DNA from: Moritella sp.
Lineage (GTDB): Bacteria; Pseudomonadota; Gammaproteobacteria; Enterobacterales; Moritellaceae
Length of the DNA: 64,000 bases
NCBI RefSeq assembly: GCF_013215705.1
Contig: NZ_JABSQR010000012.1
Location: forward strand, 62,001 to 126,000
Direction of reading: 5' to 3'
Under the pieces are notes generated by a model that saw only the letters and a program-made list of their open reading frames with translations, was not told where the DNA came from and searched no databases. The position numbers were made by a program, and so were the translations under genes. Positions 1-64,000 of the stretch are shown here, one piece after another. Positions within the stretch are counted from its first letter, which is position 1. Each line of letters starts with the position of its first letter.

Positions 1-572
1 CATAAAACAGATGTGATTAGTGCTGATTTATTTAGATGGTAAATAGCAATTGGTAAACAAACAATCCCAAATGTCATCGCTATATTACCAGATTGTATCG
101 GCATGTAACCTTTAGATAAAAAGTCATTTCCTGATACGAACGCCCGTCCCTGGTCATAATAAAATACCAGAACTAAAGCAGCTATACCCGCGATATAACT
201 TGCTATAACGAGACTTTTCGTGATCCAAGCAAAAGGAGGGGGATAACGAAGTATGGCGACAAAAATAGGAATACATAAAATGAATCTACTTGGGTCATCC
301 AATCGCGATAAACTATCCCCATTTAATAATGTAGAAAAAGCAAAAATACTAAAATAAAGCAAGAATGCCCCTATCAAAACATTTACATCTTTAGTTAATA
401 TTTTACGAGAGGTTGAAAATAGGACTGGTAAAGAAAATAGTAATAAAATTGCTGGTATTGCTTTATAACCTTTTCCATATGCGAGACATAAAATAGGAAA
501 TAGACAGGCCAATATAGGTACCAGTTTAGCGCTAATATTGGTATTTAATTTAGATATTTTATTAATTTTCAT
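1..572 (-). CDS. O-antigen ligase/polymerase family membrane protein, N-terminal part
   Basis: The gene runs off the left edge of the window; about 190 N-terminal residues are visible from an ATG at 572. The translation is almost entirely hydrophobic helices, with LDDPSR at residues 91-96 and PIQSGNIAM at 158-166. Both are the kind of loops seen in WaaL/RfaL-type O-antigen ligases (Wzy_C superfamily). Such proteins join undecaprenyl-linked O-antigen to lipid A-core, or polymerise repeat units, in the inner membrane. It is the last visible gene of the minus-strand locus, with a 245 bp gap before the sugar transferase. The catalytic C-terminal half is outside the window, so ligase versus polymerase cannot be settled. 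Confidence 0.7.
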   Translation of the reverse strand, partial: MKINKISKLNTNISAKLVPILACLFPILCLAYGKGYKAIPAILLLFSLPVLFSTSRKILTKDVNVLIGAFLLYFSIFAFSTLLNGDSLSRLDDPSRFILCIPIFVAILRYPPPFAWITKSLVIASYIAGIAALVLVFYYDQGRAFVSGNDFLSKGYMPIQSGNIAMTFGIVCLPIAIYHLNKSALITSVL

Positions 573-817
573 TTACAACCATAAACCTATTTCAATATGG
601 ATATTATCCGATACAACCATCAAATCCGATTCTCACCTGAAGTATCGTATTTGTCGACCATTTAAATCACTAGCCACAGGCCTCTATTAAAAATAGAAAA
701 CAAATCGCCAAACCTAAAATATGATTACCGCGCTGTTATTGATAAACATATTCCAGAATTATACTGCTTTTAATTGTAATAAGTAGAGGATTATAACGTT
801 TATACATCTAAGTGTCG

Positions 818-1372
818 TTATTTTGTATTAACTGCGTCACCAGTACCGCTACCTGTAGCAGTCATAATGATATATTTAAAATAATCTTTTATTGTTAATG
901 TATCAATCATTTTACGGTCAGTTTTCGCCAACAGTTCAGGTGTCGACATATCAATATTGTTCACCTGAGCTAATCCGGTGATCCCAGGTAAAACATTGTA
1001 TACACCGCGCGCATCACGTTCATTAATCAACTCGTGCTGATTGAACAAATTAGGACGTGGACCAACAAAGCTCATTTCACCTTTAAGCACGTTAATAAGT
1101 TGCGGTAACTCATCTATTTTTGATTTACGTAAGAACCCACCTATTCTAGTAATCGAAGCAGAATTAGCCAGATGACTGGCTACCGATTCCGTTTCCACTG
1201 TCATCGTTCGAAACTTAATTAATGTAAATGGTTTTTTATTTTTACCGACACGGCTTTGCATAAATATCGGCGATTTAGTATCAAAGTAACCGATAACAGT
1301 AATGATAACTAAAATTGGTGCAGTCAGTGTCAAGCCGATAAAAGCCAGAATGAAGTCTAAAAATCTAATCAT
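818..1372 (-). CDS. Small priming phosphoglycosyl transferase (bacterial sugar transferase family)
   Basis: This 184-residue monotopic transferase (PF02397 type, PglC-like size) moves a sugar-1-phosphate from a UDP-sugar to undecaprenyl phosphate, starting a repeat unit. An N-terminal hydrophobic hairpin (residues 5-30) is followed by SRVGKNKKPFTLIKFRTM, then KIDELPQLINVLKGEMSF, which carries the catalytic Asp-Glu pair (D87-E88), and VGPRP. I chose the ATG at 1372 because it overlaps the upstream stop in an ATGATTAG junction; a longer frame to 1444 exists but lies inside the upstream gene. Its tight coupling to a 4-reductase-like gene suggests a 6-deoxy-HexNAc substrate such as UDP-QuiNAc; this is inference. 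Confidence 0.87.
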   Translation of the reverse strand: MIRFLDFILAFIGLTLTAPILVIITVIGYFDTKSPIFMQSRVGKNKKPFTLIKFRTMTVETESVASHLANSASITRIGGFLRKSKIDELPQLINVLKGEMSFVGPRPNLFNQHELINERDARGVYNVLPGITGLAQVNNIDMSTPELLAKTDRKMIDTLTIKDYFKYIIMTATGSGTGDAVNTK

Positions 1373-2339
1373 TTTTTTCTTCTCTTGTAAAAGCGTTGTT
1401 TTGTAACAAGGCATCTGCGGTTTTTTTGAAACCTTCATCGACACTCATAATCGGAGTCCAATTTAGCAAGGTTTTAGTTTTGGTTATATCAACATGCAAT
1501 GAACCCGTTAACCGGTTGATGACATCACTTTTACCTAACACCTTTCCAACTAATTGAAACAATGGCAGAGGAACAGGTAACATCCAGCCACTTTTACCAC
1601 AAGCCTTCGATAATTGACTAATCATCGAAGCAGTTGACAGATCATCATCATCAGACACTAAAAATACTTGGTTCGCCGCTTTAGGGTGCTCGATACAAGT
1701 CATGATCAAGTCAACTAAATTATCAACCGAGACCATGCTACGCTTGTTATTGTTTATACACGCAAAAGGTAATGGTAAACCTTTAGATACTAAATTAAGT
1801 AGCGAGGCGAAATTTGCTTTTACCCCCGGACCGTAAATCAATGGCGGACGGATAATCACAACTTCCATACCGGTTTCTTCAGCTAATACTAATAACTGTA
1901 TTTCAGCTTCAGACTTTGAAACACCATATGGGTCCAATGGATTACGCTCATCATCTGCAGTAAATGCTCCTGAATGCGAGGTACTTTCACCGTTTACCTT
2001 TATTGAACTGATAAAAATAAAGCGTTTTACCCCGGCTTCAGCAGCCTGTCTTGCTAAGTTCAGTGTACCAGCTGTATTCACTGTTCTATATTCAGCTAAC
2101 GGATCGCCAGAGCTGTCGTCCATGATGTGAGCACGGGCTGCACAGTGAATTAGAACGTTAGGAACAGATATAAAATTATAACTCGTTTCACTATTAATTG
2201 TATCAATGAGAATATCATCTACATCCATCAATACAGACGGAGTTCGACCTATTAGTAATAAATTCGAATCACTTTCAGTTAAATATTGCTTAATATAACT
2301 GCCTAAAAAACCGTTTCCACCGGTCAAACCAATTAGCAT
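1365..2339 (-). CDS. NAD-dependent epimerase/dehydratase, likely UDP-4-keto-6-deoxy-GlcNAc 4-reductase (WbpV-like)
   Basis: This is a 324-residue short-chain dehydrogenase with an N-terminal Rossmann motif (GGNGFLGS, residues 7-14), Ser111-Ser112, and the catalytic Tyr138-xxx-Lys142 in DPYGVSK. Extended SDRs of this type beside a priming transferase commonly make the first sugar nucleotide of the repeat. With the WbpM-like 4,6-dehydratase at 19.3-21.3 kb, the parsimonious role is reduction of UDP-4-keto-6-deoxy-GlcNAc to UDP-QuiNAc, as for Pseudomonas WbpV. A plain UDP-hexose 4-epimerase cannot be excluded. It overlaps the transferase by 8 bp and lies 2 bp after the GT2 gene, so it belongs to the same transcript. 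Confidence 0.8.
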   Translation of the reverse strand: MLIGLTGGNGFLGSYIKQYLTESDSNLLLIGRTPSVLMDVDDILIDTINSETSYNFISVPNVLIHCAARAHIMDDSSGDPLAEYRTVNTAGTLNLARQAAEAGVKRFIFISSIKVNGESTSHSGAFTADDERNPLDPYGVSKSEAEIQLLVLAEETGMEVVIIRPPLIYGPGVKANFASLLNLVSKGLPLPFACINNNKRSMVSVDNLVDLIMTCIEHPKAANQVFLVSDDDDLSTASMISQLSKACGKSGWMLPVPLPLFQLVGKVLGKSDVINRLTGSLHVDITKTKTLLNWTPIMSVDEGFKKTADALLQNNAFTREEKND

Positions 2340-2341
2340 AA

Positions 2342-3100
2342 CTATAGCCTTTTTGAAACTAAAAATTTAAACAGACTAGTGAGATACCAGTAGAAATGTT
2401 TAGAGAAAATATTTCGATTTGCATAAGCACCATCATGTACAGCACTTACACTTTTTATAAAACAGACTTTTTGATCAAATTTATTTCTTGCTCTATAACA
2501 AATGTCCACATCTTCATAATACATGAAATATTTTTTATCAAAGCCGCCAAGTTCAGTATATAAACAACCTTTAAATATTAAAAATGCTCCCGATGCCCAA
2601 TCAATATAAGAAAAGTTATCTAATTTTACTTTATCATACGCTTTATTCACTGGTTTTTTTAAAAACAGATTAAGCACATCAATCCATTTAGGGAAGTTCC
2701 GCAATGAGTGTTCATGTTCAAGATAACCAGCATCCTTAAATAAACTCACAGTAAAAAGCTTATTTTTAGTTTTTTCGATTTCTTTTGTTAATAGAATAAA
2801 TTGTTCAAGTTCAATGTTAGCATCTGGGTTAATAATAAAAAACCAATCTGAATTAGATAAGCCTAACTCTAATGCCGATGAAAAAACAATATTGTTATTT
2901 TCACCAAACCCTGAATTAGGTCTTTCCGCAACATAGTTAAAGTTAAACTTAGCACAATGTTCTTTCAGTTCTTCATTTAAAATATTATCTTTAATTAAAA
3001 CGGTTACATTATCAATTTCATTTATTTTAATTAGGTTTGAATTATTCATTATGAAATTTTCATGCCCATGGGATACAACTGATATATATATATGATTCAT
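2342..3100 (-). CDS. Glycosyltransferase family 2, possible rhamnosyltransferase
   Basis: A 252-residue GT-A fold protein, probably acting on the cytoplasmic face of the inner membrane. The DXD-like nucleotide-sugar site is NPDAN (residues 91-95), followed by DWASGAFLIF near 168 and GGFDKKYFMYYEDVDICYR (185-203), the ED/D acidic acceptor-site motif typical of WbbL/RfbF rhamnosyltransferases. Its ATG overlaps the rmlC stop in an ATGA junction, so it is translationally coupled to the dTDP-rhamnose genes, which supports rhamnose as donor. The exact linkage cannot be read from the sequence. Confidence 0.82.
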   Translation of the reverse strand: MNHIYISVVSHGHENFIMNNSNLIKINEIDNVTVLIKDNILNEELKEHCAKFNFNYVAERPNSGFGENNNIVFSSALELGLSNSDWFFIINPDANIELEQFILLTKEIEKTKNKLFTVSLFKDAGYLEHEHSLRNFPKWIDVLNLFLKKPVNKAYDKVKLDNFSYIDWASGAFLIFKGCLYTELGGFDKKYFMYYEDVDICYRARNKFDQKVCFIKSVSAVHDGAYANRNIFSKHFYWYLTSLFKFLVSKRL

Positions 3101-3636
3101 AAAGCAATAACATCTCGAAAGGACAACCCTTTTTTATCTTTTTCTGATAATATAGGTCTATTTAAGCAAGGCCATTTAATACCGATATCTTTATCATCCC
3201 AAGCTATCGAATGCTCAGCTTCTGGATTATAATAATCAGTACATTTATACACAAATTCAGCGTCTTCACTGGTTACGTAAAAACCATGAGCAAACCCTTC
3301 TGGTACCCATAATTGACGCTTATTCTCTGCTGATAAATAAACTCCGCACCATTGCCCGTAAGTAGGTGAACCTTTACGTATATCAACCGCAACATCAAAT
3401 ACTTCACCTGATATTACTCGTACTAATTTACCTTGGGTATTTTCAGTTTGATAATGCAAACCTCTCAAAATACCTTTTGAGGATTTTGAATGGTTATCTT
3501 GTACGAAGGTACGCTTCGCGATTTTTTCTTCAAATTCTTTTTGCTGCCATGTTTCCATAAAGAAACCACGTTCGTCACCAAATACATTCGGTTCAATAAT
3601 TTTTACATCAGGGATATTTGTTTCGATTACGTTCAT
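3097..3636 (-). CDS. rmlC: dTDP-4-dehydrorhamnose 3,5-epimerase
   Basis: At 179 residues this is the usual length of the cupin-fold RmlC. It shows DERGFFMETW (21-30), the FVQDNHSKS segment, and GLHYQ containing the catalytic His61, plus FAHGFYV. It converts dTDP-4-keto-6-deoxyglucose to dTDP-4-keto-L-rhamnose in the cytoplasm. It is the last gene of an rmlB-rmlA-rmlD-rmlC block transcribed leftward, and the next glycosyltransferase starts in its stop codon. Confidence 0.96.
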   Translation of the reverse strand: MNVIETNIPDVKIIEPNVFGDERGFFMETWQQKEFEEKIAKRTFVQDNHSKSSKGILRGLHYQTENTQGKLVRVISGEVFDVAVDIRKGSPTYGQWCGVYLSAENKRQLWVPEGFAHGFYVTSEDAEFVYKCTDYYNPEAEHSIAWDDKDIGIKWPCLNRPILSEKDKKGLSFRDVIAL

Positions 3637-3663
3637 TTAAACTACTCTTAAAAACTACTATTG

Positions 3664-4542
3664 CTACGTATAATGTTTAACTTGATTTAATGCCGCTTGC
3701 CAGTCGCTCGCTTCAATACCGAAAGATTGCATGATTTTATCGGTGGCTAATTTTGAATTGGCTGGGCGCTTAGCTGGTGTTGGATATTCTGTTGTCGGTA
3801 TACTACTTAAAGCAGGTATGTTATTTAATACCTGTTGCGTTTTCACTTCACTAAAAATAGCTTGTGCAAACTCAAACCAGCTGACGTGTGGATATCCAGA
3901 GAAGTGATATACACCATATTCAATTGATTTACCTTGCTCAATTTGAGTCGCGATTTCAATTAATGCATCCGCTATATCACCCGCATAGGTTGGGCCGCCA
4001 AATTGATCACCGACAATACTTAATGCATCCCTATCTTTACCAAGACGCAACATTGTTTTCACAAAATTATTACCATGTTCGCCAAATACCCAGGCTGTTC
4101 TTAAAATAATATGTTTGTCACATGCTTCTATAACAGCTTGCTCTCCAGCAAGTTTACTTTGCCCATAAACACCTTGCGGTGCGGTAGGATCTTCAGGGGA
4201 ATATTGACCATCTTTATCACCAGAAAATACGTAGTCTGTCGATATGTGTAACATAGCAGCATTAATTTTTTGCGCCGCTTCAGCAAGGTATTTAGGTCCA
4301 TCACGATTGATCTTATAAGACAACTCCATTTCTTTTTCAGCACTATCAACTGCGGTATGAGCAGCAGCATTAATAATGACATTCGGGTTAAACTTAAATA
4401 CAATTTTTTGTACGGCTGTTGCATCGGTAATATCTAAATCATCTCTAGTTAAAGCGAGTACAACTGTATTTTCTTTTCTGTTGAGCTGCTCAGTCAAGCA
4501 ATAACCAACTTGACCGTTACAGCCTGTAATCAATACCCGCAT
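3664..4542 (-). CDS. rmlD: dTDP-4-dehydrorhamnose reductase
   Basis: A 292-residue SDR with a GCNGQVGY nucleotide-binding motif (residues 7-14), STDYVFSG (101-108) and the catalytic Tyr126-xxx-Lys130 in VYGQSK. This is full length and canonical for RmlD, which reduces dTDP-4-keto-L-rhamnose to dTDP-L-rhamnose. It sits 9 bp after rmlA and 27 bp before rmlC. Confidence 0.96.
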   Translation of the reverse strand: MRVLITGCNGQVGYCLTEQLNRKENTVVLALTRDDLDITDATAVQKIVFKFNPNVIINAAAHTAVDSAEKEMELSYKINRDGPKYLAEAAQKINAAMLHISTDYVFSGDKDGQYSPEDPTAPQGVYGQSKLAGEQAVIEACDKHIILRTAWVFGEHGNNFVKTMLRLGKDRDALSIVGDQFGGPTYAGDIADALIEIATQIEQGKSIEYGVYHFSGYPHVSWFEFAQAIFSEVKTQQVLNNIPALSSIPTTEYPTPAKRPANSKLATDKIMQSFGIEASDWQAALNQVKHYT

Positions 4543-4551
4543 ATTTATATT

Positions 4552-5430
4552 TTACCTTTTATTAGATTCGTCAATTAAACGTTTTAAATATTGGCCATAT
4601 TCGTTTTTCATCATGGATTTGGCAATCTCAAGCACTTGCTCATTAGACAACCAACCATTGCGCCAAGATATTTCTTCAAGACAAGCGACTTTCAAACCTT
4701 GCACATGTTCGATAGTTTGCACAAAAGAAGATGCTTCATGTAAACTTTCATGGGTTCCGGTATCTAACCAAGCAAAACCTCGACCTAATAACTCCACATG
4801 TAATGAATCATCGTCAAGATACATTTGGTTAATACTGGTAATCTCCAATTCACCACGGTGTGATGGTTGAACTTGTTTAGCAAATTCAACCACGCGGTTA
4901 TCATAGAAATACAAGCCTGTGACAGCGTAGTTTGATTTCGGTTCTACAGGCTTTTCTTCTATCGATATTGCCTTCATCTTATCATCAAATTCAACCACAC
5001 CAAAACGTTCGGGGTCTCGAACCTGATAACCAAATATAGTTGCTCCCCGAGTTCGTTTAACCGCACTTTTCAAAATAGCTGTAAACGATTGGCCGTAAAA
5101 GATATTATCACCTAGTACTAAACAGCAATTATCATTACCAATGAATTCCTCACCAATAACAAAAGCCTGTGCTAACCCATCAGGATTCGGTTGTATGGCA
5201 TACTCTAAGTTTATGCCAAAATCAGAACCATCGCCTAGCAAGCGCTTAAAACTGACATTATCCTCGGGGGTTGTTATGATCAGGATATCATGAATACCAG
5301 CAAGCATTAATACAGACAATGGATAGAAGATCATCGGTTTATCATAAATAGGCAATAATTGCTTCGATACACCGCGAGTTAGTGGATATAAACGAGTACC
5401 CGAACCGCCAGCTAAAATAATACCTTTCAT
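4552..5430 (-). CDS. rmlA: Glucose-1-phosphate thymidylyltransferase, copy 1
   Basis: A 292-residue RmlA with the nucleotidyltransferase signature [19 protein letters not shown] near the N terminus, YDKPMI, and GDNIFYG. It makes dTDP-glucose from glucose-1-phosphate and dTTP. The start overlaps the rmlB stop by one base (TAATG), so the two are coupled. A second, closely similar copy lies at 42,759-43,631; by eye the two proteins agree at roughly three quarters or more of positions in the first 120 residues. Confidence 0.96.
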
Positions 5431-6506
5431 TACTTTTGTTCCTCTACAGATATGCCTAAACGCTCACCGGAATACGAGCCATCAAGTACCCTGCTCCACC
5501 ACACTTTGTTATTAAGATACCATTCCACTGTTTTCCGTATGCCTGTATCGAATGTCTCTTCTGGCTTCCAGTTCAGTTCACACTCGATCTTACTCGCGTC
5601 AATAGCATAACGAACGTCATGACCAGGGCGGTCTGTTACATAGGTAATAAGATCTTTATAATTCACCACACCTTCAGGTTTATTCGGAACTAATTCATCT
5701 AACAATGAACAAATAGTTAACACAACATCCAAATTGGTTTTTTCATTATGACCTCCGATGTTGTAAGTTTCACCGATTTTACCCTCTGTTACCACTTTAT
5801 ATAATGCACGCGCGTGATCTTCGACAAACAACCAGTCTCGAATTTGTTGTCCATCGCCATAAATAGGGAGTGCTTTACCATCTAACACATTAAGAATAAC
5901 TAATGGGATGAGCTTTTCAGGAAAATGATAAGGCCCATAGTTATTTGAACAGTTAGTGATTAAGATTGGTAACCCATAAGTTCTGTGCCAAGCTCTAACT
6001 AAATGATCACTTGATGCTTTTGAAGCTGAATAAGGAGAACTTGGTGCATAAGAAGTTTCTTCAGTAAATAAATCATTAGGTCCTTCTAAGTCGCCGTATA
6101 CTTCATCTGTTGAAATGTGGTGGAAACGAAATGCAGATTTCTTAGCGGCATCCAGTGTATTCCAATAAGTACGTGTCGCTTCCAGTAATGTGTAAGTACC
6201 GACTATATTCGTTTCAATAAATGCAGCGGGACTATCAATTGACCGATCCACATGTGATTCTGCGGCTAAATGCATTACAGCATCTGGTTGATATTTTAAG
6301 AAAATTTTATCTAGAGAAGATCGTTCACAAATATCAATTTGTTCAAAGAAATAGCGTTTTTCATTTTCAATATAGCTCAATGACTCTAAATTTCCCGCAT
6401 ACGTTAACTTGTCAATATTAACAACCGTGTTTTTTGTATCTTTAATAATATGCCTAACGACCGCTGAACCAATAAAACCAGCACCGCCAGTAACTAATAC
6501 TTTCAT
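5430..6506 (-). CDS. rmlB: dTDP-glucose 4,6-dehydratase, copy 1
   Basis: A 358-residue extended SDR. Visible are TGGAGFIGS (7-15), the Thr133-Asp134-Glu135 catalytic triad in [10 protein letters not shown], and Tyr159-xxx-Lys163 in SPYSASK, all diagnostic of RmlB. It converts dTDP-glucose to dTDP-4-keto-6-deoxyglucose. First gene of the rmlBADC block; a GT2 gene lies 47 bp upstream. A paralogue is at 43,633-44,712. Confidence 0.96.
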
Positions 6507-6553
6507 GGGTTTACCTTAATAAAATAACAATCCATATAAAAACATTTGAAATA

Positions 6554-7333
6554 TCAATGATTATGTTTAGCCATTTTAATTAAATGTTTTAAAAGACAAA
6601 AAGAAAATAATACCGGTAGCAGAGGCACATATTTAACCTCGCGAGTACAAAATTTAAAATACATCTTAAATTCACCTTTTCTCATTTTAAATTTATTTGA
6701 ACTAAGGCCCCCCTCACTCATCAGTGATCTATTCAGTCTAACAAGAGGGCGATTTAAATATTTTATAACGTAGCCATCCAGTATTACTCTTAGATAAAAA
6801 TCATGATCTTCAGTAAATCGAAAACTTTTATCAAATCTTGTGTTTAAACTACGTTTAAACACAATAGAAGGAGTAACCGCAAAGTTTTTAATTAACAAAC
6901 CGAATAAGCTAACAGAACTAATTTTGTACGAGTTTTCGTACAACGAATATTCATTAACTGAATAATCATGTCCAATTAAATCAATGCTTGGTTCATCATT
7001 TAATATATCAGAAATTAAAGACAACTTATTTTTATAAAAGTAATCATCGGCGTCTAATAACGCAATATATTCCGAATTAGACGCGTCAATACCGACATTC
7101 CTAGCATTTGACGGCCCTTGGTTTTCACTCAATTTTATCAATTTTACCGTTTGTTTTAAAGTGCTTCGCTTTATAAAATTATCGATAATATCGCAAGAAA
7201 AATCCTGACTGAAATCATCGACGATAATAATATCAAAATCTTCAAATGTTTGAGATGTACAACTTTCAATACACTTGACAATAGTCTCTTGAGCATTAAA
7301 GCATGGTATTACTATAGAAAATTTATGTTTCAT
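6554..7333 (-). CDS. Glycosyltransferase family 2
   Basis: A roughly 259-residue GT-A protein: FSIVIPCFNAQETI at the N terminus, IIIVDDFSQD, then the DADD metal/nucleotide-sugar motif near residue 95, and FTEDHDFYLRV further on as the acidic acceptor-site region. I start it at the ATG at 7333 rather than the in-frame TTG at 7342. It sits between wzx and rmlB in the O-antigen module and probably adds one sugar of the repeat unit. Donor and linkage are not readable. Confidence 0.82.
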   Translation of the reverse strand: MKHKFSIVIPCFNAQETIVKCIESCTSQTFEDFDIIIVDDFSQDFSCDIIDNFIKRSTLKQTVKLIKLSENQGPSNARNVGIDASNSEYIALLDADDYFYKNKLSLISDILNDEPSIDLIGHDYSVNEYSLYENSYKISSVSLFGLLIKNFAVTPSIVFKRSLNTRFDKSFRFTEDHDFYLRVILDGYVIKYLNRPLVRLNRSLMSEGGLSSNKFKMRKGEFKMYFKFCTREVKYVPLLPVLFSFCLLKHLIKMAKHNH

Positions 7334-7444
7334 TATTACCAACCAAATTTCAATATTATTTAATTCTAGGCGACTGATGACATCTATATTTCATCTCGTC
7401 ATTTTTATCAACCTTGAGTTTTTAGATTACTTGAGGACTAAAAA

Positions 7445-8851
7445 TTAAGATTGTTTTTTATTCATAAAAAATAGTCCTACTAGATAAAGTCCACCGCCAA
7501 AAAAGCACATTATAAAATTAGAAATAGAGAGTGCTACATTAAAATCAAATACTACAAAATAACCAATAGCAGGTAGCGTCATACCTATCGACAGTAAAAT
7601 TCTTTTAAATGGTATCCTAAATAATAGATAGCTCCTCATTGATATATACATAGAAACTAATACCACGATACTAGAACCAACAAGAATAGTTTGAATCTGA
7701 ATTCCAAATTGTAACCAACTTTTCAAAAATAGACCAACAGATAAATATATTGCACCAAGCGCATATGGAAGTATAAATTTTACCGTTTTTTTCTCCACTT
7801 GACTAACAACAGCAAAAGTATTAACTAATACTCTACCCAGTTCGATCCATGCACCATATATAGCGAAAATGTAAGCATCGTAGTATTGCTCTCCGATAAC
7901 AAAAGGAAAAAGGTATTTAACCGAAAAAGTTAGAAATAAAGCTAAAGATACGTACAAAGGGATCACTGTATAAAAATAGCTGTTAACAAGATCCGTTCTT
8001 TTTTCTTTGGTTGAATTTTCTGAGTTCTTATAAAGTTCCGGTATAAAGTATTGGGTTAATAATGACTCTGCAATTGCAAAAACCTGACTAGAAACGGCTA
8101 ATCCTACGCCTAAAAATGCAAGAAATTCTAAACCATACATTTTTTCAACTATCATTCTATATCCCGAATTTAAGAACCACATAAAAATGGTTGCAATAGC
8201 GATAGGAAAACAAAATTTACGTATTTCATTAAAATCTAGAGGGAGCCTTTTACTTGTCTCCACCAAGTATTTAGCTCTAAACCCAAACGTTGCTAAAATA
8301 ACGACAAAACCATTGCCAATAACTAATCCTGTAAGCCATGACAATGCTGTAGGACTGAAATATTGTATAAACACATATGAACAAATAAGAGAGAGTAAAG
8401 CGGTAAGAAGATTAAAAACAACGAATGCAACTCTTTGCTCCAGCATGTTAAGCAATGGCACTATAGTTTGGTTGGCACTTTGACTCAATATTAAAAACGA
8501 TGTAATGATCAATAAATTATAAGGTAACAAATTCAGACCGGATAATTTAATAACGAACATAAATAAAAAAGAAAATATTGTGATTAATAATATATACAAC
8601 AACTGTTTTTTGTAGGCGCCATAAATCTGACCTTCAAAATTCCATTTTGCCGTTTGTCTATTAAAATACTGTCCAATTGGATTTATAAGAAATAGTGAAA
8701 AAAAAGATTGTACTGTAATTATATAATATACGAATCCAAGTTCAATCTGAGGTAATATTGTTGTTGAAATCCTCAATGCACATAATGTAATAACAATTTG
8801 AAGTAAACGACCGGCTAATAAAACTTTGAAATTATTATTTATTTTTAACAT
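7445..8851 (-). CDS. Wzx-type O-antigen/polysaccharide flippase, copy 1
   Basis: A 468-residue polytopic protein with about a dozen predicted hydrophobic helices and almost no long soluble stretch, the usual size and profile of the MATE/MOP-type Wzx flippases. Wzx moves undecaprenyl-diphosphate-linked repeat units across the inner membrane. Its flank by glycosyltransferases supports the role. An octamer tandem repeat (8955-8990) lies about 100 bp upstream of its ATG. A second Wzx-like gene is at 38,189-39,661. Confidence 0.8.
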   Translation of the reverse strand: MLKINNNFKVLLAGRLLQIVITLCALRISTTILPQIELGFVYYIITVQSFFSLFLINPIGQYFNRQTAKWNFEGQIYGAYKKQLLYILLITIFSFLFMFVIKLSGLNLLPYNLLIITSFLILSQSANQTIVPLLNMLEQRVAFVVFNLLTALLSLICSYVFIQYFSPTALSWLTGLVIGNGFVVILATFGFRAKYLVETSKRLPLDFNEIRKFCFPIAIATIFMWFLNSGYRMIVEKMYGLEFLAFLGVGLAVSSQVFAIAESLLTQYFIPELYKNSENSTKEKRTDLVNSYFYTVIPLYVSLALFLTFSVKYLFPFVIGEQYYDAYIFAIYGAWIELGRVLVNTFAVVSQVEKKTVKFILPYALGAIYLSVGLFLKSWLQFGIQIQTILVGSSIVVLVSMYISMRSYLLFRIPFKRILLSIGMTLPAIGYFVVFDFNVALSISNFIMCFFGGGLYLVGLFFMNKKQS

Positions 8852-8954
8852 CGTCTAAACACATCTCACTAAGTTATCTAAATATATTATTTATAGATCT
8901 ATACATTTCTTAAGCGTCGTTTCAATATCGTCAATAGTATGTATATCGACGATA

Positions 8955-8990
8955 CTTCGACTCTTCGACTCTTCGACTCTTCGACTCTTC
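8955..8990. repeat. Octamer tandem repeat, CTTCGACT x4.5
   Basis: Four perfect copies of CTTCGACT plus CTTC in the 211 bp gap between the wzx start (8851) and the end of the GT2 gene (9063). Because it is in a leader rather than in a reading frame, copy-number change would alter spacing in the wzx 5' region rather than shift a frame. Confidence 0.9.
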
Positions 8991-9062
8991 TTTAGATTAC
9001 AGAGATTAAAGGTAACCTAGTCTAATCAATCATTATTATGAAGTCGTTATGAGATAATAAAT

Positions 9063-9989
9063 TTATCTAGCTATTAAATATTTAACGACTCTTAAAGCAG
9101 AAAGTAAAACGATATTAAGGGGGAGCGACTTGATCAATAAAAATGTTTTACCTAGTTTCCGTCTAAAAAAAGTTTTGAATACATAGTATCCTAGCTGTTC
9201 TAACTCGAATGAATTCAATCTTTTATTATTAGTATAATGATTTAACTTGTCTACAATAGATTCAATTTCATGAAAGTTTTTATTTATAAAATAATTAGAA
9301 ATTTTTATAGCATCCAGTAAGTTAGATGTTTTGTTAACATTTGACAATGATAAAGAAAAATCTCTATAATAAAATAAATATTCATCTACATTTGTAATTT
9401 TCGCACCTGACTCATAAAAACGTACCCAAAGAAAATAATCTTCTGCTGAAATAAATTTATCATCAACATAAGACAATCCATTATTTTCAAGAAATGAACG
9501 CCTAAATGTCACAGAACCATGTGCGAATGGCACTGAACGAGAAAGAATTATAGCCTGATAATCAGGATTTGTTGAAACGACTATAGAATGCATTAAGTTA
9601 CTTTGTTCATCTATAACATGAAAGTGACAACCGCAAATATCAAACCCTAATTCTAAAATATCCACTTGTTTTTCTATACGATCCAATGAACTTATATCAT
9701 CAGCATCCATTCTTGATATATACTTACCAGAAGCAATAGAGATAGCTTCATTTAAAGTATATATTAAGCCTTTATTTTCTCGACTTAAAACTTTCACTCT
9801 AGAGTCTATCTCTGAAAAATATTTAATTTTACTTAAAGAATCATCGCTGGAGCCATCATCAATAACTATTATTTCTAAATTTTTATATGTTTGATTGCAT
9901 ACTGAACTCAATGCATCATGAATATATTTAGATGCATTATAAACAGGTATAATAACACTAACCAAAATATCTAATTTTTCACCCGTCAC
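9063..9989 (-). CDS. Glycosyltransferase family 2
   Basis: A 308-residue GT2: VSVIIPVYNASKYI at the N terminus, IIVIDDGSSDDS, and the DXD site MDADD near residue 95 followed by SSLDRIEKQ, then SAEDYFLWVR in the acceptor region. The start is a GTG at 9989; a good AAAAGGG Shine-Dalgarno sequence 7 bases upstream supports it. Such enzymes with MDADD are common O-antigen hexosyl or HexNAc transferases. It follows the GT11 gene with a gap of about 65 bp. Confidence 0.83.
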   Translation of the reverse strand: MTGEKLDILVSVIIPVYNASKYIHDALSSVCNQTYKNLEIIVIDDGSSDDSLSKIKYFSEIDSRVKVLSRENKGLIYTLNEAISIASGKYISRMDADDISSLDRIEKQVDILELGFDICGCHFHVIDEQSNLMHSIVVSTNPDYQAIILSRSVPFAHGSVTFRRSFLENNGLSYVDDKFISAEDYFLWVRFYESGAKITNVDEYLFYYRDFSLSLSNVNKTSNLLDAIKISNYFINKNFHEIESIVDKLNHYTNNKRLNSFELEQLGYYVFKTFFRRKLGKTFLLIKSLPLNIVLLSALRVVKYLIAR

Positions 9990-10054
9990 GATTAACCCTT
10001 TTAAAATATTTTACTCACGAGATCATGCTTCCACAGACCCTCACATTCGTATTA

Positions 10055-10924
10055 TTACAATTTAACCCATAAATGAGGAATTATATCCCCCGATTCTTTA
10101 GCCATATTATCATTTTCGAACCATTTTTTTGGTGTGATTATTACTTTACTTTCATTTTTATTCAACCAAGCTCCCCACCAACTAAATGTACTATTAGATA
10201 TAATTTGATGTTTACACTGCGACATCAAAATCATATCTACTTCTGGTCGTTCAGCACTACCCGTTACAAAATTCAATTTATAACCAAGTTCTAAGTTATT
10301 ACGGCACCACTCAATATCATCAGAAAATACAAAAAATTCACTTGAATCATCGAGTATATTATTTTCGCTCATATATGCGATAGCGCGAGAAAAGTATGCA
10401 CTGTCACAAGTACCATGTATACTATTCGCATATTGATTGGAAATATAATCACCACGACGAATATGGATTGATATACTATTAGTATTGTTTATTTTATGGC
10501 TTACTTTAGTTTCAATGTTATTTAAAGAATTTTTCAGGGTCAACTCTTCTAATAATTGAGTTCTTATAACTTCAAAATATTTTTCAGTTTGAAAATATCC
10601 GATTAGCGAACTTCCATTTTCCACATTGAGCACATCTTCATTAAATTCTAAATTACGCTCAAAATAATACTTGTTAAATACTTTTAATTTACTTACGTGT
10701 TTTTTAATTACATTCCTTTCTAATAAAGAACGAAGCAATTGTTTCTTAGACGAGAATATACCTTTACAATTAAATTCATTTAAACGTAAAGGATGTACAT
10801 CATAAGAATTAAACTCACTTACATCCAAAACAACCGAGGTATTAAGTTTTTCACTTAAGGCTCTTGCTGTTGCATATTGAAAAAGCTGATTACCTAATCC
10901 ACCCATTATTTTAATTTTTATCAA
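10055..10924 (-). CDS. GT11 family alpha-1,2-fucosyl/colitosyltransferase
   Basis: A 289-residue protein with the hallmark GT11 motifs: MGGLGNQLFQYATA at residues 7-20, HIRRGDY at 154-160 (the donor-binding motif), and ISNSTFSWWGAWL in the C-terminal third. GT11 enzymes use GDP-fucose or, in colitose-containing O-antigens, GDP-L-colitose, to make alpha-1,2 linkages onto galactose. The neighbouring GDP-colitose genes make colitose the likely donor here (inference). The frame starts at TTG 10924, one base beyond the GT10 stop, with an AGG 10 bases before; an ATG at 10906 would cut the conserved beta strand. Confidence 0.9.
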   Translation of the reverse strand: MIKIKIMGGLGNQLFQYATARALSEKLNTSVVLDVSEFNSYDVHPLRLNEFNCKGIFSSKKQLLRSLLERNVIKKHVSKLKVFNKYYFERNLEFNEDVLNVENGSSLIGYFQTEKYFEVIRTQLLEELTLKNSLNNIETKVSHKINNTNSISIHIRRGDYISNQYANSIHGTCDSAYFSRAIAYMSENNILDDSSEFFVFSDDIEWCRNNLELGYKLNFVTGSAERPEVDMILMSQCKHQIISNSTFSWWGAWLNKNESKVIITPKKWFENDNMAKESGDIIPHLWVKL

Positions 10925-10925
10925 T

Positions 10926-11954
10926 TTAGTGCCTATTTAAATCATCTAATACATGTTCCACAATCATATTTGCAAATGTTTCAGCTCTATAAGGCTTAGA
11001 CTTATCTGAAAATAAATAATCTGAAATATTATTTTGAATATCTACATATTGTTCTTTGGTCATATTTTTTAAATATAAATAAAGTTCTTCGTGAGTCTTA
11101 AACTGTCTACGATCAATAAAACAATTTTCAGGTATATGTTCAGTTATATTAGGAGCCCCCCAATAAATTGGTACACACCCCGCAAAAAAGCAATCAAATA
11201 CTTTCTCTGTTATATAGCCAGATATCATCTGTGCATTTTCATAACATATGGAAAACTTATAATTATGTAACGTATCTCGTTTACTATCGACCATTCCTTT
11301 ATATGAAGGATGCTTAACAGCTAGTTTTTTCGATAACAAGGGTGTTCTAGCTAAAAAGTAATTTAAATAACGATTTGCTGACACTCGGATTTCCCATCCT
11401 ACACCATAAAACTCAAAATCATGTGGAGCATTTTTTTCAAACCAACGAATCGTTTTTACTCGTTTAGAATAAAGTTCCATTTTATGATTTACTACTTTAT
11501 TTCCAGAAATCAAAGTACATAACGTCTTATCTTCAAACGGAAGTATACCCGTTTTATATATATTAATATTGTCTGGAAATTTATGGGAAAAATTCATTTT
11601 AAAATATTTTTTATTATCAACTAAATCATCATTCCATGTAAATATTTTAGTGAATTGTTCATGCTGCTTCAACTCCCATGAAAAAGATTTTATAACAGCA
11701 CTTTCAAATAAAAATAAATAAGAAAAATCTGAAGTTATTTTAACTCCCTTTACAGGGAGATCGAAATATATCGCAAATTTTGAACGTGAAGGATCATTAA
11801 TATCGCAAGTCGATAAATCAACATTGATTTCATTCAGTTTTTTTTTTAAAAGCCAACTACTATATAAACAATCATCTCTATTTATATACTCATTGTCTAA
11901 ATCAAACATTTTATTTTGTAGATAATAATCAACAACAAGCGAAGCTTTCAACAT
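10926..11954 (-). CDS. GT10 family alpha-1,3/1,4-fucosyl/colitosyltransferase
   Basis: A 342-residue GT-B enzyme of the fucosyltransferase 10 family. The diagnostic block is FSICYEN (residues 234-240) followed by YITEKVFD (247-254) and GCVPIYWGAP, the GDP-sugar site shared with Helicobacter FucT. I start it at ATG 11954, which shares its A with the upstream TAA (TAATG); an in-frame ATG at 11978 would overlap the FkbM gene by 25 bp. GT10 enzymes add fucose alpha-1,3 or alpha-1,4 to GlcNAc. No separate GDP-fucose pathway is seen, so GDP-colitose is the probable donor. Confidence 0.88.
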   Translation of the reverse strand: MLKASLVVDYYLQNKMFDLDNEYINRDDCLYSSWLLKKKLNEINVDLSTCDINDPSRSKFAIYFDLPVKGVKITSDFSYLFLFESAVIKSFSWELKQHEQFTKIFTWNDDLVDNKKYFKMNFSHKFPDNINIYKTGILPFEDKTLCTLISGNKVVNHKMELYSKRVKTIRWFEKNAPHDFEFYGVGWEIRVSANRYLNYFLARTPLLSKKLAVKHPSYKGMVDSKRDTLHNYKFSICYENAQMISGYITEKVFDCFFAGCVPIYWGAPNITEHIPENCFIDRRQFKTHEELYLYLKNMTKEQYVDIQNNISDYLFSDKSKPYRAETFANMIVEHVLDDLNRH

Positions 11955-12610
11955 TAAATACGCTCCCAATTTTCCCATACAAAGTAATAATCGTATGTAA
12001 GATGATGGGTTTCCTTTAACCGCTCTCGAATATCCTGTCGTAGCGATTTTGCTTCAGGAAAAAAATCATGGAATTGAATTTGTATATTTTTACACTTAGC
12101 GACAAGTCCTTGTTCGAACATCCGCTCGAGCAATTCAAACTCACCACCTTCAATGTTAATTTTAATTAAATCAATTTCATCAATTTTTTGATCTTCACAA
12201 AAAGTAGACACATCTTTCAACTGAATCAGCTCTTTTTCAATACCTGAACAAGCAATCGTACTGGACGCATCATTTTGTACTGTAATGTTCATTTCCTGAT
12301 CACTACCAGCAAGTCCATAATTGTAAGCTTTAATACTTTCAACACCTTGAAATTTAGTAACAATTTCATTATAAAACCCTTCGACAGGCTCAAATATAAA
12401 GATATTACAGCCATACTGATTATATATATTTTCAGCCCAATCACCTTTATACCCACCTATATCAAATACAACCGAATCTTTACTAAGTGGATAGTTTAAG
12501 CGTAGTGTTTTATCACCATCAGCACGGATCCACTGACGCATGGCCATATAGAACAAATCTTTTGTCAGCAATTTATACGCGTTTTTTAATTTATTTAAAA
12601 AATAACTCAT
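11954..12610 (-). CDS. FkbM family SAM-dependent methyltransferase
   Basis: A 218-residue protein with a class I methyltransferase motif I (VVFDIGGYKGDW), the acidic strand FIFEPVEGF, and the FkbM signature IDLIKINIEGGEFELL. FkbM-type enzymes O-methylate sugars and other small molecules. A strong AGGAAAG ribosome site precedes ATG 12610. It lies between colD and the GT10 gene and is coupled to the latter, so it most likely methylates a sugar hydroxyl in this repeat unit; which one is unknown. Confidence 0.85.
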   Translation of the reverse strand: MSYFLNKLKNAYKLLTKDLFYMAMRQWIRADGDKTLRLNYPLSKDSVVFDIGGYKGDWAENIYNQYGCNIFIFEPVEGFYNEIVTKFQGVESIKAYNYGLAGSDQEMNITVQNDASSTIACSGIEKELIQLKDVSTFCEDQKIDEIDLIKINIEGGEFELLERMFEQGLVAKCKNIQIQFHDFFPEAKSLRQDIRERLKETHHLTYDYYFVWENWERI

Positions 12611-12660
12611 CTTCTTTCCTTATAAAATATCAATACAAAAGTACTTTATTAGCTAAATAA

Positions 12661-13833
12661 CTAACAAAGTACTTTAGCTAATAACTTAATTTCAACGTCA
12701 ATATCATTTTGATGATTACCAACAAATAAACCATGCTTATCAATATATTCAGCATTCGCGACACTACCAGCAACTTCATAATCAAAATACTCTAGCACTT
12801 GTGTATTCTTAAGGAAATTACCCGTTACAATCGGACGGCATTCAATCCCATTTTTAACTAATAGTTTAATTAATTCTGCACGCGTATAAGGTGCATTTTC
12901 TTTTAATACTAACGAGAAACCAAACCAGCTACTTTGACCTGTTTCTTGTTGAATATCAATATAAGGATGGTTCGCAAATAATGATTGGAATAATTTTGCA
13001 TTGCGCTGTCTTATTGCAATAAAACCAGGTAATTTTTTCAATTGCTCGATACCCAGTGCACCACTCATTTCTAGTGGGCGGGCGTTATAACCAGGCAGCA
13101 TAAATTTAAATGATTCTTCAAATGGGTCATCACTTTTCTCACCGCTAACATGATTAAATTTCGGCAGGTTGCGTGTCCAACCATGTGCACGAATGCATAA
13201 CAGAATATGGTAAAGCTCTTCATCATCAGTAACAACACAACCGCCTTCCATCGTCGCGATATGGTGCGAGAAGAATGAACTGTATGTCCCCATGACGCCA
13301 AACGTACCCGCTTGCTTACCATCAAGTGTTGCACCCATCGATTCACAGTTATCTTCGAGAATAAAAATATCACGACCCGCAATAATTTCATTCATACGAT
13401 TATAATCGTTCGGGTTACCTAATAGATTAACGGACAGAATTGCGCGTGTTTTATCTGTAATAGCGGCTTCTAACTGATCAAGATCCATATTTAAGGTATT
13501 GCGATCGATATCAACAAATTTTACTTTTAAACCATATTGCTGCAATGGAAAATAAGTCGTTGACCAAGATACTACCGGCACAATAATTTCGTCACCGCGT
13601 TTTAGCTTAAATTTACTATTTTTTGTAAAGAATAAACTGGCAATCATTAATAAATTAGCCGTAGAACCTGAACTCACCATTAGCGCGTATTTAGAACCAA
13701 AAAATTTCGCAAAATCTTGTTCATATTGCGCGACATGTTTACCCATCGTAAACATGTCTGAATCGATGACACTTTGAATCGCGCCAAATTCACGCTCATC
13801 CCAGGTACTACTTGCTAGCGAATAATTAATCAT
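12661..13833 (-). CDS. colD: GDP-4-keto-6-deoxy-D-mannose 3-dehydratase (colitose synthesis)
   Basis: A 390-residue DegT/DnrJ/EryC1/StrS-fold PLP enzyme. The lysine that normally holds PLP is replaced: the loop reads SSFFSHHIATMEGG, with His190-His191 (numbered from ATG 13833). The pyridine-binding Asp161 (EDNCESMGA) is kept. A histidine at this place is the known hallmark of the 3-dehydratases ColD and RfbH/DdhC, as opposed to sugar aminotransferases. Being next to gmd and a GDP-sugar reductase points to ColD, which removes the C3 hydroxyl. I prefer ATG 13833 (GTGAG ribosome site) over an in-frame GTG at 13845; either start overlaps the colC end. Confidence 0.9.
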   Translation of the reverse strand: MINYSLASSTWDEREFGAIQSVIDSDMFTMGKHVAQYEQDFAKFFGSKYALMVSSGSTANLLMIASLFFTKNSKFKLKRGDEIIVPVVSWSTTYFPLQQYGLKVKFVDIDRNTLNMDLDQLEAAITDKTRAILSVNLLGNPNDYNRMNEIIAGRDIFILEDNCESMGATLDGKQAGTFGVMGTYSSFFSHHIATMEGGCVVTDDEELYHILLCIRAHGWTRNLPKFNHVSGEKSDDPFEESFKFMLPGYNARPLEMSGALGIEQLKKLPGFIAIRQRNAKLFQSLFANHPYIDIQQETGQSSWFGFSLVLKENAPYTRAELIKLLVKNGIECRPIVTGNFLKNTQVLEYFDYEVAGSVANAEYIDKHGLFVGNHQNDIDVEIKLLAKVLC

Positions 13834-14752
13834 TACAGTGCTCACTTACATAAAATTGATAGGTTTTCTTAATACCGGCGGTTAATGACGTTTTATAGCG
13901 CCAGCCAAATGCAGTTAATTTTGTATCATCAATTAACTTCTGTCTCATGCCGACAGGTTTACTTAAGTCATGCTTAAAGCTACCCGTAAAGCCAACCACA
14001 TCAGCGATCGCCTGGTAATATTCATTAATCGTATAGTCAGTGCCAAGGCCTACATTCAAGTTCTGTGGCATAGCCTCAAAACGTTCAATCGCGTAGAAAA
14101 TAAAGTCTGCAAGATCTTCCGCATACATAAACTCACGACGCGCTTCACCATCACCCCAGATATCTATTTCAGCTAATCCCGCTTTGGCCGCTTCGTCTAA
14201 TTTACGAATAACAGCAGGGATCATATGTGAATGATTCGGGTCAAACTTATCAAACTTACCGTATAAATTGCATGGGATAATGGTTTTATATATCAATGTC
14301 GCATCTTCTTTACTGATATATTCACACAAGCGCGTGCTTGCTACTTTTGCCAGCGCATAACCTTCATTCGTTGGCTCTAATTCACCTTTCAGAATTAACT
14401 CTTCTGACAGTGGATTAATCGCATCACGTGGATACATGCATGAACTGCTGAGATTTAAAAATTGCCTAACTTCCGCATCTTTCGCGGCAGTTAAAATATT
14501 CAATCCCATTTGCATATTTTCAACTAAAAACTTGACCGGTTCTGCCATATTAGCTTGAATACCGCCCACAACGCCCGCAGCATGAATGACCATATCTGGC
14601 TTATGTGCATGGAAATATTGGCGAACAGACTCCGCATCAAGTAAATTAAGTTCAGCACTACTCGGCGATAAAAATACATGTTGATGCTGGCTGGCAACCG
14701 CTAAAATATTTTTGCCAACCATGCCATTAGCACCAGTTAATAAAATTTTCAT
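13826..14752 (-). CDS. colC: GDP-L-colitose synthase (Fcl-like reductase/epimerase)
   Basis: A 308-residue SDR clearly related to GDP-L-fucose synthase: TGANGMVGKN near the N terminus, the SSSCMYPRDA block, NEGYALAKVA carrying the Tyr-xxx-Lys pair, and NLYGKFDKFDPNHSHMIPA. GDP-fucose synthase Fcl and GDP-colitose synthase ColC are hard to tell apart from motifs. The call rests on coupling to ColD (8 bp overlap), whose product is the ColC substrate. ColC epimerises C5 and reduces C4 of the 3-deoxy intermediate to give GDP-L-colitose. If ColD were inactive the same enzyme could give GDP-fucose. Confidence 0.8.
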   Translation of the reverse strand: MKILLTGANGMVGKNILAVASQHQHVFLSPSSAELNLLDAESVRQYFHAHKPDMVIHAAGVVGGIQANMAEPVKFLVENMQMGLNILTAAKDAEVRQFLNLSSSCMYPRDAINPLSEELILKGELEPTNEGYALAKVASTRLCEYISKEDATLIYKTIIPCNLYGKFDKFDPNHSHMIPAVIRKLDEAAKAGLAEIDIWGDGEARREFMYAEDLADFIFYAIERFEAMPQNLNVGLGTDYTINEYYQAIADVVGFTGSFKHDLSKPVGMRQKLIDDTKLTAFGWRYKTSLTAGIKKTYQFYVSEHCND

Positions 14753-14761
14753 TTAATCGAC

Positions 14762-15886
14762 CTATTCAACTGACACAGATGATGTATAACCATGCGCTTT
14801 TAAAATTGCATGTTTTTTGGCATTTTGTAGATCATTATCGACCATCTCTGCACACATTTCTTCAACCGTGATCTCTGGTACCCAGCCTAATATTTCTTTG
14901 GCTTTTGATGGATCACCCAGTAATGTTTCTACTTCAGCAGGACGGAAGTAGCGCGGATCAACTTTCACTATCACATCACCTATTTTCACTGCTGGCGCAT
15001 TCTCACCTGAAATTGATTTAACCGTTGCGACCTCATCCAGCCCGGTACCGGTAAACTCTAATTCAATACCGGCTTCTTCCGCTGATAATGAAACGAACTC
15101 GCGTACACTAATTTGTTTGCCTGTTGCAATCACAAAATCATCTGCTTTATCTTGCTGTAACATCATCCATTGCATGCGCACGTAATCTTTGGCATGACCC
15201 CAGTCACGTAGTGCATCCATATTACCAAGATACAAACACTTTTCTAAACCTTGGGAAATATTAGCGATCGCACGAGTAATTTTACGGGTTACAAAGGTTT
15301 CACCACGACGTGGGGATTCATGATTAAATAAAATACCATTGCACGCATACATACCATAAGATTCACGGTAGTTTACGACTATCCAGTAAGCGTACATTTT
15401 TGCTACTGCATACGGTGAACGCGGGTGAAAAGGGGTGGTTTCACGTTGTGGGATCTCTTGCACTTCACCGAACAGCTCAGAGGTCGATGCTTGGTAGAAC
15501 TTGGTCTTTTTCTCAAGTCCTAAAAAACGAATAGCTTCAAGTAAACGTAATGTACCCATTGCATCTACATCTGCGGTATATTCAGGGCATTCGAAAGAAA
15601 CAGCAACGTGTGACTGTGCGCCTAAATTATATACTTCATCAGGTTGCACTTCTTTAATGATACGGGTCAGATTTGATGAATCAGTTAAATCACCATAATG
15701 TAAGAAAAACTTCTGGTTTTTCTCGTGATTATCTTGAAAAATATGGTCAATACGGTCTGTATTTAATGATGATGCACGACGTTTAATACCGTGAACTTCA
15801 TAACCTTTTTCTAATAATAATTCTGCAAGGTATGAACCATCTTGACCTGTTACACCTGTGATTAACGCAACTTTATTCTTATTCAT
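14762..15886 (-). CDS. gmd: GDP-mannose 4,6-dehydratase
   Basis: A 374-residue extended SDR with [15 protein letters not shown] at the N terminus, RRASS, the [11 protein letters not shown] catalytic block, and [12 protein letters not shown] carrying the Tyr-xxx-Lys pair. This is canonical Gmd, producing GDP-4-keto-6-deoxymannose, the branch point for GDP-fucose, GDP-colitose and related sugars. It lies 9 bp before colC and 22 bp after manB. Confidence 0.96.
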
Positions 15887-15908
15887 TTGAATTCCTTAAC
15901 TTAAATCG

Positions 15909-17324
15909 TTACTTTCTTAATAACGCTAAAATATTTTTTGTTTTTTCATGCATTAATGCAATGTTTTGTTTTGATTCTACATTTAAACGAACTACAGGTT
16001 CGGTATTTGATGAACGCAAGTTAAAGCGCCAGTCAGCAAACTCTAGGCTAATGCCATCTGTTTCATCCACAACTAATGCATTCACTTCATATTCTGCACG
16101 CACTCTGGCAATAGCTTCAACTGGGTTCGCAAGCTTAGAGTTAATTTCACCTGATGATGGGTAGGCTTCAATACGCGCTTTCACAGTATCTGACAGTTTC
16201 ATGTTTTTCACACACAATAATTCTGTCACCAGTAACCAAGGGATCATACCAGAATCACAATAAGCAAAATCACGAAAGTAATGATGTGCACTCATTTCAC
16301 CACCGTATACCGCATCTTCTTTGCGCATACGTTCTTTAATGAAAGCGTGTCCAGTCTTAGACATGATTGCTACACCACCGTTCGCGTCTACGATATCGAT
16401 GGTATTCCAGCTTAAACGAGGATCGTGAATAATTTTAGCGCCACTTTTTCCTTGTAAAGCCTCTTTTTGTAAAAATGCTTCAGCTAATAAACCAACGATA
16501 TAGTAACCCTCGATAAACTCGCCATTTTCATCAAACAAGAAACAACGGTCAAAGTCACCGTCCCAGGCAATACCCATATCCGCATTATGCTCAATAACTG
16601 CATTAGCGGTATCCGCACGACAATCATCTAATAATGGGTTGGGGATACCGTTGGGGAAGTGACCATCAGCTTCATGATGTACTTTAATAAATTCAACAGG
16701 TATATTTAATGCTTTAAAGCGCAGCTCTAATTCATCGACAACATGACCTGCAGCGCCGTTACCTGAGTTAACAACCAGTTTAATCGGCTTAATGTTAGCA
16801 GGCGTAATGTATGTCATTAAGTGGTCAACATAAGCAGTTAATGTTGATTGCAGCGTTAACGTGCCACGTTCGCTTGCAACAACATCGACAAAATCATTTG
16901 CTTCTGCTAACGCTTGAATTTCACGTAGACCTGTATCACCACTAATGGGTTTTGAGTCCTCACGCACCAATTTCATACCGTTATAATCCATTGGATTATG
17001 ACTTGCTGTGACTTCTACACCGCCATCGATGCCAAGGTATTTTGTCGCAAAGTATATTTCTTCAGTGCCTGTCATACCGATATCGATAACATCGACACCC
17101 GAGTCCATTAGACCATTCGCTAATGCAAGTTTTAACTCTTCGGATGTTAGGCGAATATCACCACCAACAACGACTTTTTTTTGCGCTGTTGTTGAACACT
17201 TACTTTCTGAAAACAAATACTGACCAAAAGCACGACCAATACGATAGGCTATGTCATTGTTTAACTCTAAGCCTAATTGACCACGAATGTCATAAGCTTT
17301 AAATGCTGTTAATTTAGTTGTCAT
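15909..17324 (-). CDS. manB: Phosphomannomutase
   Basis: A 471-residue phosphohexomutase: phosphoserine loop TASHNP (Ser108), metal site DGDFDR, sugar-specificity loop [10 protein letters not shown], and C-terminal phosphate loop RSSNTEP. It interconverts mannose-6-phosphate and mannose-1-phosphate for the GDP-mannose supply. Length and motifs fit ManB/CpsG. Confidence 0.95.
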
Positions 17325-17353
17325 ACTTTTACCTTAACGCTTAACCTTAATAC

Positions 17354-18769
17354 TTAAACTCTGCCATATTTATCATCGAAACGTACAATATCATCTTCAC
17401 CAAGGTAAGAACCTGTTTGCACTTCAATCAGTTCAAGAGGTAATACGCCAGGATTTTCTAATGCGTGAATTTGACCAAGAGGGATATATGTCGATTCATT
17501 TTCTGTTACTAAGAATGTTTTATCACCATTCGTTACTTTTGCAGTACCCGATACCACGATCCAGTGTTCTGCGCGGTGATGATGCATTTGAATTGATAGT
17601 TTAGCACCCGGTTTTACTGTAATACGTTTAACTTGATCGCGGTCACCAAAATCAAGTGAGTCATATTTCCCCCAAGGACGGTATACTTCTCGGTGTATCT
17701 TATGCTCTGTTCGTCCAGCTTGTTTGAGGAGATTAACAATTTTCTTTACATCTTGAACGCGGTCTTTATTGGCAACTAAAATCGCATCTTTTGTTTCAAC
17801 AACAACAATATTATCAATACCCAAAGTTGCAATAAGCTTATTCTCAGAGTAAAAGTAACCATTTGAAGAATCAACACTAATTACATCACCTTTAATGACA
17901 TTGTTATTTTCATCTTTTACAGAAACATCCCATAGTGCAGACCATGAACCAACATCACTCCAACCAGCATCCATTGGTACAACCACTACATCAGCACTTT
18001 TCTCCATTACTGCATAATCAATCGAATCGTCAGGACATAATTCAAATGCAGCTTTATCAACACGAATAAAGTCCATATCCGCATTGGATTCAGACATAGC
18101 ATCTACACACGCGGCAATAATTTCTGGATGATGAATTTTTAATTCTTCAATATAACGTGAGGCTTTAAACAAGAACATACCACTGTTCCAGTAATAATCA
18201 CCACTATCAAGATAACGTTGTGCAGTTCCTAAATCTGGTTTTTCTACAAACTGATTTACACTAAATGCAGCACCTTCAGCGTCACCTGCATTGATATAAC
18301 CATAGCCAGTTTCTGGTGACGTAGGTACGATACCGAATGTAACTAATTTACCTTCTTGAGCAAAAGGTAATGCTTTTTCAACTGATGATTGAAATGCAGC
18401 AGTATCTTCAATTAAATGGTCTGCTGCTAGCACGAGTAAAATAAGTTCTTCGTCTTGTTTCGCGGTCTTTAATGCTTGTAATGCAGCCAAAGCAATCGCA
18501 GGCGCTGTATTACGGCCAACAGGCTCTAATATAATACCACTATGCTCAAAACCACCTAAACGCAATTGCTCTGCAGCAATAAAGCGGTGTTCTTCATTAC
18601 AAATTAATAGTGGTGCTTGGTGTGGAATACCAGATAAACGAGCAACCGTTTGTTGTAGCATGGACAGATCACCCGAAACAGTTAAAAATTGTTTCGGATA
18701 TAGTTCGCGAGAAAGAGGCCACAACCGACTACCAGTGCCGCCCGCCATAATTACAGGTAAAATCATCAT
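17354..18769 (-). CDS. manC: Mannose-1-phosphate guanylyltransferase / mannose-6-phosphate isomerase
   Basis: A bifunctional ManC of about 471 residues. The N-terminal nucleotidyltransferase shows [20 protein letters not shown] and FVEKPD; the C-terminal cupin (type II PMI) shows [20 protein letters not shown] use ATG 18769, preceded by GGA, rather than the in-frame TTG at 18778. It supplies GDP-mannose to Gmd in the same operon. Confidence 0.95.
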
Positions 18770-18804
18770 GAGTTCCAAAATCTAAAAGAATAAAGTCAAA
18801 AAGG

Positions 18805-19251
18805 TTATTCAAAATACCAACGAGTATGAGTATGTACATCTCGATGTTCAAGTAATTCGTTTATACTCATCCAAGTATATTGACTATGCTGTTCTGTTGG
18901 GAGTACTAGTTGAGCGTCATCAACAACAAGTCGATAACCAAGCGCAATATAATGAGTACTAAAATCATCACCAGTTACGTTATCTCTATAAAAATGCTCA
19001 AAGGGGCCAATGAGTTCAGCCTGAGATATATCAAATGCTTTACCTAGCTCATTTAATGTTAATCGTTTAAATGCGCTAGCCATTGATTCATCCTTTTGAA
19101 TACGCCCACCAGGTACAAACCAGTAACCTTTGGCAGGTCGATTAGTTCTCATCCCCAGCAAAACATTCCCTTCTTTATCTGTCACTATTAAATCAATAGA
19201 TATTAATGGTGTTGAAGCTATAATTTTTTTAAATAATTCTAAAGGTAACAT
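18805..19251 (-). CDS. gmm: GDP-mannose mannosyl hydrolase (Nudix)
   Basis: A 148-residue Nudix-related protein. The Nudix box reads GGRIQKDESMASAFKRL, which lacks the usual REUxEE glutamates; this loss is characteristic of the Gmm/NudD subfamily that hydrolyses GDP-mannose and GDP-glucose at the sugar carbon. WYFVPGGRI and HFYRDN also match. Gmm genes accompany gmd-manC-manB in colanic acid and colitose clusters, where they may adjust GDP-mannose levels. Confidence 0.92.
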   Translation of the reverse strand: MLPLELFKKIIASTPLISIDLIVTDKEGNVLLGMRTNRPAKGYWFVPGGRIQKDESMASAFKRLTLNELGKAFDISQAELIGPFEHFYRDNVTGDDFSTHYIALGYRLVVDDAQLVLPTEQHSQYTWMSINELLEHRDVHTHTRWYFE

Positions 19252-19343
19252 TATTAATTATCTTTTATAAACAACATTTCCACCTAAGGTTTATAGATCC
19301 CTCAAACCTGGTAGCATTCATTGTTAATTTTTAATAAAGAAAT

Positions 19344-21260
19344 TTAAATTTTATTTCTTTCCAAGTGCTCAACCCAAACCAAGTCACAAATCCCATCTTT
19401 TGGCTGGAACCCCGTAGGTGCCGACAACAAAATCTCACGAATCACTTGATTATCAAACCCCAGACAAGCAATCTGCAATCTCGCTAACAAAGCTTCCAGT
19501 TCAACCCAAGACAAGCAAACCTCATTCGCGCTCATGATCCGCTGATGCTGCGTTTTAGCGACATTATCGCCGATCAATAGCTCTTCGTACAGTTTTTCTC
19601 CAGGACGTAATCCGGTTATCTTGATCTCGATATCACCATAAGGGTTATTTTCATCTTTGACATCAAAGCCACTGAGGTGGATCATATTTCTGGCTAGCTC
19701 ATAAATTTTAACAGGTTCACCCATATCTAACACAAACACATCGCCGCCCTTGCCCATAGAACCAGCTTGAATGACTAGCTGCGCAGCTTCTGGAATAGTC
19801 ATAAAATAACGAATGATATCTTTGTCTGTGACAGTCACAGGGCCAGCCTGACTAATCTGCTGCTTAAATAGAGGGACAACCGAACCCGAAGAACCGAGTA
19901 CATTACCAAAGCGTACCATGCAAAAACGCGTCGAAGATTGTTCCTTTGCTAATGCTTGTAGCACTAATTCAGCCATGCGTTTGGTTGCACCCATGACATT
20001 GGTTGGTCGTACGGCTTTATCGGTGGAGATCAAGACGAAATTTTTCACCCCAGCACTAATCGCAGCGCGCGCAGTATTTAGCGTCCCAAAGATATTATTA
20101 CATACACCTTCGGTGACGTTATGTTCCACCAGCGGAACATGTTTATACGCGGCGGCATGATAGATGGTTTCTACCTTGAATGTCTTCATTACTGAGTGTA
20201 ATCGAGTCTCTAGCTGCACTGAGCCCATTAAGGGTAATAAACATACCGTTAACTGTTCTTGGCTGATCAGCTGGCTCAATTCTTTTTCAATACTATAAAG
20301 ATTAAATTCAGACACATCGAACAAGACTAACTTAGTCGGCTGCTGGCGAATGATCTGACGACACAATTCAGAGCCAATCGAGCCACCTGCACCAGTCACC
20401 ATCACCACTTTACCTTTAATGTTGGCATGCATTAAATCATCATTAGGCTCTACGCATTCTCTACCTAATAAATCTGTAATATCAATGGCTTTAATTTGAT
20501 CTATTTTATAATCGCCGTTGACTAAGTCCGTCGTGCCAGGCACCGTTAATATTTTAACGTGCAAGTGTTCTAATTCTGCTAGTACTTGTTTACGTTGGTG
20601 ACGGGTTGCACTCGGGATCGCCAGTAACACCTTTTGCACACGATTTTGTTCAATTAATTCCGCTAAATCGGCTACCGGAAACACATTCACATCATGCACG
20701 ATGCGGAAATGCAGCTTAGGGTCAATATCAACAAAGGCGATTGGTCGATATTCTGATGACTGTGCTAGGCTGGTATAAAGTTGTCGGCCTGCAGAACCAG
20801 CACCATAAATGATGACAGGCTCCCCATGTTTAATGCCCGTTAATTGATGAACTAAATTACGGTACAGTAATCGCGAGCCACCAATCATCACCATAGCATA
20901 AGAAAAATAGATAAAAGGTAACGAGCGTGGCAACATTAAACCATTGATATAGAAACCCAATACTAAAAATAATGATGCAACGAAGATACTTTGTATCACC
21001 ACCTTAGTAAAACTGGCACTCACATAGCGAAATACCGCGCGATACATGCCGACCTTGACAAAATAGAACAGGGAACAAAATATAATCGCTATTGCCCAGC
21101 CCCAGTACACCGGATCCATAAATTCAGCACTGGCATCGGTACGGGTAAAAAATGCAGCCCAAAAACAAAACAACAGGCAGAAAAAGTCAAATGACAGCTT
21201 AATGGTATTTTTTAGCGATTTGGGTAAATCAAATATTTGCGAAATAAACTGTGTTTGCAT
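19344..21260 (-). CDS. WbpM-like membrane UDP-GlcNAc 4,6-dehydratase
   Basis: A 638-residue protein. Four N-terminal membrane helices (about residues 20-130) precede a CoA-binding-like Rossmann domain (YGAGSAGR, 152-159) and a C-terminal SDR dehydratase with TGAGGSIGSE (289-298) and STDKAVRPTNVMGATK (412-427). The usual catalytic Tyr is Met423, with Lys427 kept, a known trait of the WbpM/FlaA1 family. It should convert UDP-GlcNAc to UDP-4-keto-6-deoxy-GlcNAc, precursor of QuiNAc and of amino-dideoxy sugars. No 4-aminotransferase specific for this product is evident nearby, which favours QuiNAc via the reductase at 1365-2339. Confidence 0.9.
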   Translation of the reverse strand: MQTQFISQIFDLPKSLKNTIKLSFDFFCLLFCFWAAFFTRTDASAEFMDPVYWGWAIAIIFCSLFYFVKVGMYRAVFRYVSASFTKVVIQSIFVASLFLVLGFYINGLMLPRSLPFIYFSYAMVMIGGSRLLYRNLVHQLTGIKHGEPVIIYGAGSAGRQLYTSLAQSSEYRPIAFVDIDPKLHFRIVHDVNVFPVADLAELIEQNRVQKVLLAIPSATRHQRKQVLAELEHLHVKILTVPGTTDLVNGDYKIDQIKAIDITDLLGRECVEPNDDLMHANIKGKVVMVTGAGGSIGSELCRQIIRQQPTKLVLFDVSEFNLYSIEKELSQLISQEQLTVCLLPLMGSVQLETRLHSVMKTFKVETIYHAAAYKHVPLVEHNVTEGVCNNIFGTLNTARAAISAGVKNFVLISTDKAVRPTNVMGATKRMAELVLQALAKEQSSTRFCMVRFGNVLGSSGSVVPLFKQQISQAGPVTVTDKDIIRYFMTIPEAAQLVIQAGSMGKGGDVFVLDMGEPVKIYELARNMIHLSGFDVKDENNPYGDIEIKITGLRPGEKLYEELLIGDNVAKTQHQRIMSANEVCLSWVELEALLARLQIACLGFDNQVIREILLSAPTGFQPKDGICDLVWVEHLERNKI

Positions 21261-21468
21261 AAATTTTCCAGTGAAAATAATGTGTTGTGAATAACTATCT
21301 GCTAGTTATGTACAAAAAAATAGCTTTTATCACTTAAAACCGTAATATCAGAACTGACAATAATAGCATTTTCTCTGTCAGAATAGCCGACAAAATTACC
21401 ATTTTTGTATTTGTTTCGCAACTTTCATCCGCTCTCCAAACCAAAAACACAGCATAATCAATGCCAAC

Positions 21469-22893
21469 TTAGTTACTTGGCCGTAATATCCGCGCATCAG
21501 GCACTAATAGTCCTAGTTTTTCCGCTAACGCCTGTTTCGCAGCTTCATCACCATGCACTATCCGTATCTCGCGTGGTTTATGCTTGATATGTTTGACAAA
21601 ATTAATCAGATCCAGTTGATCCGCATGGGCCGAATAACCACTGATGGTATGGATACCGGCTTTAATGGTGATGCGTTTACCGTTAAGATCCACATAACCA
21701 CCCTTAGGGCCATAGCGTTGAATATCGCGGCCGGGGGTACCTTGGGCTTGATAACCGACAAAAATAACATCGGCTTTGGCATCCGGTAAGAATTGCGTCA
21801 GGTAATTGACGATACGACCACCACTGCACATGCCACTCGCGGCGATGACGATGGCGGGTTTGTTACGTTTAGACAGATATTGAACTACAGAGAGATGGTC
21901 TTGATGATTGTCGATGGTATACAGTTGCTCAAAATCCAGCGGATGGCGACCTTGCTTGAGTTTACCTAATGCTTCTTTATCCCACAGCCCTTTAAAGTCG
22001 CGGTATTTATCGGTGAAGTTGGCAGCCATTGGCGAGTCGACAATAATTTCGATGTTTTTCCATAAGCTATTCTTTGGCGCAGCATAAATAAACTGTTCGA
22101 TTTCGTAAAGTAACTCTTGGGTACGGCCGATACTGAATGCCGGGATCAACACCACGCCATTATCGCTCACCGCATGCTCGATCACCGCTTGTAACTTTTG
22201 ACTACGCAAATTGCGATGTTCGTGCCGTTTATCACCATAAGTACTTTCGATAATTAACGTATCAGCGCGATATGGCGCTCGGGGTGAGGATAATAACGGA
22301 CTGTAAGACGCGCCAAGATCACCGGAAAATACCAGACGGTGACGGCAAATGGGTTTATCGGTGGCAAGTTCAATTTCGACATAGGCGGAACCAAGGATAT
22401 GTCCGGCAGGACAAAAGCGGATCTTCTGGCGTTGATAGCAGACTTCATTCGGCTTTATATCTTCTTTGGGTATTTTCAGTACCTCAATTGTTTGCCATTT
22501 TTGATACGGCACGGGGATGAGTTGGTTTTGTAATAGGGAAAGGCAAGCTTGGATGAGTTTTTTATCACGGGTGACACCGACTTTAAGGGCGTCTTCAATG
22601 ACAAGGGGAAGCAGAGCTGCAGTCGCTTGTGTGGCATAAATAGGGCCAGTGTAGCCTGCGGCTAATAAATATGGAATGCGACCGACATGATCGATATGGC
22701 AATGGGTAATGATAAGCGCTTTAATAGTCCGCACATTAAAGTCGATAGAGAGTTGGTTTGTGTTGCTGTTACCAGCGGCTTCTGAACCTTGAAATAAGCC
22801 ACAATCAATCAACACTGAATTATAATCATTCATATACAGTTGATGACAAGAGCCGGTCACGCCATTAACCGCACCATGATGTAAAATACGCAT
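21469..22893 (-). CDS. Metallo-beta-lactamase/beta-CASP RNA-processing-type hydrolase
   Basis: A 474-residue protein: HCHIDHVGR (residues 64-72) is the HxHxDH zinc site, SGDLGASYSP gives the next metal Asp, and the beta-CASP cassette (IIVDSPMAANFTDKY, ASGMCSGGRIVNYL) with the C-terminal SGYSAHADQ metal-binding region are complete. Family members are RNA endonucleases or exonucleases related to CPSF-73/Ysh1. It is embedded in the polysaccharide cluster between galE and the WbpM-like gene on the same strand. Function there is unknown; RNA processing of the long transcript is only speculation. Confidence 0.88.
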   Translation of the reverse strand: MRILHHGAVNGVTGSCHQLYMNDYNSVLIDCGLFQGSEAAGNSNTNQLSIDFNVRTIKALIITHCHIDHVGRIPYLLAAGYTGPIYATQATAALLPLVIEDALKVGVTRDKKLIQACLSLLQNQLIPVPYQKWQTIEVLKIPKEDIKPNEVCYQRQKIRFCPAGHILGSAYVEIELATDKPICRHRLVFSGDLGASYSPLLSSPRAPYRADTLIIESTYGDKRHEHRNLRSQKLQAVIEHAVSDNGVVLIPAFSIGRTQELLYEIEQFIYAAPKNSLWKNIEIIVDSPMAANFTDKYRDFKGLWDKEALGKLKQGRHPLDFEQLYTIDNHQDHLSVVQYLSKRNKPAIVIAASGMCSGGRIVNYLTQFLPDAKADVIFVGYQAQGTPGRDIQRYGPKGGYVDLNGKRITIKAGIHTISGYSAHADQLDLINFVKHIKHKPREIRIVHGDEAAKQALAEKLGLLVPDARILRPSN

Positions 22894-23002
22894 TGTTTCC
22901 GTCCTTGGAAAGCAAGTTAAACGATAAATATAACGTTTAGTTTAAAATGCTTAACCCAAGAAAGTAATAGGTCATGATACTGATTTAGGTATGACTTTAA
23001 CT

Positions 23003-23037
23003 AAAAGCCAAGCTGAGCGATTTATATCGCCAAGCTT
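23003..23037 (-). terminator. Hairpin after galE, possible terminator
   Basis: The stem pairs AAGCT with AGCTT and GCGAT with ATCGC around a short loop, just downstream of the galE stop on the minus strand. It is followed by CTTTTAG. The T run is short, so termination may be weak. Confidence 0.45.
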
Positions 23038-23050
23038 AACGACTTACGCT

Positions 23051-24058
23051 TTAATAACCATCAGGGTTATTTAATTGCCAGCGCCAGGTATCCGCGGTCA
23101 TATCACTAATACTACGCTCTGCTTTCCAGCCTAATTCGCGTTCGGCAAGATCGGTGGCAGCATAACACTGGGCAATATCGCCTTCACGTCGTGGCGCGAT
23201 TTGATAAGCAATGGTTTTACCCGATGCTTGCTCAAAGGCTTTAACCATCTCTAACACGCTGTAACCTTGGCCGGTACCTAAGTTATACGTCACCAGACCA
23301 GGATTGGTCATTAGCTTGTCTAAGGCTTTTAAATGCCCTAATGCTAAATCAACTACGTGGATATAATCACGAACGCCAGTACCATCCACGGTAGCATAGT
23401 CATCACCAAACACACTTAACGTGTTAAGTTTACCCACGGCCACTTGTGAAATGTATGGCATCAGGTTGTTAGGAATGTCATTTGGATCTTCACCAATCAA
23501 GCCACTCTCGTGTGAACCGACTGGATTGAAGTAACGTAGACGGGCAATGTTCCAGCTGCTATCAGACTTATACAAGTCGGCAAGGATCTCTTCGACCATT
23601 AATTTAGAACGGCCATAAGGGTTGGTTGCTGACGTTGGGAAGCTTTCATCAATCGGCACAGAAGCCGGATCGCCATACACAGTTGCTGAGGAACTAAATA
23701 CAAAGTTCTTCACATTGTGCGCGCCCATCACGTCTAAAATATTAATTGTCGCAGCAATGTTATTACGATAATAGGTTAATGGGATGTTATTTGACTCCCC
23801 GACCGCTTTTAAACCGGCAAAGTGGATCACCGCGTTAATATCATGCTCAGTAAAAATACGGTTTAATAATTCACTATCCAGTACATCACCACAGTAGAAC
23901 TTAACGGTTTTACCCGTGATCGTTTTTACACGGTGTAATGATTCTTCACTTGAATTACACAAATTATCAATCACAACCACGTCTTGATTGCTGTTTAATA
24001 ACTCCAATACGGTATGGCTACCGATATAACCGGCACCACCTGTGACTAAAATTGTCAT
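23051..24058 (-). CDS. galE: UDP-glucose 4-epimerase
   Basis: A 335-residue extended SDR with [16 protein letters not shown] at the N terminus, SSSATVYG, and [13 protein letters not shown] with the Tyr-xxx-Lys pair; [10 protein letters not shown] and AGLKAVGES are typical GalE segments. It interconverts UDP-glucose and UDP-galactose (possibly also the HexNAc pair), supplying galactose for the repeat unit. It lies 78 bp downstream of wecA. Confidence 0.95.
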
Positions 24059-24136
24059 GAAACTGTTCCTGTTATTTGTATTTTATAAATATCATACATG
24101 TATGTGTCTAAAAGTAATAATAACCCGTTGTTCATT

Positions 24137-25183
24137 CTAGTTAGCACGCCAAGCACGAAGCTTTACGGTAATCACCCAGACTTTTGATAACAGTAATTGA
24201 TAGATGAAAAAACAAACCAAAAATAGTGCCAGCATGATGTATTCTGGAATATCAACAATTTCAGCATAAATCCCAAAAGCCGCGTAGGCGATTGCGATAG
24301 AACAGATAGCGCATAAGTTTTGGGTATTGTTTAAACCCAAACGTTGGAAGATGTGATGTAAATGTTCACGGTCGGGTTTAAATGGTGAATCACCACGGCG
24401 TATACGACGGATCATAATCGCCGCCATATCCATTAACGGTACCGCTATTAGCCACAATGCCGTTACCGGACGTAATAGCGCTTCGCCTTTTTGTGATGAT
24501 AGTAATAGAAACCAGATCACCGTAAAGCCAATCAACATACTACCCGCGTCTCCCATAAATACTTTACGTTCTCGGCCTAATAACCCTAAGTTGAACAGCA
24601 CATAAGGTAAAATGATGACAATAAGTACCAAGCATAAATAACCAAGATTACTTTGTCCGCCGACACTAAGCACAAAGCCTAAACCGCCCAGGGTTACCAT
24701 AGATAAGCCACCTAACAGACCATCAATACCATCAACCATATTAAAAGCGTTGATCGCACCGACCACGGCAATAACAGTGACCAGGTAACCAATAACACCT
24801 AAATCGATATCACCGAAACCCAACATGTCGCCTAAAGTATGCAGTTGGATATCTGCGACTAGCATCATCGCGACTGATAATCCGGCCTGTATCACAAAGC
24901 GTATTTTAAAACTCAGATCAAATTTATCATCCAGTGCACCAACCAAGGTAAGGATAAAAATAGACAGCATGTACAGGCGGTAGTTCGGCAGCAGATCTGG
25001 ATTATTGAATAAGAAATACATAAACGAAATACAGATAGTAATACCACCAACCAATGGGATAGCACCATCATGGTGTTTACGTTCATTGGGTTTATCAACT
25101 AAACCAATCTCCTTAGCTATTTTACGCATCGTGAATAGCGTAGTTAAAGAGAAAAAGAAAACAAAACCGAGTTCAATGAACAT
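24137..25183 (-). CDS. wecA: Undecaprenyl-phosphate GlcNAc-1-phosphate transferase
   Basis: A polytopic polyprenyl-phosphate HexNAc-1-phosphate transferase with about 11 membrane segments. Conserved cytoplasmic loops are present: GLVDKPNERK, GALDDKFDLS, NAFNMVDGIDGLLGG, FMGDAGSMLIGF (catalytic Asp region), and the HLHHIF loop. I place the start at ATG 25183, matching the N-terminal length of E. coli WecA; a frame extending to 25237 adds 18 residues. It is a second priming enzyme beside the small transferase at 818-1372. Confidence 0.93.
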   Translation of the reverse strand: MFIELGFVFFFSLTTLFTMRKIAKEIGLVDKPNERKHHDGAIPLVGGITICISFMYFLFNNPDLLPNYRLYMLSIFILTLVGALDDKFDLSFKIRFVIQAGLSVAMMLVADIQLHTLGDMLGFGDIDLGVIGYLVTVIAVVGAINAFNMVDGIDGLLGGLSMVTLGGLGFVLSVGGQSNLGYLCLVLIVIILPYVLFNLGLLGRERKVFMGDAGSMLIGFTVIWFLLLSSQKGEALLRPVTALWLIAVPLMDMAAIMIRRIRRGDSPFKPDREHLHHIFQRLGLNNTQNLCAICSIAIAYAAFGIYAEIVDIPEYIMLALFLVCFFIYQLLLSKVWVITVKLRAWRAN

Positions 25184-25479
25184 GCTTATTACAACCTTGA
25201 TTAGTTCGAAATTTAGTGGGTATACTTGATATAGCAATATACCTGAATGAAAGTATTAATGAGGGGCCATAGATATAGTTACAGGAAGGAAACGCGTACC
25301 CTAACCTGCCGCAGGAAATAGACATTTATCATCATAGCATTGACCTAATATTAAATTATAATCTTTTCATTTAAAAGAAAATATTAAAAATTTTAGACAG
25401 TTCGCAGAACACAAACTGTCTCAGCTAAAAAGTAAAGCATTGAGATTATGTACGATTAGAAAAGATCTAAAAACAATGA
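25184..25479. other. Non-coding gap upstream of wecA
   Basis: AT-rich 296 bp between wecA and the epimerase gene. I see no credible gene; it may hold a promoter for wecA-galE on the minus strand, but I cannot define one with confidence. Confidence 0.4.
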
Positions 25480-26487
25480 CTATTTGTTATAAAACTCTTT
25501 ATACCAATCAACAAATGCTTTTACGCCTTCTTTAACGCCCACTTGCGCTTTGTAACCAGTCGCTGCAAATAAGTCTCTTGTATCAGCATACGTTTTGTAT
25601 ACGTCACCCGGTTGCATCTCACGGAAGTTTTTCTTCGCTTCAATACCTAAAGCTTCTTCAATCGCTTCAATAAAGTCCATTAGACTAATTGGGCTGCCGT
25701 GACCTATGTTGTAAACACTATATGGCGCTGAGCTTGTTGCTGGAGAACCTGTTTCAACTTTCCAATCAGCATCGACAGTTGGAATAACATCTTGAATACG
25801 AATGATGCCTTCAACAATATCGTCGATATAAGTGAAATCACGCCACATATCACCATTGTTATTAATATCAATCGTTTCACCCTCTAATATCTTTTTAGTA
25901 AAGATAAAGGGTGCCATGTCTGGACGGCCAGCAGGACCATACACAGTGAAGAAACGTAAACCTGTGGTTGGCATATTGTATAAATGAGAATAAGAATGTG
26001 CCATCAACTCATTTGATTTTTTCGTTGCTGCATATAAAGACACAGGGTGATCAACACTGTCACTGGTTTCAAATGGTGTTTTGCTGTTTAAGCCATAAAC
26101 AGAGCTTGATGATGCGTATACAAGGTGTTTAACCTTATTATGGCGGCAACCTTCTAAAATGGTTAGATGACCAATAAGATTAGAGTCAGCGTATGCCATC
26201 GGGTTATCAATAGAGTAACGAACACCCGCTTGTGCCGCTAAGTGAATCACCTTATCAAATTGTTGTTCTTTAAATAATGCAGCTATACCATCACGGTCAG
26301 CTAAATCCATTTCGATAAATTGAAATGTTGTTAGTGGTTTTATTTCATCTAAACGCGCTAGTTTCAAATTCACATCGTAATAATCATTTAAGTTATCAAT
26401 ACCAATAACTTGATGGCCTAAAGCGCACAAACGGGCAACCACTTGTGAACCAATAAAACCAGCAACGCCGGTCACTAAATATTTCAT
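25480..26487 (-). CDS. UDP-glucuronate 4-epimerase
   Basis: A 335-residue extended SDR with TGVAGFIGSQVV at the N terminus and NDYYDVNLKLARL directly after, the signature of CapI/WcvA-type UDP-GlcA epimerases; YASSSSVYGLN and SLYAATKKSNELMA hold the catalytic residues. It makes UDP-galacturonate from UDP-glucuronate. The adjacent ugd provides the substrate, so the polymer probably contains GalA and is acidic. Confidence 0.92.
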   Translation of the reverse strand: MKYLVTGVAGFIGSQVVARLCALGHQVIGIDNLNDYYDVNLKLARLDEIKPLTTFQFIEMDLADRDGIAALFKEQQFDKVIHLAAQAGVRYSIDNPMAYADSNLIGHLTILEGCRHNKVKHLVYASSSSVYGLNSKTPFETSDSVDHPVSLYAATKKSNELMAHSYSHLYNMPTTGLRFFTVYGPAGRPDMAPFIFTKKILEGETIDINNNGDMWRDFTYIDDIVEGIIRIQDVIPTVDADWKVETGSPATSSAPYSVYNIGHGSPISLMDFIEAIEEALGIEAKKNFREMQPGDVYKTYADTRDLFAATGYKAQVGVKEGVKAFVDWYKEFYNK

Positions 26488-26542
26488 GATGATAACCTTT
26501 AAAAATTGAAAAGAGATGCAAGATTGTTAGAATAAGTATTAC

Positions 26543-26581
26543 AAAAATAGCAAAGCACTAAAGTGGTTCTTTAGTGCTTTG
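26543..26581 (-). terminator. Intrinsic terminator after ugd
   Basis: A perfect 13-bp stem (CAAAGCACTAAAG / CTTTAGTGCTTTG) with a 5-base loop, followed on the minus strand by CTATTTTTG. It lies between the ugd stop and the epimerase start and would end or attenuate transcription unless read through, for example by an RfaH-modified polymerase. Confidence 0.8.
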
Positions 26582-26624
26582 TTGAAACGTACATAGGCTG
26601 ACTTAAAGGACAGCTAATAGATAG

Positions 26625-27791
26625 TTAATCAGAACCAAATAAATCGCGAGTATAAACCTTATCTACAACTGATATTAACGCATCTTCCATACGGTTCGAC
26701 ACAATCACATCAGACATCTGCTTAAACTCTTCGAAGTCAGTTATTACACGCGAGTTGAAGAAGGTGTCTTCTTCTAACACCGGCTCATAAATAACAACTT
26801 CAATGCCTTTGGCTTTAATACGCTTCATGATGCCTTGGATAGACGATGCACGGAAATTATCAGATCCCGTTTTCATGATTAAACGGTAGATACCCACTAC
26901 TTTTGGCTGTCTATTGATAATAGAAAATGCAATATGATCTTTACGCACTGTATTCGACTCTACAATAGAGCTGATTAACGAGTTAGGTACATCTTTAAAG
27001 TTGGCTCGTAATTGTTTGGTGTCTTTTGGTAAGCAATAGCCACCATAACCAAATGATGGGTTATTGTAATGACTGCCAATACGTGGGTCTAGCCCAACAC
27101 CTTCGATAATTTGACGCGCGTTTAGACCATGAGTTTCAGCATACGTATCGAGTTCATTAAAATAAGATACACGCATGGCAAGATAAGTATTTGAAAACAA
27201 CTTAACAGCTTCTGCTTCTGTTGAATCTGTAAATAAAATATCGATGTTTTCTTTAATCGCACCTTGTGCTAATAAATTAGCGAATACTTGTGCTCGTTCC
27301 GATTTTTCACCAACAATAATACGTGAAGGATGCAAGTTATCGTATAACGCCTTACCTTCACGTAAGAATTCTGGTGAGAATATAATGTTGCTACAGCATA
27401 ACTTTTGCTTGATACGCTTAGTATAACCAACAGGGACTGTTGATTTAATCACCATTACGGCTGTTGGATTAATTTCCATAACATCTTTAATTACGGCTTC
27501 AACAGACGACGTATTAAAGTAGTTATTAACACTGTCATAATCTGTTGGTGTGGCGATAATGACAAAGTCAGCATCTTTATAAGCTAATACTTTATCTAAT
27601 GTAGCAATAAAGTTTAATTCTTTATTTTTTAAAAAATCTTCAATTTCAGCATCTGCGATTGGTGAGAAACCTTTGTTTAATTGAATAATTTTTTCTTCTA
27701 TAATATCAACGGCAATTACTTCATTGTGTTGTGCAAGAAGCATTGCGTTTGATAGACCGACATAGCCAGTTCCAGCAATAGCAATTTTCAT
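26625..27791 (-). CDS. ugd: UDP-glucose 6-dehydrogenase
   Basis: 388 residues from ATG 27791, the same length as E. coli Ugd; a frame continuing to 27884 would overlap the upstream gene and lacks support. It has [10 protein letters not shown] (7-16), [24 protein letters not shown], and the catalytic Cys253 in [14 protein letters not shown]. It oxidises UDP-glucose to UDP-glucuronate, feeding the neighbouring 4-epimerase. Confidence 0.95.
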
Positions 27792-27819
27792 TTTTATACT
27801 CATTTCTAATATATTCATT

Positions 27820-28935
27820 CTAAGATAAGCATTGCTTGATAGCATCAAGGTACTTGTTAATGACAATACGTTCATCGAATTCATTTTCGATTTTTATACG
27901 ACTTTTCTCACCCATTGTGAGGCGTTCTTGGTGAGTCATGTTAATAATCAATTCTAACTTTTCTGTTAAGCTTTCAGACGAACGAGGTTCACATAAGAAA
28001 CCATTTATTTCGTCGTCAACAGTTTCTCGGCAACCTACGTTATCAGTTGTCACTATAGGCTTACCCATCGCACCGGCCTCCAGTAAAGACTTAGGTACAC
28101 CTTCGCGGTAATAAGAAGGTAATACCATACAATCTATTTTTGCTATTTCTTGCTCAACACTATCAGAAATACCAAGATAATTAACAATACCTTCGTCAAC
28201 CCAAGATTGCATATCTTGCTTTGATACGGCAGATGGGTTATTAACGTCAAGAAAACCTAATAGGCATAGTTCAACATTGTTACCATGTTTAGCCTTAAGA
28301 GTTCTTGCCGCTTCGACATATTGACCAATACCTTTGTCATATAACATACGGGCAATCAATAAAAAACGAACTTTACCATCATCAGGAGCTGGAGAAACAA
28401 CAAAACGACTAAGGTCAACTCCAGATCCAGGTAAGCGGTCAGTTTCAACGGTTGTCGTAATTTTTGTCTCTAAAAACAATTTCCGATCATCTTCATTTTG
28501 GAAAAATAATTTAGATGCTTTTGATTGGCTTATTTTATACAAAAATCGGGCAATTTTAGATGTTATACTTTCATTAATGAATAGAATTCCAAGACCTGCA
28601 ATATTATTAATAGCTTTAGTACCATTGAAACTTGCCGAAAGTGTACTGTAGATATTATTTTTAGGGGTGAAATTCAATACAACATCAATATTTTGTTTAC
28701 GATAAATATTATGAAAATCTAATAACGTTTTCAGATCTCGAACAGGATTAGTCCCACCTTGATCGATATCAATGTGGATAAACTGGCAACCTAATTCAGA
28801 TAATTTATTTGAATATTCATCTTTGGGAGCTATGGCTATAACCTTATAGCCTTGCCCTATTAATGAAAGAATGGTATTTTTTCGAAAGTTATATAAATAC
28901 CAACTTGTATTTGCACTAATTGCCATTATTTTCAT
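27820..28935 (-). CDS. GT4 family glycosyltransferase (PglA-like)
   Basis: A 371-residue GT-B protein. The N terminus ([29 protein letters not shown]) resembles PglA-type enzymes that add the second sugar to an undecaprenyl-diphospho-6-deoxy-HexNAc. The C-terminal half has [21 protein letters not shown], and the EX7E-type block [20 protein letters not shown]. This fits an early cytoplasmic step after priming with QuiNAc; the substrate assignment is inference. Confidence 0.87.
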
Positions 28936-28999
28936 AACAAACTCATTTAAATTTTATTATTACAAAGAAGGATACGCACGAGAATTATTGCCTTATAAG

Positions 29000-30027
29000 G
29001 GCCTTGTTGATCAAATCAGTTAAAGGTTTTATCATCCCCTTTATTATTAAATTCTAAGTACTTGTGTTTCTTTCAGGCATACCCAGTCTAATGACTTTAT
29101 TGATCGCTTTAACATTGGCATAGACTTCACCGACTTGAGCATTGTAAGACCGAAGTGATAAAGTTCCGCTTGTGAGCGTTTTATATCTATACATAGCCGT
29201 TTCCGATAACGATCTATCGTGGTAGCCAGTATCGACTTTCCACTGTTTCAGGCCACCCGCTTTGAGTGCTATTACAGCGTCATTTCTCGGATGTCCAGGT
29301 TCCCACAATCCAGCATTTTTTCGTGGTGGGATAAGTGGTTTTATCTTCTTTTTCTCAAGTGTTTTATGACACTTTTTTGTGTCGTACGCCCCATCACCTG
29401 AGACTTCTGAAATGCGTCGACGTAGTGGGTTGAGCAACGAAGGTAGTACTTCACTGTCACCAACATTAACAAGCGTCATTTCAGCAGAAATAATTTCATG
29501 AGTATCAACATCGACCGCCATGTTCGACGCTTTTCTCTGCCGTGCTTCTTAACCTTCCATTCGCCAAACACTTTAAGCCCGTTGAATCGATGGCGATATG
29601 TCGGATGGCACCTCTCGATGGGTTACGATATTTTATTTCAACCATTTTGGCTCGTTTACTTATGCTCGAATAATTGGGACTACGCAGTGGAACATTCATC
29701 AGAGAAAAAATGGAATCGATAAAGCCTTGTAATGAGCGTAATGGCAGAGAAAACACGCCTTTCACTATTAATGCAGTTTCAATCGCCACGTCAGAGAATT
29801 GAAATCCTCGACCACGCTTTCCGTGATGTTTAGTGCAAGTCCATGCCTCGATGGCAGATTCGTCTACCCAAAATGTAATTGAGCCACGTTGAGTTAACGC
29901 ACGATTATACTCTGGCCAGTTTGTGATTTTGTTCTTCGACTTACCCATCAGATGAACCTTTTTAAATCCGTGATAATGATCGGATCACAAGATTTACGAA
30001 AGGTTCCCTAATTTAGTCAACAACGCC
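29000..30027 (-). mobile_element. Decayed IS5-family insertion sequence, about 1.03 kb
   Basis: The left end starts GGCCTTGTTGATCAAAT at 29000 and the right end reads GGCGTTGTTGACTAAAT inward from 30027, so imperfect terminal inverted repeats bracket a transposase pseudogene. I see no convincing target-site duplication. It lies between the GT4 gene and the MaoC gene at the border of the two polysaccharide modules. Confidence 0.82.
29054..29948 (-). pseudogene. IS5-family (IS903-like) transposase, two frameshifts
   Basis: The N-terminal part starts at ATG 29948 (MGKSKNKITNWPEYNRAL) and continues through VDESAIEAW, SDVAIETALIVKGVF and AIDSTGLK. There the frame slips by one base (near 29577): the next frame reads VFGEWKVKKHGREKRRTW. 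A second shift with a small deletion near 29521 moves into AVDVDTHEIISAEMTLVN, which continues with GDGAYDTKKCH to the C terminus. All parts match one IS5-type DDE transposase, so the enzyme is inactive. Confidence 0.88.
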
Positions 30028-30305
30028 AGTTAAAGTTCTTATATATCAAGGTTGTTCATACATTTCCCTGTACACATATATGATTTACTTATGGCTTCTG
30101 CACCCAACACTTGAAATGCACCGGTGAACCTCTTTACTACGGCTTATTCTAAGCCTTCACAGGAAAAAATATCAATCAAATGAAGTGACAGCACATAACA
30201 ATACTTTGCGGTAGCAAACGCTTAGTGTAGGTTATACTCAATTATACTGGCCGCGTTGATTCAGGTGCTGGTTACATAAAGTATTACCCCCCCCATTTTA
30301 TTTTG
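30028..30305. other. Non-coding stretch between IS element and maoC-like gene
   Basis: About 280 bp downstream of the MaoC gene. I see no open frame with a family match. It ends in an eight-C run just before the MaoC stop region. Confidence 0.4.
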
Positions 30306-30725
30306 TTAGATAGCTTTTGGGGGCATAACAGTTGCTACGCCTTCAATCACGATCACGCCGTTTTGATTAATACTTTGAGTCTTAAGCTTGACAATATTTT
30401 TATGGGTTATGATTTCATCTACGGTTACCTCAGCTCTTACAGTATCACCGATATACACAGGCGCTTTAAAGCGCAAATCCTGCCCTAAATAGATAGTCCC
30501 AGGACCAGGTAACTGCATGCCAAGTACAGCGGATGTCAGGCTTGACACCAAAATCCCGTGGGCAACTCGCGCACCGAAAACACTCTCTTTTCCCGCAATG
30601 TCACTGACATGCACAGGGTTAATATCTCCACTGATACCACAGAAAAGCTGAATATCAGCCTCTGTGATGGTTTTCTCAAAACTAGCTTTCTGGCCAAGAC
30701 TTAATTGCTCAATTGTATAACTCAT
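30306..30725 (-). CDS. MaoC-like (R)-specific enoyl-CoA hydratase (PhaJ-type)
   Basis: A 139-residue hot-dog-fold protein. The hydratase-2 motif is visible as ISGDINPVHV with FGARVAHGILVSSL, carrying the catalytic Asp and His. Family members hydrate trans-2-enoyl-CoA to (R)-3-hydroxyacyl-CoA, for example for polyhydroxyalkanoate supply. It has no evident link to polysaccharide synthesis and is flanked by IS5 and IS3 relics, so it looks like a stranded core-metabolism gene or a passenger. Confidence 0.88.
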   Translation of the reverse strand: MSYTIEQLSLGQKASFEKTITEADIQLFCGISGDINPVHVSDIAGKESVFGARVAHGILVSSLTSAVLGMQLPGPGTIYLGQDLRFKAPVYIGDTVRAEVTVDEIITHKNIVKLKTQSINQNGVIVIEGVATVMPPKAI

Positions 30726-30856
30726 AATACTTACCTATCTATATCCGCTCTATTCCAAGATATCCAGATTCGAGCAGTTGAAAGTTATCATTAATTTGAC
30801 TCGATAATGAGTCTCCAATTTCTGGTGATTAATTTTTAAAAGTGGGTTATTTTTAT

Positions 30857-30955
30857 CTATTTTTTTGCTGTTGTGGACTTCCCAGCTTTCACTAGACCGT
30901 CTGTATGTGAATGACGCTTTTTAGGATTGTAAAACATTTCTATAACATTAAATAA
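30857..30955 (-). pseudogene. IS3-family transposase remnant, C-terminal fragment
   Basis: The minus-strand frame reads FNVIEMFYNPKKRHSHTDGL before diverging and stopping. EMFYNPKRRH is the well-known C-terminal end of IS3-family OrfB integrases. Only about 30 residues remain and there is no upstream part, so this is a scar. The rest of the 30,726-31,182 gap shows nothing I can recognise. Confidence 0.65.
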
Positions 30956-31182
30956 TTAAAAGAAACCCAATATCACAAACGAATGCAACGATTACGAAAA
31001 AGCTTAAATACGTTATCTCTTAAATAAAAATAGTACCTTGTAAACGATATACAGGTGTTGTGTATTTTTTTCAAAGTGTGAAACCTGTTTATCGGTATTT
31101 TTATCCAATCCTGATATTCCTTTCACCAATTCTGCGATAGATATATCAGAAAATTTACGATTAATAGAATAAGAAGGTTCAA

Positions 31183-32286
31183 TCAATTTAAATAAGAACT
31201 ATATGCTGAAATAAATTTAGATGTAGAAAATTTCTTCTGCATCAGTACGTTATCACATTCTAATGGCTTATAATTAGATTTGTTATTTATCATTTCATGT
31301 ATACATACTTTCAATTGTTCAACATCACCTACATCATATAACATTCCTTTTCCTGGAACTCTTACAATTCCAGAACCATTAATTAACTTAGACTTAAATA
31401 GATCTCTAGGTCCTGAATCACAGTTAGAAGAAATAACAGGAATCCCACTTAACAATGACTCTAATATTGTCAACCCGAAAGTTTCAATTTCAGAAGCTGA
31501 AACAAGGCAATCAAATTTCAATAAGTGTGAGCTTATGTCACGAACAAAACCCAAAAAGAAAACACGATCATTAATACATAACTCTTGAGTTCTTTTTTTT
31601 AGAAAATCACTTTCATTTCCTGACCCTACTACATATAAATTAACTTTTTCAACGTAAGAAATAGCGGTCAAAATATCATCTATTCGTTTTAAACTAACAA
31701 GGCGGGCTATTACAATAAAATTAAAACTATCTTTTTTAAAATCAAAATTTAAATCATCTCCAATTAAGCTATTTTTTTTTGTGGTTGTCACTGGATTATA
31801 AATTAGAGTACTATTAATACCGTAGCTAGACATCTCTTTAACAAGCCCATCAGATACAACTATTACAGATGTACTTTTTTTATATAAAAATATCAATAGC
31901 TCACCATATAATCTTTTAAAAACATTCGGTGATTTAGTATAATAGGAAAGAAAACCGTGAATAACAACATGAGAATCATAATTAAAATAAAATGAACCAA
32001 TAACATTAAATACATTTGAAAGATGTAAGTGGCTAATGACTCTCTGTGGATTTGACTTTTTTATAAGATTAAAATAGAAAAAAAACATAAAAAAAACATT
32101 TATAATTTTATTTTTTTTAACACCTCGTTCTAGTACTATTATTCTGTTAGTTTTTTTTATAAAAGTAAATGAATCAAATAGTGATACAAATATAGCTTTT
32201 TTCTTTAAATCAGAATATAGCAAAGAAAAAACTTTTTCCCCTCCACCATCAGAGAAACTATTACATACAAAAACATCTCTACTCAT
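31183..32286 (-). CDS. GT4 family glycosyltransferase
   Basis: A 367-residue GT-B protein: an N-terminal NSFSDGGGEKVFS loop, VIHGFLSYYTKSPN, then IVIARLVSLKRIDDIL, YVVGSGNESDFL and the donor-site ETFGLTILESLLSGIPVIS, typical of glycosyltransferase group 1. It is the last gene of the accessory module and is very AT-rich. The gap of 1 bp to the upstream GT2 gene shows coupling. Confidence 0.87.
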   Translation of the reverse strand: MSRDVFVCNSFSDGGGEKVFSLLYSDLKKKAIFVSLFDSFTFIKKTNRIIVLERGVKKNKIINVFFMFFFYFNLIKKSNPQRVISHLHLSNVFNVIGSFYFNYDSHVVIHGFLSYYTKSPNVFKRLYGELLIFLYKKSTSVIVVSDGLVKEMSSYGINSTLIYNPVTTTKKNSLIGDDLNFDFKKDSFNFIVIARLVSLKRIDDILTAISYVEKVNLYVVGSGNESDFLKKRTQELCINDRVFFLGFVRDISSHLLKFDCLVSASEIETFGLTILESLLSGIPVISSNCDSGPRDLFKSKLINGSGIVRVPGKGMLYDVGDVEQLKVCIHEMINNKSNYKPLECDNVLMQKKFSTSKFISAYSSYLN

Positions 32287-32287
32287 T

Positions 32288-33196
32288 TTATTTACCTAAT
32301 AGTTTTGACTTTATAATTAAAATCATTTTATAAAAATGCATAGGTGAAAATAGACAACAAAAAATCAATGTTAATATGTGTCGATTAATTAATGCGTCAA
32401 TAAATTTCACATGCATTTTTTCAAAAACTTTTTTTAAATATTTTTTTGACTTGAACATATTAATATTATTAGTCAAATTAACAAAGTTAATTATCTCACC
32501 TGACTTAAATAGGCTGTTGAGACTATAACGAATAATAGTTTGTTCCCAACCTTTTTTTAAAGATAATGATTCATTGGAAATCCTATAATAAAGCAACTTC
32601 TCAGGAATATTACCTATAGACTCACCCGACTGTAACAATCTAAATTGAAAATCAAGATCCTGTGAAGTTTTTAAATCATTATATTTATACTTTCTAAAAA
32701 CTTCACTTTTAGCAAACCATGTAGGATGAAAACAAAGTGTTCTATATAATATAGGACATTTTAAGTCAATAGAGTTGTACTTTCCTTTAACCGATATTCC
32801 AACTCCGACCCGATTTCCAGAATTATCAATTTTAATAATATCAGAACCAATTAAACAAAGGTCATCATTTTCATTCAAATAAGATAACTGTTTCTTTACT
32901 CGATCAGGATGACATATATCATCAGCATCCATACGCATGACATAATCACCAGAAATCATATCTATTGCAACATTTAAAGAATTAGCTAATCCGATATTGT
33001 TTTCATTATGATGAATAATAAAATTTCCATCTAATTTTTTTAAAAAATCTTCAATAACTGGACTCAGATTAGGATTGTCAACTACAATAATAAATTCATA
33101 ATCAAAACTTTCTAAAGATTTAACCGTTGAATTAATTGAGTCTTCGATATAACCCAAAGGTTCTTTATAAATAGCCATTAAAACCGATATTTTCAT
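32288..33196 (-). CDS. Glycosyltransferase family 2
   Basis: A 302-residue GT2: MKISVLMAIYKEPLGYIEDS at the N terminus, FIIVVDNPN, DXD site MRMDADDICHPDR, and TSQDLDFQFRLLQSGE. I start it at ATG 33196, which overlaps the upstream stop in an ATGA junction; a frame extending to 33232 would overlap the neighbour by 40 bp. Positively charged hydrophobic C-terminal segment (FCCLFSPMHFYKMI) suggests membrane association. Confidence 0.84.
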   Translation of the reverse strand: MKISVLMAIYKEPLGYIEDSINSTVKSLESFDYEFIIVVDNPNLSPVIEDFLKKLDGNFIIHHNENNIGLANSLNVAIDMISGDYVMRMDADDICHPDRVKKQLSYLNENDDLCLIGSDIIKIDNSGNRVGVGISVKGKYNSIDLKCPILYRTLCFHPTWFAKSEVFRKYKYNDLKTSQDLDFQFRLLQSGESIGNIPEKLLYYRISNESLSLKKGWEQTIIRYSLNSLFKSGEIINFVNLTNNINMFKSKKYLKKVFEKMHVKFIDALINRHILTLIFCCLFSPMHFYKMILIIKSKLLGK

Positions 33197-34029
33197 TTTC
33201 TCATAAACTCTCTTATAACTTTTGGGTGACACCCCTTAAATGTTAAAGTATCTTTCATTCGCTCACTAGAAGGTTGCTTTCGGTCTCCAACTTTATATGA
33301 CTCATCGGCTCTACCACTATCTACTCTAAATTTATAGTGAAAATAATGACCAAAATCAAAGGTTTTTACCGTATTAGCATAAAATTTAAGTTTAAACAAA
33401 CTAGCAATTTTTATATCTCTAGTTGGAAGAATAACGCTATTTTTCATGTGTTTATGTGGTAAGTTATTCCAATTTCGTTTTTCATAATGATCATTGTATT
33501 GATCAAAACCATTATTAAATGTCATTTCTTTTGCAATTAGTAGTTTGTACCCGCAGCTTGAGTTGATTGCTTCACGATAACCATAGATGAACTCATCAGA
33601 ATAAAACTGGTCAGCATCATAAGTCATAAACCAAAAGTCATCGCCAAATTTATTTATACAATGCTCAAGCATTTTATTAAAGGTTACGGCTTGATTAAGT
33701 CTATATTTATCAGTAAACACACAGTGTCTAACTACCCAATATATATAAGCTAAGGAGAATTTCTTCTTAAGACCAAAAATTAAAAGTTTAAATAAAGACG
33801 TCAGTCTAGAACCTCTAATTGCAGAAAACATTAAACGATTTGATTGCTTAGAACAAAAATCAGAAATAGCTTCTCTTGTTCCATCATCAGATTTATTAAC
33901 TCTGCTCTCATCAAAACAACCATCACAAATAATAGAAAAATCAGGTTTTATATTATCTATTTGTTTTAATGAACGCTCAATCCATTCGTCTTCATTCCAG
34001 TATGTTGCAAGTAAAACTAGTTTTGACAT
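33193..34029 (-). CDS. GT-A-like glycosyltransferase, uncharacterised
   Basis: A 278-residue protein with a GT2-like start (LVLLATYWNEDEWIERSL), SIICDGCFD, a long middle insertion, and a DXD candidate WFMTYDADQFYSDEF. Histidine- and aromatic-rich DFGHYFHYKFRVD lies near the C terminus. It is probably a sugar transferase of this module, but the family is not one I recognise firmly. Confidence 0.65.
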   Translation of the reverse strand: MSKLVLLATYWNEDEWIERSLKQIDNIKPDFSIICDGCFDESRVNKSDDGTREAISDFCSKQSNRLMFSAIRGSRLTSLFKLLIFGLKKKFSLAYIYWVVRHCVFTDKYRLNQAVTFNKMLEHCINKFGDDFWFMTYDADQFYSDEFIYGYREAINSSCGYKLLIAKEMTFNNGFDQYNDHYEKRNWNNLPHKHMKNSVILPTRDIKIASLFKLKFYANTVKTFDFGHYFHYKFRVDSGRADESYKVGDRKQPSSERMKDTLTFKGCHPKVIREFMRK

Positions 34030-34040
34030 ATTATTCCTAT

Positions 34041-34117
34041 TTTTTAATTTTTAATTTTTAATTTTTAATCTTTAATCTTTAATCTTTAATCTTTAATCTT
34101 TAATCTTTAATCTTTAT
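34041..34117. repeat. Heptamer tandem repeat, TTTTTAA x4 then TCTTTAA x6 plus a variant unit
   Basis: Eleven 7-bp units run from just upstream of the 34029 start into the last codons of the polymerase gene (stop at 34100-34102). Four TTTTTAA units are followed by six TCTTTAA units and TCTTTAT. The unit is not a multiple of three, so slippage could change the C-terminal residues of the polymerase and the spacing before the next gene. Confidence 0.92.
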
Positions 34118-35290
34118 AAAATTATTTTGAACGGCCAACCAAATCATCAACAAACAATCTCCCAGTACTCTTGAGAATAAATAAGAACCTTTCATATTTG
34201 CTATAGACATTGCAATGAAAATAAAAATAATAAGTGTTTTTTCAGTTCTCGTATCCATTTTTACAAAAGTACCGATAAAAAGGTAAAAGTAAAGTGCGAT
34301 ATACAGTAATGTTGTAAATACTCCACTATACCACGTGATTCTAAAAATACTAACATCAGAGTTAACAGGGGATAGATCATTAGGAAGTGATGTACCTAGC
34401 AACATAGTCTTATCATCACTAGGTAACTGATAATGATTTTCCATCAAATCAGATGTTGAATTATCATGAAATGACCCACTTTCAATATAGTTATTTACAT
34501 TAGCAAACATTTTATTAATTGTGCCTGAAAAGAATTCATTATCAGTAGCACTTAAGTAACCAAATAATAAGAATATAACAGTAGCAGGGACTATTACATA
34601 AAATATCTTATTCATTTTTAACATCAAATATAAATAATATAACATTCCAAAAAAAATAAACATATACATCGACGTTCTCGATGTTATAAAACAAGTAAAG
34701 CCTACAATAAAAAACAGAAGTAAAAAATGTATTTTTCTTTTAAAATAATAAAGATAAATTGATATTAGAGATCCAATAAATGAAAGCATACCTGAAATTG
34801 GATAACCAGCCATCAAACCAGGTTTACGGTATGGTGTTAGTGCATTTTCACCGGTATTAGGATTAAGAAGGAATGAATCAGTAACACCAGTCATATGAAA
34901 TATATATTGAAGATAGATCACAACTGCATTAATTGTCGCTGATAATAGAATTATTTTAAAAATTTCAATCATAGTTATTTGTGATACCTGTATTATTACA
35001 GACATCAAAAATAATATTAATACAACCCTTGGTGGTTTAAACATGAATTGAGGGTCTATCGCATACCCTCCGTGAATAAAAAACAAGATTATGGTTAAAG
35101 CCCATAGAAATATAAAAATTAAAACAAAATAGATTACTTCCTTAGAAAAAACAACCAATGAACATTTATGTCCATACTTTATAACACAAAAAACAAATCC
35201 TATTAGCAGAGATAAAAATGAAAAATCCATTCCGCCTACATTCGGAAAAATAACAAATCCGACTAAAAATAAAGAAGTTACAATTTTCAC
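34100..35290 (-). CDS. Wzy-like polysaccharide polymerase
   Basis: A 396-residue polytopic protein with roughly 10-12 helices and one longer periplasmic loop after TDNEFFSGTINKMF, containing DNSTSDLMENHY. Length, hydropathy and position among glycosyltransferases fit a Wzy polymerase, a family with little sequence conservation. It starts at GTG 35290, overlapping the upstream stop as GTGA. Its C-terminal codons run into the heptamer repeat. Confidence 0.72.
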   Translation of the reverse strand: MKIVTSLFLVGFVIFPNVGGMDFSFLSLLIGFVFCVIKYGHKCSLVVFSKEVIYFVLIFIFLWALTIILFFIHGGYAIDPQFMFKPPRVVLILFLMSVIIQVSQITMIEIFKIILLSATINAVVIYLQYIFHMTGVTDSFLLNPNTGENALTPYRKPGLMAGYPISGMLSFIGSLISIYLYYFKRKIHFLLLFFIVGFTCFITSRTSMYMFIFFGMLYYLYLMLKMNKIFYVIVPATVIFLLFGYLSATDNEFFSGTINKMFANVNNYIESGSFHDNSTSDLMENHYQLPSDDKTMLLGTSLPNDLSPVNSDVSIFRITWYSGVFTTLLYIALYFYLFIGTFVKMDTRTEKTLIIFIFIAMSIANMKGSYLFSRVLGDCLLMIWLAVQNNFIKIKD

Positions 35291-36399
35291 CTAATAATCC
35301 TATAAAAAACATTTTTAAATGATAATATTTTATCTCTTCCTAGAATTTCTATGTATTTATTAGATAAAACTGACATAAATAATATTATACAAACAAGAAA
35401 TATAATAAAAACATTATTAGTAATCACACCACCTAAATCGAGATACTTTATTCCATTATAATATACACTGAGGTTTTCACCTGATAATTTCTCAACAACG
35501 CTAATAGCAAAACTACTTGTTTGTAAAATGAAAGCATGCAACATATAAACAGAAAAAGACAAACTTCCTAATTTAACAAATAATTTATTCCTCAATACAT
35601 TTGAAATTAAACCTTTTTCTTTAGAAAAGATAAGAACTATCATAGCAAAAAGTAAATAAGAAATTAATTCTCTATAAATAAAATGATTAGAAACAACATA
35701 GAACAACGTAATTAGTAAGAAAGCCTCAAGAACATTTGTAGTCATTGGTTTTAATATCAAATTTTGAGAGCAAGTAAATACTTTATATGTTAAAGCTCCA
35801 ACAAAAAAACCAATAATACCTCGTAGTGCTTCATTAGGAATAATGGATATATCATAAATAATAAATGATAAAAATGGTAATAAAAACCATGTAAGTAATC
35901 TTAATTTAATTGTCATTTGTAATGTAAAGAAAAATATTAAATACAAGTAAAATTCAACACTTATACTCCAAGATGGATAATTGAAGCTTTCGTGAGGGAA
36001 TACCTCTAACCAAGATTGCAGCAATAATAGGTTTGGTATAATATTATCCAAAGAATTCACCCCAGAAAATGGTTCATTATTAAATGAAAAACCATATTTA
36101 GTAGCAATAACCTTGAATAATTCCATCATAAAAAAAAGAAAAAATGTGAATAAATGTAACGGATAAACTCTTGCGAATCTAGAAACAAAAAAGTCTCCAA
36201 ATGAATTGCAAATATTTACTCCATATCGGTGTGTTAAAACAAACCCACTTAATACAAAAAAGAAATCAACTAAAATAGCGCTTCCCCTAAAAAAGTCGAT
36301 TTCAGAAAACCCACCCGATATATGCATATGAAACAGTGCTACAGATAAAGCACATAACCCACGAAAACTATCCAAAACTAAAAATCTTTTATATTTCAT
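35287..36399 (-). CDS. OafA/acyltransferase-3 family membrane O-acyltransferase
   Basis: A 370-residue acyltransferase 3 protein with about 10 helices. The N terminus reads LDSFRGLCALSVALFHM, with the Arg and catalytic His expected for the family; DFFFVLSGFVLTHRY and YPSWSISVEFYLYL are further hallmarks. Such enzymes O-acetylate sugars of O-antigen or capsule from the cytoplasmic membrane. Coupled to the polymerase gene by a 4-bp overlap. Confidence 0.9.
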   Translation of the reverse strand: MKYKRFLVLDSFRGLCALSVALFHMHISGGFSEIDFFRGSAILVDFFFVLSGFVLTHRYGVNICNSFGDFFVSRFARVYPLHLFTFFLFFMMELFKVIATKYGFSFNNEPFSGVNSLDNIIPNLLLLQSWLEVFPHESFNYPSWSISVEFYLYLIFFFTLQMTIKLRLLTWFLLPFLSFIIYDISIIPNEALRGIIGFFVGALTYKVFTCSQNLILKPMTTNVLEAFLLITLFYVVSNHFIYRELISYLLFAMIVLIFSKEKGLISNVLRNKLFVKLGSLSFSVYMLHAFILQTSSFAISVVEKLSGENLSVYYNGIKYLDLGGVITNNVFIIFLVCIILFMSVLSNKYIEILGRDKILSFKNVFYRIIR

Positions 36400-36514
36400 A
36401 TACTTCCTATTACTTTTTCAGACACCTAAACCAATGTTTTTGATTAATTGTATGATCAATGTTTTACAATTAATTTTCAACACTTCTGAATAGTGTTGGA
36501 GCATTCTTCAAATT

Positions 36515-37082
36515 ATTATTTTAAGTGCCTTAATAGCTTTTTCGAGAATGTCCATGTTCCCAATATTCAAACCTAACGTTGAAGTAGGCTGTGACATGAC
36601 TTGATATCATACGAGCCATCAATCAATATTTTTTTATACATCTCTTCAAAGATTGAATAATGTGAAAATCACTTCATTATTAGCAAAGTTAACTAAGGAT
36701 ATTTCAGCGACTATAATATCATGCTTCTTGTTATCGAGAGCTAAGTGTAAATTACGCCAAGTACGGCGTTCTTCTTTGTCGTGTTTATAGGTTTTATATT
36801 CCCTTTATTGCTAGCTTTTAGGCCACTAGAATCAACGTCTGCATATACGACAGGTGAAAGCTCCGAATGTTCGCAGTAACACATTGAATGCACTATTGAC
36901 AATCAGGGCGGTTTCAATGGCCATATCAGAGTAAATATAATCTCTACAACTATGCCATGATGTCCAGTACAGCACCAAGATTGAATCGTTACTCATCAAT
37001 CCCGAAAGTCAGTATCCCCTAAATTAACAAATACCTTCTTATACAGGGACCAATTGATAATTTTACGTTTAGATTTATCCAT
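36515..37082 (-). pseudogene. Heavily decayed IS5-family transposase relic
   Basis: From ATG 37082 the frame reads MDKSKRKIINWSLYKK and stops after 28 codons. Further pieces appear in shifting frames: SDMAIETALIVNSAF, YADVDSSGLKAS, RRTWRNLHLALD with VAEISLVNFANNEV, and DGSYDIKSCHSLLQ. All align in order with the IS5 transposase at 29-30 kb, but by sequence it is a different, older element. The whole 36,400-37,202 gap otherwise lacks genes. Confidence 0.8.
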
Positions 37083-37153
37083 AATGATATTTCTTATAAT
37101 GCATTAAATTATCAGATTACACTAACAGCCCAATGTTCTATTTTTTAATTCAT

Positions 37154-37186
37154 ATAATTAGATGATAATTAGATGATAATTAGATG
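37154..37186. repeat. 11-mer tandem repeat, ATAATTAGATG x3
   Basis: Three perfect copies lie between the IS5 relic and the stop of the next glycosyltransferase gene. No coding role is seen. Confidence 0.9.
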
Positions 37187-37202
37187 AATTAAAAATTTAT
37201 AT

Positions 37203-38192
37203 CTAACTTAGCAAATCCTTAAAAACATTATCCCAATCGTTTGCTCTAGTATTATGTCCCCAGTCTCTATGTATATCTATACGAATATTATTCGATAACT
37301 TATTAAGAAGTTCTTTATTATCATATAGTTCAATTATTTTTTCAGATATTGCTTCGATATTTCTATCTACAAATAATCCATTTTGATAATCTTTAATTAT
37401 CTCACTCGCAAAACCTGTGTCAGTTGATATTGTTGGTATACCACAGGCTCCAGCATCAATAATAAAACCAGGGCCAGCATCTCCGATAGATGCATTTACC
37501 ATTAAATCAACATTACTATAAAAAAGAGGAAGAGTTTTCATACTTCCACTCTGTCTCGTTATAAGTTTTATGTTTGGCCTTTTGGACTGGGCCAATTTAA
37601 CAGCAGGCTCCACAAAATCAAAAAAACCTTTAAAGTTTCGATTAGGGTTACCAGTCCAACAAACATTAAAATCTAAGCTTTCTTTTTTATTAGATAATGG
37701 TTTAAATAGTTTAGTATCCGTAGCACCCGTTGCATAATAAACTGACTTGTAAAATTTTGAGTAGTAGTTAAAAATATTTTTATTACCTGCAATAATTCCA
37801 TTCGTAGGTTCAATGTACCTTTCGATGAATTCTTTTTCATTGCCGTTAAAATCTACTGTTTTACCTGGTGGAAATGATTCAGTAAATATACCTTTCACTT
37901 GATAATCGAATGAAATTTTCATATCAAGTATTTCAGGAATAAACCACCATAAATATACTACAATATCATAATGTAAATTTTTATTATAATTTTCGTATAT
38001 TTTTGCTTTTATCTTTCTTAAAGGCTGCTTTATTTTATAATCAAAATTTTGTAACTCCTTTTTTTTATGGTAATGAGCATAAATCTTATAAAAATTGTAT
38101 TTATGGCCTAGTTCTTCTATTATATAATTAGCCATGTGATCATATGCCCAATTAGGCTTATCTGCGATCAATAATATATTAGGCTTGTTCAT
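37203..38192 (-). CDS. GT4-like glycosyltransferase
   Basis: A 329-residue GT-B-type protein. NILLIADKPNWAYDHMANYI opens it; the C-terminal half has CWTGNPNRNFKGF, LITRQSGSM, and VDLMVNASIGDAGPGFIIDA then GACGIPTISTDTGFASEII, the nucleotide-sugar site of group 1 transferases. The N-terminal domain is short for the family. It overlaps the upstream flippase by 4 bp. Confidence 0.82.
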   Translation of the reverse strand: MNKPNILLIADKPNWAYDHMANYIIEELGHKYNFYKIYAHYHKKKELQNFDYKIKQPLRKIKAKIYENYNKNLHYDIVVYLWWFIPEILDMKISFDYQVKGIFTESFPPGKTVDFNGNEKEFIERYIEPTNGIIAGNKNIFNYYSKFYKSVYYATGATDTKLFKPLSNKKESLDFNVCWTGNPNRNFKGFFDFVEPAVKLAQSKRPNIKLITRQSGSMKTLPLFYSNVDLMVNASIGDAGPGFIIDAGACGIPTISTDTGFASEIIKDYQNGLFVDRNIEAISEKIIELYDNKELLNKLSNNIRIDIHRDWGHNTRANDWDNVFKDLLS

Positions 38193-39661
38193 ATTAACGC
38201 TCTCAATTTTTTCGGGATTATTTTAACCACTACAGAGTACTCTTGATCATTAAGAAATGTTGACTTCATCAATAATACTGCAGCATATAAAGACAATGGT
38301 AAAAAAATGATACTATATATTATTTTATTTATATCATTTAACATTAGAGATATTGACAATAAAAACACAACGTACAAAAAAACTTTTATATCAATGAAGT
38401 TAAATTCAATTCGTTTTTTGTATATTTTGTTAATAACAATCCAAAAAGATAGGACTGTCAAAAAAGTACTAGTCAGATTACCGATACCAATTACAAACTG
38501 TCCATATTCATGATAAGTAAGAATAATGAAAATATTTATTGCCGATAACAAATTCAACTTAAATACTAAATCAGATCTTTTTATTATATTTAAAAGTAGC
38601 AAATTCACATCAAAAAATGAAAGAAAAAAAACATTACCAAAAATAAACAGACTTAACACATAGCTATTTTCAACATATATATCGCCAAATGCTAAACCAA
38701 TTACAGTTTTATACATAAATATAGAATAAATAATGGCCGGCACTAAATATATTACATTTATTTTAGATAATAAATTCAAACCGTCAAATATGATGTTATC
38801 GTCACCTGTTTTATTATATTTCCTGACATATTGGGGTACGATAAATCCACTAAAAACTTTGCTTGGAGTAAATGTTCTTATAACATTTGGTATTATCAAT
38901 GCCATAGAGTAATAAGATACTTCAGTAAAACCAAATAAATATGACACTAAAATTATAGTTACTGCATTATCTCTTAAATAATTAACAATAGTAAATCCAT
39001 AATTATTCCAAGCATGTCGATAAACCATTTTTGAATTTATATTTGTGACACATTTTTCTCTAACAACACTTGGGTAAACAAATAACACACCAGAAAATAA
39101 AATAAGAAATTCTATTGCTGCAGACAATGTATAATAAAAGACATATTTTTCAAAATTAACGTCTCTCATTAAAACAGCATACATAACAATACCAAACTGA
39201 ATTACATATATTCCAATCCTAAAATACGTTAACATCAATCTTTTTGAAAAAGAACACAATATACTTTCTGAAAAAAAATATTTAAAAAAATTAAATATTA
39301 TAATTAGAAATAAACACGTAATATTTATTTGGTTGTTTATTTTTATAAGACCATTTTCATATAGCAATAACATCACTAATATGGAAATAAAAAGAACTAT
39401 CACGTGAATAACTGAAAAAATTAACAATTGACCATTAATCTTACCATACTCTCCCCTTGACAAATATTCTGGTATAAATCTAATGTTGGAAAAATTAAAA
39501 CCTAACATAGCAAATAAAATAAACGTTGCAGAAAAACTCAACATATACTTATATAAACCATACTCAGAAGCATCAAAATTATTGACAAGAATATAAGTTG
39601 TAAACAAGCCAAAAAAAACTTGTAACATCCTTTCTAAATATATTATTACTAACTCTTTCAC
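38189..39661 (-). CDS. Wzx-type polysaccharide flippase, copy 2
   Basis: A 490-residue polytopic protein with 12-14 predicted helices and the N-terminal MLQVFFGLFTTYILVNNFDA pattern typical of the oligosaccharide flippase (MOP) superfamily. It starts at GTG 39661 with a weak ribosome site. It is AT-rich and sits in the accessory module with its own Wzy-like polymerase, implying a second or replaced repeat unit. Confidence 0.8.
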   Translation of the reverse strand: MKELVIIYLERMLQVFFGLFTTYILVNNFDASEYGLYKYMLSFSATFILFAMLGFNFSNIRFIPEYLSRGEYGKINGQLLIFSVIHVIVLFISILVMLLLYENGLIKINNQINITCLFLIIIFNFFKYFFSESILCSFSKRLMLTYFRIGIYVIQFGIVMYAVLMRDVNFEKYVFYYTLSAAIEFLILFSGVLFVYPSVVREKCVTNINSKMVYRHAWNNYGFTIVNYLRDNAVTIILVSYLFGFTEVSYYSMALIIPNVIRTFTPSKVFSGFIVPQYVRKYNKTGDDNIIFDGLNLLSKINVIYLVPAIIYSIFMYKTVIGLAFGDIYVENSYVLSLFIFGNVFFLSFFDVNLLLLNIIKRSDLVFKLNLLSAINIFIILTYHEYGQFVIGIGNLTSTFLTVLSFWIVINKIYKKRIEFNFIDIKVFLYVVFLLSISLMLNDINKIIYSIIFLPLSLYAAVLLMKSTFLNDQEYSVVVKIIPKKLRALI

Positions 39662-39901
39662 TATAATACCAAAATTATTTATATGATCTTAATGATCTTA
39701 AAAATTACTACATACTCATATAATTACGTCATGAAATATACGAAAGTAAATATATAAAATTACATAATTCCTATTGATAATACTCAGCTAAGTATATTTA
39801 CAGAGACTGAATTATTTCAGTCAATAAAAATAATTTTAATTATCAAGTCTAAAAATAGAAATTATATACAATAAATAATTACATTATATATTGTAATCAA
39901 T

Positions 39902-40477
39902 TTATTTATTATTTTTCTCATCAAGTAAATACTCATTTTCTTTTATCAAACAGCCTTTTCTTCGCTTTACTAATTTTTGTAATGGATTTCCGCCATAAAT
40001 AAACCAAGAAGAACAAGACCCTTTGACTAAGCTTAGAGCTCCGATTGCGACTCCTTCACTAATATCAGCACCAGGAAGAACAATACTGCCTGCACCGATA
40101 ATAGCGTGACGTCCAATAATTACATTTTTATGTTCCACTTTTGTATAATTTTGCGGTACAGTTGGATTCGTCATAGCATGACCTAAATAATCATCTGATG
40201 ATGAATATATTGATACTCTAGATGACACACCTGAAAAGTCGCCAAGTTCGATACGAGCTTGACCTATTAATGAGGAAAAACACGCGATATGAACATTTCG
40301 ACCTAAAATAATCCCCTCTTCGCCAGCTGAGATTACACAAAAATCATCAATTCTGACATTATCTCCAAGGACTATATTTTGAGGGTTATATATTGATACT
40401 TTATTTGATACTTTAACATTAACGCCTACTTTTTTTAATCCAAGGTTATAAAGTTCACTTCTCGAATAAAACCCCAT
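39902..40477 (-). CDS. Left-handed beta-helix (hexapeptide) acetyltransferase
   Basis: A 191-residue protein with hexapeptide repeats through most of its length (IVLGDNVRI, GIILGRNVHI, ARIELGDFSG, NVIIGRHAIIG, GSIVLPGADI). It has a strong AAGGAGG ribosome site before ATG 40477. It resembles WbbJ/CatB-type O- or N-acetyltransferases. With the VioA-like aminotransferase it might N-acetylate dTDP-Qui4N, or alternatively O-acetylate the glycan; the ISAs1 relic now separates it from the vioA-like gene. Confidence 0.85.
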   Translation of the reverse strand: MGFYSRSELYNLGLKKVGVNVKVSNKVSIYNPQNIVLGDNVRIDDFCVISAGEEGIILGRNVHIACFSSLIGQARIELGDFSGVSSRVSIYSSSDDYLGHAMTNPTVPQNYTKVEHKNVIIGRHAIIGAGSIVLPGADISEGVAIGALSLVKGSCSSWFIYGGNPLQKLVKRRKGCLIKENEYLLDEKNNK

Positions 40478-40569
40478 ATTATCCTCCTTATATTTAAAAT
40501 ACTCTTATTGAAAACAATTCATATTCACACTTGGGCAAGATTATGAAGATCCACTGTCACTAAGGACTC

Positions 40570-41488
40570 GCGATAGGTAATCGTTATGTCTTCCTACCTT
40601 TATTTTTTTCTTTTACTCCCGCTTTAAACGATTTATCTTCGTTCATACCTACATCGAGCAGATAGTGCCGTTGTAGTTAGATAGACCAATGTGAAGGCGT
40701 TGCTTCTAACAGCTCTTTCGCATTGAATTTCACTTAACCAATTTAATATTTATCGCAATATATCGAGGCACTGCATCACCAACTTACCCTATCTCTAGGT
40801 ACCGATAATTTGGCCAGTATAATGTCGCTAAGCACTGAAGTATCTTGTGTTACGTTTCTGTTCGCCTGAGCACTTTTCTTTAATACTGCAGTATCGACAC
40901 CAAGCAATTCAAAACTAAAGTAATCATTAAGGCTTGTTTAGTCGACCTTGGGCATCTTTAACAATTAAAATGTACTCTACATTCTTTGATAAGATCTTAT
41001 TTTTACAGCTAATTGCATCCATTGTGATTAAACAACCACCAATATTCAACAAGTTAAGTCATTCAGTGATAGCCGTTATCTAGTTAAACTTTTCAGCCTA
41101 AACTAACACTACTCTATTCGCTGCACTAAAGGCGATAGACATGTGGTTCAAGCCTTTGCGCTTTGATTTATCGTTTTTCCATCGATATGTAGTCTCCTTT
41201 GCTGACGTCGGACACTTTTCATCCACGTAGCAAAAAAAACTGTAAAATCTCACCTGATATCATTAAAATAACACGCGTAATAGTATCCTGAACCGGAATA
41301 GCATTTTCAAAATCATCGTACTTTTTTAACCATTCAAGATGATCGATTCTTAAACCTTCAATCTATTCCCAATTTTCAGCTCCACCAATCACAGTTATAA
41401 TTGTCAAAAAAATATCTAATAGCTTTTGGTTTATTTTCCAAGCTTGGCATCGATTGATAATTGGCTCAAAAGGCCTAAATCCGTTCAC
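40570..41488 (-). pseudogene. Decayed ISAs1-family (H-repeat) transposase
   Basis: From GTG 41488 a minus-strand frame reads through KINQKLLDIFLTIITVIGGAENWE, then a stop, then HLEWLKKYDDFENAIP and VQDTITRVI. Later pieces include GGCLITMDAISCKN, ILIVKDAQGRLNK and LLDVGMNEDK near 40,620. These are ISAs1 landmarks (FENGIPVDDT, TIDAMGCQ, LHWVLDV) in the right order, broken by stops and frameshifts. It fills the 1.17 kb gap between the acetyltransferase and the aminotransferase. Confidence 0.85.
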
Positions 41489-41646
41489 TTTTGTTACTCC
41501 CAAATGAGAGTACAGAACTGGCAATATTATTAATTAATAATATTGTCTAAAATGATTCACTTAGATTAATGCTTCCCCCTTTGAAGCCCTTGCCACATAA
41601 GGGTATTATGATCTTACTCTGGATATTAATCACTTTACTTTAGAAG

Positions 41647-42762
41647 TTAGGCTATATCTTTTTCAAGCTCTACGTTATTCAGCCCTACAGATATCGATTC
41701 TTTAATTATTTTAGATATCACAACAACCTGCATTTCACTTAAGCTTGTGTATAAGGGTAAACAAAGGATTCTTGATGATATATCCCTAGAACAATCACAA
41801 CTGACTTGCGGTTGTAGATATTTAATGGTGTCTAAACTCGGATGAAAATATCGTCTAGGATGAACATTAATCAACTTTAATTTTTCTAGTATATCTAAAA
41901 CTTGTTTTTCATTCTTTAATAATACCGGCATATAAGAAACACTTTCAGTACTTTTTGAATTCGTTATCTGAAAATCGACGAAGCCATTAAGTTCCGATTT
42001 ATAGATTTCAATTAACTTTCGTTGTTGTTCTGTAATATAATCTATATCATCAAGAACACATAGACCCATCGCAGCTTCAAATTCATTCATTTTAGCATTA
42101 GTACCGACGTCACCAATTCTATCACTGCTTACAATTCCAAAATTAATTAACTCCCTTACTTTGTCTGCTACATCATCATCGTTAGTGATAACAGCACCAC
42201 CTTCGATAGAATGAAACAATTTTGTAGCATGGAAACTAACGGTACTAATATCGCCATAATTAAATATACTTTTATTATTATATCTAATACCAAATGCATG
42301 AGCGGCATCGTAAATAACTTTTAGCTTATGCTTATCAGCTATTGCTTGTATTTTTTCTACTTCACACGCATTGCCAAATACATGTACTGGTAATATTGCT
42401 GATGTTTCAGATGTTATTTTCTGTTCAATAAGTTCAGGTACAATGTTAAATGTTTCTTTATTTATATCCGCAAAAATAGGGGTTAAACCTTCCCACACTA
42501 AAGTGCTTGTAGTTGCAATAAAACTAAAAGGTGTTGTAATAACTTCTCCCTTCAATTTCATTGCCTTATAGGCTAACTGCAGCGCTAATGACCCATTGGC
42601 TACAAGAATAAGATTCTTAACTCCTAAATGTTCTTTCAAGCGTTGCTCTAACTCTTGTACCAGAAAACCATTATTTGTTAACCAGCCCGACTCATAAATA
42701 CGATCAACATATTTTTTATACTTATCTATAGGAGGCAAATAAGCTTTGGTTACTGGAATCAT
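41647..42762 (-). CDS. VioA-like dTDP-4-keto-6-deoxyglucose aminotransferase
   Basis: A 371-residue DegT/DnrJ/EryC1/StrS aminotransferase with the PLP lysine intact ([11 protein letters not shown], Lys181) and the pyridine-binding Asp152 in YDAAHAFG. N-terminal [16 protein letters not shown] and [16 protein letters not shown] are close to what I recall of VioA, which makes dTDP-4-amino-4,6-dideoxyglucose (Qui4N). It overlaps rmlA2 by 4 bp, and RmlA plus RmlB supply exactly the needed keto-sugar. A 3-aminotransferase (FdtB/QdtB) is less likely because no 3,4-ketoisomerase is visible. Confidence 0.85.
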
Positions 42763-43631
42763 GATGTTTCCTCAACTAGGCTTAATAAATATTTACCATA
42801 GCTATTTTTACTCATTAATTTGCCACTTTTAATAATTTCACTACATGTTAGCCAACCATTTCTAAAAGCAATCTCTTCTAAACAGGCAATTTTGTACCCT
42901 TGACGTTTTTCTATTGTTTCTACAAATTGAGCAGCTTCCAATAAACTTTCATATGTACCAGTATCTAGCCAAGCAAATCCGCGACCTAACATTTCAACAT
43001 TTAACATGTTTCGCTCCAGATACATTTGATTAATGCTAGTTATCTCAAGTTCCCCTCTTTCTGATGGTTTAACTTCTTTAGCAAATTTTATAACTTGATT
43101 GTCATAGAAATAAAGCCCTGTCACTGCATAATGACTTTTGGGATGTTTTGGTTTTTCTTCAATAGACAATACTCTACGGTTTTCATCAAATTCAACTACT
43201 CCAAAACGCTCTGGATCTTTCACTTGATAACCAAAAACTGTCGCACCATATTCCCGCTGTGTTGCAGCAATTAGTTTTGGGCTAAATGTCTGACCATAAA
43301 AAATATTATCGCCAAGAAGTAAGCAAACACTTTCCTCACCAATAAACTTTTCACCAATAATGAATGCTTGCGCTAGACCTTCTGGTTTTTCCTGTACAGC
43401 ATATTCAAGCTGAATGCCATACTGGCTACCATCTCCCAATAAACGTTTAAAGCTTTCATTATCTTCAGGAGTTGTAATAATTAATATCTCACGAATCCCC
43501 GCCAGCATTAAAACTGAAAGTGGGTAATAAATCATCGGTTTATCATAAACGGGAAGTAGTTGCTTAGAAACACCCATTGTTATTGGATATAATCTAGAAC
43601 CAGAACCTCCAGCAAGAATAATTCCTTTCAT
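42759..43631 (-). CDS. rmlA: Glucose-1-phosphate thymidylyltransferase, copy 2
   Basis: A 290-residue RmlA paralogue with [29 protein letters not shown] and [10 protein letters not shown]. It provides dTDP-glucose to the rmlB copy just upstream and, through it, to the VioA-like enzyme. It is coupled to the aminotransferase by an ATGA overlap and is 1 bp from rmlB2. Confidence 0.95.
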
Positions 43632-43632
43632 C

Positions 43633-44712
43633 TTATTTTTCCTTACTATTTTCAGATGCGCCTAGTCGTTCAAGACTATATGAACCATCTAGTACACGAG
43701 ACCACCATGTTTTATTATTTAAATACCATTCAACTGTACTTCTAATACCTGATTCGAACGTTTCCTTTGGTGTCCAACCAAGTTCACGCTCAATCTTTGA
43801 TGCATCTATTGCGTACCGAACATCATGTCCAGGTCGGTCTGTTACGTAAGTAATTAAATCTTGATAGTTAGTAACACCGTTTGGTTTATTTGGCACTAAC
43901 TCTTCAAGTAAATTACAAATAGTTTTCACAACATCGATGTTTGCTTTCTCGTTATGACCACCAATATTGTAGGTTTCTCCTACCTCACCTTCAGTAACTA
44001 CTTTATATAACGCACGAGCATGATCCTCAACAAACAGCCAGTCTCGGATCTGCATGCCATTACCATAAACAGGCAAAGGTTTACCCTCGACTGCATTTAA
44101 AATAACTAACGGGATTAGTTTTTCAGGGAAATGGTAAGGGCCATAGTTATTCGAGCAATTAGTTACCAAGGTTGGTAGACCATAGGTTCGCTGCCATGCG
44201 CGAACTAAATGGTCACTTGATGCTTTTGACGCTGAATAAGGGCTACTTGGTTCATATGATGTTGTTTCTGTAAATAAGTCATCCGTTCCTTCTAAATCGC
44301 CATATACTTCATCAGTAGAGATATGGTGGAAACGAAATGCATCCTTACGAATTTTTTCAAGCTTATTCCAGTAAGAACGTGTCGCTTCAAGTAAGGTATA
44401 CGTACCAACAATGTTGGTTTCAATAAATGCTGCGGGACCATCAATTGAACGGTCTACATGCGACTCTGCTGCCAAGTGCATTACGGCATCAGGCTGATAT
44501 TCCGAAAACACTCTATCTAGCTCTTCACGGCTGCAAATATCGACTTGTTCAAACACATAGCGGTCATTGTTTTCAATATCAACTAATGACTCTAAGTTGC
44601 CAGCATAGGTTAATTTATCTACATTGATGATACTGTCATTTGTGTTGTTGATAACATGACGAATAACAGCTGAGCCGATAAAACCAGCACCGCCAGTAAC
44701 GAGGATTTTCAT
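43633..44712 (-). CDS. rmlB: dTDP-glucose 4,6-dehydratase, copy 2
   Basis: A 359-residue RmlB paralogue with [24 protein letters not shown] and [13 protein letters not shown]. It is nearly collinear with the copy at 5430-6506, differing mainly at surface positions. It is the first gene after wzc and starts the accessory sugar module. Confidence 0.95.
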
Positions 44713-44796
44713 ACTTTTCTCTTGTATTAAATTCTAAAATTAACTCACGAAAGCGAGTATATAAATGAAGATTAACTGATATTATTCATTTTTATA

Positions 44797-44822
44797 TCTC
44801 AGTGATGTTTATACCACTGAGA
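44797..44822. terminator. Hairpin between wzc and rmlB2
   Basis: An 8-bp perfect stem (TCTCAGTG / CACTGAGA) with a 10-base loop in the 199 bp gap. Neither strand has a convincing uninterrupted T run after it, so it may be a processing or attenuation hairpin rather than a terminator. Confidence 0.4.
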
Positions 44823-44911
44823 CATATTTTATCTATTTTGAGACATTCCATATCGGACAATCCCTTGTACAGCCTAGCTATTACGGGTTTTTAGTAACAG
44901 GCCCCAATAGG

Positions 44912-47101
44912 TTATGATTTATCACTCTCGTAGCTATAGTTATAATAACCATACCCATAAGACGCACTGGCTTTCTTCTCAACCGCATTCAGAATAAAGC
45001 CTTTCACTTCAATCCCAGCCATTTCAAAGCGATGCCTTGCAACTTCAATTTCTTTTACCGAATTCTGACCAAAGCGGCCGACCATTAAGGTTGTGCCCAC
45101 CAATGCGCCAACAATGCTTGGGTCTGTTACTGCCAGTACCGGTGGTGTATCAATCAACACTAAATCATATTCACTTGATGCCCAAGTGATAAAGTCAGCA
45201 AAGCGTGGGTGCATTAATAGTTCAGACGGGTTCGGTGGTACTTGCCCACGAGTAATAATATCGAGGTTGTCAATACCTGATGTTTTGATCACATCTTTGG
45301 GTTCTAATTTACCCGACAGCATTTCTGATAAACCGTTCTCCCAGGCCAGATTAAAGTGGCGCTGTAGGTAACCTTTACGCATGTCACCATCGACCAGCAG
45401 TACTTTTTGCCCCGTTTTTGCAATCACAGCCGCAAAGTTAACCGATACAAATGACTTACCAATGCCAGGTGCCGGACCCGAGATCATCACTACATTGTTT
45501 TTCGCTTCCATCATGGCAAAGTGCATGCTGGTACGTAGGCCACGTAATGCTTCAATCGCTAAATCCGCTGGGTTAGATTCTGCTAACAAGGTTTCATGTA
45601 ATTCAAAATGCTTCTTACGCTTATTGTGCTTAACCTTAACGTCCATCTCAGCTTGCCAATCTGACATTGGGATGCTGGCATAAACGGGTAGCCCTAATGC
45701 TTCAATCTCATCCGGGTTTTCGACCCCTTTATGCAACGCAGCGCGCACCAACACAACAGCTACCGCTAACATGGCACCCAGTAACGTCGCTAATACTACA
45801 ATCAGTGACTTTTTCGGTTTAACCGCGTTGCTATACGCTTGTGCTTTATCGAGAATACGTACATTACCTACGGTACCGGCTTTTAAAATATTCAGCTCTT
45901 GCACCTTGTTTAATAACTGAATATAAATCTGTTGATTCACTTCAACATCACGCTTCATGCGCAATACGTCACGCTGGGTTCTTGGTAATTTTTGAACTTG
46001 TGCATTCAGCTCGTTTTGTTTCGCCAATAACACTTGGCGTTTATCTAACAGCGATTTATAAGCCGGATGATCCTTGGTAAAACGTTGGCTTATTTCACTT
46101 TCTTTAAAGGTTAACTCGTTTAACTTTGACTCTAACGCCACCATCACTTTTAAGGTAGATGCGGCTTCTAAGCCTAAGTCGATTGAGTCGTTGTCTTGGC
46201 GAAAACGGTTCAGCCTATCTTCAGCCGCGGTTAACTCAATTTTAATGTTGGGTAAATGACCTTGTAAAAATGCCAGGCTTTTTTCTGCTTCTGCCGAATT
46301 ACGTTGTACATTTTGTAAGAAGTAGTTTTGACTTATATCATTCAGAATATCTTCAATTAAGGTTTTATCTTCACCATTGAATGACAGTTGCAAAATACCA
46401 GTTTGTTTACCACGTTCGCTTACCGATAAATCCCGCTGTAGCCATTGAATGGCATCGAGTTTAGATTGTTTAATTACCGAAAACTCATCGGCGTTGTTAC
46501 CCACCAAGGCTTGCACAAATAAACGATAATCATTGCTTTGGGCTAATTCACCCACAACACCGGATAAAATCTTGCGCTCATTACCGTCATATAATGAATA
46601 AGCACCGTTACTGGCATCATCAATGATTAGAGTAAATGCCGGTGAAGCATAACTTGGAATTTCAAAACGGCTAATGACGATGTCATTCTGTTGACCGCTC
46701 ATACGTGCTAGCCCTTTACCGACCACAGGCAGGTATTTAGGCACACCAAACGTGGTTAAATTGAGTTTTTCAACGGTTTGGCTTAAGATCATACGGGATT
46801 TAATGATCTCAATTTCGGTAGACGAAGAAGACTCACTGGAAAACATATCGCCCATGTCACCAACAAGGGCAGACATACCACTACTTTTTTGTTCGACTTG
46901 GATCAAGGCATCAGCTTTATAAATCGGTGTCGCTAATAACGCATAACTAATACCAAATACAGCAAAGATAATGGTAACAGCAATAATGCTCCAACCCGCA
47001 TCGAGTAATATGCCGAATAACTTGCCTAAATCGATTTCGTCCGCATCACCGCTTGGTGACGCCTGCGATTTGTTGCTCTGATTAAGAGTATTGCTGTTCA
47101 T
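44912..47101 (-). CDS. wzc: Polysaccharide co-polymerase / tyrosine autokinase
   Basis: A 729-residue Wzc. A Wzz-like domain lies between two membrane helices (about 36-56 and 432-453) with a coiled-coil region. The cytoplasmic BY-kinase has Walker A SGPAPGIGKS (541-550), Walker A' LLVDGDMR (568-575), Walker B LIDTPP (649-654), and a C-terminal tyrosine cluster with six Tyr between 715 and 724. It controls chain length and export of capsule or high-molecular-weight polysaccharide with Wza, and is dephosphorylated by Wzb. Confidence 0.96.
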   Translation of the reverse strand: MNSNTLNQSNKSQASPSGDADEIDLGKLFGILLDAGWSIIAVTIIFAVFGISYALLATPIYKADALIQVEQKSSGMSALVGDMGDMFSSESSSSTEIEIIKSRMILSQTVEKLNLTTFGVPKYLPVVGKGLARMSGQQNDIVISRFEIPSYASPAFTLIIDDASNGAYSLYDGNERKILSGVVGELAQSNDYRLFVQALVGNNADEFSVIKQSKLDAIQWLQRDLSVSERGKQTGILQLSFNGEDKTLIEDILNDISQNYFLQNVQRNSAEAEKSLAFLQGHLPNIKIELTAAEDRLNRFRQDNDSIDLGLEAASTLKVMVALESKLNELTFKESEISQRFTKDHPAYKSLLDKRQVLLAKQNELNAQVQKLPRTQRDVLRMKRDVEVNQQIYIQLLNKVQELNILKAGTVGNVRILDKAQAYSNAVKPKKSLIVVLATLLGAMLAVAVVLVRAALHKGVENPDEIEALGLPVYASIPMSDWQAEMDVKVKHNKRKKHFELHETLLAESNPADLAIEALRGLRTSMHFAMMEAKNNVVMISGPAPGIGKSFVSVNFAAVIAKTGQKVLLVDGDMRKGYLQRHFNLAWENGLSEMLSGKLEPKDVIKTSGIDNLDIITRGQVPPNPSELLMHPRFADFITWASSEYDLVLIDTPPVLAVTDPSIVGALVGTTLMVGRFGQNSVKEIEVARHRFEMAGIEVKGFILNAVEKKASASYGYGYYNYSYESDKS

Positions 47102-47138
47102 AATAGTGATCTAATTCCAATGTTTAAATTTAAGCGCT

Positions 47139-47170
47139 AAAAAGCGAGATTGTTGAGCAATCTCGCTTTA
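47139..47170 (-). terminator. Intrinsic terminator-like hairpin between wzb and wzc
   Basis: A perfect 12-bp stem (AAAGCGAGATTG / CAATCTCGCTTT), loop of 5 bases, followed on the minus strand by a T5 run. It lies after the wzb stop and before the wzc ATG, inside an apparent operon, so it could attenuate wzc and everything downstream unless antiterminated. Confidence 0.8.
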
Positions 47171-47188
47171 CTAACATATCTTGTATTA

Positions 47189-47245
47189 AGCTAATTGCTT
47201 TTAACCTAGCTGCGATTAACCTAGCTACTCTTAGCCGAGTTACTT
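47189..47245. repeat. Short imperfect repeats after wzb
   Basis: Three to four degenerate copies of a 15-16 bp unit (core TTAACCTAGCT) sit directly after the wzb stop. They are too diverged to be called a perfect satellite. Confidence 0.6.
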
Positions 47246-47677
47246 TTAACCTAGTTTTTGGGCCCAAGCTTTTGCCGAGGCTTCAATCAGCTTGTAAGCA
47301 TGATCAAACGCTTCTTTACGCTGGCGGTACGGGTCAGGAATGTCTTGCTTTTGCAGCCACTGACTAAACAACATGGTTTTACCACGTGCTTCTGGGGCAA
47401 TATTTGTTACCGCGTTGATATGCCCTTGTTCCATGACTAAGATCAAATCAAACTCACGACACAAGGCCGAGGTTAACTGCCGGCCTTGATGACCCGCTAA
47501 ACTAATACCGTGTTCCTCTGCAACCTGGCAAGCCAGTTTATCCGCAGGTTTACCCACCAGAGCGCCAACACCGGCAGACTCCACATTTTTATTTGGTAAT
47601 AACGACTTAAGTAAATACTCGCCTGATGGTGAGCGGCAAATATTACCCACGCACACCACTAAAATATTATTAAACAT
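47246..47677 (-). CDS. wzb: Low-molecular-weight protein tyrosine phosphatase
   Basis: A 143-residue LMW-PTP with the phosphate loop CVGNICRSPSGE (Cys9, Arg15) and the C-terminal general-acid motif IPDPYRQ. It removes phosphates from the Wzc tyrosine cluster. Its ATG shares a base with the wza stop (TAATG). Confidence 0.95.
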   Translation of the reverse strand: MFNNILVVCVGNICRSPSGEYLLKSLLPNKNVESAGVGALVGKPADKLACQVAEEHGISLAGHQGRQLTSALCREFDLILVMEQGHINAVTNIAPEARGKTMLFSQWLQKQDIPDPYRQRKEAFDHAYKLIEASAKAWAQKLG

Positions 47678-48852
47678 TACCAGCTCCTCACTCGACTAAT
47701 GCCTTCAGTAATTTCATTAAACCCTGAGATAGTTGGTAATATCTGACCAATCACACGGTTCCAGCGGGTAATAGGTGCCGCAGTTACATAAACTATATCA
47801 TAAGGCTGTAATTCAAATTCAGTACCGATAACCAGCGCCGCCGCATTACTAATGTCTAATTGATAAATGTCGGCAATGGTCGTCTTTTTAGCCTGACCAG
47901 TATCTGTTGCTACACTATTTGTTGCTACAGTCGCTCGGTTAGCACGGACCACAAAGATACCAGTCGCATCTGCAGCCAGTTGATTAATACCACCTACGCT
48001 ACTTAATGCTTCGGTAAGGCTCATGCCAGCGCGGTCAATTTTTAATAATTTAGGTTCGTTTACTTCGCCCATTACAAACACTTTTTGGCCATCGTTACGT
48101 GGCACATGCACAATATCACCCGGGACTAACAAACGGTTTTGAGTTAAATCACCACGTTGCATCAAGGCATGTAAAGACAATTTTTGCTCAACACCTTGAC
48201 GGGTTAAGGTGACATTACGCCAGTCGGCATCTTCCGCCAAACCACCGGCATTGTTGACCGCATCAAGTAGTGTTAATGGCACATTAGTAATAAATTGTTG
48301 ACCAGGCTCATTAACCTCACCGGTAATGTAGGCTTTTTTCGAGCGGAATGCGGCAACGTTAACGTCAACCTGAGGGGTTTCAATATACTTGGCTAGTTTT
48401 TTGGTTAACATGGCGCGAATTTCAACCACGGTTTTACCTGCGACCGGCACAAAGCCAATATAGGGATAAAAAATAGTACCGTCGGCATGTACCCAGTTAC
48501 CCGATTCACTGGCACTACGGTAAGAGCCTGCTGGAATAGTTAATTCAGGGTGGTCCCAAATTGTCACATTTAAAATGTCACCCGCACCAACCCGGTATTC
48601 ATAAACGGCTAATTTGGCATCTAATTCAGGATTAATTCGCGCACTCAGACGTGGGGCTTTATAACTGGCCATCTTGTCGGCCGTTAACGGATACACATTA
48701 ACCCGTTCTAAAATATCCACCGTTTCAGTATTATTTGCAGAATCATTCGTATCGTCTAAATTTAGGTAAGCGCCTGGAACGGTACAGCCAGCCAAGATTA
48801 CCGGTAAGGCAACCGCCACCAGCAATTTTTTATAATGCTTCATATGATCCAT
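47677..48852 (-). CDS. wza: Outer-membrane polysaccharide export lipoprotein
   Basis: A 391-residue Wza: lipoprotein signal (LLVAVALPVILAGC, lipidated Cys23), followed by the Poly_export domain (VGAGDILNVTIWDHPEL) and two SLBB domains (FITNVPLTLLDAVNNAGG; VFVMGEVNEPKLL). The C-terminal ITRWNRVIGQILPT is the amphipathic helix that spans the outer membrane. An alternative ATG three codons in (48843) is equally possible. First gene behind the ops leader. Confidence 0.95.
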   Translation of the reverse strand: MDHMKHYKKLLVAVALPVILAGCTVPGAYLNLDDTNDSANNTETVDILERVNVYPLTADKMASYKAPRLSARINPELDAKLAVYEYRVGAGDILNVTIWDHPELTIPAGSYRSASESGNWVHADGTIFYPYIGFVPVAGKTVVEIRAMLTKKLAKYIETPQVDVNVAAFRSKKAYITGEVNEPGQQFITNVPLTLLDAVNNAGGLAEDADWRNVTLTRQGVEQKLSLHALMQRGDLTQNRLLVPGDIVHVPRNDGQKVFVMGEVNEPKLLKIDRAGMSLTEALSSVGGINQLAADATGIFVVRANRATVATNSVATDTGQAKKTTIADIYQLDISNAAALVIGTEFELQPYDIVYVTAAPITRWNRVIGQILPTISGFNEITEGISRVRSW

Positions 48853-49122
48853 TTTTTATTTTTAAAATTGGCGGAATTATACCGCGATGATGAGAACATA
48901 ACTAAAGTGAGCAAAGCAACGAGACACTAATCACGTTTACAGGTCTCTATTTCCACTTTTATTTTATTCTATTTTAACTAAATATGTTACTTTAGCCATA
49001 TGCATATTTACGTATATGCGTTAACGGCCTCAAGCTTACACTTCAACTTGTATAGTTAAGCATAAAAAGTACAACAATGAGGTGATTTTCAATGTCAACG
49101 CAATACACAATAGAGAGCTTTT

Positions 49123-49338
49123 ATGTTCAGACGTTATGCCATTTTCACTAACAAGTTCCCGATGTTACATAATATAAACTTAATGATCGTTATATTCGTC
49201 ATGCTGGTAAGTGTTTATCAATTAGTTGAAAATGAACAGCTAGTCTATGCGAACGGTATCGCCTTCGCGTTATTATCGGTGGTCATGTTTGCGCGTGCAT
49301 CTGATTATAAACGTAAATTTTTAGCGACGAATAAATAG
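49123..49338 (+). CDS. Small two-helix membrane protein, unknown
   Basis: A 71-residue plus-strand frame with a GAGAG ribosome site 8 bases before ATG 49123. Two hydrophobic stretches (INLMIVIFVMLVSVYQL and GIAFALLSVVMFA) and a basic C terminus make a plausible inner-membrane protein. I recognise no family. It lies antisense to the leader region that should carry the wza transcript, which is unusual. It might be a chance frame, but the ribosome site and codon pattern look real. Confidence 0.6.
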   Translation: MFRRYAIFTNKFPMLHNINLMIVIFVMLVSVYQLVENEQLVYANGIAFALLSVVMFARASDYKRKFLATNK

Positions 49339-49354
49339 CTTATTGTTAAAAAAT

Positions 49355-49383
49355 GCACGCTACCGCCCTAAGGTAGCAGTACC
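49355..49383 (-). promoter_or_regulatory. JUMPstart/ops element for RfaH recruitment
   Basis: Read on the minus strand, the sequence contains GGGCGGTAGCGTGC, an exact match to the ops core GGCGGTAGCGTG of the 39-bp JUMPstart found before polysaccharide operons. It also forms a small hairpin, GCTACC/GGTAGC, around TTAGGGC. It is upstream of wza and oriented toward it, about 500 bp from the wza ATG. RfaH recruited here would suppress termination across a very long operon. Confidence 0.85.
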
Positions 49384-49389
49384 CCAAGA

Positions 49390-49419
49390 CCGATATTTTT
49401 CGCCAATTGTTCATTTCAA
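49390..49419 (-). promoter_or_regulatory. Candidate sigma-70 promoter for the wza operon
   Basis: On the minus strand TTGAAA (49414-49419) and an AT-rich TATCGG (49390-49395) are 18 bp apart, just upstream of the ops element and downstream of the hairpin at 49,424-49,470. The -10 is poor, so this is tentative. Confidence 0.3.
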
Positions 49420-49423
49420 GCCA

Positions 49424-49470
49424 AAATAAAAAGAGTATTAGATAGTATGAATTTCTATCTAATTACTCTT
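49424..49470 (-). terminator. Intrinsic terminator after the TrmB-like gene
   Basis: A long stem (AAGAGTA-TTAGATAG pairing with CTATCTAA-TTACTCTT) followed on the minus strand by TTTTTATTTT. It separates the TrmB-like gene from the ops-led polysaccharide operon. Confidence 0.78.
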
Positions 49471-49742
49471 CTTGAATTCAACTTATAAAGTCCGCGCAAT
49501 ATTCGCACAAATAATAAGGTTGAGCAAGTAATGAACATACTCATTATTAGCTATATCTCACAACTATGAAATATAATAAATAAAATTAAAAATAAACATA
49601 AAACCACAGATTTAATTACACTTTAATTTGGTTTATGCGCAAAAAAACAGCTATCACTTGATATTGGCAGGTCGTCAACATTAAACATGTAAGCATTTGT
49701 AAGAAATACACATACACCCACTTCATAGTTTGCCTATCATGT

Positions 49743-50444
49743 TCATAAATCAGCCAATAATTGCCATGAGGTTTGACCACTCGCCCAATATTTACGTTCA
49801 AACGGCGTTGTTGCTTCTGCTGCCGTATAAGTCTGTAATTCACTCTTAACCTTCGCCAACGCCAACGCACGTTGAAACTCTTGCAAGTACAACGCCCAGT
49901 TACTGCGCAGCTCTAATTCACCACCCAATGCTAAGATAGACGGGAATACTGCGGCACCATGCCAGCGACGTTGTAAATGTTTGGCTTTTGGCCAAGGGTT
50001 TGGATATAAAATGTAGTGCTTGTGTAACAGCCAACCGGCATCAACCGCTAAACGCCATAGATCGTTTAAATCAACCTGGAATAAATGATAAACCTGACCA
50101 TCGACTTGGTGCGCATGACGGTGCTGGTCGTTACGATCTAACCGGTCTGCCGATTTATCCATACCAAACACTAAACAGTCAGGATGCAGCTGTGCGATCT
50201 TGGCGGTGCTTTCACCCACACCACAGCAAGAATCAAAGATGATTGGACGCGGATCGGCCGCAACAATCGCTTGCATCTGTTTAAAGGCTTCAACAGTATG
50301 CTGGCGATACGGTTTACGGAATTTGTGCTTAAGATGTTTTAATACCACTTCATCCAGATGCTCGTTCAAGCCTGTTTGGTTGGTGGTGATCTCGCGAGAG
50401 TTGCCAGCGGCTTCGTCTTGCATTGCTTGTTGTTCAGTATTCAT
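49743..50444 (-). CDS. TrmB-like tRNA (guanine-N7)-methyltransferase family protein
   Basis: A 233-residue Rossmann methyltransferase: SAM motif IFDSCCGVGESTA, GMDKSADRL, then YPNPWPKAKHLQRRW and LRSNWALYLQEF, which match the COG0220 TrmB family pattern (canonical TrmB has FPDPWPKKRHHKRR). C-terminal TTPFERKYWASGQT is also family-like. The altered catalytic block and extended N terminus suggest a paralogue rather than the housekeeping TrmB; the substrate is unknown. Confidence 0.78.
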   Translation of the reverse strand: MNTEQQAMQDEAAGNSREITTNQTGLNEHLDEVVLKHLKHKFRKPYRQHTVEAFKQMQAIVAADPRPIIFDSCCGVGESTAKIAQLHPDCLVFGMDKSADRLDRNDQHRHAHQVDGQVYHLFQVDLNDLWRLAVDAGWLLHKHYILYPNPWPKAKHLQRRWHGAAVFPSILALGGELELRSNWALYLQEFQRALALAKVKSELQTYTAAEATTPFERKYWASGQTSWQLLADL

Positions 50445-50503
50445 TTTTATTACCGATTTTAAATATTAGTGATGACCCCAGCTTCCCTTTCAAAAAAGCT
50501 AAG

Positions 50504-50570
50504 AGCCGACCCCCTACCTCCCCCTATTCTTTATTAATAAAAAGTAAGGGGTGGGCTAGGGAGGGCTTTA
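50504..50570. repeat. Dispersed palindromic repeat, family B copy 1
   Basis: A GC-rich arm CCCCTACCTCCCCCTA pairs imperfectly with AGGGGTGGGCTAGGGAGG around an AT-rich CTTTATTAATAAAAAG centre. Its reverse complement closely matches the element at 55,015-55,078. It lies between the TrmB-like gene and the yafO relic. Confidence 0.75.
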
Positions 50571-50577
50571 TATATTT

Positions 50578-50973
50578 TCAGAATTTACGTCTAAAGTTTT
50601 CCGCCATTATAGCTATTTTAAACATAACTTGGTTATTTCTAGCCTACTCATGAGCATTCGGAGATAAGATCGCGATTAATAAGTAACAATTTTCATCCAC
50701 TCCACCTTGGCAATAGACTAGATGTGTATCACTGGTTCTATAAAATTGCAGTTTATTTACCTGCCATTTCATATCCTCATCAAGTAAATGGATATGCCGT
50801 ACATCTTCATTCTTTAATGTCGGCATCGTATTGGGATGATCATAAGGAACATCACGGCCAAAGGTATCAGGTAACTGACCTGTTAATTTATAGAGCTTAA
50901 AATCACTGACAAGCGAACTAAGCTCTGATTCATTCAATTACTCAATTAAAGGTCTCGATTTAAAGATGCGAAT
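50578..50973 (-). pseudogene. yafO: Type II toxin YafO (mRNA interferase), inactivated
   Basis: Reading on from the antitoxin stop, one frame gives IRIFKSRPLIE, stop, LNESELSSLVSDF through LVYCQGGVDENCYLLIAIL, SPNAHE, stop, ARNNQVMFKIAIMAENFRRKF. This aligns along its full length with E. coli YafO (MRVFKTK..., LVYCQGAFDEQAWLLIAIL, RDNNQMHKIGKMAEAF). The expected ATG is ATT, and two in-frame stops (TAA near 50,940 and TAG near 50,645) interrupt it. The central 97-residue piece has its own ATG (50937) but lacks both conserved ends. Confidence 0.85.
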
Positions 50974-50974
50974 A

Positions 50975-51262
50975 TTATTCGATAAATTCATTTAAATCAT
51001 CATCGCTAGCTGCAAGTAAATACTCTTCGTTTAATACTGCGAGCTCTTTCAACCTATCTTTAGATAAGCGGAACTTAGCTTGAATTAATTTACTATCAAT
51101 CAGCTCCAGCATACTCTCAAACATGTCTTTACTTACCATATAACCAGCCGTTTTATTATTCGACAGTACTGCAACAGGCTCTTCTATGAAGTACTGACAC
51201 GGGTTTTTTCTAACGTCAGTGACTGATACGGTTTTTTCAGCATAAATTGTTTGGATTGTCAT
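50975..51262 (-). CDS. yafN: YafN-type antitoxin
   Basis: A 95-residue Phd/YefM-fold antitoxin: IYAEKTVSVTDVRKNPCQYF, EPVAVLSNNKTAGYMVS and the acidic tail SDDDLNEFIE match E. coli YafN closely. I use ATG 51262, with AGGGG 9 bases upstream; a frame from 51280 includes that ribosome site. The gene is intact although its partner toxin is broken. It would also repress its own promoter. Confidence 0.92.
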   Translation of the reverse strand: MTIQTIYAEKTVSVTDVRKNPCQYFIEEPVAVLSNNKTAGYMVSKDMFESMLELIDSKLIQAKFRLSKDRLKELAVLNEEYLLAASDDDLNEFIE

Positions 51263-51285
51263 AACTACACGCCCCTGCATGATGT

Positions 51286-51301
51286 GTACTTAATTATGTA
51301 C
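51286..51301. promoter_or_regulatory. Palindrome upstream of yafN, candidate operator
   Basis: A 16-bp near-perfect palindrome, GTACTTAATTATGTAC (14 of 16 positions symmetric), lies 24 bp before the yafN start. Antitoxins of this class bind palindromes at their promoter. The assignment is inference from position and symmetry. Confidence 0.45.
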
Positions 51302-51334
51302 TAAATAAAACATTTGCAAAGGTATAGATGTGTT

Positions 51335-52105
51335 TTAACTTCTTAGCCCTACCCCTTTACTGATCAAGCGGTATACCAATGCATAAAGCACAGCGATAAA
51401 ACCGATGATGACAGCAAATGAATAGAATAATGGGATGTTGTCGATACCTAAGAAACCATTACGGAATGCACTGACCATATAAATGATTGGATTCACGTGT
51501 GAAATGGTTTCCCATACTGGTGGTAACAGTGACGTTGAATAAAACACCCCGCCTAAATAGGTTAACGGCGTTAATACAAACGTGGGGATAATAGAAATAT
51601 CGTCAAAGCTTTTGGCAAAAATAGCATTTAATAAACCCGCTAATGAAAACAAGATCGACGTAAGTAATAACGTAGCCACGATCACGACTATGCTGTGTAT
51701 TTGCAAGGGTACAAAAAACAGTGATACGCAAGTCACGATAAAACCGACTAATAAGCCGCGGGTAACACCGCCACCGACATAACCGGCAATAATGATATAA
51801 GTCGGTACCGGCGATACTAATAACTCTTCAATATTGCCTTGAAACTTAGCGCTGTAAAACGACGAGGCCACATTCGAATACGAGTTGGTGATCACCGACA
51901 TCATGATCAAGCCAGGAACGATAAACGCCATGTAGCTAAAGCCTTCCATCTGCCCGACGCGAGAACCGATCAGGTTACCGAAAATGACAAAATATAACGA
52001 CATGGTGATCGCTGGCGGTACTAAGGTTTGCACCCAAATACGGGTAAAACGGGTGATCTCTTTATTCAGAATACTGTTAAACGCAATTAAATAATTTTGT
52101 TTCAT
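51335..52105 (-). CDS. yadH: ABC-2 type transporter permease
   Basis: A roughly 256-residue ABC-2 permease with six helices. RIWVQTLVPPAITMSLYFVI, FGNLIGSRVGQMEGFSYM, NIEELLVSPVP and SFDDISIIPTFVLTPLTYLG match E. coli YadH nearly residue by residue. I use ATG 52105, as in YadH, instead of the frame start at 52123. Pairs with the ATPase upstream; substrate unknown. Confidence 0.93.
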   Translation of the reverse strand: MKQNYLIAFNSILNKEITRFTRIWVQTLVPPAITMSLYFVIFGNLIGSRVGQMEGFSYMAFIVPGLIMMSVITNSYSNVASSFYSAKFQGNIEELLVSPVPTYIIIAGYVGGGVTRGLLVGFIVTCVSLFFVPLQIHSIVVIVATLLLTSILFSLAGLLNAIFAKSFDDISIIPTFVLTPLTYLGGVFYSTSLLPPVWETISHVNPIIYMVSAFRNGFLGIDNIPLFYSFAVIIGFIAVLYALVYRLISKGVGLRS

Positions 52106-52155
52106 TTTAACTAACCTACTCAAATATGGTGCAAACGGCGATACAAATTAGTGGA

Positions 52156-52249
52156 GAGTTAAATAAAGAAAGACAACTGTTGTTGGCATGGATGCCAACG
52201 CAAGCCCCCATGGATGGGTTTACGGCGAGCTCTCGTCTTTACTTAACTC
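52156..52249. repeat. Structured dispersed repeat, family A copy 1
   Basis: Outer arms GAGTTAAATAAAG and CTTTACTTAACTC enclose two hairpins: GTTGGCA-TGGA-TGCCAAC (52182-52199) and CCCA-TGGA-TGGG (52207-52218), then TTTACGGCGAGCT. It folds as a three-way junction on paper. It sits 3 bp after the yadG stop. A second copy is at 53,312-53,408. Confidence 0.88.
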
Positions 52250-52252
52250 GTG

Positions 52253-53179
52253 TTAATCTTGAGCTTGACGCCCCTGATCCACGATATCCATAAACAGCGC
52301 TTCTAAACGATTCTCTTTATTACGAATACCTTGTATCTGAATATTCATCGTCGCTAATTGCGCAAATAACGAATTCAAACCACGACTCTTCGCCACATCC
52401 ACTTCTAAGGTATGATCATCCAATAATCGACAGCTGTAACCCTCTAACTCAGGTTTAACTAATTGGCTGTTGATATCTAGCAGGTAGGTCTCACTATTTA
52501 GCTTAGATAATAGCGTTTTCATCGAGGTATTCTCAATCAACAGACCTTTATCAATAATACCGATATTACGGCACAGCATTTCTGCTTCTTCTAAATAATG
52601 GGTGGTCAGAATAATAGTAATACCCTGCTCATTCTTACGTTTCAAGAATTCCCACATGGTACGGCGTAACTCAATATCAACACCTGCAGTCGGTTCATCT
52701 AAAATAAGCAATTGTGGGTTATGTACCAACGCCCGCGCGATCATTAATCGACGCTTCATGCCACCAGATAAATTACGCGCCGTTTCATGGCGTTTATCCC
52801 ATAACTCCAGTTGTTTCAATAATGCTTCACAGCGAATTAAGGCTTCTTTACGTGGTACACCGTAATAACCCGCTTGATTGACGATAATATTCTCAACCTT
52901 TTCAAACGGATTAAAATTAAACTCTTGTGGTACTAAACCAATATGGCTCTTTGCCGCTTCAAGGTCTGTATCAATATCATACCCGAAGATCTTTACTTGC
53001 CCGGCGGTTTTATTGACCAGTGAGCTCATCACCCCGATAGTCGTCGACTTACCCGCACCGTTAGGCCCTAATAGCGCATAGAAATCGCCTTTAGCTACCG
53101 TCAGATCTATACGTTTAACGGCTTCAACACCGCCTTTATAGACTTTACGTAAACCTTTTATTTCAAGTGCTAACGTCAT
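52253..53179 (-). CDS. yadG: ABC transporter ATP-binding protein
   Basis: A 308-residue ATPase: Walker A LLGPNGAGKSTTIG (residues 35-48), Q-loop region GLVPQEFNFNPFE, signature NLSGGMKRRLMIARAL, Walker B LLILDEPTAGVD, H-loop TTHYLEEAE. It corresponds to E. coli YadG and powers YadH. Both its ends are flanked by family A repeats. Confidence 0.94.
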   Translation of the reverse strand: MTLALEIKGLRKVYKGGVEAVKRIDLTVAKGDFYALLGPNGAGKSTTIGVMSSLVNKTAGQVKIFGYDIDTDLEAAKSHIGLVPQEFNFNPFEKVENIIVNQAGYYGVPRKEALIRCEALLKQLELWDKRHETARNLSGGMKRRLMIARALVHNPQLLILDEPTAGVDIELRRTMWEFLKRKNEQGITIILTTHYLEEAEMLCRNIGIIDKGLLIENTSMKTLLSKLNSETYLLDINSQLVKPELEGYSCRLLDDHTLEVDVAKSRGLNSLFAQLATMNIQIQGIRNKENRLEALFMDIVDQGRQAQD

Positions 53180-53311
53180 GTGATGAATAGATCCAGTGAA
53201 GAATGGGAGATGAATTATACTGGAATGGTGTAGAAATGCGAGGGTGAACTCTTAACCCTCCCTGTAATCATGGCTCTAAAACTTAAAGACGAGTAAAACG
53301 ATAACTTAAGA

Positions 53312-53408
53312 GAGTCGCTTAAAGTAAGATCAGCGGTTGCTGGCAGGGATGCCAGCCCAAGCCTACACGGATGTATTTACGGCGAGCTGAACGGTCTTTA
53401 AACGACTC
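53312..53408. repeat. Structured dispersed repeat, family A copy 2
   Basis: Outer arms GAGTCGCTTAAAG and CTTTAAACGACTC enclose GCTGGCA-GGGA-TGCCAGC (53339-53356) and TACA-CGGA-TGTA (53364-53375), followed by TTTACGGCGAGCT as in copy 1. Stem bases differ from copy 1 but pairing is kept. Confidence 0.88.
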
Positions 53409-53432
53409 GACCAACAAGTACCAACGCTGGTC

Positions 53433-53462
53433 TTAGAGTTAGAGTTAGAGTTAGAGTTAGAG
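53433..53462. repeat. Hexamer tandem repeat, TTAGAG x5
   Basis: Five perfect copies directly abut the hpt stop codon (53464-53466) on its 3' side. Non-coding. Confidence 0.92.
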
Positions 53463-53463
53463 T

Positions 53464-53997
53464 TTAACCTTCTAACGGTACCACTTTACCTACGTAAGGT
53501 AAGTTACGGTATTTTTGACCGTAGTCGATACCATAACCAACCACGAATTCATCAGGGATCTCAAAACCAACCCAGTCAACCGGTACATTCACTTCACGAC
53601 GAGACGGTTTGTCTAATAGTGTGGTAATTGTGATTGATTTAGGATCGCGCAGTTCCAGCATGGTTTTAATCTTGCTTAACGTGAAACCAGTATCAATGAT
53701 GTCTTCAACGATAAGTACATCTTTACCTTTAATGTCGCTATCTAAGTCTTTTAAGATACGCACATCGCGGTTACTTTCCATTGAGTTACCGTAGCTTGAT
53801 ACTGTCATGAAATCTAATTCAACCGGTAAGTTAATGTGACGACACAGATCCGACATATAAATAACCGAACCACGTAATAAACAAACAATGATTAGCGTCT
53901 CTGTATCTTTATAATGCGTTTCAATTTGCGTTGCTAACTCTTTTACTTTTGCTTGCACGTCAGCTTCAGTGATCATCACTTCAACAGTGTGTTTCAT
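53464..53997 (-). CDS. hpt: Hypoxanthine phosphoribosyltransferase
   Basis: 177 residues from ATG 53997, matching E. coli Hpt in length; GGAG lies ahead of this ATG and a frame extending to 54033 has no support. It shows [12 protein letters not shown], the flexible loop [11 protein letters not shown], and the PRPP site [14 protein letters not shown]. Purine salvage in the cytoplasm. Its divergent neighbour is the LuxR/HapR-type regulator, the arrangement found in Vibrio. Confidence 0.95.
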
Positions 53998-54368
53998 GTT
54001 AATTTCTCCAAACGATTTCAGTACCACCAGCATATTTAACCGGAAAAATACTAATATCTAAAAATGTATGCCCAAAAATAGTCAATAAAAAAGAATGTTA
54101 TCTTTAAAGTCGATATTTAAAAACTGTAATCATAGCGCTATATATTGCGCATAGTTTAACAGCCTAATAGCGATAGTCGAAATAGTTTCATTAAAATCCA
54201 TTGAATTTGTAGTGATTAGCATGCTCAACACTGCACCTTAAAAATGTGATTAGTTTCACATTACAGTTGAACTTGGTGTCAGCCTAATGATAACCTTAAC
54301 AATAAACTAACATTTAACTTTTTTATTAATCGTTTATTATTCATCATTTATTATTTTTGGATGCACAT
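53998..54368. other. Divergent intergenic region, hpt / luxR-type regulator
   Basis: A 371-bp AT-rich spacer holding the promoters of two divergent genes. I see no gene and no clear operator. The regulator's leader here would be the place to look for small-RNA (Qrr-type) pairing. Confidence 0.5.
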
Positions 54369-54998
54369 ATGGAAATGCCTGCAGTAATCAGACGGCGCAC
54401 CCGTCTCTCTCCCGAAGCACGTCGTGCACAATTAATGCAGTGTGCAATCGAAGTATTTTCTAAACGTGGCCTCGGCCGTGCTGGTCATGCTGAAATAGCA
54501 GAATTAGCGCAAGTCTCCGTCGCCACGGTATTTAACTACTTCAGCAGCAGAGAACAACTGGTTGATCATGTCTTAATACAGATTGAAGACTTCTTCAGCC
54601 ACATGGTGCGTAAGAACTTTATTGATATTACCGGACAACAAACCAACAGTGCCCATCAAGCTATTCATAATTACTTAGCCGATTTTGTTGATGCTGCGAT
54701 CAACAATCCACAATTTACCTATATCTGGCTGGAGTGGAGTTCGTCGATTCGTGAGGATACCTGGCCACGTTACCTGGCTTTACTCGATAGCAACATTGCA
54801 ATTATCAGTAACAAGATCGCACCGGCGATCGCATCTGGTGAAATAAATACGTATTTAACCACCACAGAGTTTGCCCGTAGTCTGTCAAATCAAGGTTATA
54901 TGATCTTGCAGTTGGTCAATCAACCGCAAGCGATGGACAGAGAAAGTATTATTGCGTTTTTAGAGAAGTACGTGACGTCGGCGTTGGCGAAAGGCTAG
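54369..54998 (+). CDS. LuxR/HapR/SmcR-type TetR family quorum-sensing regulator
   Basis: 209 residues from ATG 54369 (GGA 7 bases upstream; the TTG at 54357 is not needed). RTRLSPEARRAQLMQCAIEV and the helix-turn-helix block GHAEIAELAQVSVATVFNYF, then REQLVDHVL and WLEWSSSIREDTWP, match the Vibrio LuxR/HapR family closely. These are master regulators of quorum-sensing output, including capsule and biofilm genes in Vibrio. Location beside hpt matches Vibrio synteny. Confidence 0.9.
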   Translation: MEMPAVIRRRTRLSPEARRAQLMQCAIEVFSKRGLGRAGHAEIAELAQVSVATVFNYFSSREQLVDHVLIQIEDFFSHMVRKNFIDITGQQTNSAHQAIHNYLADFVDAAINNPQFTYIWLEWSSSIREDTWPRYLALLDSNIAIISNKIAPAIASGEINTYLTTTEFARSLSNQGYMILQLVNQPQAMDRESIIAFLEKYVTSALAKG

Positions 54999-55014
54999 GG
55001 ATAGAGAGGAGAAT

Positions 55015-55078
55015 ACCCCCTCCTAACCTGCCCCTCACTTTTTATTGTAGAAAGTAGGGGAGGAACTAGAGAAAGGCT
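55015..55078. repeat. Dispersed palindromic repeat, family B copy 2
   Basis: CCCCCTCCTAACCTGCCCCT pairs with AGGGGAGGAACTAGAG around CACTTTTTATT. It is collinear with the reverse complement of the element at 50,504-50,570. It lies between the convergent luxR-type and ubiX genes and may also serve as a terminator for both. Confidence 0.75.
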
Positions 55079-55084
55079 TCGTTT

Positions 55085-55717
55085 TTAACGTCCCCACCCG
55101 GCATAAATCGACTGATCTACATCTAAGTGATCTAGAATACGGGCGACCATCAAATCAATTAAATCATCCAGGGTTTTCGGCTTACGGTAGAAACCCGGTG
55201 CCGCTGGCATGATCGTTACCCCTAACCGCGATAATTTCAGCATATTTTCTAAGTGGATCGGTGACAATGGCGTTTCCCGTGGGATCAAGACTAACTGCCC
55301 ACGCTCTTTTAATACTACGTCAGCAGCGCGTTGTAATAAGTTGGTCGACATACCTTGCGCGACGGCGGCTACCGTCCCCATACTACATGGGCAGATCACC
55401 ATCTGTTTTGGCGCACCAGAACCCGAAGCCACTGGCGAGAACCAATCTTTACTGCTAGGGACAAATAACTGCCCTGCTTTCGCTTGGTATTTATCGGTTA
55501 AAAACGATTGCAGTGCTTTATTGTCTGCAGGCCACTTTTCATCGGTCTCCGTCGCCATGACTATCTTGGCGGCATCCGACATCAACAAATGTACTTGTAC
55601 ATCTGCCGCTAGTAATAACTCTAATAAACGTATCGCATATTGCGAGCCGGACGCGCCACTGATACCTAAGGTAATACGTTTACTAAATTGGTGCGCTTTA
55701 GTTTGCATGGACATCAT
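55085..55717 (-). CDS. ubiX: Flavin prenyltransferase
   Basis: A 210-residue UbiX/Pad1 flavoprotein: [16 protein letters not shown] at the N terminus, [35 protein letters not shown] and [11 protein letters not shown]. It makes prenylated FMN used by UbiD in ubiquinone synthesis. Two further in-frame ATGs (55714, 55708) are possible starts; AAGGAT precedes the first. Confidence 0.94.
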
Positions 55718-55821
55718 GATCCTTGTTCTTATAATTCATCATTGCTAATTTTTCTATTTCTATTTAATTTATTGGATTTAACTAACATGCTATTTTGATT
55801 TAGCCCATTTGATTTAACGGA

Positions 55822-57255
55822 TCATAACTGCGCTAACAATTTATCATGAATACCAGCAAAACTACCATTACTCATAATTAATACATGGCAAGGTTCATTC
55901 CGTGCATGCGCGCGCTTGCTGATCTCGCCAATCAATGTATCAATGTGCTGATGGATAACCGCTTTATCACTGTTATCAACATCCACGCTCGCACCCTGTC
56001 TCAAACTATGCTCAGTACACAGCTCATCAGCAACAGGCTGTAGCGCCCAATCTAACCCTTCCGGTTGGTATAACAGTACATCGTCAGCCAGTGTTAACGA
56101 TTGTGCTAACGCTTGTTGATGCGTGCCCATGCGCATGGTATTCGAACGTGGCTCTAATACCGCAATAATACGTTCATGACCAACAGCAGCACGTAATCCC
56201 GCTAATGTAGTAGCGATCGCAGTGGGGTGATGAGCAAAGTCATCATAGACCCGGATACCCTGCACTTCACCTTTAACTTCCATACGTCGTTTTGGGGTTT
56301 TGAACTCCCCTAGCCCAGCAATTGCTTGGCTTAATTCAACGCCCGCATAATGCGCAGCGGCGATCGCCATCATGCCATTTTGTAAATTATGCTCGCCAAT
56401 CAAATTCCAATTAACCACGCCCGCTAATTCGCCTTTACAGTAAACTTCAAATTGACTGGCATCAGCACGTAATTTCTTCGCTTGCCAATGGCTACCATCA
56501 GACCCGGGCTTTTTATCCCCTAAAGACAAACGCTGCACCGGTGTCCAGCAACCTTGGGCTTTGACTTCATCCAATGCCGGTACATTATCAGGCATTAAGA
56601 TCAGGCCATTACTGGGTACCGTTCTGACTACGTGATGGAATTGCCGTTGGATCGCAGCTAAATCAGGGAAGATATCCGCGTGATCATATTCAAGATTATT
56701 CATGATCAGGGTATTTGGTTGATAGTGCACAAACTTAGCGCGTTTATCAAAAAAGGCGGTATCGTATTCATCAGCTTCGATAACAAAAAAGTAACCACCG
56801 CCCAAACGCGCCGATTCAGTAAAGTTCTGTGGTACCCCGCCAATTAAGAACCCCGGATCTAACCCGGCATATTCTAAGATCCATGCGACCATAGCCGCCG
56901 TTGTGGTTTTGCCATGAGTACCAGAAGCTGCGATCACATAGCGATGTTGTAATAAATGTGTCGATAACCACTGTGGTCCTGAGGTATACGCTAACTTGCG
57001 GTTTAACATGTATTCGACACAAGGATTACCGCGAGACATGGCATTACCGACAATCACCATATCTGGTGCCGGATCAAGCTGGCTGGGATCATAACCTTCA
57101 ATCAGTTCGATACCTTGCGCTTCTAACTGGGTGCTCATTGGCGGATACACATTGGCATCTGACCCCGTGACTTTGTACCCCAGCTGTTTAGCCAGTACCG
57201 CAATGCCACCCATGAAAGTGCCACAAATACCGAGAATATGTATATGTTTAGACAT
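55822..57255 (-). CDS. mpl: UDP-N-acetylmuramate:L-alanyl-gamma-D-glutamyl-meso-diaminopimelate ligase
   Basis: A 477-residue Mur-ligase family protein with HILGICGTFMGGIAVLAKQL at the N terminus, ATP P-loop SGTHGKTTT (residues 111-119), IEADEYDTAFFDKRAKF, and YDDFAHHPTAI. Mpl recycles murein tripeptide by attaching it to UDP-MurNAc. Length and motifs are canonical. Confidence 0.96.
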   Translation of the reverse strand: MSKHIHILGICGTFMGGIAVLAKQLGYKVTGSDANVYPPMSTQLEAQGIELIEGYDPSQLDPAPDMVIVGNAMSRGNPCVEYMLNRKLAYTSGPQWLSTHLLQHRYVIAASGTHGKTTTAAMVAWILEYAGLDPGFLIGGVPQNFTESARLGGGYFFVIEADEYDTAFFDKRAKFVHYQPNTLIMNNLEYDHADIFPDLAAIQRQFHHVVRTVPSNGLILMPDNVPALDEVKAQGCWTPVQRLSLGDKKPGSDGSHWQAKKLRADASQFEVYCKGELAGVVNWNLIGEHNLQNGMMAIAAAHYAGVELSQAIAGLGEFKTPKRRMEVKGEVQGIRVYDDFAHHPTAIATTLAGLRAAVGHERIIAVLEPRSNTMRMGTHQQALAQSLTLADDVLLYQPEGLDWALQPVADELCTEHSLRQGASVDVDNSDKAVIHQHIDTLIGEISKRAHARNEPCHVLIMSNGSFAGIHDKLLAQL

Positions 57256-57259
57256 CAGA

Positions 57260-57973
57260 TTACCTTTTTGAACGAAATTTATGATGCACGCGGTTGATCG
57301 TCACACCGATAATGACACCAAACAGCAAGAGCAACAGAAACAAGATTAAAATAGAAATAGTGGCATCAAACTGGAAAATAGTGAAAGTTTTAAGCATTTG
57401 TTGATAACCAAAATGCAACTGTAAAAATCCCACTGGTTTGTTGTCCGCTAATATCGGTCTTAAATAAACACGTACTCCCGTTGGCGCGACATAGTGTTTG
57501 TTCGCCATTAACGCTTCGACATAATCGTCTTGTGACGAATTTAATAATTTACCATTTTCAGAAAAAATATGCAGGCTAGTCACATATTGATTTTCGCTTA
57601 CCTCATCCACCAGCTGTTGCAGCTGTTTTTTGCTGTTAATACGGATAATACGATCAGTCGAGCTACGCGCTACAATCAGATTAGCCGCCATTTTCGTCGG
57701 ATAATCCAATAATGAATGCACCAATATATCGACTTGTTGATAACGAGACGCCGTGACATTGTTATATAACGAGATGGCAATGAAAATGAAAAATGTGCTC
57801 AGACTTAATGCGATCAGCAATGAGGTTTGCCCTTTCAGAAATTTATTCCGGCGATTAGACTTATTATCCTCAGTGCCTGGGCTGTCTTTGCTCACCTGAT
57901 GCGTAGCTAAGTGCGGTTCATGCCCAGCGATCGCTGTGTCTGCAGGCTTGTCATTATTCTTAGTTTTAACCAC
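57260..57973 (-). CDS. ytjB: YtjB/SMP family membrane protein
   Basis: About 237 residues with an N-terminal helix (TSLLIALSLSTFFIFIAISL), a periplasmic region (YNNVTASRYQQVDILVHSL), and a second helix near the C terminus (ILILFLLLLLFGVIIG). This is the E. coli YtjB/Smp (SMP_2) architecture, and its divergent position beside serB is conserved. I prefer GTG 57973, preceded by AGGA, over the frame start at 58012. Function is poorly known. Confidence 0.85.
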   Translation of the reverse strand: MVKTKNNDKPADTAIAGHEPHLATHQVSKDSPGTEDNKSNRRNKFLKGQTSLLIALSLSTFFIFIAISLYNNVTASRYQQVDILVHSLLDYPTKMAANLIVARSSTDRIIRINSKKQLQQLVDEVSENQYVTSLHIFSENGKLLNSSQDDYVEALMANKHYVAPTGVRVYLRPILADNKPVGFLQLHFGYQQMLKTFTIFQFDATISILILFLLLLLFGVIIGVTINRVHHKFRSKR

Positions 57974-58075
57974 AACGAACTCCTTTCTGAATAGCGTAAT
58001 TACGAATCGCAATTTTAAGTCGAATGCGTTATCTTTGCTAGTAGTAACCTATCGATTACAAGGATTAGTAGCAAA

Positions 58076-59236
58076 ATGACTCAACTCGCTGAGACTTTAT
58101 TTAGTAATACCCCGCCAATAGCATGGCAACAATTGTTAACCTTGCAAAGCACCGAAATCAAACAAGTCACTTACTGTCAGGGTCAATTTAATATTTCTGC
58201 GCAAGAACGGCAAGTGATGAATAAGAGTAATAGTCATTATCTCACCTTAATCGGCCCGACTATAGCCAGTGATGCCTTACTCAATTTATTGTCCGCATTA
58301 AGTCAGCTACAAGTATCCGCGCAAAGCAGCGGTGATATTATCATTTATCCACCAGCGACCTATTCATTAGAAAATAGCCCATTAACCCACGATGCTTCGG
58401 CGGACACTCAAGCCTGCACGCAGGGCAATATCATTGTTTTAGGTTTTGCTGAACTATTCACCGAACTTTCAGCTAAGCTCTTAAATAAACAGCGCCAGCA
58501 ATTTAACGATACATTAACGAGCTGGAGTAACGATTACCACATTGATTATGCACTTAGTCAAACATTACCGAGTTTAAAGCAACCCGGCGTGGTATTAATG
58601 GATATGGATTCAACCACCATTCAGATTGAATGTATTGATGAGATCGCCAAGCTAGCGGGTGTCGGCGAGCAAGTTGCCGCAGTGACAGCCAAGGCAATGA
58701 ATGGCGAATTAGATTTTTCAGCAAGCTTACGTTCACGTGTTGCCACACTGACTAACTGCCCTGAAGCGGTTTTAACCCAAGTTGCTGATGCGATGCCGCT
58801 GATGCCAGGGCTAGAGTTACTCATTGCTACCTTACACCAAGCCAATTGGAAAGTAGCTATTGCATCGGGGGGGTTTACTTATTTTGCCGAGCGTTTGCAA
58901 GCCGATCTCGGTTTTGATGCCGTTTATGCCAATGAGCTAGAGATAATCGATGGTTTCTTAACGGGTAAGGTCATTGGCGATATTGTCGATGCACAGGTAA
59001 AAGCCGATACACTGCAAGCCTTAGCACAGCAATATCAGATAGCGCCACAACAAACCGTGGCAATTGGCGATGGTGCCAATGATTTAATCATGCTTAAGAG
59101 TGCGGCGTTAGGGGTCGCGATCCATGCTAAACCGATTGTCCAGCAACAAGCACAAGTGGCATTGAATCATCACGATTTAGAAGGCTTAGTCGGATTATTA
59201 CAGGCGGCAAACTGTGTCGAGGCCAGTTGGTCTTAG
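58076..59236 (+). CDS. serB: Phosphoserine phosphatase
   Basis: A 386-residue HAD-family SerB. The nucleophile motif is LMDMDSTTIQIECIDE (Asp176), with IASGGFTYF and GDGANDLIML as motifs II and IV. The N-terminal 170 residues are a regulatory extension longer than in E. coli (322 aa). AAGGA precedes ATG 58076. Last step of serine synthesis. Confidence 0.95.
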   Translation: MTQLAETLFSNTPPIAWQQLLTLQSTEIKQVTYCQGQFNISAQERQVMNKSNSHYLTLIGPTIASDALLNLLSALSQLQVSAQSSGDIIIYPPATYSLENSPLTHDASADTQACTQGNIIVLGFAELFTELSAKLLNKQRQQFNDTLTSWSNDYHIDYALSQTLPSLKQPGVVLMDMDSTTIQIECIDEIAKLAGVGEQVAAVTAKAMNGELDFSASLRSRVATLTNCPEAVLTQVADAMPLMPGLELLIATLHQANWKVAIASGGFTYFAERLQADLGFDAVYANELEIIDGFLTGKVIGDIVDAQVKADTLQALAQQYQIAPQQTVAIGDGANDLIMLKSAALGVAIHAKPIVQQQAQVALNHHDLEGLVGLLQAANCVEASWS

Positions 59237-59239
59237 TGC

Positions 59240-59347
59240 TGTTAATAAATCGACCTTAGTACTGTTAATAAATAGACCTTAGTACTAATAGCAAATTGGG
59301 TACGCCCACGTTGATGATACTTAAATGAAACTAAGTACAACGTGGGC
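59240..59347. repeat. Short direct repeats and hairpin between serB and the PilZ gene
   Basis: Two and a half copies of a 23-25 bp unit (core CTTAGTACTGTTAATAAAT) follow the serB stop. Then GCCCACGTTG (59304-59313) pairs with CAACGTGGGC (59338-59347), with an inner ACTTA/TAAGT pairing. The hairpin may end transcription from both sides, though a T run is missing. Confidence 0.6.
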
Positions 59348-59355
59348 ACGGTTTG

Positions 59356-61716
59356 CTAACGCATGCGCCGCAGACCAAGTCGATACAATAACTCCTCTGA
59401 CACGTCAATCAAGTCAACCACACCCCGTACGCTCCACAGTTCATCTTCCAGTTTTTGCGCTCTGTGTACTGCATAATGGCTGACATAGTTAAGTTCTTTT
59501 TCAATGTATTCCATATCCGGCCGGCCAGTACGTGACAACATCAATTGAATAGCAAAGAAAGTGCCTTTTTGTAAACTATGGCTAATAAATTGGCGGCGTT
59601 CATGGTCATCACTAAAGTCTTTTTCAAATCGCGTGTTAACCTCACCGTCACTTGCCGCAACGGTAATATAAAGTACCTGCTGCCAAGGCCGATAAGTCGA
59701 CTTTAAACCTGCTAATGCCTCATCAAAAACCTGCTTAATACGGCTGTCCGCAAACAAAGGATAAAGGTTATAGGGCGCTTCAGGTTGGCCAAATAGTTCA
59801 AACAAGGGTAATAAGCTATTTTTATTCTGACTAATGCCGATCCTATCTACCTGATAACTGTTGTTTACCTTATGGATATACAGGGGCACGCTCGCCAAAT
59901 TATGGCAATACATATTCCGTAATACCGCAGTGACACCCGGTGATTGACTCGGTTCTGGCATACTTTTTAACTTATCTTTATTACTGCTAATTAACAAATT
60001 AAAAAACTGACAACCAATATGACTGTCTTTATCACCGGCGATCTGCAGGTGCAACACAGTGTTGGCTTTATTACAGCCAACCACACTGTAGGGTAAATCA
60101 ACCAGGGTCACTTTCTTGGATAGTTTTTGCAGCATAGGTAATTCAAGGTAAATACGCTGGCCGATCTGGACATCCAGGGGCTCCTCTAACTCGATCTGCA
60201 AGCCTTCGGTAGAAAAATCATTGCTCCAGCCTTTCATACTACGCTCAGAATTACTGGCTATAATTGCGGTTTTATAACTGAATCTTGCTTCTTTGCGTAA
60301 TTGTACAAATTTGAACTGGGATAAAACTGCGCTTTGATTCGCCACGGGTAGGCGATATTGGTGCAGTTGATTAAAGTCACTGCCCTGCTGCGTATACGCC
60401 TTATAGTCATTCAAAATGTGTTCATTGGTAATATCTTGCAGTAACCCGACCCAACGAATATGTTGTAATGCTGCAAGCGTTCTCGAGCCGAGTGGCTGCT
60501 GCTGACTTTCTGCGCCGAGCAAATGTTTGTTTTCATCAAATACAGACGGGTTTAACGATAGCTTGAATACCCGAAAATTAGGCCGCTGACAAGCAAACGA
60601 TAAAAACAAGGCTTTTAAACCCGATGTGGCCAGGCTAAGCGCATCTGCCGCATAAAAATACAGTCGGCCGTTTTGGCTATAATAAAAGCTGTAGATGGTC
60701 GTTTCAATACGTTGCTGCGCTTGTAGCAAAGCTTGCATCCAAGGGGTTTGCCAGCATGCTTCTAACTGACTCTTAGACTCTTCATTGACCCAATAATCAT
60801 ACACACCACGGTTATTTTCATTCAATAATAAATAACTCAACACGGGCTTATCATCAGCTGTTACATATAGCGGCAAACCAGACATACGCGGTAAAAAGAA
60901 TTGTTCATAGCCTTTGACGACCACATTCTCTTCCTGATAACGGACGTTAACTTTATATTTACTCTTATTTTGGGTGATCAACTTACTAATAAAAACATCT
61001 AATTCGTTGTTATCATCAATACGCATTAAACGTAAATAATCACATTTATCTTCTTCGTCTACCCCCATCAGCTTGTAAGCAAAAAAGTCTCGCAGCAAGT
61101 GATTGGCATATTCCTGGCGTAAACTAAAAAAGTTCACACTGACTAGACTACCAACGGCAATATTATGGTCTTTATCAATTTTAACTTTAATGCCACTGGT
61201 TGATATATCCGATGTCATTGCATCGACAAGGCGATCGCCAAACCGCAGTTTTATCCCCGAACTATAATGCATACGTTCTTCGTTACGGATAAAATAAGAC
61301 GCATACTGGACTGGTTCAACGGTAAACGGGGCGGCCGGGTCCATCACTGCAACATCACGTTCAGCGGCGGGTTTACTGCGTTCACTTTGATGGTAAGCTA
61401 ATACTTCTTCGTAGATACCTAAGGTATAATGACCCTGGTGCTGACCTAGCAGGGTTTCTAATAATTTAATTTCGGTCGGCGTAATGTGATGTAAAATACC
61501 GTCGTATTCATAACCGGTCACATCACTATTCGCGCGTTGGCGAAAATCAAGGATACGGCGAGTCGGCGCAGAAAGGCGCTTGACCTCCATCTTGATCAAA
61601 AAACGTGTACTCTTGCTTTGAGCTTCCGTCAACTGTTCCAACAAACGGTTAAAGTCAGGTTCATAATACAAGGTTGTTAATTTTTTAATTACGTCGGCGT
61701 AATTAGATAATTCCAT
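59356..61716 (-). CDS. Large protein with two PilZ-type c-di-GMP-binding domains
   Basis: About 786 residues from ATG 61716. A first PilZ motif pair appears as RNEERMHYSSGIKLRFG (R148-xxx-R152 in the longer numbering) with DISTSGIKVKI; a second appears near residue 480 as RKEARFSYKTA with NDFSTEGLQIEL. The intervening and terminal regions resemble no family I can name. Two PilZ domains beside a GGDEF gene suggest a c-di-GMP effector, perhaps of motility or polysaccharide export. Confidence 0.8.
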   Translation of the reverse strand: MELSNYADVIKKLTTLYYEPDFNRLLEQLTEAQSKSTRFLIKMEVKRLSAPTRRILDFRQRANSDVTGYEYDGILHHITPTEIKLLETLLGQHQGHYTLGIYEEVLAYHQSERSKPAAERDVAVMDPAAPFTVEPVQYASYFIRNEERMHYSSGIKLRFGDRLVDAMTSDISTSGIKVKIDKDHNIAVGSLVSVNFFSLRQEYANHLLRDFFAYKLMGVDEEDKCDYLRLMRIDDNNELDVFISKLITQNKSKYKVNVRYQEENVVVKGYEQFFLPRMSGLPLYVTADDKPVLSYLLLNENNRGVYDYWVNEESKSQLEACWQTPWMQALLQAQQRIETTIYSFYYSQNGRLYFYAADALSLATSGLKALFLSFACQRPNFRVFKLSLNPSVFDENKHLLGAESQQQPLGSRTLAALQHIRWVGLLQDITNEHILNDYKAYTQQGSDFNQLHQYRLPVANQSAVLSQFKFVQLRKEARFSYKTAIIASNSERSMKGWSNDFSTEGLQIELEEPLDVQIGQRIYLELPMLQKLSKKVTLVDLPYSVVGCNKANTVLHLQIAGDKDSHIGCQFFNLLISSNKDKLKSMPEPSQSPGVTAVLRNMYCHNLASVPLYIHKVNNSYQVDRIGISQNKNSLLPLFELFGQPEAPYNLYPLFADSRIKQVFDEALAGLKSTYRPWQQVLYITVAASDGEVNTRFEKDFSDDHERRQFISHSLQKGTFFAIQLMLSRTGRPDMEYIEKELNYVSHYAVHRAQKLEDELWSVRGVVDLIDVSEELLYRLGLRRMR

Positions 61717-61838
61717 GTGCTTGATCACTGCTCAAATTTGAAAATGGATACCATTACGGTTAGCGATAGTACGATAAAATGCATAGCCAAACCGTCAATA
61801 AATAGATAATAACGTTAACTAAGCAAAATAAGTGCCAT

Positions 61839-63437
61839 TTAACAGACTATTTTCTTTCTTTTTTGATGATGTTCATTTTTTATCGCGTACATTTCATTAT
61901 CTGCCCTCGTCAATAGCTCATCAGCACTCATATTTGAGTGATAAACACTATAACCAATGCTAATACCGATAGATACATTACACACGGTCAAGGCAAATGA
62001 TTGCAATAAAGTGCGTTCAATCTTGTCACTTAGCAGTGCTGCATACTGCAGATCAGCATTCGGCAGTAAGATCACAAATTCATCACCGCCTAAACGTATT
62101 AATAGCTCACCAGGCGCGCCGAGTAAACGAGAAATGCGCAGCGCAACGGCAATTAATAGTTCATCCCCTGCCGCATGGCCATAGCGATCGTTGACCTGCT
62201 TAAAGCGGTCTAGATCCATAAACAATAATACCGGACTAATCTTACCGGTTTTAGCCAGAGGCAAAATATGTTCGAGGGTATCCATGAGCAGCGCCCGATT
62301 CGCTAATCCTGTTAAGTTATCATGCATTGCCGCATACCGTACATGTTGCTCCGCGCGTTTTCTTTCCAGTACCTCGCGTTTTAAGCGTTGATTAATCATC
62401 AACAAATAACATAACCATAAGCCATTAAATAGCAACGTCGCGACAATCACCTTTAACCAGACACCCCACACCTGCCAGTCTATTTTCGCCCGTGGGGGAA
62501 TATAAATAAATTGACTGAAATCACTGCCTTTGGCAATTAAATCAAAATCAATCAACTGCTGTTGCATATCCCGCAAATGCTGTTGATTGATATAACCAAG
62601 TGGCACAAAATCTGGCAAGATAAAATCCCGCATGGTAATTAACTGGTATTTCATTTTATTACGCGATGACAAGGACGGTAACTGACTTAAACCGAGCAGT
62701 ACATCGAGCGTTTCTTCAGTATGGGTTAAGGCATATTCCCAGCCTTGTAATACCGCCGCTCGCACCGCAGCAACACGTTCAGGGTTGGCGTTGGCTTCTT
62801 CACTATAGAAATCGATGCCATACTCTTTGGGCATGAAAATAATCGGATCAACCCCCTGACGCACTACATTATAAGGACCACTGGTTAAATTAATGCTTAA
62901 GGCGTCGAATTGATTATTCACCAAGGTGGTAATATCCCGCGTCACCGACGGCGATGAGATATTAATGGATTGGATATGGTATTTACGTAATAAACTGATC
63001 ACTTCAATATCTTGAAGTTCGGGTAATAACAATACCCGTTTATCATTTAAGTCCGCTAACTTATCAATACCCTTGTTTTTTAGTACCAATAGCGCCGCCG
63101 GAGAATGCTGAAATAGCACCGCAACTGCAACCAATGCTCGGCCATTACCTTTTTCAATCAAGACATCGGCATTGCTGACACCGTATTCAGCGTCACCGTC
63201 ATCCACGGCTTGGGTGATTGATTGGCGAGAGCGCGATAAACGTAAATCAACGTCGAGTCCTTGCTGCTTAAAAAAACCTTTATGCAGAGCCATATAATAA
63301 CCAGCCGATTGGACCATCGTGGTCGGCGGCAACAAAATACGAACATGCTCAACGTTATGCTCGGCGCGCACTGCAAAAGAGATGCTCCCGAAATACAGCG
63401 GCAGGATGATAAAAATAGTGTATTTAATTAAAGTCAC
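61839..63437 (-). CDS. Diguanylate cyclase with periplasmic NMT1/THI5-like sensor domain
   Basis: 532 residues from GTG 63437: signal sequence (FIILPLYFGSISFAVRA), then a periplasmic substrate-binding-like domain (VRILLPPTTMVQSAGYYMAL, GYINQQHLRDMQQQL), a membrane helix near 327-347, and a GGDEF domain with HDNLTGLANRALLMD, LDRFKQVNDRYGHAAGDELL and RLGGDEF (448-454). The active site is intact. The RxxD inhibitory site normally just before it is absent (GAPGELLIRLGGDEF). It likely makes c-di-GMP in response to a periplasmic ligand, possibly a thiamine-pyrimidine-like compound. Confidence 0.9.
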   Translation of the reverse strand: MTLIKYTIFIILPLYFGSISFAVRAEHNVEHVRILLPPTTMVQSAGYYMALHKGFFKQQGLDVDLRLSRSRQSITQAVDDGDAEYGVSNADVLIEKGNGRALVAVAVLFQHSPAALLVLKNKGIDKLADLNDKRVLLLPELQDIEVISLLRKYHIQSINISSPSVTRDITTLVNNQFDALSINLTSGPYNVVRQGVDPIIFMPKEYGIDFYSEEANANPERVAAVRAAVLQGWEYALTHTEETLDVLLGLSQLPSLSSRNKMKYQLITMRDFILPDFVPLGYINQQHLRDMQQQLIDFDLIAKGSDFSQFIYIPPRAKIDWQVWGVWLKVIVATLLFNGLWLCYLLMINQRLKREVLERKRAEQHVRYAAMHDNLTGLANRALLMDTLEHILPLAKTGKISPVLLFMDLDRFKQVNDRYGHAAGDELLIAVALRISRLLGAPGELLIRLGGDEFVILLPNADLQYAALLSDKIERTLLQSFALTVCNVSIGISIGYSVYHSNMSADELLTRADNEMYAIKNEHHQKRKKIVC

Positions 63438-63618
63438 TGGGAATAAAACAATCCATTGTTTATAGTGTGTCGCTATTTTGCCAATTAGTTAAATCGAAAG
63501 CAAAATTTCATTGCGAACAATGACCTAGCGACAACTAATTCACGACGTCTCTCCAGAGTAATGATGACATTTTGTCGCATTTTAAAGACAAAGCCATTAT
63601 AAGTGGTCATGAAACAAG

Positions 63619-63656
63619 TAAAAAAAAGCCTGTAATATCATAATTACAGGCTTTTA
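63619..63656 (-). terminator. Intrinsic terminator after ettA
   Basis: A 14-bp stem (AAAAGCCTGTAAT / AATTACAGGCTTTT on the plus strand) with a short loop, followed on the minus strand by an eight-T run. It lies 60 bp after the ettA stop. Confidence 0.92.
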
Positions 63657-63716
63657 ATCTTAATTTGTCTAGTCTGGAATGTGTATCCCATTTATGTCAT
63701 CAAGGATGAAACAATG

Positions 63717-64000
63717 TTAGCTAATGCGTTTATATTTAATACGGTGTGGTTGCATCGCTTCAGGCCCTAGGGTTTTCTTCAACCATGCTTCGTAATCTGT
63801 GTAGTTACCTTCGTAGAAGTTCACTTGGCCTTCATCACGGTAATCTAAGATATGGGTAGCGATACGATCGAGGAACCAACGGTCATGGGAAATAACCATG
63901 GCACAACCGGGGAACTCGAGAATAGCTTCTTCAAGTGCACGTAATGTCTCGATATCCAAGTCATTGGTTGGCTCATCCAGCAGTAATACGTTACCACCGG
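63717..64000 (-). CDS. ettA: Energy-dependent translational throttle A (ABC-F), C-terminal part
   Basis: About 94 C-terminal residues, running off the right edge. Walker B and the following ABC-F signature are seen as LLLDEPTNDLDIETLRALEE, then the H-loop VISHDRWFLDRIATHI and the C-terminal EGNYTDYEAWLKKTLGPEAM, which matches EttA closely. EttA binds the ribosomal E site and gates early elongation by ADP/ATP ratio. Confidence 0.93.
   Translation of the reverse strand, partial: GGNVLLLDEPTNDLDIETLRALEEAILEFPGCAMVISHDRWFLDRIATHILDYRDEGQVNFYEGNYTDYEAWLKKTLGPEAMQPHRIKYKRIS

What the first reader, a model, noticed from the sequence alone, without database searches (positions are those of the whole stretch)
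10055..13833. GT11 and GT10 enzymes next to GDP-colitose genes: probable colitosyl Lewis-type antigen
The window encodes a complete GDP-L-colitose route (gmm, manC, manB, gmd, colC, colD) and, directly downstream, one GT11 (alpha-1,2) and one GT10 (alpha-1,3/1,4) transferase. In Lewis b/Y antigens, these two families put fucose on Gal and GlcNAc. Vibrio cholerae O139 makes such a structure with colitose (3-deoxyfucose) instead of fucose. Both enzymes here would then have to accept GDP-colitose; a GT10 colitosyltransferase would be of particular interest because GT10 enzymes are mostly known as fucosyltransferases.
Basis: partly seen in the sequence, partly recalled or inferred. Interest (0 to 1): 0.75.

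Follow-up and report, generated by a model that had tools for sequence, protein, structure and literature searches.

The report
Colitose-linked branch of GT10 fucosyltransferases
A bacterium carries all genes for the rare sugar colitose next to two fucosyltransferase-type enzymes, and relatives of one of them sit beside the same colitose genes in distant bacteria, so this fucosyltransferase branch probably attaches colitose instead of fucose, making a bacterial look-alike of a human blood-group antigen.

Summary
ColD keeps the 3-dehydratase His-His motif (644 bits to solved ColD/WbdK). ColC is 56% identical to E. coli O55 ColC, 35-39% to Fcl-type proteins. The genome has one GT10, one GT11 and no Fcl above cut-off, so GDP-colitose is the likely donor.

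New here: the GT10 belongs to a divergent branch. Of its six complete members found outside the window, five come from genomes with gmd-colC-colD (four on the same stretch); the sixth abuts CDP-3,6-dideoxyhexose genes (rfbFGH). A further, split member starts after colD. GT10/colitose co-occurrence exceeds chance in three genome sets (p 0.0001-0.008 depending on counting; kinship ignored). A canonical GT10 lineage is also joined to colC-colD once. But 8 of 8 alphaproteobacterial plasmid cassettes and four E. coli loci lack GT10.

GT2 genes resembling the two O55 GT2s, plus rmlBADC, suggest the colitose-Lewis b tetrasaccharide of V. cholerae O139 and Aeromonas trota. Donor and linkage are inferred; no biochemistry was done, and O139 genes could not be compared.

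The parts
10926..11978 (-). GT10-family glycosyltransferase, proposed colitosyltransferase (probably onto GlcNAc)
   Evidence: PF00852 52 bits over the C-terminal donor motif; phmmer 9.8e-15 to H. pylori FucT; predicted fold best matches GT10 structures, E 4.4e-11; branch with colitose-linked relatives
10055..10924 (-). GT11-family glycosyltransferase, proposed alpha-1,2-colitosyltransferase onto Gal
   Evidence: PF01531 135 bits; 38-40% identical to the E. coli O55 GT11 at L014:2608-3480
12661..13845 (-). colD, GDP-4-keto-6-deoxymannose 3-dehydratase
   Evidence: 644 bits to PDB 2gms (WbdK/ColD), His-His motif aligned
13826..14752 (-). colC, GDP-L-colitose synthase
   Evidence: 56% to O55 ColC, 35-39% to six Fcl-type proteins, 7 columns invariant in 13 ColC rows and different in the six
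14762..15886 (-). gmd, GDP-mannose 4,6-dehydratase
   Evidence: TIGR01472 593 bits, cut-off 415
15909..17324 (-). manB, phosphomannomutase
   Evidence: four PGM/PMM Pfam domains; NF011943 789.5 bits, just under its cut-off of 801
17354..18778 (-). manC, mannose-1-P guanylyltransferase / mannose-6-P isomerase
   Evidence: TIGR01479 774 bits, cut-off 373
18805..19251 (-). gmm, GDP-mannose mannosyl hydrolase (Nudix)
   Evidence: NF011963 193 bits, cut-off 146
11954..12610 (-). FkbM-family methyltransferase between colD and GT10; may methylate the glycan (inferred)
   Evidence: TIGR01444 58 bits; an FkbM relative (48-50%) also lies between colD and the start of GT10 in L140
9063..9989 (-). GT2 glycosyltransferase, proposed beta-1,3-galactosyltransferase
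   Evidence: PF00535; of the two O55 GT2s best to L014:5761-6558, 110 bits against 67; WbgO by recall
6554..7342 (-). GT2 glycosyltransferase, proposed GlcNAc transferase
   Evidence: PF00535; of the two O55 GT2s best to L014:6569-7318, 131 bits against 56; WbgP by recall
7445..8851 (-). probable Wzx-type flippase (by reading, a polytopic membrane protein)
   Evidence: no Pfam match; 26-32% to proteins near colD in L002, L003 and L137
3097..6506 (-). rmlB-rmlA-rmlD-rmlC, dTDP-L-rhamnose synthesis
   Evidence: PF16363, PF00483, PF04321, PF00908
2342..3100 (-). putative glycosyltransferase (perhaps rhamnosyltransferase)
   Evidence: no Pfam match; only a weak TIGR01556 match, E 0.003
1365..2339 (-). 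NAD-dependent sugar epimerase/reductase
   Evidence: PF01370 102 bits; 52% to L137:18689-19639 in another colitose/GT10 cluster
818..1444 (-). initiating sugar-phosphate transferase
   Evidence: PF02397 167 bits
19344..21260 (-). WbpM-type UDP-HexNAc dehydratase (family by Pfam, name by recall)
   Evidence: PF02719 429 bits

Best explanation
This is a polysaccharide (probably O-antigen) locus that makes GDP-L-colitose (manB, manC, gmd, then colD removing the C3 hydroxyl and colC epimerising C5 and reducing C4) and puts two colitoses on a Gal-GlcNAc unit. GT11 adds one alpha-1,2 to Gal; GT10 adds the other to GlcNAc, most likely at O4 because Gal occupies O3. The product would be the colitose version of Lewis b, as in V. 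cholerae O139 and Aeromonas trota. The GT10 belongs to a divergent branch that works with GDP-colitose in place of GDP-fucose. Shown: the genes, their families, no Fcl-type GDP-fucose synthase above cut-off, and repeated GT10/colitose linkage. Inferred: donor, linkage, acceptor, order of transfer.
For: Complete colitose route. One GT10, one GT11, no Fcl over cut-off. GT10 branch (100/99 support): besides the window L002, L003, L046, L137, L139 and L004; the first five come from genomes with gmd-colC-colD (four on the same stretch), L004 abuts rfbFGH. A split member in G662 starts after colD and FkbM. Co-occurrence, window left out: class sample 3 of 4 cassette genomes versus 20 of 364 others have GT10 (p 0.0008); family f191 3 of 3 versus 0 of 21 (p 0.0005). 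GT11 accompanies it in window, L046 and L137. The two GT2s pair with the two O55 GT2s. Likely catalytic Glu and donor motif kept; fold matches GT10. WbgN (GT11) uses GDP-colitose (PMC11987014, PMC12723683, passages).
Against: No biochemistry. Colitose does not need GT10: none by HMM in 8 of 8 alphaproteobacterial plasmid cassettes (10 kb flanks), in L109 and L141, or in four E. coli loci. L004 and the sister L047 come from genomes with Gmd and a 32-40% ColC/Fcl-like protein elsewhere and no gmd-colC-colD found, so the branch may contain fucosyltransferases. GT11 enzymes take either donor, so supply and not enzyme may set the sugar. The GlcNAc acceptor rests on distant GT2 similarity. Counting all 15 ColD-like genomes weakens the class test to p 0.008. 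Its GT10s were sought with a profile of this branch, which may miss canonical GT10s and so inflate the test. Kinship and cluster transfer are ignored.
Confidence: 0.62

Rival explanations
1. Both transferases add colitose, but the geometry is not Lewis b: GT10 acts alpha-1,3 on a type-2 chain (Lewis y-like) or on another residue of the repeat.
For: The nearest solved GT10 structures are named alpha-1,3-fucosyltransferases; the acceptor cannot be read from sequence; L002 and L003 have GT10 without GT11 in the stretch held.
Against: The two GT2s pair with the two GT2s of the O55 cluster, whose GT11 WbgN acted only on type-1 chains in PMC12723683 (passages); rmlBADC plus gene count fit the A. trota backbone (PMC3210612, passages).
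Confidence: 0.25
2. GT11 is the only colitosyltransferase; GT10 transfers another sugar, or GDP-fucose made as a side product by ColC acting on the Gmd product.
For: ColC and Fcl are relatives and, by general knowledge, act on similar ketosugars; L004 and L047 genomes have Gmd plus a ColC/Fcl-like protein elsewhere.
Against: No Fcl over cut-off in the window genome; L002 and L003 have colC-colD and GT10 but no GT11 in the stretch held, so GT11 is not the general partner.
Confidence: 0.1
3. The locus is silent or the glycan differs, the transferases being relics of cluster exchange.
For: Such clusters seem to move: L002 and L003 share a toolkit across phyla.
Against: All frames intact and tightly spaced; GT10/colitose linkage kept at 45-54% identity among the six colitose-linked GT10s.
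Confidence: 0.05

Closest known systems
E. coli O55 O-antigen locus with WbgN (GT11 alpha-1,2-colitosyltransferase)
   Same: colC/colD, manB, manC and GT11 at 38-40% identity; two GT2s as best counterparts
   Different: no GT10 in the 20 kb held, so one colitose; window has rmlBADC and FkbM
V. cholerae O139 and A. trota 1354 polysaccharides (two colitoses on Gal-GlcNAc)
   Same: predicted tetrasaccharide end; the A. trota backbone Gal-GlcNAc-Rha-GalNAc (PMC3210612, passages; last residue printed GalpAc) fits an initiator, three GTs and rhamnose genes
   Different: genes of those strains were not available here; nothing I read names their second colitosyltransferase; window also has a WbpM-type gene
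Canonical bacterial GT10 (H. pylori FucT and kin)
   Same: donor motif, likely catalytic Glu, fold
   Different: about 20% overall identity to canonical L053; donor loop one residue longer: 8 residues between EN and TEK in 7 of 7 branch rows, 7 in 29 of 30 other readable rows (one row); no FucT_N match
L053 GT10 (canonical type beside gmd-colC-colD)
   Same: GT10 overlapping colD in a colitose cassette
   Different: other GT10 clade, has FucT_N: apparently an independent recruitment

Membership tests
GT10 (alpha-1,3/4-fucosyltransferase family) | PF00852 C-terminal domain above gathering score | tested here: met
   52.4 bits, cut-off 23.9
GT10 (alpha-1,3/4-fucosyltransferase family) | GT-B fold like solved GT10 enzymes | tested here: met
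   model pLDDT 78.8; ranks 1-15 of the Foldseek list are fucosyltransferases of GT10 (family by recall), best E 4.4e-11, TM 0.42-0.51 by query
GT10 (alpha-1,3/4-fucosyltransferase family) | catalytic Glu (E95 of H. pylori FucT, by recall) | tested here: met
   E92 aligned with the TGEN Glu of L053, invariant in 9 rows
GT10 (alpha-1,3/4-fucosyltransferase family) | transfers fucose from GDP-fucose | not testable with these tools
   no assay; genome lacks an Fcl over cut-off
GT11 | PF01531 domain and HxRRGDY motif (motif by recall) | tested here: met
   135 bits; HIRRGDY invariant with the O55 GT11
GT11 | alpha-1,2-colitosyltransferase like WbgN | tested here: inconclusive
   38-40% identity only
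ColD 3-dehydratase | His in place of the aminotransferase Lys | tested here: met
   FFSHHIATMEGG aligned to 2gms; role of the His: PMC8987622, passages
ColC (versus Fcl) | closer to ColC than to Fcl | tested here: met
   56% O55 ColC versus 35-39% Fcl-type; 307 bits against an Fcl cut-off of 500
Colitose-Lewis b antigen | Col on both Gal and GlcNAc of Gal-beta-1,3-GlcNAc | not testable with these tools
   needs glycan analysis; gene content consistent

The most novel reading that the evidence does not exclude
GT10 contains a dedicated 3,6-dideoxyhexosyltransferase branch, marked by a one-residue longer donor loop. Its members use GDP-colitose, and one (L004, whose gene overlaps rfbF of an rfbFGH set) has moved to a CDP-3,6-dideoxyhexose donor; a second GT10 lineage (L053) was recruited to colitose independently. 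This would be a GT10 group whose natural donor is not GDP-fucose.
Probability: 0.15. Interest if true: 0.75.

Novelty: new variant of a known kind. Interest (0 to 1): 0.5.

Why it matters
In V. cholerae O139 the terminal tetrasaccharide with its two colitoses is a main antibody target (PMC8386440, passages), and such epitopes resemble human Lewis antigens. A GT11 colitosyltransferase is characterised, but a search for 'colitose' with 'GT10' returned 0 papers, in a library that lacks most subscription journals. A GT10 branch recurring beside colitose genes gives concrete candidates for the enzyme that puts the second colitose on GlcNAc, and tools for making such glycans.

Tried and rejected
Counting every ColD-like hit as colitose was rejected. 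Of 15 genomes with ColD E<=1e-70 in the class sample I count 5 with the gmd-colC-colD set. Six at 50-54% (G042, G087, G214, G317, G026, G043) keep His-His but have no Gmd match in the stretch held; their neighbours read like GHMP kinase, E1-type TPP or nucleotidyltransferase genes. Of the other four (37-41%), G369 (L115) and G297 (L116) were fetched, G162 and G049 were not. L116 is ambiguous: a His-His 3-dehydratase (37%) beside Gmd (57%) and ColC-like proteins (31%, 36%); it may be another GDP-dideoxysugar set, and it has no GT10 match by tblastn. If G297 and the unfetched G049 count as cassettes the class test is p 0.004; with all 15 it is p 0.008.

The first GT10 model (pLDDT 63.7) was replaced by one from a 9-row alignment. 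My first donor-loop count read only part of the rows and was redone. No direct O139 comparison: I found no O139 sequence to use, and the papers seen did not assign its colitosyltransferases. The organism is perhaps Moritella, guessed from genome size and family structure; not verified. A fucose salvage route (fucokinase) was not searched. Searches of plasmids and phages with GT10 gave no match covering 80% of it; a scan of viral contigs gave no relative. Of 13 plasmid records with ColD I fetched 10.
Full report
What is there. On the minus strand, in order of transcription: a WbpM-type dehydratase, gmm, manC, manB, gmd, colC, colD, FkbM methyltransferase, GT10, GT11, GT2, a Wzx-like protein, GT2, rmlB, rmlA, rmlD, rmlC, a putative GT, an NAD-dependent epimerase and an initiating sugar-phosphate transferase. 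Gaps between genes from colC to GT11 run from -25 to 50 bp.

The pathway makes colitose. ColD matches solved ColD/WbdK over its whole length with the His-His motif (644 bits). ColC is 56% identical to O55 ColC and 35-39% to six Fcl-type proteins, with seven columns invariant in the 13 ColC rows and different in those six; one of the 13, L141, is only 42% to the window. In the whole genome the Fcl model finds nothing above its cut-off (500 bits); its best match is this ColC at 307 bits, the next is 58 bits. There is one Gmd over cut-off, one GT10, one GT11. GDP-colitose is therefore the likely donor for both; a salvage route to GDP-fucose was not searched.

The GT10 is a true but divergent member. 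PF00852 covers only its C-terminal motif; phmmer reaches H. pylori FucT at 9.8e-15. The predicted structure (pLDDT 78.8) has as its 15 best PDB matches fucosyltransferases of GT10, with modest TM-scores of 0.42-0.51; unrelated GT-B enzymes follow closely. The likely catalytic Glu is invariant in nine rows. Of 42 GT10s, the 7 complete branch members have 8 residues between EN and TEK of the donor loop, 29 others have 7, L047 has 11, and 5 could not be read that way (with L047 and one L067 row).

Its relatives sit by colitose genes. A scan of 84,980 species genomes by six peptide patterns, which finds close relatives only, gave three: L002 and L003, both with gmd-colC-colD, and L004 with rfbF-rfbG-rfbH. 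L002 also carries rfbFGH, L003 at least rfbF at the contig end. Five genomes had gmd-colC-colD, and four of them had GT10 beside it: window, G164/L002, G303/L046, G113/L053; G093/L109 had none. In 394 genomes of the window's order five had ColD at 79% or more; four of these also have GT10: window, G554/L137, G594 (GT10 on another contig, L139) and G662. In G662 a piece of GT10 follows colD and an FkbM relative at a contig end, 55% over 44 residues, and another piece lies on a second contig. G658/L141 has none. In family f191 the three genomes of 24 with the GT10 are the three with ColD (that all 24 were in the order sample is judged from their handle numbers).

Tests, window left out: class 0.0008; order 0.004, or 0.00009 with G662; f191 0.0005. 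Less favourable counts of the class sample give 0.004 and 0.008. The order and f191 sets overlap, kinship is ignored, and the class sample used a branch profile that may miss canonical GT10s. These are guides, not strict probabilities.

Tree. Among 42 GT10s, the six complete members from colitose genomes plus L004 form a clade at 100/99; L053 lies in a different clade (99/98) with canonical enzymes and has the canonical FucT_N domain. So GT10 was joined to colitose at least twice on this tree, although long branches make deep joins unsure. Gene order around the GT10 varies (a Wzx-like gene between colD and GT10 in L137, opposite strands in L003, GT11 on the other strand in L046), yet the pairing persists at 45-54% GT10 identity.

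Evidence against. Eight alphaproteobacterial plasmid cassettes, each with Gmd, ColC and ColD, have no GT10 within 10 kb, and one of them has a GT11. E. coli O55 and three O111-like loci have none. L109 and L141 have none. The L004 and L047 genomes carry Gmd and a ColC/Fcl-like protein elsewhere, and their GT10s may be fucosyltransferases. GT11 is seen with this GT10 only in window, L046 and L137; L002, L003 and L139 have a PF13524 transferase instead, L139 being a 4.2 kb contig.

What the glycan may be. Of the two O55 GT2s, the window's GT2 at 9063-9989 best matches L014:5761-6558 and that at 6554-7342 best matches L014:6569-7318; I recall these as WbgO (beta-1,3-galactosyltransferase) and WbgP. 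O55 WbgN acted only on type-1 chains and also takes GDP-fucose (PMC12723683, passages; PMC11987014, passages). A. [quoted passage not shown] The window's initiator, three GT or GT-like genes, rhamnose genes, GT10 and GT11 fit a hexasaccharide of that kind. On a type-1 chain GlcNAc O3 is taken, so GT10 would act at O4. This is inference; FkbM and WbpM-type genes suggest further differences, and no gene for the polymerase was assigned in the window.

Known or new. Colitose Lewis b-like glycans and a GT11 colitosyltransferase are known. I found no paper naming a GT10 with colitose: searches 'colitosyltransferase' (3 papers), 'GDP-colitose' with 'fucosyltransferase' (1 paper), 'colitose' with 'GT10' (none), in an open-licence library that lacks most subscription journals; of the papers cited I saw passages only. 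From memory, human Lewis fucosyltransferase accepts GDP-3-deoxyfucose in vitro; the listing showed no paper on it. Verdict: new variant of a known kind, supported by context, awaiting biochemistry.

Noticed in passing
window 21469-22893: A beta-CASP RNase (PF10996, PF07521) borders the colitose cluster; V. cholerae O-antigen loci lie between gmhD and rjg (PMC1847822, passages), and rjg is, by recall, such an RNase.
   Followed up: partly
window 23051-48852: A second polysaccharide gene set (UDP-sugar dehydrogenase, epimerases, GT4s, second rmlA/rmlB-like pair, DegT aminotransferase, Wzx-like) with Wzc and Wza at its upstream end.
   Followed up: partly
L118 11450-17120 (left of the window): Genes that look like pseudaminic acid synthesis, by reading of the ORFs; not run against family libraries.
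   Followed up: no
L107, L110-L114, L163, L164: ColD-like His-His proteins (about 50-54%) with no Gmd match in the stretch held, beside genes that read like GHMP kinase, E1-type TPP subunits or nucleotidyltransferases: another use of a ColD-like 3-dehydratase, unexplained.
   Followed up: partly
L116 9890-13115: A His-His 3-dehydratase (37% to ColD) beside Gmd (57%) and ColC-like proteins: possibly a different GDP-dideoxysugar pathway.
   Followed up: partly
L002 and L003: Gammaproteobacterial and Bacteriovoracaceae MAGs share an O-antigen toolkit with GDP-colitose genes and CDP-3,6-dideoxyhexose genes (only rfbF in L003, at the contig end), with a PF13524 transferase near GT10.
   Followed up: partly
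L155-L162: Colitose cassettes on plasmids of Paracoccus, Phaeobacter, Sulfitobacter, Parasedimentitalea and Chelatococcus.
   Followed up: partly
L167 (E. coli APEC E956): colC and colD of an O111-like locus are annotated in pieces, one flagged as pseudogene.
   Followed up: no
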